From positions 1-32,490 of the forward strand of contig JAPLDB010000012.1 in assembly GCA_026391975.1 (NCBI GenBank): a stretch of 32,490 bases of DNA. Reading direction: 5' to 3'. The notes below the pieces were generated by a model. The model searched no databases. It was given only the letters and a program-made list of their open reading frames with translations, and was not told where the DNA came from. Source of the stretch: Bacteroidota bacterium. GTDB lineage: Bacteria > Bacteroidota > Bacteroidia > AKYH767-A > 2013-40CM-41-45. The position numbers and the translations under genes were made by a program. This document shows, in pieces, positions 1 to 32,490 of the stretch (position 1 is its first letter; each line of letters starts with the position of its first letter).

Positions 1-399
1 TTCAACCTGAAAAGGCGACTTTTGGTATAATTCATTCTCAAGCACAGTTCCTTTAGCGTAATAGCTCACATTCAAAGGCATGCTATTGATTGCCCTGGCA
101 ATAATAACCCTGGACTTTAGTAATTCTACATCTCCTGCAAGCTGGGTCTGGGTTATCCCAAGACCATTTAACATGTCAGAATTGTTTATATTAAGTACTG
201 CGTTAGCATTATTAACGACGCCTATTTTAATAACGGAGTGGGCCTGAAAAGTTGGAGCTGTATACCTGAGATAGAGATATGAAAGTAGAATTGCTGCTGT
301 CACCATCATGATAATCCAATAGAAATTTTTACGGGCAATGATTGCAAACAACTTTGCATCAAAATCCGAATTCAACTGGGTTATTCGCTTCTTCGCCAT
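1..399 (-). CDS. Wzz/Wzc-type polysaccharide chain-length or tyrosine-kinase protein, N-terminal part (runs off window)
   Basis: The reading frame starts with ATG at 399 and stays open for 133 codons to the left edge, so the gene is partial. The protein begins MAKKRITQLNSDFDAKLFAI, then has a hydrophobic segment at about residues 27-45 (FYWIIMMVTAAILLSYLYL) followed by a predicted periplasmic stretch with the pattern TFQAHSVIKIG. That layout is the N-terminus of the Wzz chain-length family, which in Bacteroidota is usually fused to a C-terminal BY-kinase that would lie outside this window. It starts 4 nt after the stop of the export lipoprotein gene, which fits the classic Wza-Wzc order and cotranscription. 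It would set polymer length and drive export together with the outer-membrane protein. The kinase domain itself is inferred, not seen. Confidence 0.75.
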   Translation of the reverse strand, partial: MAKKRITQLNSDFDAKLFAIIARKNFYWIIMMVTAAILLSYLYLRYTAPTFQAHSVIKIGVVNNANAVLNINNSDMLNGLGITQTQLAGDVELLKSRVIIARAINSMPLNVSYYAKGTVLENELYQKSPFQVE

Positions 400-403
400 A
401 TTT

Positions 404-1144
404 CTATTTCACAAAATTCATTATCAAAAGCACACTGGTGATGATGGAAATAAATGGTGTAAGTTGGGCAAGCACCTTGATCTTGTAATTTGGTGTAGCT
501 TCAATATAAATTATATCATTTGAACGAACAGTGAGATCAGAGGCCATCACTCCTTCAAGTGTTGACATATCAATTATTCTGACAGTCGGATTGCGCAAGT
601 CACCCCGAAGCACTTTTATACGCCAGGCTTTGCTGTTATCTGTAAGTCCACCGGCAAGTGCAATTACTTCAATAATGGATGTGTTATCATTCACTATGTT
701 TACGGTCGTTCCCTTGCCACCGTCAGCAAAAAACACATAAGCATGCCGGTTAATTATTTTTAACTGAATAAAAGGATTGATATAGTATTTTGAATAGACT
801 TTTTCCAATTCTTTCTCAGCTAATTGAATAGGCTTCCCGCCAAGCAATACACTACCAAGTATTGGGAGTTTTACAAGGCTGTCTTTTTCAACAAGGTAAT
901 TAATGGCTTCTGTTCCGGCACTAGCTACAGAATTCGTTACATCTACCAATTTAAACCCGTCAATTGTAAAAAAGTGCATTTCTATGCGATCTCCGGGGGA
1001 TATTATGTATTCACTTTTATATGTGCCTGTAGTATCAACAACATAAGGATAATCTTTCGGGGTCTTAAACATTACCTGAGGGTTAAGAAACCGGCAGGAC
1101 ATTAGAAAAAGAAGTGGAAAAATGAATAAAAGAAGTCTGCGCAT
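404..1144 (-). CDS. Wza-like polysaccharide export outer-membrane lipoprotein
   Basis: The protein is 246 residues from the ATG at 1144. It starts MRRLLLFIFPLLFLMSC, a lipoprotein signal with Cys17 as the predicted lipidated residue. After it come a poly-export domain (EYIISPGDRIEMHFFT, about residues 48-63) and one SLBB-like domain (around IEVIALAGGLTDNSKAWRIK), ending in a hydrophobic C-terminal helix (LTPFISIITSVLLIMNF) that probably spans the outer membrane. A longer reading from a TTG at 1168 is possible, but the TAnnTTTG promoter motif overlaps that TTG and the signal peptide starts cleanly at 1144. The next gene is the Wzz/Wzc protein 4 nt downstream. Its role is export of exopolysaccharide or capsule through the outer membrane. 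It is shorter than E. coli Wza, as is usual in this phylum. Confidence 0.88.
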   Translation of the reverse strand: MRRLLLFIFPLLFLMSCRFLNPQVMFKTPKDYPYVVDTTGTYKSEYIISPGDRIEMHFFTIDGFKLVDVTNSVASAGTEAINYLVEKDSLVKLPILGSVLLGGKPIQLAEKELEKVYSKYYINPFIQLKIINRHAYVFFADGGKGTTVNIVNDNTSIIEVIALAGGLTDNSKAWRIKVLRGDLRNPTVRIIDMSTLEGVMASDLTVRSNDIIYIEATPNYKIKVLAQLTPFISIITSVLLIMNFVK

Positions 1145-1165
1145 ACGTGCTTTTGGCAAGGTGAA

Positions 1166-1196
1166 CAAAAATAGAACTTAAAATCAGAGTCAAAAA
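1166..1196 (-). promoter_or_regulatory. Bacteroidota-type promoter for the polysaccharide export genes
   Basis: Read on the minus strand, TATTTTTG at 1173-1166 fits the TAnnTTTG -7 element of the phylum, and a TTTTTG at 1196-1191 lies 17 nt upstream as the -33 element. Transcription would start near 1160, giving a leader of about 15 nt to the ATG at 1144. This supports the shorter start of the export lipoprotein and suggests it can be transcribed separately from the glycosyltransferase. Confidence 0.5.
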
Positions 1197-1215
1197 TTAT
1201 TTTTTGACTGATCGA

Positions 1216-2415
1216 TCAAAACCTGCCGCGATTCTCCAATAATTTGCCGTAAAGTGATTTTACATCGCTCACCAGGCGCGTATAATGAAACTTATTTTCA
1301 ACATTTTGCCTGCTCTTTTGAATCATTTTGTTTCGAAGTCCTTCACTTTCAACAAGGTTTAACAAGTGATCAGAAAACCCTGAAATATCATTGCTTTCTG
1401 ACAGAAAAGCCGTTTCGTTCCGTATTACTACATTTTCAATGCCGCCAACATTGGTACTGATAATTGGCTTTTGTGCGGCCTGGGCTTCAATGAGACTCAC
1501 CGGTGTACCTTCATTCAATGACGTCAAAGCAATAATATCCAGCCCGGCCATTGCCCTTTCCACATCCTTCATCCAGGAAGTGAAAGTAAGAGTTGACTTT
1601 ACTTGCTGCTCAGGAAAATAAGTGAAATCAAGGTTGAGCACTTTGCACTTCGAAAACAGGCTTTGTAAATCCTCTCCGTCGCCAATGATGAAGGCCCTGA
1701 CTTTTTTTGTTGTTCTTCCCAATATGTTCTGCATTACATTTAAAAACATATCGTGGTTTTTCACCGGAACAAGTCTTCCAATAATTCCAACTGCCAGTTC
1801 ATCGTCTTCAAGAAAATACTGAGAGCGGAAAGACTTTCTTTTTTCTTCCATATTTTCCCAAAACCGGCTCAGGTCGAAACCGAGGGGCACTACTTTGATT
1901 TTTTCAGGGGCACATAATTTAAACTGGATGGCAAGTTCTTCTTTTTGAAAATCGCTGATTGCAATGATTGCTGAAGATCTTTTAGCAAGGTAACGCTCAA
2001 TTCCTAAAAACACCCTGGTTTTTATCGGATTGAAATATGAATGAAATACATGGCCATGAAATGTGTGTACAATAACAGGAACCTTCATATTGTGTGCAGC
2101 CAGTCTTCCAAGGGTACCTGCTTTGGCAGCATGCGTATGTACGATATCGGGTTTAAAATCTGCGATTGTTTTTTTGATCTTTTGATATGCAGCCCTGTCT
2201 TTTGAAAAATTGATCTCGCGGCTCATTTCCGGAAGCTGGATGTAATTTATTCCAAGTTGCTCACAGATAAACTCGGAACTTTCTTCTGAATCCATCTTTG
2301 TTCCGGCAACCAAAAGTGTCTCATACTCAGGCGCCAGGTATTTTGTCAGCAGTGCGGCATTGAACGTAGGTCCGCCCAGGTTTAATCTGTTTATGATTCG
2401 GAGTACTTTGGGCAT
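1216..2415 (-). CDS. Glycosyltransferase family 4 (GT-B fold)
   Basis: This 399-residue protein starts with ATG at 2415. The N-terminal acceptor domain opens with VLRIINRLNLGGPTFNAALL, and PDIVHTHAAKAGTLGRLAA (about 89-107) is typical of the first Rossmann half of GT4 enzymes. The donor domain contains VGIIGRLVPVKNHDMFL (about 209-225) and the E-x7-E motif EGTPVSLIE with Glu302 and Glu310, which contacts the nucleotide-sugar. No signal peptide or membrane segment is seen, so it should act at the cytoplasmic face. It lies between the asparagine synthase-like gene and the Wza-like gene, so it most likely adds a sugar during repeat-unit assembly. The donor and acceptor sugars cannot be read from the sequence. 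Confidence 0.9.
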   Translation of the reverse strand: MPKVLRIINRLNLGGPTFNAALLTKYLAPEYETLLVAGTKMDSEESSEFICEQLGINYIQLPEMSREINFSKDRAAYQKIKKTIADFKPDIVHTHAAKAGTLGRLAAHNMKVPVIVHTFHGHVFHSYFNPIKTRVFLGIERYLAKRSSAIIAISDFQKEELAIQFKLCAPEKIKVVPLGFDLSRFWENMEEKRKSFRSQYFLEDDELAVGIIGRLVPVKNHDMFLNVMQNILGRTTKKVRAFIIGDGEDLQSLFSKCKVLNLDFTYFPEQQVKSTLTFTSWMKDVERAMAGLDIIALTSLNEGTPVSLIEAQAAQKPIISTNVGGIENVVIRNETAFLSESNDISGFSDHLLNLVESEGLRNKMIQKSRQNVENKFHYTRLVSDVKSLYGKLLENRGRF

Positions 2416-2519
2416 ATCTATTAAATGTGCAATGTGTAAATGTGCAGAAATGCAGATATGCAGATATGGTACTCAGAACTAACTATTGAAAGGCATTTCA
2501 TTAGCATATCTGCAAATTT
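2416..2519. repeat. Intergenic word repeat of ATGTGCA/ATGCAGAT type
   Basis: Between the glycosyltransferase start and the asparagine synthase stop, the words AATGTGC, AAATGTGC, AATGCAGAT and ATGCAGATATG follow one another (about 2423-2467), with AGCATATCTGCAAAT at 2501-2515 as a partial inverted copy. Similar words occur at 9136-9180 and 16787-16850. No promoter or terminator is clear. Confidence 0.6.
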
Positions 2520-4466
2520 TCATTTTTGCATATTGGATCTCCACCAGTATTGAAAGACAATCAATCCCCAGACTCTTGCAACTGAATCGCCGGGGCTATT
2601 GCTGTAGAGCTGATCAAGGAGTTTTTTTATTTCCGGATAATCGAAAATATTCTGGCTCGAGATAAATTTTTCAGAAAGCAAATCATCTGTGATCATGCTT
2701 TTGAGTTCAGTACTGAACCATTTCAACAAAGGAACTTCAAAGCCCTGCTTGCTTCTGGAATACAACTCTTCAGGTAACAGGTTTCTGAATGCATCACGCA
2801 CAATTTTTTTCCGGCCATGTGCATCTAGCTTGCTCTCTTCAGGAAGTGAAAAAGCAAAATCAACGACAGTATAATCAAGGAAAGGCGTCCGTACTTCCAG
2901 CGAATTGGCCATACTCATCAAATCCACCTTCATAAGCATGTCGTTGGGCAATACGAGGTTCATGTCTGCAAGTAAAACTTCATTCATGTCTCCATCTTCA
3001 TGAATGAGCCTGAGGATCTCATCCTTTCTTCCGGAATATTCAACTATTCTATCGAATGAGGTTAACGTTTTCTTTTTCAGTAAGGCCTCACAATCCAGCG
3101 GAGAAGAATAGCCCGCCCAGCTCCAGTATCGCTCTTTTTTGCTTTGCTTCAGGCCCTGAGAAAATTTACTGAGCTGTCTGATTTTATTTCCTGCTTTCGA
3201 ATTCCGTGATTGCGGCAGCATATTCCAAACCGGCTGAAGCATTCCAACAAGTGATCCTGCCATTCCTCCTTCTCTAATCTTCAGTTCAGCTGCATGTTTA
3301 TTATATCCACCGAACATTTCATCTGCTCCATCACCGCTGAGGGCAACGGTTACATGCCTTCTCGTATGCTGACTAAGTATATGGACATTCAGTGCGGATG
3401 AATCAGCAAAGGGCTCATCAATGTAATCAAGGGCGGCATGAAGGTTTGCAAAAAGGTCATCCGTAGTGAGTGAAAATACGGTATGATCACTTCCGATTTT
3501 TTTTGCAACCAGGTTTGCATACCGTGTTTCATCGAACAATGGTTCGTCTTTAAAACCAATAGAGAATGTTTTGAGGTGATTCGTATGCCTTGAAGCAAGT
3601 GCGGCAATTACAGATGAATCAATACCGCCACTTAAAAAAGATCCCAGTGGAACGTCGCTGATCAGTCTTCGCTGCACTGAAGACTCCATCAAATCAAACA
3701 GCTTTTTCTGCTGATCAGCATAACTCAGCTCAATTGATGATTGTTTTATCTCATAATACTTTTCTGTCAGTTCAGGTGATTCCTCATCCGCATCGTATTT
3801 GGAATCCTGTATTGTAAACTTCCCGCTGCTGGCAAAGAACTTTAAATAAGTTCCGGGCAATAACTTGCTTACATTTTTGAAAATGGATTGTGGTGCAGGA
3901 ATATAATTCAGCTGCAAGTAGGTAAACAATGAAATCTCATCGATCTCCTTTGGAATTCCCATTGCGATGAGGGACTTCATCTCGGAGGCAAACATCAGCT
4001 TTTCATCGTCTTTGTAAATCAGCAGCGGCTTCACTCCCATCCTGTCCCTGGCAATAAAAACAGTTTGCTCCTGTTTGTCATAAATGGCCAGGGCGAAAAA
4101 ACCATTTACACGCTTCAAACATTTTTCACCTTCAATGATGTACAGGTAAAGCAGCACTTCCGTATCACTTTCCGATTTCAGTTTATATCCTTTATCAAGT
4201 ACAAACTGCCGGTGCTCTTTGAAATTAAAAAATTCCCCGTTGAAAATGATGGTGTAACGCCCGGATTCGTCATGCATGGGTTGGAGGCCTGCATCAGAAG
4301 TATCAATAATTGCCAGGCGGGTCTGGCAAAATGCGATGCTGTTGTGTTTGTATATTCCTTTTGCATCCGGCCCGCGTTTATTTAATGTGCGAACGGCATC
4401 TTCAATTTTATCCAGAGAAGAATTTGATTTTTGAGAAAAAGCAATGATGCCTGCAATGCCGCACAT
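2520..4466 (-). CDS. asnB: Glutamine-hydrolysing asparagine synthase-like amidotransferase
   Basis: This 648-residue protein starts MCGIAGIIAF, so Cys2 becomes the N-terminal nucleophile of a class II glutamine amidotransferase. That domain includes RGPDAKG (31-37), FNGEFFNF (75-82) and SDTEVLL (100-106). The synthetase half has the pyrophosphate loop SGGIDSS (279-285) and the downstream ALSGDGADEMFGGY motif. Length and both active sites agree with full-length AsnB, which makes asparagine from aspartate, ATP and glutamine. Its position as the first gene of an exopolysaccharide locus leaves open a role in amidating a sugar acid or cell-surface polymer, as is known for AsnB-like proteins in O-antigen and capsule clusters. 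Asparagine synthesis and glycan amidation cannot be separated here. Confidence 0.9.
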   Translation of the reverse strand: MCGIAGIIAFSQKSNSSLDKIEDAVRTLNKRGPDAKGIYKHNSIAFCQTRLAIIDTSDAGLQPMHDESGRYTIIFNGEFFNFKEHRQFVLDKGYKLKSESDTEVLLYLYIIEGEKCLKRVNGFFALAIYDKQEQTVFIARDRMGVKPLLIYKDDEKLMFASEMKSLIAMGIPKEIDEISLFTYLQLNYIPAPQSIFKNVSKLLPGTYLKFFASSGKFTIQDSKYDADEESPELTEKYYEIKQSSIELSYADQQKKLFDLMESSVQRRLISDVPLGSFLSGGIDSSVIAALASRHTNHLKTFSIGFKDEPLFDETRYANLVAKKIGSDHTVFSLTTDDLFANLHAALDYIDEPFADSSALNVHILSQHTRRHVTVALSGDGADEMFGGYNKHAAELKIREGGMAGSLVGMLQPVWNMLPQSRNSKAGNKIRQLSKFSQGLKQSKKERYWSWAGYSSPLDCEALLKKKTLTSFDRIVEYSGRKDEILRLIHEDGDMNEVLLADMNLVLPNDMLMKVDLMSMANSLEVRTPFLDYTVVDFAFSLPEESKLDAHGRKKIVRDAFRNLLPEELYSRSKQGFEVPLLKWFSTELKSMITDDLLSEKFISSQNIFDYPEIKKLLDQLYSNSPGDSVARVWGLIVFQYWWRSNMQK

Positions 4467-4485
4467 GGGAGAGGATCGTTAAAAG

Positions 4486-4493
4486 CAAATGTA
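4486..4493 (-). promoter_or_regulatory. Putative -7 element ahead of asnB-like gene
   Basis: TACATTTG on the minus strand matches TAnnTTTG exactly. It lies about 20 nt upstream of the ATG, the same distance as for the export lipoprotein gene. No good -33 TTG is seen at the right spacing, so the call is tentative. Confidence 0.35.
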
Positions 4494-4589
4494 AAAATAT
4501 TCGGTTTAATACCTTTAGTAAAATCTCAGCGGTTGTCAAAGGGGCACTGGTAATAGGTAAATGGCCATTCAACCAAAAGCATTTAGCAA

Positions 4590-5987
4590 CTAAATATGAA
4601 TCACCTCACCATAGGCTGCAGCTACGGCTTCCATTACCGCTTCACTCATTGTTGGATGTGGATGCATGCTCTTAATAATTTCATGTCCTGTCGTTTCTAA
4701 TTTACGCGCTACTACCACTTCGGCGATCAACTCAGTCACCCCTGCGCCAATCATGTGAGCACCCAGCCACTCGCCATATTTTGCATCAAAAATAACTTTT
4801 ACAAAGCCATCTGCATTTCCGCCTGCCTTTGCTTTACCGGAAGCAGTAAATGGAAATTTACCCACCTTGTATTCAATGCCTTTTTCTTTCACTTGTTTCT
4901 CAGTCATCCCTACTGATGCTATCTCCGGCTGACAATAAGTACATCCCGGAATGTTGCCGTAATCAATCGGCTCCACGTGCATGCCAGCAATTTTCTCTAC
5001 GCAGGTAATTCCTTCATGAGATGCAACGTGTGCCAGTGCAGGTCCGCGTACGATGTCACCGATGGCATAGTAGCCCGGCATATTGGTCTGGTAAAAATCA
5101 TTGACCATTATTTTTCCTTTGTCGGTAGCAATACCAACATCTTCCAGCCCAATTTTTTCAATGTTCGATACAATACCAACAGCACTCAGCACAATATCGG
5201 CATCAATAACTTCTTCTCCTTTGGCACTTTTGATATTCACCTTGCATCCGGCACCGGAAGTATCAACTGAAGTTACTTCAGCAGATGTCATCACGGTAAT
5301 ACCTTGCTTTTTAAATGAACGCTCCAGTTGTTTTGAAACTTCTTCATCCTCCACAGGGACAATGTTCGGAAGAAACTCTACGAGTGTAACCTTGGTGCCT
5401 ATAGAATTATAGAAATAAGCGAACTCACTGCCAATCGCTCCACTGCCAACCACCACCATGCTCTTGGGTTGTGCAGGAAGCACCATGGCTTCCCTGTAAC
5501 CGATGATCTTTTTTCCATCCTGTTTTAGGGAAGGCAATTCACGTGAGCGTGATCCTGTTGCAATAATAATATGCTTTGCTTCAAGTATGGCCCCCCCACC
5601 CTCCGAAGGGGGTATTGCCGTTACCTCGACTTTTTTGCCGGGTAAAATTTTTCCACTACCTGCTATCACATCAACCTTGTTTTTCTTCATGAGGAATTGA
5701 ACCCCTTTGCTCATGGCATCAGCAACACCGCGGCTGCGTTTAACCATTGCTGCAAAATCAGCTTCAACGCCGGTTGCTTTTACTCCATAATCCTGTGCAT
5801 GCATCAGGTATTCAAAAACCTGGGCGCTTTTGAGCAATGCCTTTGTAGGTATGCAGCCCCAATTGAGGCAAATGCCTCCGAGTTCGCTGCGTTCAATGAC
5901 TGCTGTTTTCATTCCGAGCTGGGAAGCCCTGATGGCAGCCACGTATCCGCCGGGGCCGCTGCCGATGACTATTAGATCGTAATTCAT
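4590..5987 (-). CDS. lpdA: Dihydrolipoyl dehydrogenase (E3)
   Basis: Starting from the ATG at 5987 (MNYDLIVIGSGPGGYVAAIR), the protein is 465 residues, the usual E3 length. A longer TTG-initiated reading to 6071 adds 28 residues with no family resemblance. Features seen are the FAD-binding GxGPGG (9-14), the redox disulphide Cys40/Cys45 in GGICLNWGCIPTK, the NAD-binding VVVGSGAIGSEFAYFY, and the C-terminal HPHPTMSE with catalytic His444 and Glu449. It reoxidises the lipoyl groups of the 2-oxoacid dehydrogenase or glycine cleavage complexes in the cytoplasm; no other complex subunit is nearby. Residues 126-132 (PPSEGGG) are encoded by a GC-rich palindrome that looks like an inserted intergenic repeat. 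Confidence 0.95.
   Translation of the reverse strand: MNYDLIVIGSGPGGYVAAIRASQLGMKTAVIERSELGGICLNWGCIPTKALLKSAQVFEYLMHAQDYGVKATGVEADFAAMVKRSRGVADAMSKGVQFLMKKNKVDVIAGSGKILPGKKVEVTAIPPSEGGGAILEAKHIIIATGSRSRELPSLKQDGKKIIGYREAMVLPAQPKSMVVVGSGAIGSEFAYFYNSIGTKVTLVEFLPNIVPVEDEEVSKQLERSFKKQGITVMTSAEVTSVDTSGAGCKVNIKSAKGEEVIDADIVLSAVGIVSNIEKIGLEDVGIATDKGKIMVNDFYQTNMPGYYAIGDIVRGPALAHVASHEGITCVEKIAGMHVEPIDYGNIPGCTYCQPEIASVGMTEKQVKEKGIEYKVGKFPFTASGKAKAGGNADGFVKVIFDAKYGEWLGAHMIGAGVTELIAEVVVARKLETTGHEIIKSMHPHPTMSEAVMEAVAAAYGEVIHI
5592..5612 (-). repeat. GC-rich palindromic element inside lpdA
   Basis: On the plus strand ACCCTC and GGGGGT form a short stem around CGAA, beside a run of seven Cs. It encodes PPSEGGG in frame. 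The style matches intergenic elements at 9275-9286, 14907-14927 and about 29815-29830. It falls in a surface loop just before the conserved EAKHIIIATGSR segment. Confidence 0.5.
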
Positions 5988-6091
5988 AGTTGAGATTTTC
6001 CTTGTTTTCGAGCTGCGAATATAACAGTAAGAATGGAATAACTTACCAGCCTGATGTCCTGATAAATACATTCTTTACGTACCTTCGTAAT

Positions 6092-7843
6092 GTGAAATAC
6101 ACCTTCTCCACCCCGCATCCCGTCGATCATCTGATCCATGTTGAAATGGTTGTGACAGGAATTGACAGGGATGAAATTCTTTTTCAGCTTCCATCCTGGC
6201 GCCCGGGGAGGTATGAACTTCAGAATTTTGCAAAGAATATTCTGCAATGGAGGGCAACCAATGAAAAGGGCGAAGCGCTGGCTCACCTGAAAATGACAAA
6301 AGACTGCTGGAAGGTCAAATCAGAAGGAGCATCAGAAATTCATGTTCATTTTGCGTACTACGCTGCACAGGCCGATGCCGGCGCCTGTTGGGTGGATGAG
6401 GATCTGTTTTATTTCAATCCGGTGCATTGCTGCATGTATGTTCCGGAAAAAATTCTCGAGCCATGTGAAGTTGAACTTCGTGTTCCGGATCATTTTCTGA
6501 TCGCCACTTCTCTTAAAAGCGCAGGTAAAAAACAATTCATCGCGGCCGATTATCATGAACTGGTTGACAGTCCGGTAATGGCAAGTCCTTCCTTACAGCA
6601 TCATTCTTATGAAGTGGAAAAAACACACTTCCACATCTGGCTATATGGTGAATGCAAACCTGATTGGGGCCGCCTTGTAAATGACTTCAGGAAATTTACA
6701 CAGGAAGAACTGAAGATGATGCAGGACATTCCAACAACTGATTATCATTTTCTGGTTCTTGCGCTTCCTTATAAATTTTATCATGGGGTGGAGCATGCAC
6801 ACAGTGCTGTTTTGGCAATAGGCCCTGGTACTGAAATCATGAGTGATGATATTTATACTGACTTCGTTGGAGTTGCTTCACATGAGTTGTTTCATGTGTG
6901 GAATATCAAATACATCCGTCCGCAGGAGATGCAGCCGTATGATTACACCAAAGAAAATTATTCGCGGCTTGGTTTTGTTTACGAAGGGGTAACAACCTAT
7001 TATGGTGATCTATTCCTGGCGCGTTGCGGCGTATATTCAATAACACAATTCTTAAAAGAAATTTCCATAAGAATTCAAAAGCATTTCGACAATTACGGAC
7101 GCTTTAATTCATCTGTAGCTGATTCATCTTATGATACCTGGCTGGATGGCTATGTACCGGGCGTCCCTCACAGAAAGGTCTCCATATACGATGAAGGTTG
7201 CCTGCTGGCTTTGATGACTGACCTCATGATCCGTCGGAAAACGAATAATGAAAAATCGCTGGATGATGTAATGCGCGCTCTGAACAATGATTTTGCAGCC
7301 AAGAAAATCGGATATTCAGAGCACGACTATATTTCAATAATAGAAAACCTGACCAATGAAGGCGTGGCTGATTTTTTCATTGATTATGTGTACGGCACAG
7401 AAGATTATGAACCTTTGTTGGCAGACCTTGTATCGCACTTTGGATTGAAGATTCAGAAATCCCTTTCCCAAAAAAGTTTTGAGCGTGATTACGGATTTAA
7501 GGTCACCGAAGAAACCGGCGTACTCAAAGTTCTTAAAGTCGCCCCTGATTCTCCTTCTTATGAAGCCGGGTTAGGAAAAGACGATGAGATCATTTCAGTC
7601 AATGATATCAAGGTAGAAAAAAATCTAGAAGAACTTATTACTCATTTTCATGCCGCAGTTGTTACGATGAAAGTCTGCACCCCGATGAAAAAGATGAAAA
7701 CGATATTACTTGAATTGAGCCACGACAAGTATTTTCACGAATACAAACTCGCAAAAGCTGAAAACCCAAGTACCAATCAGCAAAAGTTTTTCAACGAGTG
7801 GATGAAGAGTGCGGTGAGTAAGACGTATTCGTTTATGAACTAG
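6092..7843 (+). CDS. M61 family (glycyl aminopeptidase-like) metallopeptidase with PDZ domain
   Basis: From a GTG at 6092 the protein is 583 residues and begins (M)KYTFSTPHPVDHLIHVEM, the normal start of the family. The open frame continues upstream to a TTG at 5990, but those residues are unconserved. The zinc site is HELFH (264-268), with the third ligand probably Glu298 in YEGVTTYYGD. A C-terminal PDZ domain (about residues 470-550) contains GVLKVLKVAPDSPSYEAGLG and DEIISVND. No signal peptide is visible, so the enzyme is probably cytoplasmic and may trim peptides with N-terminal glycine or alanine. It is divergent from lpdA. A TACCTTCG at 6080-6087 resembles a -7 element, but would put the transcript start almost on the GTG, so promoter and start codon remain uncertain. 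Confidence 0.88.
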   Translation: MKYTFSTPHPVDHLIHVEMVVTGIDRDEILFQLPSWRPGRYELQNFAKNILQWRATNEKGEALAHLKMTKDCWKVKSEGASEIHVHFAYYAAQADAGACWVDEDLFYFNPVHCCMYVPEKILEPCEVELRVPDHFLIATSLKSAGKKQFIAADYHELVDSPVMASPSLQHHSYEVEKTHFHIWLYGECKPDWGRLVNDFRKFTQEELKMMQDIPTTDYHFLVLALPYKFYHGVEHAHSAVLAIGPGTEIMSDDIYTDFVGVASHELFHVWNIKYIRPQEMQPYDYTKENYSRLGFVYEGVTTYYGDLFLARCGVYSITQFLKEISIRIQKHFDNYGRFNSSVADSSYDTWLDGYVPGVPHRKVSIYDEGCLLALMTDLMIRRKTNNEKSLDDVMRALNNDFAAKKIGYSEHDYISIIENLTNEGVADFFIDYVYGTEDYEPLLADLVSHFGLKIQKSLSQKSFERDYGFKVTEETGVLKVLKVAPDSPSYEAGLGKDDEIISVNDIKVEKNLEELITHFHAAVVTMKVCTPMKKMKTILLELSHDKYFHEYKLAKAENPSTNQQKFFNEWMKSAVSKTYSFMN

Positions 7844-7861
7844 CGGTAGGCCCCCAAAAAA

Positions 7862-8026
7862 AAAGTCATTAAGTCATTGGAATCAGCCAAACAGCCGTCA
7901 TTGAGTCAATAAGTCATTGGAAAAGTGACACCGAATAAGACCTCATATTACAATTGTATCAATGACATAGTGACCTATTGACGGCCGTTTGGCTGCATGG
8001 CTGTTCCCAATGACGGCTGTTGGCTG
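7862..8026. repeat. Convergent intergenic inverted repeat built from GTCATTGG / CAGCCAAACAGCCGTCA words
   Basis: CAGCCAAACAGCCGTCA at 7884-7900 is matched on the other strand by TGACGGCCGTTTGGCTG at 7979-7995 with one mismatch. A third, shortened copy, TGACGGCTGTTGGCTG, is at 8011-8026 and abuts the ridA stop codon. AGTCATTGG and AATGAC words add to the pairing. It lies between two convergent genes and could form a large stem-loop. Confidence 0.75.
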
Positions 8027-8404
8027 CTACCTGACTGCTATCATCGAGATCTCCACGTTCACTCCTCTTGGCAATCCTGCTACCTGGACTGTTTCGCGGG
8101 CGGGAAAATCCTTTTCGAAGAATTGTTCGTAGACCTCATTCATGTGCGGGAAATCGTTCATGTCCTTGAGAAAAATGGTGGTCTTTACTACGTTTGAAAA
8201 GTGCATACCCGCGGCTTCGAGGATATTCAGCAAGTTGTGCATAACCTGACTTGTTTCCTGAATAATGTTGATCGTGATGAGATTCCCTGTGGCGGGATCA
8301 AATGCAATTTGTCCGGAGATGTACAACGTATCGTTGACAAGGACAGCCTGGCTGTAAGGTCCAATTGGCTTTGGTGCTTTTTCTGTTTTGATGATGGTTT
8401 TCAT
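8027..8404 (-). CDS. ridA: RidA family reactive enamine/imine deaminase
   Basis: The 125-residue protein begins MKTIIKTEKAPKPIGPYSQA at the ATG at 8404; an upstream in-frame extension to 8437 enters a repeat and is unlikely to be translated. Family motifs are GPYSQAVLVNDTLYISGQI, the central VVKTTIFLKDMNDF, and the C-terminal LPRGVNVEISMIAVR, whose Arg binds the substrate carboxylate. RidA forms a trimer that hydrolyses 2-aminoacrylate and related enamines made by PLP enzymes, protecting those enzymes from damage. It stands alone, convergent with the M61 peptidase and divergent from pabA. The stop codon is immediately followed by an inverted-repeat word. Confidence 0.93.
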   Translation of the reverse strand: MKTIIKTEKAPKPIGPYSQAVLVNDTLYISGQIAFDPATGNLITINIIQETSQVMHNLLNILEAAGMHFSNVVKTTIFLKDMNDFPHMNEVYEQFFEKDFPARETVQVAGLPRGVNVEISMIAVR

Positions 8405-8430
8405 ATTCGGTAGTGGGTTAAGAAAAGTTT

Positions 8431-8503
8431 CACGCAAAGGCGCTAAGCCCGCAAAGACTTAGCTCGGTTTCGTTTTTCTTGGCGTTCTTTGCGCCTTTGC
8501 GTG
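8431..8503. repeat. CACGCAAAGGCGC inverted repeat
   Basis: The left arm CACGCAAAGGCGCTAAG (8431-8447) pairs with the right arm CTTTGCGCCTTTGCGTG (8487-8503) at 16 of 17 positions, with a 39-nt spacer. It sits in the divergent ridA-pabA gap. The same arms return at 29500-29635 and in the tandem repeat after it, so this is a dispersed family. Confidence 0.85.
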
Positions 8504-8553
8504 ATGTGTATTTTCCACAAAAGTATTTTTCTTTGTGAACTGAAAACAAAAAA

Positions 8554-9135
8554 ATGAAAATTCTTCTGCTCGATAATTACGACTCCTTCACCTATAACCT
8601 TGTACACCTGGCTGAGCAGTTTGACGGAGTAGAGGTTTCAGTGCAACGGAATAATGAATTCAGGGTGGAGGATGCACATCATTTTGATAAAATTCTGCTT
8701 TCGCCGGGACCCGGACTTCCTGATGACGCCGGGGTTCTTAAGCGTCTCATCAGGGAAATGGCAGGAAAGAAAAGCATATTCGGTGTATGCCTCGGCATGC
8801 AGGCTATTGCAGAAGTTTTCGGTGGCACGTTATTCAACCTTGAAAAAGTTCAGCATGGTATTGCGACATTAACGACTGTTATTGATCCATCAGAAATTCT
8901 CTACAAAGATCTTCCATTGCAATTTAAATCCGGCCGTTACCATTCGTGGATGGTGAAAAAAGAAAATCTCCCCGGTTGTTTTCAAATCACGAGTGTGGAT
9001 TCAAATCAGCAGATCATGAGTCTCCGGCATAAAGAATTTGACATATGCGGGGTACAGTTTCACCCGGAATCTGTGCTGACGGAATTCGGGAAAGAGATGA
9101 TGGGGAACTGGATTAATGCTGATTTGAAGAGGTGA
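8554..9135 (+). CDS. pabA: Aminodeoxychorismate/anthranilate synthase glutamine amidotransferase subunit
   Basis: This 193-residue class I glutamine amidotransferase starts MKILLLDNYDSFTYNLVHLA. The nucleophile is Cys79 in GVCLGMQAIAEVFGG, and the other two triad residues are His170 and Glu172 in VQFHPESVLTEFG. The oxyanion segment SPGPGLPDDAG is at 50-59. It supplies ammonia to a chorismate-using partner, either PabB for folate or TrpE for tryptophan. Neither partner nor any trp gene lies nearby, so an orphan, possibly shared subunit is likely; the symbol pabA is a choice, not a proof. The final codons run into a word repeat at 9136. Confidence 0.9.
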   Translation: MKILLLDNYDSFTYNLVHLAEQFDGVEVSVQRNNEFRVEDAHHFDKILLSPGPGLPDDAGVLKRLIREMAGKKSIFGVCLGMQAIAEVFGGTLFNLEKVQHGIATLTTVIDPSEILYKDLPLQFKSGRYHSWMVKKENLPGCFQITSVDSNQQIMSLRHKEFDICGVQFHPESVLTEFGKEMMGNWINADLKR

Positions 9136-9180
9136 AGATGTGTAAATGTGCAAATGTGAGGATGTGAGGATGTGAGGATC
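9136..9180. repeat. GATGTG / AAATGTG word repeat
   Basis: Directly after the pabA stop, AGATGTGTAAATGTGCAAATG is followed by three GAGGATGTG-like units. The vocabulary is the same as at 2416-2519 and 16787-16850. No terminator is seen. Confidence 0.65.
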
Positions 9181-9192
9181 GAATCTCAAATA

Positions 9193-9261
9193 TCATTTTG
9201 CAGTATCAGTCTGGACCGGCTCGGTGATTGAAGATGAGGTGTCTGTTGATGTCGCGCCGAC
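9193..9261 (-). pseudogene. Duplicated C-terminal scrap of the DUF4878-like lipoprotein gene
   Basis: Reading the minus strand from 9261 to a TGA at 9193-9195 gives GATSTDTSSSITEPVQTDTA plus K. The intact lipoprotein 120 bp away ends GATSTDTSTANETAPEDSSA plus K. The first eight residues and the final AK are identical, and the DNA is similar (GAGGTGTCTGTTGATGTCGC against GAAGTATCAGTTGATGTAGC on the plus strand). The frame is broken immediately upstream by a TAG within a CCCTAAAGGGGG palindrome at 9275-9286. It looks like the remains of a tandem duplicate cut by a repeat element, or of an earlier 3' end of the gene. Confidence 0.6.
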
Positions 9262-9274
9262 GCACACCCCTGAA

Positions 9275-9286
9275 CCCTAAAGGGGG
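9275..9286. repeat. CCCTAAAGGGGG palindromic element
   Basis: CCCT and AGGGG flank a short AA centre, within the wider context CACCCCTGAACCCTAAAGG. The related motif CTTAACCCTAAAGGG occurs in the 29.6-29.9 kb repeat array. It lies next to the truncated lipoprotein tail. Confidence 0.55.
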
Positions 9287-9377
9287 CCTTCACACAGGAA
9301 CCGCTGTGAAAATCAAGAAGGATTGCGTCCTATATGAATCGTAGTAAGGACGAAAAAATTACTTGTCATAACATTGA

Positions 9378-9839
9378 TTACTTCGCTGAAGAATCCTCAG
9401 GCGCAGTTTCATTTGCGGTAGAAGTATCAGTTGATGTAGCGCCTGTGTCCATGGAACTACTTTCTTCGTCATTCATAGAATCCTTGCTCATGGCTACTTT
9501 CCATTTGCCATCTATTTTTACAAGATTGAGAGATTGCTCTCCTTCCTCCCCTGAAGCAGTGTACAAAACGGTAGCCTTATCTCCATTTATTTTTTCGTCT
9601 TTCATTTCAAAACTTCTATCCTGTTTGGCAGAATCAGGCATCAGTTTGGAAAAACCACTCATCATATCAAGCAATTTTCCGGTGTCTTCGCTACCATATT
9701 TTTTGGCAGTTTCATAATCCATTTTATTCAGGGCCTTCAGAAAATTCTCGGCCACTGATTTTGGTGTATCACCTCCTCCGCAGGAGACGATAACCAGTAC
9801 TAAAATTGATGATAAGAGATATTTGAATGGAGACTTCAT
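9378..9839 (-). CDS. Small lipoprotein with DUF4878-like domain
   Basis: The 153-residue protein has a lipoprotein signal ending LVIVSC (Cys20) followed by GGGD. The body (about 28-125) starts TPKSVAENFLKALNKMDYETAKKYG and ends in NLVKIDGKWKVAMSK, the pattern of the DUF4878/lumazine-binding-like NTF2 fold found in many bacterial lipoproteins. The C-terminal 25 residues are a low-complexity tail rich in Thr, Ser and Glu. It is the third gene of a tight minus-strand set: 21 nt separates it from the papain-like hydrolase gene. The biochemical function is unknown; a periplasmic or surface location is the only firm inference. A scrap of a second copy of its tail lies just downstream. Confidence 0.8.
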   Translation of the reverse strand: MKSPFKYLLSSILVLVIVSCGGGDTPKSVAENFLKALNKMDYETAKKYGSEDTGKLLDMMSGFSKLMPDSAKQDRSFEMKDEKINGDKATVLYTASGEEGEQSLNLVKIDGKWKVAMSKDSMNDEESSSMDTGATSTDTSTANETAPEDSSAK

Positions 9840-9860
9840 AGGTAATTCGTTGAACTGATT

Positions 9861-10508
9861 CTAATATTGGTAATGATATATTTCCCGGCAGTGAGCATTA
9901 CAGTATAAATCGTCGCAGGCGATGTACTGTTTCCCATTAATCGTTGACAAAGATATGTAATTCTCATTTCCGAGCGCTTGTTTAAAAATTTTATAAACGA
10001 ATTCGGTACAATACATTTTGTCATCTGTGTTTAGGTCAAATTTTGTATCGAATTGCAATCCATTTTTATAATATGCTGATGCGAGGATCATTACTGAATT
10101 GATTTGCGAGTCATTCAAGCCGGCCCTGTAAACTCCAAAAGCATGCGCATCAGCCGGATTACAAAAATCGGCAAGCGGATCTTTGCGAAGCTTGTTTGAG
10201 ATATTTTCTTCGCCGCCAATTGCATGGTAAACAAATACGTTTCCATTCTCAACTGAAACAATTCCTGCGTGGGAATATTTTTTCTCGCGTTGTCCAAGAC
10301 TCATTAACACGTTGCTGATAATGCCACGGCCGTGACGAAAAATAAGGTCACCGGAACGGAGTTGGGATAGATTGGGTTTGGCGGTGAGCCAGCGGGAGAG
10401 GTTTTGGATGGGGGAAAAATCAGGACGATCTTGCTCTAATAGATTCGTTGTGGCATAGGCTGATACCATAATAACCAAAACAATAAATCCAACTAAGTAC
10501 TTTTTCAA
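9861..10508 (-). CDS. YiiX-like permuted NlpC/P60 (papain-like) hydrolase, exported
   Basis: This 215-residue protein begins with a TTG at 10508, 5 nt after the stop of the LRR gene; that start gives a good signal peptide (MKKYLVGFIVLVIMVSAYA). The permuted papain-like arrangement is clear: LRSGDLIFRHG (50-60), the His motif YSHAGIV (His80), and the Cys motif MYCTEFVYK (Cys167), with the nucleophile after the His. Family members are thought to be amidases, thioesterases or lipid-directed acyl hydrolases rather than certain peptidoglycan hydrolases. The close link with a large surface LRR protein and a lipoprotein suggests an envelope role. The substrate is unknown. Confidence 0.83.
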   Translation of the reverse strand: MKKYLVGFIVLVIMVSAYATTNLLEQDRPDFSPIQNLSRWLTAKPNLSQLRSGDLIFRHGRGIISNVLMSLGQREKKYSHAGIVSVENGNVFVYHAIGGEENISNKLRKDPLADFCNPADAHAFGVYRAGLNDSQINSVMILASAYYKNGLQFDTKFDLNTDDKMYCTEFVYKIFKQALGNENYISLSTINGKQYIACDDLYCNAHCREIYHYQY

Positions 10509-10513
10509 TCCAG

Positions 10514-13500
10514 CTACTGTTTAACAAAACGCAAATTGTTGAAACCGCGATACGTCTGCAATCTTAAAAAATAAATTCCGGATGGTAATTCACTTGTGCG
10601 GAGTTTTAAAAAATTTCCATCCCGTTGATATTTAATTTTACAAATTAATTCGCCAACAGGATTGTAAATTTCCGGTTCAATGAGAATAAATTGTCCATTT
10701 GTTATGGTGAGATAATCTCCTGCAGGATTGGGATAAAGATCAAATTGAAGATTGCTGGAAAAAGAAGGCAGGCCCGTCATTACATTAACAATTTCCGCCG
10801 TTTCGTTACATCCGTTTGGATCCGAACAAACCACATTATAATCTCCGTTTTGTGCTACTACGTAATAATAATTATTTGCGCCTGAAAGGAGTGTGTCATT
10901 TAAATACCACTGGTAGCTAACAAAACCAGGTGTCGCAAAAAGCGTATCGCCGGACTGCAGGATTGAAAGAAAACCCGGCTGGAAAACAGTGATATAGTTA
11001 CTGTAACTAATAAAATCAGAACATGAACTGTCTGTCGCAACAAGGGCTACAATATAGGAACCTGGATTTTCGTAACAAATATTAACCGGATCAGCTTGAG
11101 TTGACACAGCAGGTATTGCGCCCTGGAAACTCCATTGAAAGGAAATTGCATGAATTGAATTATTAATAAAGCTGATGCAGGAACCGGGACAAATATTTTG
11201 TTGAGTTGATATGAATGCAGCCCCGGGTAAAACAGTTATAAAGGAATCTATTGTCAAGGTATCGCTTGCGCTCAAGCAGTTTGCAATCAGGGTAACAGGA
11301 TAAAATCCACCATGCGCATAACAAATATTTACAGGGTTCAACGCAGAACTTGTATCCGGCGATGCGCCAGGAAACTGCCATTGATATGAAATGCCGTTAA
11401 GGCTGAGGTTCTGAAAATTGATGCATGTCCCGGGACAAATGGAATCGTTAGCTGAGTAATTCAGTGTCATCGGAGGACAGAAGTGTAAGGTTGCTGATAC
11501 AACATTCGTTTCCACCGGCGCATTGTAATCGAAATAGATATTCGCTGTATTTGAAATAACGGCATTGGGTGGAGTGTTTTCTTTTCTCTTCACTCTAAAA
11601 CAGACATAGCCATGGCTGCCGGGCTCATTGGTCATGCTATCGACAAGGTTAATATCCGGATAATTGAAACGAAGGATATTGCCGGGTAGCAATTGAGTTA
11701 TGGCTTCATGACTTGAAGACAGATAAGTGAATGTAGTCGCATCGAGGTTTTGATCCAAGGTATCAAGAATGTAGATATCTTCCGCCGGCGCATTGCCTAC
11801 GTTCTGAAAAAAGATGGTGAACGTAAACCATTGTGCACTTGAATCCACTGAACCTGACGGTGACATGTATTTCTCATTCGGATCAACAGCGCCACGGACA
11901 GGAAAACATTGAGAAAGCGAATTATTTGCCGGGACAATATCACCTGCGGCTGGCAGCACGTCCAAAAGGACGCAAATCGTGTCATTTAGTGTAGCAGAAA
12001 CTGAAACATGAACAACAATATTAAAATCATGCACAGGATCAATCATTGAAAAGTCGCTGATGTTCCATATAATCGTATCTCCGTTTACAGAAGTCGGCGT
12101 CAAAGCTCCATTAGCAGGAGAAACGAAGGAAACCAAACTACTGAGAATTGCACGGACAGAACCGCTGATTGCGCTTGTACAATTGATCCCCGAAAAACTC
12201 ATTCCTTCCCCGGCATCAAGATAAATTGTGTTTTGAAATCCCGGCCTGAACATTTGAATCGGAGATATGCTTCTGGCAGTTAAATCAAAACCATAGTTAC
12301 AGAGCAATCCGAAAGAAGGAACAGTATCCATTGAATCGACAACATTCAGTAATGCTGTTTCAAAAAATGTCGATGGACAAACAACCCGGAATGGTGCGCC
12401 TGCAGTGTCTATTCGTATTGTGTAATTTCCCTGACCGGTTCTGAAAGAATACCTGCCATAATTATCGGTTAAAAATTCCTGGAGTTGTAACCCGGCAGAG
12501 TCAAGTACAACAGGGATATTTTTCAAGCTGATTTCACCAGTATCCTGTGTACAACTTGAATCGGCATCGAAAAAAACCTGCCCTGTGATGTTCCACATAG
12601 AGGGACAATTGTCGGAAGGCTGGCAGAGTGGAACGTTGTTTAAGGAAGGATTTGCATTATAGATGCGACTATAGTTTGGCAGACAGTGAATGTTAGTATT
12701 CGCCCAACTGAATTGATTAATCGTATGCATTTCAGGAAGGCAGGCAATGGGATTACTATCAATGCGCAACGTACCGATAGAATCCGGCAAATCAGTTAAC
12801 TCGGTTATTAAGTTGTTCCCGCAGTCAAGATCCAATCCATTCGGAAGCCATGGTGGCAGCATAGTGATTTGATTGTTTCGGCAGGTCACATGTGTATTAT
12901 ATCCTAATACCGGCAATCCATCAATATGATTATTATCGCATATTAAAGAGCCACCTTGCCAGGAAAAACTAAATGGATAGGGTAGCCACATTAAGTTGCA
13001 ATTGCTGCAATTAAAATATTCAAAATTTGGATATGGTTGGGCAACCTGAACTAAGTCCAGCCTTGGGTTATTGCTGCAATTAAAATAAAAATAGTCAGAC
13101 CAACCGGATAAACTTATCCAATAATTAAAAGTTGCATTCAGGTTATTATTTTGACACTCAAGATGATAGAAATAATAAGGATCAGGAAGGGCAGGCAGAG
13201 AAATTAAATTATTATTTTGACAATCAAGCCAACTTAAATATTGCGGAAGTGTTGGCAAGGAATTCAATAAATTGTTGCCGCATTTCAGCAAGCCAAGGCT
13301 TGATGGCAAGGAGGGCAAGGAGGTCAGCAGATTGTAGCTGCAATTCAATGTGATCAAATTTAATGGAAGCGGAGGAAGTACTGTTAAAGAATCAGAATAG
13401 CATTCCAGCGTTTGAAGAGAGTCCGGTAATACAGCGGGAAGTATCAAATTGTAATTATACCCGCAAGATAATATCTCGAGATTTATTGGGAGTGCTGGTA

Positions 13501-14083
13501 GAGTTAGTAATTTATTGTTCCAGCAATAAAGTTTTTTTAGATTTAATGGAAGGAGCGGCAGCGATGTAAGCCGGTTAGCATAGCACGAAAGTTCTGCAAG
13601 AGATAGGGGAATTGGCGGCAAACTTGTCAGAAAATTGGCATTGCAATTAAGAATGCTGAGATTTACAGGAAGTGGAGGCAAAACAGTTAGCGAATCGTTT
13701 GAGCAATATAAAGTCAGCAGGGAAGCAGGAAGTGAGTTCAATGCCGTGAGCCGTTGACAAGAGCTAGAATTAATAAATGAAACCGAGTCCGGCAATCTTG
13801 GAATAGAAGATAAATAATAATTGCTACCGCAAATAAGAGTATCCAGGTTATCAAAAAATTCTATCCCTGAAAGGTCATGTATATTACTCCCACTGCAATT
13901 TATTTTCGTTGCTGTCACTACAGCCGTACACGTCGTATCTAACGAATTCCCCACAATGCATCCCGCAAAGCCATTGTTCATTAAAAAATTACGGAAGTTG
14001 GTGTCAGGGATAAACGCAAACTGTGCTTTGGCAGAAGAAGCAAGAATCACAAATAGAAAAAAAGAGAGGAGGTGTTTTTTCAA
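10514..14083 (-). CDS. Large secreted leucine-rich-repeat protein with PKD domains and T9SS sorting domain
   Basis: The protein is 1189 residues from a TTG at 14083. The codon just before is TAA, so no longer start exists, and the signal peptide MKKHLLSFFLFVILASSAKA begins there. Regions in order: LRR of about 20-residue units of the form LTxLPPLPxNLxxLxCxxN (about 71-480); a CNA-B/SdrD-like beta domain (about 498-590); a DUF11/DUF7619-like domain starting DPNEKYMSP (734-866); two PKD domains with CPGTCINF and CPGSCISF (about 868-951 and 955-1033); an Ig-like segment (1038-1101); and a type A sorting domain (about 1113-1189, FDLYPNPAGDYLTI to LPSGIYFLRLQ). The LRR type resembles that of IpaH/YopM effectors, though bacterial surface LRRs of this type are common. 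Binding of proteins or glycans at the cell surface is a reasonable guess. It heads a three-gene operon. Confidence 0.9.
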   Translation of the reverse strand: MKKHLLSFFLFVILASSAKAQFAFIPDTNFRNFLMNNGFAGCIVGNSLDTTCTAVVTATKINCSGSNIHDLSGIEFFDNLDTLICGSNYYLSSIPRLPDSVSFINSSSCQRLTALNSLPASLLTLYCSNDSLTVLPPLPVNLSILNCNANFLTSLPPIPLSLAELSCYANRLTSLPLLPLNLKKLYCWNNKLLTLPALPINLEILSCGYNYNLILPAVLPDSLQTLECYSDSLTVLPPLPLNLITLNCSYNLLTSLPSLPSSLGLLKCGNNLLNSLPTLPQYLSWLDCQNNNLISLPALPDPYYFYHLECQNNNLNATFNYWISLSGWSDYFYFNCSNNPRLDLVQVAQPYPNFEYFNCSNCNLMWLPYPFSFSWQGGSLICDNNHIDGLPVLGYNTHVTCRNNQITMLPPWLPNGLDLDCGNNLITELTDLPDSIGTLRIDSNPIACLPEMHTINQFSWANTNIHCLPNYSRIYNANPSLNNVPLCQPSDNCPSMWNITGQVFFDADSSCTQDTGEISLKNIPVVLDSAGLQLQEFLTDNYGRYSFRTGQGNYTIRIDTAGAPFRVVCPSTFFETALLNVVDSMDTVPSFGLLCNYGFDLTARSISPIQMFRPGFQNTIYLDAGEGMSFSGINCTSAISGSVRAILSSLVSFVSPANGALTPTSVNGDTIIWNISDFSMIDPVHDFNIVVHVSVSATLNDTICVLLDVLPAAGDIVPANNSLSQCFPVRGAVDPNEKYMSPSGSVDSSAQWFTFTIFFQNVGNAPAEDIYILDTLDQNLDATTFTYLSSSHEAITQLLPGNILRFNYPDINLVDSMTNEPGSHGYVCFRVKRKENTPPNAVISNTANIYFDYNAPVETNVVSATLHFCPPMTLNYSANDSICPGTCINFQNLSLNGISYQWQFPGASPDTSSALNPVNICYAHGGFYPVTLIANCLSASDTLTIDSFITVLPGAAFISTQQNICPGSCISFINNSIHAISFQWSFQGAIPAVSTQADPVNICYENPGSYIVALVATDSSCSDFISYSNYITVFQPGFLSILQSGDTLFATPGFVSYQWYLNDTLLSGANNYYYVVAQNGDYNVVCSDPNGCNETAEIVNVMTGLPSFSSNLQFDLYPNPAGDYLTITNGQFILIEPEIYNPVGELICKIKYQRDGNFLKLRTSELPSGIYFLRLQTYRGFNNLRFVKQ

Positions 14084-14169
14084 TTAAGATTGGTTGAAAA
14101 GTTGATTGGTTGTTTGGTAGATTTGGTAAATCCAATTCAATTTAGGATTTGATTCTATTTTGGTTCGAA

Positions 14170-14199
14170 CAAAAATAGGAGAATTACTTAAGAATACAA
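14170..14199 (-). promoter_or_regulatory. Bacteroidota-type promoter for the LRR gene operon
   Basis: On the minus strand TATTTTTG at 14177-14170 fits TAnnTTTG, and TTG at 14199-14197 lies 19 nt upstream. The leader to the TTG start would be about 80 nt, long for this window. It lies back to back with the toxin-antitoxin promoter. Confidence 0.45.
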
Positions 14200-14274
14200 G
14201 TGTTTATTTGGCGAATAAAATTCTAATAAATAAGAATGATTTTAAGAATTCTTCAACTCAAATAATGAATCAAT

Positions 14275-14282
14275 TATCTTTG
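14275..14282 (+). promoter_or_regulatory. -7 element ahead of toxin-antitoxin pair
   Basis: TATCTTTG matches TAnnTTTG and ends 16 nt before the antitoxin ATG, so the leader would be about 10 nt. The -33 element is not obvious. ATTTTAAGAATTCTTCAACT (about 14239-14258) contains an AAGAATTCTT palindrome that could be an operator for autoregulation. Confidence 0.45.
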
Positions 14283-14298
14283 TAACAATTAAACAAAA

Positions 14299-14553
14299 AT
14301 GAAAGCTGTTACATTTAAATCTTCCTCACAGACAAAGCTGAATTCACTTATTAAAGTTGCCGCAGAAATGGGAATAGAGAAATACACAATGCGGGAACTT
14401 ACAGACGAAGAAATGGCTATGCCGGGACAACCACCAACCGCAGAACAACTTGAAACCTGGCTTGCCAAAGAAGACGGGCTGAAATATGGACTGGATGAAG
14501 CATTTGACAAAGTGAGTAAAGAACTTGCCAAATCCAGAAAAAAGAAAAAGTAA
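14299..14553 (+). CDS. Putative antitoxin of a RelE/ParE-type pair
   Basis: An 84-residue protein starting MKAVTFKSSSQTKLNSLIKV, with TMRELTDEEMAMPGQPPTAE in the middle and a basic tail (KSRKKKK). No ribbon-helix-helix, AbrB or HTH domain can be named by eye. The antitoxin call rests on size and on the translational coupling to the next gene: its TAA overlaps the downstream ATG (TAATG). In such pairs the first protein neutralises the toxin by binding it and usually represses the operon. The flexible, charged C-terminal half is the likely toxin-binding part. If it does not bind DNA, regulation would have to rely on the complex. Confidence 0.65.
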   Translation: MKAVTFKSSSQTKLNSLIKVAAEMGIEKYTMRELTDEEMAMPGQPPTAEQLETWLAKEDGLKYGLDEAFDKVSKELAKSRKKKK

Positions 14554-14837
14554 TGGACATCATTGTGCGCAAACGCGCACTAAATGCTATTGTAAAAACG
14601 GCACTTTTTGTAGAAAGCCTGAATACACCGGGAAGTGGAGAACGTTGGGCAGAAAAAATTAAATCAGAAATTATTTCACTTGCTGATTCAAAAGCAAAAT
14701 TTTCGCTATGCAGACATCCATCACTTGCAAAACACCAATACTGCTGTTACGTTTTCAAAGATTGGGTCATCGTATTTCGCATTCATAATAATGAGTTTGA
14801 ATTTTGCCGTTTCATTCATGGTTCACGGCTTGCCTAG
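14553..14837 (+). CDS. RelE/ParE family toxin
   Basis: A 94-residue basic protein starting MDIIVRKRALNAIVKTALFV, translationally coupled to the antitoxin by a TAATG overlap. The helix pair at the N-terminus, followed by beta strands with YCCYVFKDWVIVFRI and the end EFEFCRFIHGSRLA, is the RelE/ParE layout (strands closing with an F-x-H-G-S-R-like motif). RelE members cut mRNA in the ribosome and ParE members poison gyrase; the sequence alone does not say which. No frameshift is seen, so the toxin looks intact. A GC-rich palindrome follows 70 nt after the stop and may terminate transcription. Confidence 0.75.
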   Translation: MDIIVRKRALNAIVKTALFVESLNTPGSGERWAEKIKSEIISLADSKAKFSLCRHPSLAKHQYCCYVFKDWVIVFRIHNNEFEFCRFIHGSRLA

Positions 14838-14906
14838 CATCAAATGCCTCCAACTCCAATATGGTTTGGCCGTTGGTCCAAAGGACTCCTTGCGGAGCTG
14901 TTGCTC

Positions 14907-14927
14907 CCCCTCTCCCTTGGAGAGGGG
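14907..14927. repeat. CCCCTCTCC palindromic element
   Basis: CCCCTCTCC (14907-14915) and GGAGAGGGG (14919-14927) form a perfect 9-bp stem with loop CTT, followed by CCGGGGGAGAGG. It lies between the convergent toxin and argS genes. I recall very similar elements in many Bacteroidota genomes. It may act as a transcription end, although no T-run follows. Confidence 0.75.
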
Positions 14928-14941
14928 CCGGGGGAGAGGCC

Positions 14942-16786
14942 CTACATCCTTTCCGGCGCCACAATCCCCAACAACCGCAAACACTCTTTGATTACCTCTG
15001 CAGTCAGCGATGCAAGCTGCATGCGGTAAAGCGATGTGTTCTTATCAGCTTCGTCAACAATCACATTGTCATGGTAAAAATGGTTGAACGATTTGGCTAC
15101 CTCATAAACATAATTGGCAACCACAGCCGGCGAAAAATTCTCTGCTGCCTCTTTTACGATAGCAGGATATCGATAAAGTACCTTTATTACATTCTTATCT
15201 GCGGTCAGATTTCCGGCGTGTTGGTCATTGGCTTCTTGCTGCCCATTGCTGGCTGCTGCCTGCTTACTGCCGCTGCTTACTGCTGCTCCAAATACGAAAC
15301 CCCCTTTCCTGATCACACTCCTGATCCGCGCATGTGTGTACTGAATAAACGGTCCTGTATTTCCGTTCAGGTCAATACTCTCCGCCGGATTGAAAAGCAT
15401 TTTCTTTTTCGGATCCACCTTCAGGATAAAATACTTGAGTGCTCCCATTCCAATTGTGTGGTACAATTGCTTGGCTTCTTCGCTGTCAAAATCGTCAAGC
15501 TTGCCGAGTGCTTTGGTTGTCATCTCTGCTTCTTCATCGATCTCCTTAATCAAATCGTCAGCATCCACCACTGTCCCTTCACGCGATTTCATTTTTCCGG
15601 AAGGAAGATCTACCATTCCGTAGGATAAATGGAACAAGCCATCTGCCCATGGTCGCCCGAGTTTTTTGAAAATCTCTTTCAGCACTTTGAAATGGTATTC
15701 CTGCTCATTGCCTACAACATAGATGAGCTGTTGCAATCCGTCAAACTCATCGAAGCGGAGTGACGCAGTTCCTAGATCCTGTGTGATGTAAACGGAAGTG
15801 CCATCTGCCCTCAATAAAACTTTCTGATCAAGGCCCACATCAGTGAGGTCAATCCAGATGGAGCCGTCATCCTTCTTAAAAAATGCTCCTTTGCTCACTC
15901 CTTCCTCCACAATCTTTTTTCCGAGGAGGTAGGTTTGAGATTCATAATATATTTTATCGAAATCAACAGCCAGTTTTTTATAGCTGATGTCAAAACCCTC
16001 ATACACCCAGCCATTCATCATTTTCCAGAGATCCATCGTTTCCTTATCACCTGCTTCCCATTTCAACAACATTTCCTGGATCTCCTTTACAATTGGCGCA
16101 TTCTTTTCAGCATCTTCCTTACTTATACCATTGTGAACAAGATGAGCGACTTCCTCTTTGAATTTTTTGTCGTACTCTACATAGTATTTACCGACAAGAT
16201 GATCCCCTTTTGTATGCGAAGATTTCGGTGTTTCGCCGTGCCCGTATTTTTTCCATGCCAGCATGCTCTTGCAGATGTGGATACCCCGGTCATTGACAAG
16301 ATTCACTTTCTCAACTCTGTGTCCAACCGCCAGGAGAATTTCTGCCACTGAATAACCAAGCAGAATATTCCGCATGTGACCTAGATGCAACGGTTTGTTG
16401 GTATTCGGTGAAGAATACTCCACCATTAAATGGCCCGGCGTTGAATATGTTTTCTTCAGGTTAATGAAATCCTTGCAATTTCCTGATGCATTCACAAAAA
16501 AATCTTTCCAAAAGGTATCGCTGATTGATAGATTTAAAAATCCCTTCACCACATTGAAAGCTGAAACCAACTTACAGTTTGCAATCAGTAATTCCCCGAT
16601 TTCATTTCCTGTCTGTTCGGGAGATTTTTTTGAAGCTTTGGTGTAGGGAAAAACTACCAGTGTTACATCTCCTTCAAAATCTTTTTTTGTTTCGTCAAGT
16701 TTGATTTCATCAGGGGAAACGGAAAGAGTGTAGAGGTTATGAAGTGTATCGGCAATTGCGGATTTTAATTCGGATTCGAAGGTCAC
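14942..16786 (-). CDS. argS: Arginyl-tRNA synthetase
   Basis: The 614-residue protein begins with a GTG at 16786 (MTFESELKSAIADTL); no ATG is near and the alignment with ArgS N-termini is natural. Motifs are the class I HLGH signature (134-137, within SPNTNKPLHLGHMRN), the arginine-binding region, the KMKSREGTVV segment replacing KMSKS, and YTHARI of the anticodon-binding half. It charges tRNA-Arg in the cytoplasm. Residues about 501-530 (from AAVSSGSKQ to HAGNLTA) are a low-complexity segment encoded by intergenic-type word repeats and appear to be an insertion; the length is somewhat above the usual 590-600. Its neighbours arginase and arginine decarboxylase also act on arginine. Confidence 0.95.
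   Translation of the reverse strand: MTFESELKSAIADTLHNLYTLSVSPDEIKLDETKKDFEGDVTLVVFPYTKASKKSPEQTGNEIGELLIANCKLVSAFNVVKGFLNLSISDTFWKDFFVNASGNCKDFINLKKTYSTPGHLMVEYSSPNTNKPLHLGHMRNILLGYSVAEILLAVGHRVEKVNLVNDRGIHICKSMLAWKKYGHGETPKSSHTKGDHLVGKYYVEYDKKFKEEVAHLVHNGISKEDAEKNAPIVKEIQEMLLKWEAGDKETMDLWKMMNGWVYEGFDISYKKLAVDFDKIYYESQTYLLGKKIVEEGVSKGAFFKKDDGSIWIDLTDVGLDQKVLLRADGTSVYITQDLGTASLRFDEFDGLQQLIYVVGNEQEYHFKVLKEIFKKLGRPWADGLFHLSYGMVDLPSGKMKSREGTVVDADDLIKEIDEEAEMTTKALGKLDDFDSEEAKQLYHTIGMGALKYFILKVDPKKKMLFNPAESIDLNGNTGPFIQYTHARIRSVIRKGGFVFGAAVSSGSKQAAASNGQQEANDQHAGNLTADKNVIKVLYRYPAIVKEAAENFSPAVVANYVYEVAKSFNHFYHDNVIVDEADKNTSLYRMQLASLTAEVIKECLRLLGIVAPERM
15197..15286 (-). repeat. Word-repeat insertion inside argS
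   Basis: On the plus strand the stretch contains GTCATTGG, GCTTCTTGCTGCCCATTGCT and GGCTGCTGCCTGCTTACTGC, then CGCTGCTTACTGCTGC. The same words (GTCATTGG, GGCTG, TGCTNCCTG) build the intergenic repeat at 7862-8040. It is in frame (90 nt) and replaces the linker between YTHARIRSVIRKGGFVF and VIKVLYRYPAIVKEAA. Confidence 0.55.
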
Positions 16787-16926
16787 TGTCGTTGATTTGT
16801 TGATTTGAAGATGTGCTGATTTGAAAATTTGAAGATCTGGAGATTAGGAACAGCCGGGTTGAATAGTTGAATAGTTAATTAGTTGATTGCAAATTATTGA
16901 CATGAATCAACTATTTACCTTCTGAA
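16787..16926. repeat. GATTTG/GAAGATGTG word repeat 5' of argS
   Basis: GTTGATTTG occurs twice, followed by GAAGATGTGCTGATTTGAAA and ATTTGAAGATCTGG, then GTTGAATAGTTGAATAGTTA and ATTAGTTGATTG. No clear promoter element can be picked out of the repeats, although argS must be expressed from here or from the arginase gene. Confidence 0.6.
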
Positions 16927-17871
16927 CTAATAAACTAGCTGACTTACTACCCGTTGCAGGATCTCAAAGGTATTCTCAGCCATGAGGTTTTCTTTGTCCA
17001 GCGTGGGATTTACTTCAGCGATTTCGAAGCAGCAGACTTTTTCATTCTGGATCAGGCGGACGAGCAAGCTACCAGCTTCCTTTTCAGTAATTCCATTTCG
17101 CACGGGTGTTCCGGTTCCTTTCGATATAGAAGAATCCATGGAGTCCACATCAAATGAAATATACAGGAGATTACAACGGTTGAGGTGTTGCAAAGCGTCA
17201 CGGGCAATTTTCTCCACACCATTTCTTTTTACTTCACTTGTGCTGAAAATCTTAACTTTATTCTTCTTCAGCAGGTATGATTCCTCCGGTTCTACGTCTC
17301 TCAAACCGATGTAAACGATGTCGTTCCATTCGATCTTTGGAAAAATATTACCGATCTTCTTTATTTTATTCCAGGACTCCAACGTTTCTTTATCAGGCTT
17401 GTTCATCTTATTGCTCTGGTTGTCTTCTCCCATGGCAGCAGAAATCGGCATACCGTGCATATTGCCGGAAGGCGTCGTCCATGGTGAATGAAGATCGGCA
17501 TGCGCATCGATCCAGATGACTCCCAGCCGCTGGCGCGGATAGGCCATACGGATCCCGGCAATGGTACCTCCCGCAGTACTGTGATCTCCTGCAAGGACCA
17601 CAGGGAATTCATTATTCTTGAGAGCGCTTTTTACAGCATTGGAAACCCTGTCATACATTGTAAGCATCCCTTTGATCCGCTTGGCATATGGGCTTCCGGA
17701 GGATTCAAACAGCAAATGGTTCTCATTTGGAACCTCTACCGATTCAATCTTCTTGAACAGGTTGCTTCCATAATCCAAAGCTGCGATTTTAATGGCATCC
17801 ACGCCCATGGAAGCGCCACGGGTGCCGGCTCCGATTTCAGATTTTACTTCTATAAACTTAAGCTTCTTCAT
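16927..17871 (-). CDS. rocF: Arginase (ureohydrolase family)
   Basis: The 314-residue protein has all manganese-site motifs: AGDHSTAGG (His97), DAHADLHSP (Asp122, His124, Asp126) and SFDVDSMDSS. PSGNMHGMP follows the second motif; this PSGNxHGxP signature favours arginase over agmatinase. It hydrolyses arginine to ornithine and urea. Across a 275-bp gap lies the divergent arginine decarboxylase, which competes for arginine; if the enzyme were instead an agmatinase the pair would make putrescine, but the motif argues against that. A TAGATTCG at 17891-17884 on the coding strand resembles the -7 element and is part of an ATTCGT word array. Confidence 0.85.
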   Translation of the reverse strand: MKKLKFIEVKSEIGAGTRGASMGVDAIKIAALDYGSNLFKKIESVEVPNENHLLFESSGSPYAKRIKGMLTMYDRVSNAVKSALKNNEFPVVLAGDHSTAGGTIAGIRMAYPRQRLGVIWIDAHADLHSPWTTPSGNMHGMPISAAMGEDNQSNKMNKPDKETLESWNKIKKIGNIFPKIEWNDIVYIGLRDVEPEESYLLKKNKVKIFSTSEVKRNGVEKIARDALQHLNRCNLLYISFDVDSMDSSISKGTGTPVRNGITEKEAGSLLVRLIQNEKVCCFEIAEVNPTLDKENLMAENTFEILQRVVSQLVY

Positions 17872-17879
17872 GGGTACTA

Positions 17880-17970
17880 ATTACGAATCTATACGAATTT
17901 ACCAATTGTACGAATAACGAATAACTGATAACGAACATCCGCCAAGTCGTGGCGAATTTACGAATAACTG
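17880..17970. repeat. ACGAAT word array with CGCCA...TGGCG palindrome
   Basis: ACGAAT occurs at least five times (ATTACGAATCTATACGAATT, TACGAATAACGAATAACTG, TTTACGAATAACTG). CGCCAAGTCGTGGCG at 17940-17954 is a 5-bp stem palindrome. It lies in the divergent gap between arginase and arginine decarboxylase; the words read ATTCGT on the arginase coding strand. Confidence 0.7.
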
Positions 17971-18035
17971 AAGGTATAGTTCCATTATTGCAATTCAATT
18001 CTGATGAAAATATTTTCAATAATCCTGCAGTATGT

Positions 18036-18043
18036 TACTTTTG
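18036..18043 (+). promoter_or_regulatory. -7 element ahead of arginine decarboxylase
   Basis: TACTTTTG fits TAnnTTTG. It would give a leader of about 97 nt that contains the palindrome TCCCGACAGATCGGGA (18106-18121). No convincing -33 TTG is seen. The long leader is unusual for this window. Confidence 0.4.
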
Positions 18044-18105
18044 TAAATCCAACTCACTTACATTCGCGAAGAATTACGAATCCAACTGTGTTGGTTTTAA
18101 CCTCA

Positions 18106-18121
18106 TCCCGACAGATCGGGA
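18106..18121. repeat. TCCCGA/TCGGGA palindrome in the speA leader
   Basis: TCCCGA and TCGGGA form a 6-bp stem around CAGA. Relatives occur at 19586-19601 (TCCCGACCCATCGGGA) and 22702-22719 (TCCCCATAGTTATCGGGA). All three sit in gaps that also carry ACGAAT/ATTCGT words. Confidence 0.65.
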
Positions 18122-18146
18122 CCAAAACTACAAACCTCAAACCTCC

Positions 18147-19550
18147 ATGAAGAATACCTATCGCGACCTTGTTGAACAAACATTTTACTTTCCGCAGGAG
18201 GGTTTTGAAGTGGTTGACCACAACCTGAACTTTTATGGTATTGACCTGATGGATATTATCAAGCAATACGGAACTCCCCTCAAGATCTCCTACCTTCCCA
18301 AGATTGGCTCGCAAATTAAGAAAGCCAAACGGATTTTCAACGTTGCGATTGCAAAGAATGATTACAAAGGCACGTATACCTATTGCTACTGCACAAAAAG
18401 CTCTCATTTTTCATTTATCCTTGATGAAGTATTGAAACATGACGTTCACCTTGAAACTTCTTCGGCTTTTGACATTGACCTTATCAAATCACTGTTCCAG
18501 ACAAAGAAGATCGACAAGAACACTGTTATCATCTGCAACGGATTCAAGCGCCCTCAATACATTAAGGGAATTGCCGATCTCGTGAACGGTGGGTTTAACA
18601 ATGTCATTCCTGTGATTGACAACATGAATGAACTGGATCATTATCCAAAATTCCTGAAAGGAAAAAAGAAAGTGAAGATCGGGATCCGGATTGCTTCTGA
18701 AGAAGAACCGAATTTTGAATTTTATACTTCGCGACTGGGTATCCGTTACAGTGAAATCAAAGACTATTTTGTAAAAAGCATCAAAAAAAATAAACAGTTT
18801 CAACTGAAGATGCTTCACTTCTTCATTAACACAGGTATCAAGGACAATGCCTACTACTGGAGTGAATTGAACAAATGCGTGAACGTTTATTGCGAACTGA
18901 AAAAGATCTGTCCGGAGCTTGACTCTCTCGACATCGGTGGTGGATGGCCAATTCGCAAGTCGCTTGGATTTGAATACGATTATGAATACATGGCTGAACA
19001 GATTGTAAAACAGATTAAAACAACGTGCAGGGCACAGGGTGTTGCTGAGCCCAACCTGTTTACCGAATTTGGCAGCTTTACAGTTGCGGAAAGCGGTGCT
19101 ACACTTTTTTCTGTAATAGATCAGAAACAGCAAAATGACAATGAACTGTGGTACATGATAGACAGTTCATTTATTACCACCCTTCCGGATACCTGGGGGA
19201 TTAAACAGAAATTTATTCTGTTGGCCATCAATCACTGGGAGAAGGACAGCGTGAGGGTGAACATTGGCGGACTTACCTGCGACAGCGACGATTACTACAA
19301 TACAGAGAGCCACGTCAACCAGGTTTACATGCCCAAAGAGGAAGACCTGAACGAAGATCCCCTGTACATCGGATTTTTCCATACTGGTGCATACCAGGAG
19401 AGTCTGGGCGGCTATGGAGGCATCCAGCATTGCCTTATTCCGGCGCCAAAGCATGTGATCATTGACCGGGAAGAAGACTGGGAAATTGTTACCAAGCTTT
19501 TTGCTAAGGAACAGAGTGCAAAAAGCATGATGAAAATACTGGGGTATTAG
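18147..19550 (+). CDS. speA: Arginine decarboxylase (fold III PLP enzyme, short Bacteroidota type)
   Basis: From ATG 18147 (MKNTYRDLVEQTFYFPQEGF) the protein is 467 residues; the open frame runs 66 codons further upstream through repeats, which are not coding. The alanine-racemase-like barrel has the PLP lysine most likely at Lys84 in YCYCTKSSHF, the phosphate-binding LDIGGGWP (Gly264-266), and the beta domain has GGLTCDSDD with Cys378/Asp379, the cross-subunit CxSxD-type active site. It turns arginine into agmatine, the first step of the agmatine route to putrescine and spermidine. It lacks the long insertions of E. coli SpeA (about 650 residues). Agmatine-processing genes are not in the window. 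Confidence 0.88.
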   Translation: MKNTYRDLVEQTFYFPQEGFEVVDHNLNFYGIDLMDIIKQYGTPLKISYLPKIGSQIKKAKRIFNVAIAKNDYKGTYTYCYCTKSSHFSFILDEVLKHDVHLETSSAFDIDLIKSLFQTKKIDKNTVIICNGFKRPQYIKGIADLVNGGFNNVIPVIDNMNELDHYPKFLKGKKKVKIGIRIASEEEPNFEFYTSRLGIRYSEIKDYFVKSIKKNKQFQLKMLHFFINTGIKDNAYYWSELNKCVNVYCELKKICPELDSLDIGGGWPIRKSLGFEYDYEYMAEQIVKQIKTTCRAQGVAEPNLFTEFGSFTVAESGATLFSVIDQKQQNDNELWYMIDSSFITTLPDTWGIKQKFILLAINHWEKDSVRVNIGGLTCDSDDYYNTESHVNQVYMPKEEDLNEDPLYIGFFHTGAYQESLGGYGGIQHCLIPAPKHVIIDREEDWEIVTKLFAKEQSAKSMMKILGY

Positions 19551-19785
19551 ATTGTGCGAATAACCAATCCGTACGTTCTGATAGCTCCCGACCCATCGGG
19601 ACGGGATTCCTAATTTCGAATCGACCAAAAACTTATTCGGTAAATTGTTCCTTGTTTTCAAATTCTTAAACTGTCTAAATTCGAACCAATTACGGATCAA
19701 TATCGAAAAAATAGGAATCTTTCGTTATTCGAACCACTAACGATTCGAAAATTCGAAACCTTTCGTTATTCGTACCCATTTTTTC
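19551..19785. repeat. ATTCGAA/CGTTATTCG word array upstream of efp
   Basis: CTTTCGTTATTCG occurs twice (about 19719-19731 and 19760-19772), with CGATTCGAAAATTCGAAACC between them and TCGAATCGACC earlier. The palindrome TCCCGACCCATCGGGA lies at 19586-19601. The words read ATTCGT on the efp coding strand. Confidence 0.7.
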
Positions 19786-19793
19786 TACATTTG
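19786..19793 (+). promoter_or_regulatory. -7 element of efp promoter
   Basis: TACATTTG fits TAnnTTTG exactly, and the context CTACATTTGCAACC is very typical of the phylum. A TTTCG at 19761-19765 lies at a plausible -33 distance. The leader to ATG 19818 would be about 18 nt. Confidence 0.6.
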
Positions 19794-19817
19794 CAACCCG
19801 AAAAAAATCTTCAAAAA

Positions 19818-20378
19818 ATGGCAAAAATCAATGATGTTAAACCGGGTGCTTTCCTGAGGTATAACAATGAACTGGTGCAAGTTACGGAAGTCATTCACCG
19901 TACACCGGGCAACCTGCGCGCCTTTTATCAGGCGAAAATGAAAAATCTGAAAAACGGAAAGGTTGTCGAAAACCGTTTTCGCGCAGATGAAGAAGTGGAA
20001 ATGGTCAGGGTTGAATTCAGAGAAATGCAATTCATCTACCCTGAAGGAGAACATCTGGTGGTGATGGATCCTACATCATTTGAGCAAATTCATATTCCAA
20101 AAGTACTTTTTGGAGACAGTTCACAATTGCTGAAGGAAGGCATGACTGTGAAGGTTGCGTTTGAAAGCGAAGAACCAATCAGTGCTGAACCACCGACATT
20201 TGTTGAGTTGGAAGTGACCTATACAGAGCCGGGGGTTCGCGGAGATACTGCTACCAATACTCTTAAAGCTGCCACTGTTGAAACAGGGGCAACAATCCAG
20301 GTTCCTCTTTTTGTAAATATCGGCGAGGTAATTAAGATTGACACCCGTGAGTGGAGCTACGTTGGGAAAGTGAAATAA
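19818..20378 (+). CDS. efp: Translation elongation factor P with PGNLR loop
   Basis: From ATG 19818 (MAKINDVKPGAFLRYNNELV) the protein is 186 residues, normal for EF-P, with an N-terminal KOW-like domain (1-63), a central OB domain (about 65-127, with EFREMQFIYPEGEHLVVMD) and a C-terminal OB domain (VELEVTYTEPGVRGDT to IKIDTREWSYVGKV). EF-P rescues ribosomes stalled on polyproline. The loop that reaches the peptidyl-transferase centre reads TPGNLRAF, with Asn32 where E. coli has Lys34 and Pseudomonas has Arg32, so neither the lysylation nor the rhamnosylation target is present. I recall the same loop in other Bacteroidota. No modification enzyme gene is nearby. Confidence 0.95.
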   Translation: MAKINDVKPGAFLRYNNELVQVTEVIHRTPGNLRAFYQAKMKNLKNGKVVENRFRADEEVEMVRVEFREMQFIYPEGEHLVVMDPTSFEQIHIPKVLFGDSSQLLKEGMTVKVAFESEEPISAEPPTFVELEVTYTEPGVRGDTATNTLKAATVETGATIQVPLFVNIGEVIKIDTREWSYVGKVK

Positions 20379-20500
20379 AAAAACCTATTCATTGTTTCCG
20401 GGTTCTTTCGTTTTGATCCCCTTTTAGCTTGTAAAGCTTATTTTTATCCTGATCAGAATTCGATTTCAAAGAAATTCATTTTTCTCTGGTCCTATTCTGA

Positions 20501-20508
20501 TATATTTG
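20501..20508 (+). promoter_or_regulatory. -7 element ahead of the interrupted T9SS gene
   Basis: TATATTTG fits TAnnTTTG and lies 22 nt before the ATG at 20531, giving a leader near 17 nt. No clear -33 TTG. An intact promoter argues that the downstream gene was recently functional. Confidence 0.45.
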
Positions 20509-20530
20509 CTTTTCAATCACTTTAAAACCT

Positions 20531-21526
20531 ATGAAAAAAATATTCCTGATTCTTCTAGTCCTTGCGGCAGGCAGCAGTTCTTTTGCACAATCTGTAAACC
20601 CGAAGGCAGTGCTTGACAAATCAATTGAAGTCAACCTGAGTTCCACACAGATGTCATTATTGACTCTCGACACATTGGATCAGTATTATACAAGAGCGTC
20701 AAATTTAACCCTCTATAAGTCACAGGATGGTGGCTATGTTCTGGGTCCTGCATTATATTATCTTGGAGGCGGTAATATCGTTCCTATCAGTAAAGCGACA
20801 GCCAGCCATTTCGATGGCATCGGAAATGCAATCATTGTGGAAGCCTGGTTTATTGTGGGCGCAAAAAATATTGTAGGCACCGCCGACGATGTTTCTGTTA
20901 AAATATATGATGCCGGTACAGATTCAGTTCCAACAACATTGTTGGATTCGGTTAATCTCAATGTTGCCGACATGGATACAGCAAACGGTATCACCGTTGT
21001 TCCAATGGCAGCCAATATTACCTCTTAATTCCTGGTAGATATTGTTTATGCAGGGATCGACGATACTTTTGGCCTTGTTTCTTCCAATCCTGACTCCGCC
21101 GACGGGCAGGGTGAAAATCGCGCAAGACAGCAACTCTCCGACGATCTAATATCATTAGGCCTTCCTGAATGGATAGGAGTCAACGGACTTTACGCTTTTG
21201 ATGCCGACGTCATGATCATTCCGGTAGTTGATATCCAAAGCGGGATGACTGAATTCAAAAATGATCTGTTCACACTAAAACCGGTTAGCCCTAATCCTTC
21301 CAATGGGTTGGTGTCACTCGAATACGAACTAAAAAAATCCACAGATGTTTCATACGCTGTGATTGACGCTTCGGGGAAAACAGTTCAGAGGTCCGACTCA
21401 AAAACAAAATCCCCTTCAGGTTATAGGGAACTCATAGACTTACGCTCATTTCCTTCAGGAAAATATTATATTTCTTTCCGGGCAGGAGAAAAAATTCTCA
21501 CACAAAGATTATTAATTGCAAAATAA
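20531..21526 (+). pseudogene. T9SS-sorted secreted protein interrupted by one in-frame TAA
   Basis: The signal peptide MKKIFLILLVLAAGSSSFAQ opens a 165-codon frame ending at TAA 21026-21028. The same frame then stays open to 21526 (starting FLVDIVYAGIDDTFGLVSSN) and ends in a type A sorting domain (about 21270-21526: FTLKPVSPNPSNGLVSLEYE, LRSFPSGKYYISFRAG, QRLLIAK). No frameshift is needed: one substitution, for example CAA to TAA, explains it. The full product would be about 330 residues, with a beta-rich passenger (VEAWFIVGAK, DVSVKIYDAG) whose function I do not recognise. A good terminator follows. It may be a nonsense pseudogene, a sequencing error, or, least likely, a readthrough case. 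Without the C-terminus the first part could not be sorted by T9SS. Confidence 0.8.
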
Positions 21527-21547
21527 TTTAAACACAAGAATCAAATA

Positions 21548-21574
21548 AAGAGCGCACCCTGGTAGCGCTCTTTT
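21548..21574 (+). terminator. Rho-independent terminator after the interrupted T9SS gene
   Basis: AAGAGCGC (21548-21555) and GCGCTCTT (21565-21572) form a perfect 8-bp stem with loop ACCCTGGTA, running into TTTT. It lies 21 nt after the stop and only 27 nt before the TTG of the next gene. Confidence 0.85.
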
Positions 21575-21600
21575 CATTTACTCGCGAAAGCACCAAGCGA

Positions 21601-22008
21601 TTGAAAAAGACAAGAAAACCGGAAAGTTTTATAAAGCAACCGAATTACCCGGGAGGCAATAATGCAATGGACGAGTTCATCAAGAAAAACCTGCGCTACC
21701 CGGAAGAAGCAATGGAACTTAAAATTGAAGGCACTGTTGCAGTCGAGATTGACATTGATGTCTTTGGCAAAGTTTCAGCTGCAAAAGTGAAGCATGGCTT
21801 AGGACATGGTTGTGATGAGGAGGCCGTGCGCCTGGTGAAGTTGCTTCAATTTGAAAAGAAAAAGTACAAAGGGTTTTATGTGGTGTTTCACAAAACGATC
21901 AATATTCATTTCCGGTTGCATGAGGCAAGCAAACCTGTGCAATTTTCATATCAGTACAAGGAGAAAGCTCCCGGCACAACATACAATTACACGATAAACC
22001 CGGATTGA
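21601..22008 (+). CDS. Small TonB C-terminal domain protein
   Basis: A 135-residue protein read from a TTG at 21601; the next in-frame ATG (21667) would cut into the conserved start of the domain. NYPGGNNAMDEFIKKNLRYP (15-34) is the usual beginning of Bacteroidota TonB-C domains, followed by EGTVAVEIDIDVFGKVSAAK and EEAVRLVKLLQF. No transmembrane helix, proline-rich linker or signal peptide is seen, so it is not a full TonB; either the start is misplaced or it is a free-standing domain. The gene begins just after a terminator and has no visible promoter, which leaves its expression doubtful. It ends one base before the convergent FAH gene. Confidence 0.7.
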   Translation: MKKTRKPESFIKQPNYPGGNNAMDEFIKKNLRYPEEAMELKIEGTVAVEIDIDVFGKVSAAKVKHGLGHGCDEEAVRLVKLLQFEKKKYKGFYVVFHKTINIHFRLHEASKPVQFSYQYKEKAPGTTYNYTINPD

Positions 22009-22009
22009 A

Positions 22010-22621
22010 CTATTTTACAGAGACCTTGAGTAAACTCTTACCTTCAAGAAAAGCTTCCAGTTGATCTCCCACCTCTACCCTGCTTACTCCTTTTGGTGTG
22101 CCGGTAAATATGAAATCTCCTTTTCTCAATGTCACATAACTTGAAACAAAAGCGATAATTTTCTCAAATGAAAATAACATCAATGAACTTTGCCCGGATT
22201 GAACGGTTATCCCGTTTTTTTTGAGTTCAAAATTGATGTCTTTTGTGTTTTTAACTTCATTCAGAGGAATAAATGATCCTACCGGTGCACTACTGTCAAA
22301 TGCTTTCGCGGGTTCCCATGGCAATCCTTTCTCTTTTTGTCTTTGCTGTACATCTCTTGCGGTGAAGTCGAGGCCCACTGTGATCTGGTCAAAATATTTC
22401 GAAGCAAATTCTTCAGCAATATGCTTTCCTTCTTTGCAGATCCTAAGCACCAGCTCCACTTCATGGTGAATGTCGTTTGAAAAATCAGGGATGTAAAAAT
22501 CCTTTCCTGCAGGAAGAAGGGCCGTATCCGGCTTCATAAAAAAGACGGGTTCTCCAGGGACTTCATTTTTCAGTTCAGCGGCATGTTCAACATAGTTGCG
22601 GCCGATGCATATTATCTTCAT
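22010..22621 (-). CDS. FAH family hydrolase (acylpyruvase-like)
   Basis: The 203-residue protein starts MKIICIGRNYVEHAAELKNE. Family features are FFMKPDTALLPAG, the metal-binding HHEVELVL (Glu54, Glu56) and VGLDFTARD (Asp85), the WEPAKAFDSSAPVG segment, and near the end FIFTGTPKGVSRVEVGDQLE. The small size and the GRNYVEHAAEL start put it with FAHD1/YcgM-like acylpyruvases or oxaloacetate decarboxylases rather than fumarylacetoacetase itself. It is cytoplasmic and stands alone, so the substrate cannot be inferred. A TACATTCG on its coding strand (22652-22645), in a word array, may serve as the -7 element. Confidence 0.85.
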   Translation of the reverse strand: MKIICIGRNYVEHAAELKNEVPGEPVFFMKPDTALLPAGKDFYIPDFSNDIHHEVELVLRICKEGKHIAEEFASKYFDQITVGLDFTARDVQQRQKEKGLPWEPAKAFDSSAPVGSFIPLNEVKNTKDINFELKKNGITVQSGQSSLMLFSFEKIIAFVSSYVTLRKGDFIFTGTPKGVSRVEVGDQLEAFLEGKSLLKVSVK

Positions 22622-22740
22622 GAGTAACTAATTACGAATGGGAACGAATGTACCAAGTACGAATGGATACGAATGTACGAATAACCCCGCCTGAATGACT
22701 TTCCCCATAGTTATCGGGACGGGCAGGGAATGCTTGCGAA
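22622..22740. repeat. ACGAATG word array with ATCGGGA palindrome
   Basis: ACGAATG recurs four times (ATTACGAATGGGAACGAATG, AGTACGAATGGATACGAATG, TACGAATAACC), followed by TCCCCATAGTTATCGGGA at 22702-22719 and GCGAATTTAC. The words read ATTCGT on the strand of the FAH gene, which starts at once to the left. Confidence 0.7.
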
Positions 22741-22762
22741 TTTACTAAGCAGAAAATTAGCC

Positions 22763-23536
22763 TTATGCTTTATTAAAATCCTTTAAGCGCAATTGGGTCA
22801 TCACATTCTTTGTATTGGTGGCAAAATCCCCCTGCATGATCCAGTCATAATAAGATGCATCTTTTTTAAATACTTCCCTAACTGATTTGCCCTTGTGCTT
22901 ACCAAAATTAAATACCTCAACCCCTTCTTCATTCATTACAACGCGCCCGGCAAGGTCTACATTCCTGTGCATGGTGCTGAACTGAGAAAGAAAGTCCACA
23001 TCGCCTTTCAGGTCTTCATACTTTTCAAGTTGTGCAACAAGCACTTCAAAAGTAGCATTGGTATCTGCTTCAGCGGTATGGGCTCCTTCAAGTGTTTTGC
23101 TGCAATAAAATTTATAGGCAGCAGAAAGGGTGCGTTGTTCCATCTTGTGAAAGATGTTTTGTACGTCAACCAGTTTGCAGACAGATATATCAAAATGAAC
23201 TCCGGCTCTGGTAAACTCCTCAATAAGCATAGGAATATCAAACTTATTTGAGTTGTAACCGGCCAGATCACTGCCACCGATAAATGCATGGATCTCACCG
23301 GCTAATTCACTGAACTTAGGCATGTCCTTCACCTGTTCATTGGTGATGCCGTGAATTTTCGTTACAACTTCAGGTATTGGAATGGTTGGATTAACCAAAT
23401 AGCGCCTTGATTCCTTTGCCCCGCCGGGATGAATTTTTAGTAATGCAATTTCCACGATCCTGTCACCACCTACATTGACACCTGTAGTTTCAAGGTCAAG
23501 AAATACAAGCGGTCGTTTTAAATTCAGCGAAGACAT
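22763..23536 (-). CDS. DnaQ-like 3'-5' exonuclease (DEDDh)
   Basis: This 257-residue protein has the exonuclease motifs FLDLETTG (Asp14, Glu16), AGYNSNKFD (Asp100) and HTAEADTNAT (His153, Asp158), the full DEDDh set. A C-terminal region contains VFNFGKHKGKSVREVFKKD and YYDWIMQGDF, an add-on seen in exodeoxyribonuclease X-like proteins. It could be the epsilon proofreading subunit of polymerase III or a repair exonuclease; in Bacteroidota this two-part form is usually annotated simply as a 3'-5' exonuclease. It lies downstream of dnaA on the same strand, but a strong terminator separates them. Confidence 0.88.
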   Translation of the reverse strand: MSSLNLKRPLVFLDLETTGVNVGGDRIVEIALLKIHPGGAKESRRYLVNPTIPIPEVVTKIHGITNEQVKDMPKFSELAGEIHAFIGGSDLAGYNSNKFDIPMLIEEFTRAGVHFDISVCKLVDVQNIFHKMEQRTLSAAYKFYCSKTLEGAHTAEADTNATFEVLVAQLEKYEDLKGDVDFLSQFSTMHRNVDLAGRVVMNEEGVEVFNFGKHKGKSVREVFKKDASYYDWIMQGDFATNTKNVMTQLRLKDFNKA

Positions 23537-23602
23537 AAGTTGTTTTTTTAGAATTGCGAAAATACATTTTACCTTTTAATCTTTTCAGGATGGTCTGAAA
23601 AT

Positions 23603-23639
23603 AAAAATGCCGTCTCGCCTAAGGCGAGACGGCATTTTT
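23603..23639 (-). terminator. Strong rho-independent terminator after dnaA
   Basis: AAAAATGCCGTCTCGCC (23603-23619) and GGCGAGACGGCATTTTT (23623-23639) form a perfect 17-bp stem with loop TAA. On the minus strand the stem runs into TTTTTATTTTC, just after the dnaA stop at 23660. The symmetric A and T runs make it possibly bidirectional. Confidence 0.92.
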
Positions 23640-23659
23640 CACTGAGGTGTTATTCAAAA

Positions 23660-25099
23660 TTATTGCTTGCTGGTGACTGCAATTTTCTTTTGTAGCTCCT
23701 GCACACTTGCCTTGAATTTTTTGTCTGTTTCAATCAGGTTATTCACTGTACGGCAGGCATGAAGTACGGTTGCGTGGTCTTTTCCGCCACAATGCATACC
23801 GATGCTCGACAAAGATGATTTGGTCATGCTCTTTGCAAAGAACATAGCGATCTGTCTTGCCTGTACTACCTGACGTTTGCGGGTCTTTGATTTCAGCAAT
23901 TCAATCGGAAGGTCGAAATAATCACATACCACTTTCTGGATGTAATCAATCGAAACCTCATGATTGGTATTCTTCACGAACTTATCGATCATTTGTTTGG
24001 CCAGCTCTAGTGTGATGGTCTTCTTGTTCATTGAAGCCTGAGCAAGAATGGAAACCAATGCGCCTTCCAGTTCACGTACATTAGAAGTGATACTGTATGC
24101 AATGTATTCAACGATCTCTTTCGGCAGTTCAATGCCATCGAGGTACATCTTCTTATATAGGATTGCAATGCGGGTTTCGAGGTCAGGCATTTGAAGGTCT
24201 GCAGCAAGTCCCCATTTGAAACGCGACAACAGGCGCTGCTCCATACCCTGAATATCGACAGGAGCCTTATCAGAAGTAAGGATGAGCTGTTTACCTGTCT
24301 GGTGCAGGTGGTTAAAGATGTGGAAGAATACGTCCTGTGTTTTTTCCTTGCCGGCAAAAAACTGGATATCGTCAATGATCAGCACATCCATCATCTGGTA
24401 GAAATGGATGAAATCATTCTGGGCATTGTTTCGGATTGCTTCCACAAACTGTGTGGTGAATTTCTCGGAAGAAACATAAAGCACCGTCTGGCCCGGAAAT
24501 TTATTTTTTATTTCAATGCCAATTGCATGGGCAAGGTGGGTTTTTCCCATTCCGACGCCACCATATAATAAGAGTGGGTTGAAGGAAGTTCCTCCAGGCT
24601 TGCTGGACACAGCGAAACCTGCAGAACGTGCAAGCCTGTTGCACTCACCTTCAATAAAAGTATCAAAGGTATAGCTTGGATTAAGCTGTGATTCCACGTT
24701 CACTTTTTTAAGTCCGGGAATAATAAACGGGTTACTGATGGTTCGTGCAGCAGCAACCGGAACGGATACAGGGTTATTCCTGAGGGCAGCGTTGCCTCGC
24801 GCAGGGAATTTCACTGTGTACGGATTTTTTTGTCCCTCTACAGAAGGCTCCATTACAATGCTGTACTCAAGGCGACCTTCATTCCCGAGGTGATGACGGA
24901 TCGATTTTTTCAGCAATGAGATGTAATGCGCCTCAAGCCATTCATAAAAAAACTGGCTGGGTACTTCTATTGTTAAAACTTTTTCCTCAAGCTTTACAGG
25001 CTTGATGGGAGCGAACCAGGTCTTGAAACTCTGGGCGCTTACGTTGTCTTTGATGATCTGAAGACATTTTTTCCAAACACTCTCACTTGATTTATCCAT
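23660..25099 (-). CDS. dnaA: Chromosomal replication initiator DnaA
   Basis: The 479-residue protein has all four DnaA domains: domain I (VWKKCLQIIKDNVSAQSFKT, 8-27), a short variable linker (about 90-135), the AAA+ domain with Walker A GGVGMGKT (180-187) and Walker B VLIIDDIQFF (Asp243, Asp244), and the DNA-binding domain IV with the signature MHCGGKDHATVLHACRTV. It opens the replication origin and also acts as a transcription factor. dnaN and recF are not adjacent, which is common in this phylum, so this need not mark the origin. The upstream 143 bp are AT-rich, but hold no cluster of TTATCCACA boxes. A strong terminator follows. Confidence 0.97.
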   Translation of the reverse strand: MDKSSESVWKKCLQIIKDNVSAQSFKTWFAPIKPVKLEEKVLTIEVPSQFFYEWLEAHYISLLKKSIRHHLGNEGRLEYSIVMEPSVEGQKNPYTVKFPARGNAALRNNPVSVPVAAARTISNPFIIPGLKKVNVESQLNPSYTFDTFIEGECNRLARSAGFAVSSKPGGTSFNPLLLYGGVGMGKTHLAHAIGIEIKNKFPGQTVLYVSSEKFTTQFVEAIRNNAQNDFIHFYQMMDVLIIDDIQFFAGKEKTQDVFFHIFNHLHQTGKQLILTSDKAPVDIQGMEQRLLSRFKWGLAADLQMPDLETRIAILYKKMYLDGIELPKEIVEYIAYSITSNVRELEGALVSILAQASMNKKTITLELAKQMIDKFVKNTNHEVSIDYIQKVVCDYFDLPIELLKSKTRKRQVVQARQIAMFFAKSMTKSSLSSIGMHCGGKDHATVLHACRTVNNLIETDKKFKASVQELQKKIAVTSKQ

Positions 25100-25242
25100 A
25101 TTGGTTTCAGAAATGTTTTTGGTTAGTGTTTTATATTCTAAGTAAAGTTATTTTATTTTTTTCTCTCCGATTCGAGGCGGAGCATTTTTTGTCGTGCAAC
25201 TGATACGCAAATATTCAAATAAAAAAAAGAAATTTATTTTTT

Positions 25243-26175
25243 TTATGCTATTGATTTTTCGGAAACTTTTACAGTAGAGCCAATTACATCCTTTCTTCCT
25301 GAATTTTTCTCTACATAAAAATCTATCCTGCCTAATTTGATTCCGGCCCAGCCAACCTGAGCAACCAGAATTTCTTTTCCATGCCGATTCCGGTAACGAA
25401 CCGGATTGTCAAGAAAAGTATGTGTATGCCCTCCAAGAATGAGATCAATATTGAGTGATTGCTTCGCAAGAATCTCATCAGAAACTTTATCCTCTTTGTA
25501 TTTGTACCCGAGATGTGAGAGGCAAATTACAATGTCACATTTCATCTCCTGCTTCAGGTAATGTGCATAGTACGCTGCTTTCTCTAATGGATCCTGATAA
25601 ATTGTGTTGCCATAGAGCTTCTGGTCAACGAGTCCCCGGAGTTCAATACCCAATCCGAAGACACCGATTTTAATACCTCCTTTCGTAAATATTTTTGATG
25701 GAACTGTTTTCTGATTCATTACTGTATCAGTAAAATCATAATTCGAACAGATAAAAGGAAATGAAGCCTTAGGCAGGTTCCTGACCAGCTCATCCATGCC
25801 ATGATCGAAATCATGGTTGCCAATCGTAGATGCATCATAGCCCATTTCGCTCATCATTTTCAATTCTACCTCTCCTCCATATACATTATAGTAAGGGGTT
25901 CCCTGGAAAACATCTCCTACATCGAGCAGGAGTACGCTTTTTTCTTCGGCTCTGATCTTACGGATCAATGCCGACCTTCTTGCTACGCCTCCAAGTCCAG
26001 CCCACTTCGGATCATTTGCAGGAAAAGGATCAATGTGGCTATGAACATCATTCGTATGAAGGATCGTGATCTTCTCTATTTCATGTTTTGCCAAAACATC
26101 AATAGGACTCCAGCTCAGTCCCAAAAGGGCTGCACTGCCTGCCATTGATTTCAGAAAATCCCTTCTATTTGACAT
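25243..26175 (-). CDS. Tat-exported metallophosphatase, catalytic half of a split 5'-nucleotidase
   Basis: The 310-residue protein begins MSNRRDFLKSMAGSAALLGL, a twin-arginine signal (RR at 4-5). It carries all motifs of the 5'-nucleotidase metal site: HTNDVHSH (Asp43, His45), LDVGDVFQG (Asp85), GNHDFDHG (Asn120, His121), CLSHLGYK and GGHTHT. The usual C-terminal substrate-binding domain is missing and is encoded by the gene just upstream, which overlaps this start by 11 bp. The pair probably forms one periplasmic enzyme releasing phosphate from nucleotides. Export through Tat suggests the metals are loaded in the cytoplasm. Confidence 0.9.
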   Translation of the reverse strand: MSNRRDFLKSMAGSAALLGLSWSPIDVLAKHEIEKITILHTNDVHSHIDPFPANDPKWAGLGGVARRSALIRKIRAEEKSVLLLDVGDVFQGTPYYNVYGGEVELKMMSEMGYDASTIGNHDFDHGMDELVRNLPKASFPFICSNYDFTDTVMNQKTVPSKIFTKGGIKIGVFGLGIELRGLVDQKLYGNTIYQDPLEKAAYYAHYLKQEMKCDIVICLSHLGYKYKEDKVSDEILAKQSLNIDLILGGHTHTFLDNPVRYRNRHGKEILVAQVGWAGIKLGRIDFYVEKNSGRKDVIGSTVKVSEKSIA

Positions 26176-26926
26176 AGCTGATCCGTTGATCGAGGTTAGC
26201 TGTGATCGTTTTTCCTTGCTTTGTCTGCTGCTGAAAATACAGGATTAGTGCATCACGAATTTTCAGGTTCAGGTAATCTTTCTTTGCTTCCGTTAGAAAA
26301 AAATATTGGTCGCCACCATTGGCAAGATAATCGGAAGTGATTGCCTTGTATTCCTTTGTACTGTCAAACGGAACTCCATCAATTGAGATATCGGAAGGCA
26401 GCTGATTGCTGATTTTAAAACGCAGGTGGCTTACAGGCACACCATCCTTAGAGGCCATGTAATCAATTATTTTTTTAACCTGACTACCGGTCAACGACAA
26501 AACAACCAGTTCATTCTCGAATGGCATCAGTTCAAAAATATTCCCTCTTGTTATCTTGCCTTTGGGCAATTGGGCCCTTATACCTCCGTTGTTAAAAAAT
26601 GCAAAATCGGCTTTCAAATAAGAAGTCGCGTAATAGGTCTCATTCGCCATATTGAAACATACATCAGAAAACAAATTGCCCAGCAGGCTTTCCGGCTGAC
26701 CTTTGGTAAGGGCAACATCAGAGGTTCCGATTACCTCATTCATCTGACCGGCCATACCGTCGCGATAAGGTTGAATTGTCTTTTCGATGATTGAATCAAC
26801 CGATGCATTTAGTGTATCACGAAAAGCATATTGACTGGTTTCAACTTTTGTAATTTTACCTGACTGGCTGCATGCCGCTGCCAGTAAGGGAAACAAAAGA
26901 ATAATAGAGAATCTGCCTGCTGTCAT
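26165..26926 (-). CDS. 5'-nucleotidase C-terminal domain lipoprotein
   Basis: From ATG 26926 (MTAGRFSIILLFPLLAAAC) the protein is 253 residues, with Cys19 lipidated. A longer TTG reading to 26953 would put polar residues ahead of the signal. The domain shows ESLLGNLFSDV, FFNNGGIRAQLPKGKITRGN, FELMPFENELVVLSLTG and SDYLANGGDQYFF, the substrate-binding half of 5'-nucleotidases. No metallophosphatase domain is present; it follows as the next gene, overlapping by 11 bp. The arrangement is binding half first, catalytic half second, the reverse of the usual single polypeptide. The lipid anchor would hold the complex in the envelope. Confidence 0.88.
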   Translation of the reverse strand: MTAGRFSIILLFPLLAAACSQSGKITKVETSQYAFRDTLNASVDSIIEKTIQPYRDGMAGQMNEVIGTSDVALTKGQPESLLGNLFSDVCFNMANETYYATSYLKADFAFFNNGGIRAQLPKGKITRGNIFELMPFENELVVLSLTGSQVKKIIDYMASKDGVPVSHLRFKISNQLPSDISIDGVPFDSTKEYKAITSDYLANGGDQYFFLTEAKKDYLNLKIRDALILYFQQQTKQGKTITANLDQRISYVK

Positions 26927-27105
26927 TGTAGGTGAGAAAAAAACCTGCAACAAGGTTAGATAAAAGTTTCGATTGATTTTTCATTTTCAATAAAAAATAT
27001 TTTAAAAAATATTTTCACCAAAATGTTTTACAACAAACAAAATTGATTAAATCGCTTCTCCTCAAAAAAAATATTTTCTTTAAAAAATCAGACATTAATA
27101 AAAAC

Positions 27106-27516
27106 ATGTATACAACTGAAATAAAGATCCGTGTTCGTTACGGAGAAACTGACCGTATGGGCTATGTGTACTACGGAAATTATGCTGAGTACTTTGAAGT
27201 TGCCAGAGTTGAAGCATTGCGCAATCTTGGATTTAGCTACAGGAAACTGGAAGACGAAGGCATTATGCTTCCGGTATTAAATTACGCGGTGAAATACCTC
27301 AAGCCCGCTTTCTACGATGATGAGCTAACCATCAAAGTGACCATCCCTGAAATTCCAATGGCAAGGATCAGGTTCGAATACGAGATTTACAATGAAAAAG
27401 ACGAATTGATCACAGTCGCTGATACGATGCTAGTATTTATTGACCGTAAATTAAACAAGCCGTGTCCGGCACCGGATGATTTTACAGAAGCCCTGAAAAA
27501 ATTCTTTATTAGATAA
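27106..27516 (+). CDS. YbgC/FadM-like hot-dog acyl-CoA thioesterase
   Basis: Starting at ATG 27106 (MYTTEIKIRVRYGETDRMGY), the protein is 136 residues; the open frame upstream to 27043 is A/T-rich leader. The 4HBT-type active site is RYGETDRMGYVYYGNYAEYF with Asp16 as the catalytic residue, followed by EVARVEALRNLGFSY and the strand ARIRFEYEIYNEKDELI. Such small enzymes hydrolyse acyl-CoA thioesters in the cytoplasm, with chain length not readable from sequence. In Proteobacteria ybgC goes with tol-pal, but no tol gene is here. A strong terminator follows, so it is a single-gene unit. Confidence 0.92.
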   Translation: MYTTEIKIRVRYGETDRMGYVYYGNYAEYFEVARVEALRNLGFSYRKLEDEGIMLPVLNYAVKYLKPAFYDDELTIKVTIPEIPMARIRFEYEIYNEKDELITVADTMLVFIDRKLNKPCPAPDDFTEALKKFFIR

Positions 27517-27540
27517 TTGGCCAGATTGCCTTGAATGTAG

Positions 27541-27574
27541 AAGCGCCCGCTAATCAATTCAGCGGGCGCTTTTA
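27541..27574 (+). terminator. Rho-independent terminator after the thioesterase gene
   Basis: AAGCGCCCGCT (27541-27551) and AGCGGGCGCTT (27561-27571) form a perfect 11-bp stem with a 9-nt loop and run into TTTTAT. It lies 25 nt after the stop, between convergent genes. Confidence 0.9.
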
Positions 27575-27619
27575 TATAAATTACTATTTCGAATTTCGGG
27601 ATTGTAAATTCGGAAATTT

Positions 27620-29329
27620 CTATTTTACTCCATGCATTCTCTTTTCAAGCCATTTGTACATACCGAATAAGATCAGTGCTGCTGCACCGCTGAGTGCAAT
27701 AAAGACGCAGAAGAAGGTAAACAGGTCGGTTATCTGAACTCCGAGGAAAGTTGGAATTTTCGCAGCCGCATCAGCAGGAGTTTCACCAGCTCCGGGAGGA
27801 ATCAACGCAGACAAAGTACCTGCAAACTTATTGGCAACGGCATTGGCAAGAAACCATGTTCCCATCAGCAAAGATGAAAAACGCAATGGAGCCAATTTAG
27901 AAACCATGCTCAATCCAATAGGTGATAAACTAAGTTCTCCCAAAGTATGAATGATGTACAATGCAATAAGCCACCACATACTTATCTTGGTCTGAGAATC
28001 TACTCCATGCACTCCATAAGCAATAACTACAAAACCTATGGCAACCATCAATAAACCGAAAGCCATTTTCATTGGTGATGAGGGTTCCATGTTCTTTTTG
28101 TGGAGCGCATTCCAGAACATCGTCATCAGAGGAGCGAGAATAATAATGCCCAGTGGATTTACTGATTGAAACCATGAAGCCGGAAATTCATTCTTTACAA
28201 AGTCAGTGATGTATCCGGTGAAAAATAACAGAAGTAATGTACCTGCAACAACAATCTGAATAATGGTTTGCAAACTCTTCTTCCATTCAAAGAACCATGA
28301 TAATGCCTTTGTCAGAAAGTATCCAAGGCCAAGAGAAAATGCGAGGATCAGCCAGCCGGGTAAATGAATGTCAACATTCCGTTTTACCTGAGTATCTGCA
28401 AACAATGTAAGTGATGCTCCTGCCTGTTCAAAGCAAGCCCAGAAGAAGATCACGAAAAATGCAAGAATGAATATTACACTGATACGTTGCTTTTCATCAT
28501 TCACGAGTGACTTGTCGCTGAAAATGATCAGCGGCATTACAAAGATGGCGGCATAAATAAGGTATCCTATAATGTCAAAGTCAAGGTTGAATAAGGTTTT
28601 AAAGTTGAGCAGGAAAAATATCAGTCCGATAGAGCCAAGCACTGTGAGCATAGTTTTCATATCCATCTTCTGCTTCGGCATTCCTACAGCAACGCCGTCA
28701 GGAGTCTTCAGATGCTTATTCTTCAACAATTCAAATGAGATAACACTTACCACCATTCCGATGCAAGCTGCAAGAAATCCGAAACGGAAATCGTGAATGT
28801 TACCAGTATCGCCTAAACCACCGCAAATAAGCGGGGAGAAAAATGCACCCAGGTTAATCCCCATATAAAAGATGGTGAATGCTCCGTCAATCCTATGATC
28901 CCCTTTTGGATAGAGCTGACCAACCATTGTAGAAATGTTCGGTTTGAAGAATCCGTTACCGATGATTAGAAATGTCAGACCCGCCCACATGGTTGAAATA
29001 GAAGATGCGTTCTGCACTCCGTCTGTCACACTGCTGCCGCTCATGAACATCAGGAACTGCCCGATAGCCATCAGTATACCTCCATATAATATACTTCTCC
29101 TGTTTCCCCAGTAACGATCAGCAAGGTATCCACCCAGCAAAGGAGTAAGGTAAACCAGACCGGTAAAACTTCCATAGATATTTGAAGCATCAGCACCTGA
29201 CATGAACAATGCCTTCGTCATGTAGAGGATAAAGATGGCACGCATACCATAGTAGCTGAAGCGTTCCCACATTTCAGTGAAGAACAATAGGTACAGCCCG
29301 CGTGGGTGTGAATCGTTGTTGTTACTCAT
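27620..29329 (-). CDS. POT/PTR family proton-coupled peptide transporter
   Basis: The 569-residue membrane protein starts MSNNNDSHPRGLYLLFFTEM. The family motif E-x-x-E-R-F-x-YY is seen in EMWERFSYYG (Glu19, Glu22, Arg23), together with GGYLADRYWGNRRSI in the first cytoplasmic loop and GNGFFKPNIS in helix 4. About 14 hydrophobic segments are present. It imports di- and tripeptides with protons across the inner membrane. Length is above the 500-residue bacterial average because of longer loops and a C-terminal extension (PPGAGETPADAAAKIPTFLG), as in many Bacteroidota members. It is transcribed alone from a TAnnTTTG promoter. Confidence 0.95.
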   Translation of the reverse strand: MSNNNDSHPRGLYLLFFTEMWERFSYYGMRAIFILYMTKALFMSGADASNIYGSFTGLVYLTPLLGGYLADRYWGNRRSILYGGILMAIGQFLMFMSGSSVTDGVQNASSISTMWAGLTFLIIGNGFFKPNISTMVGQLYPKGDHRIDGAFTIFYMGINLGAFFSPLICGGLGDTGNIHDFRFGFLAACIGMVVSVISFELLKNKHLKTPDGVAVGMPKQKMDMKTMLTVLGSIGLIFFLLNFKTLFNLDFDIIGYLIYAAIFVMPLIIFSDKSLVNDEKQRISVIFILAFFVIFFWACFEQAGASLTLFADTQVKRNVDIHLPGWLILAFSLGLGYFLTKALSWFFEWKKSLQTIIQIVVAGTLLLLFFTGYITDFVKNEFPASWFQSVNPLGIIILAPLMTMFWNALHKKNMEPSSPMKMAFGLLMVAIGFVVIAYGVHGVDSQTKISMWWLIALYIIHTLGELSLSPIGLSMVSKLAPLRFSSLLMGTWFLANAVANKFAGTLSALIPPGAGETPADAAAKIPTFLGVQITDLFTFFCVFIALSGAAALILFGMYKWLEKRMHGVK

Positions 29330-29361
29330 TTTGGTTGGATTAGAGTTTTAATTGAATGCGA

Positions 29362-29369
29362 CAAATATA
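29362..29369 (-). promoter_or_regulatory. -7 element ahead of the POT transporter gene
   Basis: TATATTTG on the minus strand fits TAnnTTTG and lies about 33 nt upstream of the ATG; the leader would be near 26 nt. A -33 TTG at the right spacing is not clear. Confidence 0.45.
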
Positions 29370-29499
29370 CACGATACATTGAATCCAGGAAATCAGCAGA
29401 AATCCTGTATATTCTTTCTGACAATTGTGAAAGAATAATAGGCAGAACAAACCTACATGAAATTTTAAATTAAAAAAACACTTTAACGGAGCAGCCGAA

Positions 29500-29635
29500 T
29501 GTCACGCAAAGACGCAAAGCCCGCCAAGGTTGAAGAATTAATACAATTACTTTGCGAATTTTGCAGCTGTGGGTGGCACCTTTATTCATAACTTATACCC
29601 TCACATCTTTGCAGCCTTTGCGCCTTTGCGTGACA
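29500..29635. repeat. TGTCACGCAAAG inverted repeat
   Basis: TGTCACGCAAAGACGCAAAG (29500-29519) pairs with CTTTGCGCCTTTGCGTGACA (29616-29635) at 19 of 20 positions; the spacer is 96 nt. It is a longer-spaced relative of the 8431-8503 element. The right arm is the first block of the tandem array. Confidence 0.85.
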
Positions 29636-29955
29636 CATTTTTCTTTCTTTTGGCCTTCCCACACCCTTAACCCTATAGCGGAACCCACGCACATCACTCC
29701 GAAATAGATATTGTTCATTGTTATCCTCAATGAAAAGTAGTTATGTCTGATTCGTCTTTATTTCTTTGCGCCTTTGCGTGACACATTTTTCTTTCTTTTG
29801 GCCTTTCCACACCCTTAACCCTAAAGGGAAACCCTCGCACATCACTCCGAAATAGATAGTGGGCATTGTTATCCTTAAAGAAAAGTAGAAATGTCCGATT
29901 CGTCTTTATTTCTTTGCGCCGTTGCGCCTTTGCGTGACACATTTTTCCTTCTTTT
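29617..29955. repeat. 148-bp tandem repeat, two full copies and a partial third
   Basis: Copy 1 is 29617-29764 and copy 2 is 29765-29912, with 13 differences counted by eye (about 91 per cent identity) and no gaps. Copy 3 begins at 29913, has an 8-nt internal duplication (TTTGCGCCGTTGCGCC) and fades after about 29955. Each unit has TTTGCGCCTTTGCGTGACAC, a CCCTTAACCCT GC-rich block and ATCACTCCGAAATAGATA. The third copy ends 20-30 nt before the crotonase start and its TTCTTTTG resembles a -7 element. Confidence 0.9.
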
Positions 29956-29976
29956 GTATCCTGTAAATATTTCACT

Positions 29977-30738
29977 ATGCCAGAAACCGGAAAAGCAGAA
30001 ACCACAATTGAAAACGGAATTGCAAACGTTACTTTTTTTCATCCACAGAGCAATTCATTACCGGGAACGGTATTGAGAAAACTCGCTGCCGAAATTGAAG
30101 CTGCCGGAAATAATAAAGAGGTAAAAGTCATTATCCTGAAAAGTGAGGGCGAGAAGGCTTTTTGCGCGGGCGCTTCTTTTGATGAACTAATCTCAATTCA
30201 AAACCTTGAAGAAGGAAAGAAATTCTTTTCCGGCTTTGCTGCAGTGATAAATGCAATTCGCAAAGCCCCTAAGTTTGTAATTGCGAGGGTGCAGGGAAAA
30301 GCAGTAGGTGGCGGCGTTGGACTTGCATGTGCTGCAGACTATACACTTGCCATGGATACTGCTTCAGTAAAGCTAAGCGAACTTGCTGTAGGCATCGGGC
30401 CTTTTGTGGTAGGACCGGCAGTGGAAAGAAAAATAGGAAGCTCTGCCTTTGCTCAGCTTAGCATGGATGCGACTGAATGGCGCACTGCACATTGGGCAAA
30501 AGAAAAAGGTTTGTATGCTGAAATTTTTTCTTCTGCGGAAGAATTAGACAGAGCCATACTTATGCTTTCACAAAAGCTTGCTGCAAGCAACCCTGAAGCA
30601 ATGAGCGAACTGAAAAAAAATTTCTGGAAAGGCACCGAACACTGGGACACTCTTTTAATTGAACGTGCCGAAATAAGCGGACGCCTTGTGCTTTCTGATT
30701 TTACTAAGAAGGCGATTGAGAAGTTTAAGGGGAAGTAA
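29977..30738 (+). CDS. Enoyl-CoA hydratase/isomerase (crotonase) family protein
   Basis: The 253-residue protein starts at ATG 29977. Crotonase features are the acyl-CoA pocket AFCAGASFDEL (61-71) and the oxyanion-hole loop KAVGGGVGLACAADYTLA. Of the two glutamates of true hydratases, the first position holds Gly115 (GGGVGLA in place of GGxxELA), while the second is kept as Glu135 in SELAVGIGP. An isomerase or other crotonase chemistry is therefore as likely as hydration. It is cytoplasmic and has no beta-oxidation gene beside it. Its 5' flank is a 148-bp tandem repeat, and its stop codon is directly followed by the stop of the convergent RCC1 gene. Confidence 0.88.
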   Translation: MPETGKAETTIENGIANVTFFHPQSNSLPGTVLRKLAAEIEAAGNNKEVKVIILKSEGEKAFCAGASFDELISIQNLEEGKKFFSGFAAVINAIRKAPKFVIARVQGKAVGGGVGLACAADYTLAMDTASVKLSELAVGIGPFVVGPAVERKIGSSAFAQLSMDATEWRTAHWAKEKGLYAEIFSSAEELDRAILMLSQKLAASNPEAMSELKKNFWKGTEHWDTLLIERAEISGRLVLSDFTKKAIEKFKGK

Positions 30739-32136
30739 TTATTGCACTACAAGTTTTTGAACCGCACTCCCTTTTTCACTCTGCACTTTTACAAAATAAA
30801 TTCCCGGTGCCCATGCGGAAACATCCACGCTGATTTCTGATTTTTGATTCTTGGTTTTTGACGGAGAAGCCGAATAAATTTTTTCTCCGAGAAGATTGTA
30901 TACTTCTATTTGTGCGCTTTGAAGTTGTGGGGTGGTATTGATGGTGAAGGAGAAGGTGGTGGGGTTGGGAGAGATTTGAAAAATATATTCCTGTTGATAT
31001 TCTGTTGTGAGAGTTTGTATTGCGCAAAGACCAGTGACTTGAACAGGTATTAATCTTATGGAGACAGTGCCATCACCAAGTTGACCATTAGCATTCCATC
31101 CACAAGCCCAAACTGTTCCGTCATTCTTCAGAAAGATGGAATGCCCAGCTCCACCTGCCACCGCTATAATACCTGTTGGCGTGTTCACTTGAACCGAAAT
31201 CAATCTGTTAGAATAAGTTCCATCTCCAAGCTGCCCATCATCATTCGACCCGCAAGCCCAAACTGTTCCATCATTCTTCAGAAAAATGGAATGTCCGAAT
31301 CCGCTTGCTATTGCCGTAATTCCAGTGAGTGAAATAACTTGTACGGGAGTGTTTCTATCGATGTTTGTACTGTCCCCAAGTTGGCCATTGTCATTCAATC
31401 CGCAAGCCCAAACCGTCCCGTCATTCTTCAGAAAAAGCGAATGATAAGATCTAGCTGCCACCGCGATAACACCTGTGAGGGAGTTCACTTGAACAGGAGT
31501 GCTTCTGTTAATGTTTGTGCTATCCCCAAGTTGACCGTTGCTATTCAATCCACAAGCCCAAACAGTGCCGTCATTTTTCAGAAAGAGGGAGTGACCAGAT
31601 CCGGCTGCCACCATGCTAACGTCTGAAAGTCCGTTCACACGCACCGGAGTCAATCTGTTAGTAGTAGTGCTATCCCCCAGTTGACCTTTTTGATTGAGTC
31701 CGCAAGACCAAACTGTCCCATCATTCTTTACAAAAATGGAATGACAATATCCGCCAGCCCCTGCAATAATGCCTGTGATCCCGCTCACTTGTACTGAGGT
31801 TGATTTATCAATGGTGGTGCCATCGCCAAGTTCACCGTAAATATTCCATCCACTAGCCCAAGCCGTGCCGTCATTCTTCAGAAATAGGGAATGAAAATAT
31901 CCCCCTGGCACGGCTATAATTCCTGTGAGCCCGCTCACTTGGACAGGAGCTGTTCTTTGGATGATGGTTCCATCACCAAGTTGCCCATAATTATTTCCTC
32001 CCCAACTCCGTGATGTGCTATCTGAACAAATAGATAAAGAATAAATTCCCCCTGCCGCAATAACCTGTGCAATAGAAATGGTTCGCAGCAAAAGACAAAC
32101 AGAAAAAAGAAATGTAATGAGTAAATATTTTTTCAT
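30739..32136 (-). CDS. Secreted RCC1-repeat beta-propeller protein with T9SS sorting domain
   Basis: From ATG 32136 (MKKYLLITFLFSVCLLLRTI) the protein is 465 residues with a signal peptide ending near SIAQ. An ATG at 32151 is also in frame but coincides with the predicted transcript start. Seven units of about 50 residues follow (about 25-375), each like HSLFLKNDGTVWACGLNxNG followed by QLGDSTNxxRSTPVQV; seven make one closed RCC1 propeller. A type A sorting domain ends the protein (FQISPNPTTFSFTINTTPQL to WAPGIYFVKVQ). The DNA of units 3-7 is highly alike. Bacterial RCC1 proteins are surface or extracellular; the ligand is unknown. Within the sorting domain, TKNQKSEIS is encoded by an ATCAAAAATCAGAAAT word. 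Confidence 0.9.
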   Translation of the reverse strand: MKKYLLITFLFSVCLLLRTISIAQVIAAGGIYSLSICSDSTSRSWGGNNYGQLGDGTIIQRTAPVQVSGLTGIIAVPGGYFHSLFLKNDGTAWASGWNIYGELGDGTTIDKSTSVQVSGITGIIAGAGGYCHSIFVKNDGTVWSCGLNQKGQLGDSTTTNRLTPVRVNGLSDVSMVAAGSGHSLFLKNDGTVWACGLNSNGQLGDSTNINRSTPVQVNSLTGVIAVAARSYHSLFLKNDGTVWACGLNDNGQLGDSTNIDRNTPVQVISLTGITAIASGFGHSIFLKNDGTVWACGSNDDGQLGDGTYSNRLISVQVNTPTGIIAVAGGAGHSIFLKNDGTVWACGWNANGQLGDGTVSIRLIPVQVTGLCAIQTLTTEYQQEYIFQISPNPTTFSFTINTTPQLQSAQIEVYNLLGEKIYSASPSKTKNQKSEISVDVSAWAPGIYFVKVQSEKGSAVQKLVVQ

Positions 32137-32155
32137 CCCAAAATATTTCATCTCT

Positions 32156-32163
32156 CAAATCTA
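32156..32163 (-). promoter_or_regulatory. -7 element ahead of the RCC1 gene
   Basis: TAGATTTG on the minus strand fits TAnnTTTG. A transcript start near 32150 gives a leader of about 13 nt to the ATG at 32136, which is why that start was chosen. Confidence 0.45.
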
Positions 32164-32167
32164 CTAC

Positions 32168-32211
32168 AAAAAAAATTGCGTCCCGCTTATTCATCCGCGA
32201 CACGCAATTTT
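32168..32211 (-). terminator. Rho-independent terminator after the small charged protein gene
   Basis: AAAATTGCGT (32172-32181) and ACGCAATTTT (32202-32211) form a 10-bp stem with a 20-nt loop that can pair further (CCCGC with GCG). On the minus strand it runs into a long T stretch (ACGCAATTTTTTTTTG). It insulates the RCC1 promoter from the upstream gene. Confidence 0.75.
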
Positions 32212-32271
32212 GTCTTCAGTAATTATTTTTCAAAACGCATACGTTAACCCGCCCAGGAAATTAAATTTCGC

Positions 32272-32472
32272 TCACAGATATTTGGCAATGGCTTTATTCT
32301 TCGTTTTCAACACCGAAGGCTTCAGCAGTTCCTTCGACTTGTCTGTTCTACGCTTAGATCGTAACTTCTTACGTTTTTTAAGAAATTCACTGATGGCCTT
32401 TTCTTCTTCCTTAGTGAGAGATTCCTGTCCACCTAAAAAGTCAACTTCGAATTCCGTTTTCTTTGTTTTCAT
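32272..32472 (-). CDS. Small highly charged hypothetical protein
   Basis: A 66-residue protein with ATG at 32472, starting MKTKKTEFEVDFLGGQESLT. It is rich in Lys, Glu and Arg, with a probable helix TKEEEKAISEFLKKRKKL (20-37) and a basic second half (RSKRRTDKSKELLKP). I do not recognise a named family, though the FLGGQESLTKEEEKAISEF pattern looks familiar from small Bacteroidota proteins. No signal peptide or membrane segment. Three nt before its ATG is a TAA in the same frame preceded by codons for YFKS, which may be the end of another gene lying beyond the right edge, so this could be the second gene of an operon such as a toxin-antitoxin pair. A terminator lies 60 nt after the stop. Confidence 0.6.
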   Translation of the reverse strand: MKTKKTEFEVDFLGGQESLTKEEEKAISEFLKKRKKLRSKRRTDKSKELLKPSVLKTKNKAIAKYL

Positions 32473-32490
32473 TTTTTAGCTTTTGAAATA

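Follow-up and report, generated by a model that had tools for sequence, protein, structure and literature searches.

The window, i.e., the whole stretch of 32,490 nucleotides that we analyzed, belongs to contig C217 of a Bacteroidota genome of 3.61 Mb assembled in 239 contigs. It carries argS, whose product scores 406 bits against the family model TIGR00456 (cut-off 262), which establishes full-length membership, and contains the domains PF00750, PF05746 and PF03485, covering both the class I catalytic and the DALR regions. The best Foldseek matches of its predicted structure are ArgRS structures (2zue, 1bs2 and 1f7u). The initial annotation had placed a repetitive segment in frame within this gene, and this placement holds. 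Indeed, the segment is translated as AAVSSGSKQAAASNGQQEANDQHAGNLTAD in an intact frame of a complete ORF, whereas its two remaining sense frames contain two stops each. The site lies in the anticodon-binding domain, after the HARIRS helix. A C-rich inverted repeat, CTCTCCCTTGGAGAGGGGCCGGGGGAGAGG, adjoins the argS stop codon (14885-14941), possibly a terminator or else a repetitive palindrome.

Table 1. Features of the window that bear on the argS linker.
Feature	Position	Strand	Description or basis
argS, arginine--tRNA ligase	14942..16786	-	614 aa, GTG start, complete
Word-array linker, ArgS residues 501-530	15197..15286	-	Lag-7 and k-mer tests, linker length, pLDDT
Word GGCAGTAAGCAG within the linker, found genome-wide	15260..15271	-	Genome count of GGCAGYARGCAG
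Conserved stretch PFIQYTHARIRSVIRKG with the residues that follow it, up to the array (helix 478-499)	15287..15352	-	Alignment, model
8-bp word array of GATTTGAA type (family D3)	16790..16850		Directly upstream of argS; words unrelated to the linker
Intergenic word array between convergent genes	7862..8040		Contains GTCATTGG and, with one mismatch, GGCTGCTGCCTG

On the coding strand, the linker DNA reads as a series of degenerate heptamers (GTAAGCA, GCGGCA, GTAAGCA, GGCAGCA, GCCAGCA, ATGGGCA, GCAAGAA, GCCAATG), i.e., a mix of 7-bp words of the GGCAGTA, AAGCAG and AGCAGCC types. Its repetitive nature, already proposed from inspection, is borne out by two tests: the segment matches itself at lag 7 at 25 of 42 positions, a score equaled by 1 of 1000 dinucleotide shuffles, and it holds 12 repeated 6-mers against 3.0 in codon shuffles, none of 1000 reaching this count. 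The array is a tandem one whose 7-bp unit is no multiple of a codon, and its copies form a degenerate mixture and not near-perfect repeats of one unit; the perfect form occurs in the ArgS linker of a relative (L017). The lag-7 score is near our threshold, and at this level around 1 in 13 coding calls is expected by chance.

The linker also shares its words with the non-coding DNA of the genome. It has 28 10-mers in common with the sampled intergenic DNA, as compared with 10.3 in shuffles (0/1000) and 12.0 in codon shuffles (1/1000). When base composition is left uncontrolled, this count is ordinary beside those of other coding stretches. However, because intergenic DNA is AT-rich, the raw comparison with other coding segments is uninformative, and the shuffles of the segment itself are therefore the result to trust. 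These data bear on the simplest alternative, in which the site would be an ordinary low-complexity linker written with a few repetitive Ala, Gln and Ser codons, its likeness to intergenic words being coincidental. The variability of the site in all ArgS proteins and the unremarkable unadjusted k-mer sharing speak for it, but codon shuffles almost never equal the 10-mer sharing (1/1000) and never the repeated 6-mers (0/1000), and a period of 7 is no multiple of 3. With the enrichment of lag-7 arrays in genes described below, this makes such a linker an improbable explanation.

At the scale of the whole genome, the search for the same words that had been proposed at the outset was positive: GGCAGYARGCAG is found at 22 genomic sites, against 1 for its reversed control. 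These sites are mainly in intergenic arrays, often directly at stop codons, so that the unit recurs at many intergenic places. The best own-genome BLAST match of the linker array is an intergenic array on contig C127 (91% over 35 nt, E 1.4e-7), followed by another on C96 (E 1.1e-5). The best coding match falls in a loop of murG (E 4.8e-4). We rejected MurG as a further case since it has no extra length compared with its relatives; some word matches within genes may thus be due to chance. The short matches at L262 to L264 and L267 were set aside as well, being probably chance.

The words of the linker had been said to build also the array at 7862-8040. This is partly right. GTCATTGG is present there exactly (at 7873, 7913 and 8007) and GGCTGCTGCCTG with one mismatch (at 8022), but CTTACTGC, looked for in the same array, is absent from it and found only in argS (15263 and 15276). 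This array shares words with the linker, but the best match is the one on C127. We also observed that the same array, lying between the genes at 5990-7843 and 8027-8437, appears to provide the RidA-like gene with its stop codon (TAG in GGTAGCAGCC, 8022-8033), and that the word array of L132 likewise appears to provide a stop codon via TTGGCAGTAA. Other intergenic 7- and 8-bp arrays of the window, at 2424-2540, 9109-9182, 16790-16850, 19707-19776 and 22627-22681, have differing vocabularies. The region 29607-29956 is made of 148-bp tandem repeats with TTTGCGCCTTTGCGTGACA, inverted copies of which are at 8423-8457 and 29500-29528.

We compared the length of the linker, measured between the fixed anchors PFIQYTHARI and NYVYEVAK, in an alignment of 90 ArgS loci which, as some genomes are present twice, correspond to about 85 distinct relatives, all of them Bacteroidota bins from outside the window's own genus. 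The linker counts 87 aa in the window, 70-72 aa in its family and 68-76 aa in all the other complete relatives (Roseivirga, Cyclobacteriaceae, Flavobacteriales, Bacteroidales and others). In an order-level search covering 42 genomes, the corresponding span is 174 aa in the window and 156-163 aa in the other full-length matches. The window thus has the longest linker found in these relatives and in a further 38 genomes of its order, and no conserved segment of equal length was found when we sought one in distant Bacteroidota ArgS in the alignment of about 85 relatives. The net gain is nevertheless 15-17 aa (45-51 bp, about 48 bp) and not the 90 nt first announced as an insertion, because every ArgS aligned has a variable linker at this position. 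Part of the segment replaces this older variable linker, and the event is therefore best described as an overwriting to which about 48 bp were added, and not as a clean insertion.

A structure prediction, proposed together with the alignment as a check for a disordered loop, gave the expected answer. The AlphaFold2 model, built with 42 aligned sequences, is of good quality (mean pLDDT 88.4, pTM 0.89) and falls below a pLDDT of 50 at two places only, i.e., residues 397-405, the catalytic signature loop, and residues 504-520. The array therefore codes for a link, predicted to be disordered, that joins helix 478-499 to helix 528-538 and includes a short and poorly scored helix at 516-522. Most likely, the extra residues form a neutral loop without function of their own. 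An adaptive insertion, in which the loop would have a role in, e.g., tRNA contact, regulation or partner binding, could be suggested by its location, since the anticodon-binding domain contacts tRNA in ArgRS structures. Such a role is very improbable: the loop is predicted to be disordered, its extra length is found in no other relative aligned, the same loop carries different words from one genome to another, and the same words are found in unrelated proteins.

Our survey, made with a home-made gene caller, covered 0.985 Mb, or 27% of the genome, consisting of the window and 80 contigs. In the intergenic DNA of this sample, exact tandem 7-mers and 8-mers reach 1251 and 776 per Mb, as compared with 29 per Mb for 9-mers, and the 7-mers fall into 58 different word families. 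Genes are affected too: at equal threshold, we counted 14 coding lag-7 arrays against 1.1 in codon shuffles. Among the other lags, 8, 10, 11 and 13 depart little or not at all from their control, 5 shows a slight excess and 14, which equals two units, a clear one; the values at 6, 9 and 12 stem from codons. The places hit by lag-7 arrays include signal peptides, an LptE lipoprotein leader, PyrD and type IX secretion tails (PF18962), as well as the N-terminal extensions, as called, of IspH/LytB, a beta-CASP protein and a PIG-L deacetylase. Several signal peptides are made in part of 7-bp words of the TGCATTC and GTGCATT types (L093:17005, L174:1744, L175:3529, L159:3803).

Among these genes, pyrD (L180:2740-3849, on contig C67 of the same genome), which codes for a quinone-dependent dihydroorotate dehydrogenase, is a stronger case than argS. 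It has a stretch of 62 residues where 29 relatives have 34-46, and its 16-28 extra residues correspond to AAAAGTC words and a palindrome, TCCCGATGGCTATCGGGA. The same PyrD loop is occupied by other words in two relatives, GGCAGTGGGCAGCCGGCAG (GGCAGTG words) in L229 and repeated CCGGAAA in L230. ArgS itself is affected elsewhere: in L017 the linker contains AAGTATC five times with its length unchanged, a second loop, near residue 212, carries words in L017 and, in L019, four copies of AAGTCTC, and an N-terminal linker of L008 carries AAAGTTC words. In the genome of L017 (G011), AAGTATCAAGTAT is present at five loci, against 0 for the control and 0-1 in five other genomes. Four of them lie in genes, namely in argS, in a loop of a UbiD-family decarboxylase, in a loop of AroE and in a putative secreted protein's leader, and the fifth is intergenic. 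The AAGTATC-type word produces SSIKYQ-like peptides in the three other genes (L273:1016-2896, L274:1236-1976 and L275:1491-3011, respectively), e.g., VSSIKYQ in the decarboxylase and VSSIRYQ in AroE. Across the order, GGCAGYARGCAGY reaches 146 sites against 15 for its control (sums made by hand), with a very uneven spread (56 in G006, 25 in G031 and 14 in the window's genome). Word arrays in genes thus recur, both here and in related genomes, in loops of further housekeeping enzymes, and argS is one of many. The initial idea of an essential gene having taken up repeat material while keeping its frame agrees with the word sharing and the unique length of the linker, but the event is neither a clean insertion nor a unique one.

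This recurrence also bears on an assembly artefact, which a repeat-rich metagenome bin of 239 contigs could raise, repeats being hard to assemble. The array can be read through without a break in frame, something that an artefact would seldom leave in place, and several independent genomes have in-frame arrays of their own, so that an artefact is scarcely credible.

Two processes could have produced the array. In the first one, the linker would have grown in place by local slippage only, from chance 7-bp repeats, and its likeness to intergenic DNA would reflect a convergent mutational process with a preference for units of 7-8 bp. The marked bias toward units of 7 and 8 bp, the 58 distinct 7-mer families counted in the survey, and the perfect, young-looking AAGTATC array of the L017 linker, obtained with no length change, are all in its favor. 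However, slippage starting from independent random seeds should not share words, and the presence of one word at unlinked loci (GGCAGYARGCAG at its 22 sites, AAGTATCAAGTAT at the five G011 loci, as compared with 0-1 in each of five other genomes) therefore counts against it, as does the 35-nt BLAST match to an intergenic array. Local slippage as the only process is thus a serious but unlikely explanation. Perfect arrays such as AAGTATC x5 are compatible with slippage, and the same words at unlinked loci with copying or a shared origin; the two processes may follow one another.

We consider it likely that the ArgS linker was overwritten and lengthened by a degenerate 7-bp array drawn from the pool of intergenic words, and that this change is tolerated and probably functionless. 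The target would be a solvent-exposed and unconstrained linker of the anticodon-binding domain, which an array from the pool that fills intergenic DNA would overwrite and extend. We infer that this array came from copying or template-switching from arrays elsewhere, followed by slippage of 7 bp, and not from local slippage alone. It would have survived because its net length preserved the frame, because this frame is stop-free and because the linker tolerates an Ala/Ser/Gln/Gly-rich disordered loop, the enzyme presumably still working owing to this tolerance. A broader proposal, which we put forward only tentatively and regard as rather doubtful, is that a trans-acting process in Bacteroidota disperses genome-specific 7- and 8-bp words to new places, including genes, and recolonizes permissive loops. 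If this were true, the ArgS linker, the PyrD loop, signal peptides and secretion tails would be occupied time after time by different words, and word arrays would represent a steady source of new peptide segments.

Such arrays show how repeats of non-coding DNA come to encode protein in essential enzymes, more than once and at recurring loops, within a major bacterial phylum. As the words are recognizable, the frequency of this passage from repeat to protein and the tolerant loops can be counted. This raises the question of the origin of the 7- and 8-bp words and of the route by which one word reaches unlinked places. Heptamer repeats with rare copies in ORFs are already known in other bacteria. 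Our search of the open-access literature brought up no paper dealing with such arrays in ArgS, nor any description of enzyme loops that are colonized recurrently by differing degenerate words.

The closest known systems differ from this one in several respects. TAACTGA heptamer direct repeats have been described in Beggiatoaceae, Cyanobacteria and some Bacteroidetes, and other heptamer repeats were also noted in Bacteroidetes intergenic regions (MacGregor 2015, PMC4679880). As here, the unit is of 7 bp, mainly intergenic, adjoining start or stop codons and sometimes within ORFs. However, that system relies on one fixed word and its ORF cases are mostly at protein ends (PMC4679880), whereas we observed dozens of degenerate 7- and 8-bp families and arrays in internal loops of housekeeping enzymes; TAACTGA is not among the 25 commonest 7-mer families listed, and these arrays do not belong to that system. 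The G-rich heptamer repeats of Xanthomonas and Nostoc are similarly intergenic, of 7 bp and near stop codons, but each genome there has a single G-quadruplex-type word, which is under-represented in coding regions (PMC4692102), while the words found here are not G-tract repeats. Among long simple sequence repeats, as summarized in PMC4679880 and PMC4692102, heptamers are over-represented, polymerase slippage is proposed and mid-gene copies are rare (Mrazek et al. 2007). The heptamer excess is common to both; unlike the repeats so summarized, our arrays are degenerate word mixtures common to unlinked loci. Finally, Rickettsia palindromic elements, as summarized in PMC10969869, lie in frame in unrelated metabolic genes and are tolerated by protein structure, as is the intergenic-type repeat of argS. 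These elements are palindromic, measure about 150 bp and encode a peptide that is conserved. With its net gain of about 48 bp, the argS array is shorter, and at 15197-15286 there is no inverted repeat of at least 20 nt among those listed. Moreover, its peptide is not fixed and depends on the frame and the word, e.g., GSKQAAASNG in argS and VKSQKTEVKS in pyrD.

Follow-up and report, generated by a model that had tools for sequence, protein, structure and literature searches.

The efp gene studied here raises the question of how an elongation factor P (EF-P), which assists ribosomes in translating consecutive prolines, works when the tip of its β3-β4 loop carries asparagine in place of the lysine or arginine that is modified in other bacteria. 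The gene lies at positions 19818 to 20378 of the forward strand of the window, by which we mean the whole stretch of 32,490 nucleotides of Bacteroidota DNA that was analyzed. It begins with ATG at 19818, its stop codon ends at 20378, and the encoded protein of 186 amino acids is the only EF-P copy found in the source genome, whose assembly is 98.05% complete. In the ORF translation, the loop reads TPGNLRAF (residues 29–36; positions 19902–19925, forward strand) from the codons ACA CCG GGC AAC CTG CGC GCC TTT, with Asn32 at the tip (AAC, 19911–19913), Leu33 behind it (CTG, 19914–19916), and Arg34 two positions on (CGC, 19917–19919). The alignment with Thermus EF-P pairs Asn32 with Arg32, and that with E. 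coli EF-P (6enj_w), in which residues 5–186 of the query lie on residues 7–188 of the chain, puts Asn32 at E. coli position 34 and Arg34 at position 36, assuming no intervening gap. The preliminary description of this locus had already placed asparagine at the tip and arginine two positions after it; both placements are confirmed.

The protein belongs to the NCBIfam efp equivalog TIGR00038, which it matches over residues 3–185 with 228.8 bits against a cut-off of 185.8. The AlphaFold2 model, computed from an input alignment of 73 sequences including the window EF-P itself, has a mean pLDDT of 90.1 and a pTM of 0.71 and predicts the three-domain EF-P fold. In a Foldseek search with this model, the best match was Thermus thermophilus EF-P (1ueb_A, TM 0.90); E. 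coli EF-P (6enj_w) matched with a TM of 0.87, and the Corynebacterium structure 6s8z was also among the matches. The identity of the protein as EfpL (YeiP) is ruled out because its scores are far below the EfpL cut-offs, namely, 101.7 of 264 bits for TIGR02178 and 112.4 of 216 bits for NF003392, and because its loop has no arginine apex. Among the types of EF-P, the combination of an asparagine tip with proline at −2 (P30-G31-N32) is that of the asparagine type. Asn32 separates the protein from the EpmA-dependent lysine type and the YmfI-dependent types, which have a lysine tip, and the presence of Pro30 together with Asn32 separates it from the EarP-dependent arginine type, which has an arginine tip and no proline at −2. 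We lean toward regarding it as an asparagine-type EF-P that functions normally and would probably have no need of the known tip modifications.

The asparagine tip as such is not new. It accounts for 2.23% of the 1166 EF-Ps counted by Volkwein (2019), always with proline at −2 (PMC6544042), which is the same category as that of the window protein, and asparagine also appears among the EF-P tips in the EfpL paper (PMC11611912); here and below, published statements are taken from parts of the articles cited. The main-text sections of Volkwein 2019 consulted here count the residue and make no mention of coupled residues at +1 and +2, of switching as a block, or of genomes with both asparagine and lysine copies (PMC6544042). 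Our searches of the open-access literature found no functional or mass-spectrometric data on a native asparagine-type EF-P, no paper on Flavobacterium johnsoniae EF-P, and, among papers containing the loop strings PGNLR, PGNWR, or PGNLRAF, none that concerns EF-P judging by its title. Compared with the literature consulted, the sequences collected in the present study define the asparagine type better, as a cassette of three residues that switch together.

To place the window protein in its phylum, 395 genomes were searched, and EF-P was found in 386 of them with the Pfam model and in 387 with the window protein as the query. Loops were read from part of these genomes and from 80 named loci, which gave 275 ORFs, 261 of them distinct, in a sample that leaned to the best matches of the two queries and is not random. 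In the 172 individually labeled genomes, which represent 51 families, asparagine tips occur in 90, a number that is not a frequency because the genomes were chosen partly by their likeness to the window EF-P. Sorted by the tips they hold, 78 of these genomes have asparagine only, 75 lysine only, eight both lysine and asparagine, seven arginine only, two asparagine and arginine, and two asparagine and glutamine. All 80 named loci, which include Sphingobacterium, Pedobacter, Mucilaginibacter, Olivibacter, and Parapedobacter, are of the asparagine type, but they are the best 80 of 574 matches to query sequences of that same type. The loop HRTPGNLRAFYQ was read in 148 of the 275 ORFs (with the window's own counted twice), so the asparagine tip is not a sequencing accident. 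The pattern H..PG[N/K].RAF is present in 164 of the 395 genomes, of which at least two (G194 and G254) have a lysine-type EF-P, so that their match must lie elsewhere; a broader N-x-R pattern was dropped as a phylum screen because it was unspecific, with 379 of the 395 genomes matching, many at several places. The preliminary description had supposed that the loop is a lineage trait of Bacteroidota rather than a mutation. It is indeed a lineage trait, and the asparagine-tipped EF-P is a frequent form in the phylum, yet it is not phylum-wide, given the genomes with lysine or arginine only, and some genomes hold two types.

Among the 261 distinct Bacteroidota EF-Ps, Asn32 hardly ever occurs without the same partner. 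Position 34 is arginine in 165 of the 166 distinct asparagine-tipped proteins and histidine in the remaining one, while residue 33 is leucine in 153, tryptophan in 11, lysine in two, and glycine in none. The 84 lysine-tipped proteins all have glycine at 33, and their residue 34 is glycine, proline, alanine, or asparagine in 83 and arginine in one. Pro30 is present in all 250 asparagine- and lysine-tipped proteins and absent in the 11 with arginine or glutamine tips. The only mixed cassettes read were PGKGRAS (L096, G128) and PGNLHAF (L182, G125); neither a lysine tip with a bulky residue 33 nor an asparagine tip with Gly33 was found among the 250 proteins. The change from AAC (Asn32) to a lysine codon (AAA) takes a single third-base substitution, and the rarity of mixed forms in spite of this counts in favor of coupling. 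The tip, as read from the alignments, is a co-inherited cassette of Asn32, a bulky residue (leucine, tryptophan, or rarely lysine), and Arg34, which replaces the usual set of lysine, glycine, and a small residue. Residue 33, which is leucine, tryptophan, or lysine and never glycine, thus belongs to the pattern as well, a point beyond the preliminary description. Asn-Gly is a classic deamidation-prone pair, and deamidation may be one reason why the form with asparagine followed by Gly33 is missing.

It might be argued that the protein is simply a known asparagine-type EF-P in which Leu33 and Arg34 are lineage hitchhikers without functional meaning, given that most asparagine types share one background, that of the loop read in the 148 ORFs mentioned above, and that independent supported contrasts are few. 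The trees allow this to be weighed. With the loop columns left out, the best tree of 123 rows implies a minimum of eight changes at the tip residue. In a 56-row tree, seven Sphingobacteriaceae proteins with PGKGG group together in a clade (100/97) that is nested in a 19-row clade of the family (100/99), the other 12 rows of which are PGNLR, and this in turn lies inside a 32-row clade (99/96) whose remaining members are all PGNLR; a tree with all lysine types held together was rejected (p-AU 0.0003). Judging from these trees, all three positions of the cassette have switched together on more than one occasion. The simplest reading, with the 56-row tree being unrooted, is that an asparagine-type gene was duplicated and one copy turned into K-G-G; loop conversion between genes is also possible.

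Two contrasts between asparagine and lysine types bear directly on the hitchhiking of residues 33 and 34. The first, within Sphingobacteriaceae (38 versus nine distinct proteins, with no protein of the family excluded by the definition of the groups by tip type), has 15 separating columns, and the second, in families f18 and f36 with the lysine side drawn also from f47, sets PGNWR (once PGNLR) against PGKGG in six versus 22 proteins and has 17. Only columns 32, 33, and 34 separate the groups in both, column 32 by construction because the groups were set by the tip. Residues 33 and 34 therefore change with residue 32 on two different backgrounds, HRT...FYQ and HVN...FVR, and no further column follows this pattern on both; the Sphingobacteriaceae duplicate changed all three positions together. 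A third contrast, in family f9 (three asparagine versus five lysine types), is uninformative, with 79 differing columns. On the well-supported branches of the 123-row tree, there are only three independent pairs of asparagine and non-asparagine types, of which 2.8 on average have Arg34 in the same direction (sign test, p 0.25), and there are seven pairs when weak branches are included, so that the coupling of Asn32 and Arg34 rests largely on inheritance and a few switches. We consider mere hitchhiking unlikely.

In Sphingobacteriaceae, as we call family f2 because its rows share one clade with named members, both asparagine and lysine types were found in seven of 10 genomes, and G138, G080, and two named Pedobacter loci (L226 and L261) have the two genes as tandem neighbors. 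The second EF-P of this family, with the loop PGKGGAF, was seen in tandem at L036, L039, L068, L069, L226, and L261 and apart from the asparagine copy at L063–L067. It differs from the asparagine copies of the family in domain I by Y52A, F54M/L, R55N/A/G, and M41F.

If the cassette is a functional unit, a mechanism can be proposed from the behavior of E. coli EF-P, in which the K34N replacement alone yields a translationally inactive protein (PMC6544042), so that compensation is needed. Asparagine alone cannot make the contact to the CCA end of tRNA in E. coli EF-P, and the coupled Arg34, which retains a long, positively charged side chain at a loop position two residues further on, would be the obvious replacement; we think it rather probable that this arginine supplies the contact. 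Thermus EF-P, whose Arg32 lies near the PTC and contacts C75 (PMC2821294), and EfpL, whose R33 was found unmodified by mass spectrometry (PMC11611912), offer together a precedent for an arginine near C75. Leucine or tryptophan at 33, in place of the flexible glycine, would probably fix the turn, shaping or stiffening the loop. The preliminary description had named Arg34 as a candidate for the role of the tip residue, and that suggestion is strengthened by the nearly constant pairing with Asn32; the one natural asparagine type with His34 counts against it. The inactivity of K34N could also be taken to mean that these bacteria have little need of polyproline rescue and have let the loop drift, leaving a half-functional EF-P, and Pro-Pro-Pro is absent from the 22 window ORFs examined. 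Nine Pro-Pro motifs, however, occur in the same ORFs, six of them in an ORF of 1189 amino acids and one in EF-P itself, and a cassette that is all but invariant over 166 distinct proteins is the opposite of drift, which makes this explanation very unlikely.

The loop differs from those of the systems it most resembles. EfpL is an EF-P relative that functions without tip modification and whose arginine contacts the CCA end in a docking model (PMC11611912), but its loop is two residues longer and has the arginine at the apex. Thermus thermophilus EF-P (1ueb, 4v6a) is the closest solved fold, but its arginine stands at the tip itself and is followed by Gly-Gly. E. coli EF-P shares the fold, the position, and the proline at −2, whereas its cassette is Lys-Gly-Gln and is modified to the EpmA-made β-lysyl-K34. 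Actinobacterial EF-Ps with a PGKGP loop are said to work unmodified and would likewise avoid modification through loop composition, although they combine a lysine tip with proline at +2 instead of an asparagine tip with arginine at +2.

Of the searches for modification enzymes, the one for EpmA is consistent with a bare loop. In the comparison of loops with enzymes that the preliminary description had suggested, the EpmA model TIGR00462 had matches in all 80 genomes searched but none over the cut-off of 286.9 bits, which two of 14 control genomes exceeded; EarP (PF10093) had no match in 106 distinct genomes including the source genome, but none in the control genomes either, so that this negative is weak. 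The best TIGR00462 match of the source genome, 243.0 bits, lies in a frame of 581 amino acids, the length of a lysyl-tRNA synthetase, as do most of the best matches across the genomes. In organisms without yjeK and yjeA, Lys34 is reported to be kept in only 70% of EF-Ps (PMC2821294). This EF-P most likely works without any known tip modification.

A deoxyhypusine synthase (DHS)-like protein has been proposed to modify lysine- and asparagine-tipped EF-Ps, and DHS-like proteins have been noted in bacteria of both types (PMC6544042). The source genome has such a gene (C100:19467-20375, 133.8 bits; L002), as do 69 of 80 genomes, namely, 51 of 52 with an asparagine type, 18 of 27 with lysine only, and none of the one with arginine only. 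Its product contains a WGK stretch that resembles the site of the catalytic lysine in human DHS. The difference between asparagine-type and lysine-only genomes is significant by Fisher's test (p 0.0002) but is confounded by descent, with only two independent pairs on the tree, and DHS targets the amine of lysine, which this tip lacks. For these two reasons, the co-occurrence was dropped as evidence of EF-P modification. Bacterial DHS homologs are, moreover, known as homospermidine synthases, and modification of this EF-P by the DHS-like protein seems extremely improbable.

The main rival is that Asn32 or Arg34 receives a so far undescribed modification from an enzyme without homology to EpmA, EarP, or YmfI, with N-L/W-R as the recognition motif of that enzyme. 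A short, strictly kept motif does resemble the target of a modifying enzyme, arginine is already known as an acceptor at the EF-P loop through EarP, and an enzyme of a new kind would be invisible to homology searches; in Volkwein 2019, more than 50% of bacteria are stated to lack genes for any of the known EF-P modification enzymes (PMC6544042). Separate lineages, however, differ at residue 33, having leucine or tryptophan, and the searches for EpmA, EarP, and DHS brought up no candidate enzyme. Asparagine glycosylation uses an N-x-S/T sequon, which is absent from TPGNLRAF, and the side-chain amides of asparagine are poor nucleophiles. On this evidence, such a modification appears rather doubtful, while still the most serious competitor of a loop that works bare.

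Taking the bare loop further, we tentatively suggest that N-L/W-R constitutes a separate way of building the active loop of EF-P without modification, with the catalytic positive charge displaced by two residues along the hairpin. The flips between K-G and N-x-R might be possible only for the whole block because single-step intermediates fail, namely, a lysine tip with a bulky neighbor or the deamidation-prone Asn-Gly, and Sphingobacteriaceae with both forms might use them for different stalls, in an independent division of labor like that of EF-P and EfpL. If the N-x-R EF-P does work bare, loop composition alone can replace β-lysine or rhamnose, and the failure of K34N in E. coli would be explained by the two missing partner residues. 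The reported lack of known modification enzymes in more than half of bacteria (PMC6544042) gives a bare loop wider relevance, and Sphingobacteriaceae with asparagine and lysine copies, sometimes side by side, offer a natural comparison within the same cell.

The neighborhood of the gene might seem to hint at polyamines. Just upstream of efp, positions 14942–19550 of the window hold argS, an arginase-family gene (16927–17871, minus strand), and a short SpeA-like, arginine-decarboxylase-like gene (18147–19550), the last of which ends 267 bp before efp starts and encodes 467 amino acids scoring far below the SpeA cut-off. Neither a decarboxylase-like nor an arginase-family gene was found beside EF-P at 208 other loci at E ≤ 1e-10, of which 153 are flanked by 2.5 kb or more on each side, so the neighborhood was treated as incidental, and a hypusine-like or polyamine pathway link through the efp neighbors was rejected. 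No polyamine gene was recognized by eye in the 3.9 kb surrounding the DHS-like gene, which is on another contig.

A few EF-Ps have other unusual tips. In G365 (L122), the loop is MGRGSGF, and this genome had no DHS-like match, no EpmA match over the cut-off, and no EarP match, the last being true also of the control genomes. The only EF-P found in six genomes of family f3 (L167–L172) has the loop TARAAAK, with an arginine tip and no proline at −2; the protein of L172 is far below the EfpL cut-offs, and EarP was matched neither in 13 genomes of this family nor in the control genomes. An arginine tip without proline (HVQTGRGGAYYQ) also occurs in a second EF-P beside an asparagine-type copy in G389 and G196 (L071 and L073), where EarP again had no match, as in the control genomes. 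Finally, G337 (L174) and G228 (L175), whose main EF-P is of the asparagine type, carry a second EF-P with a glutamine tip (SGQMQGF).
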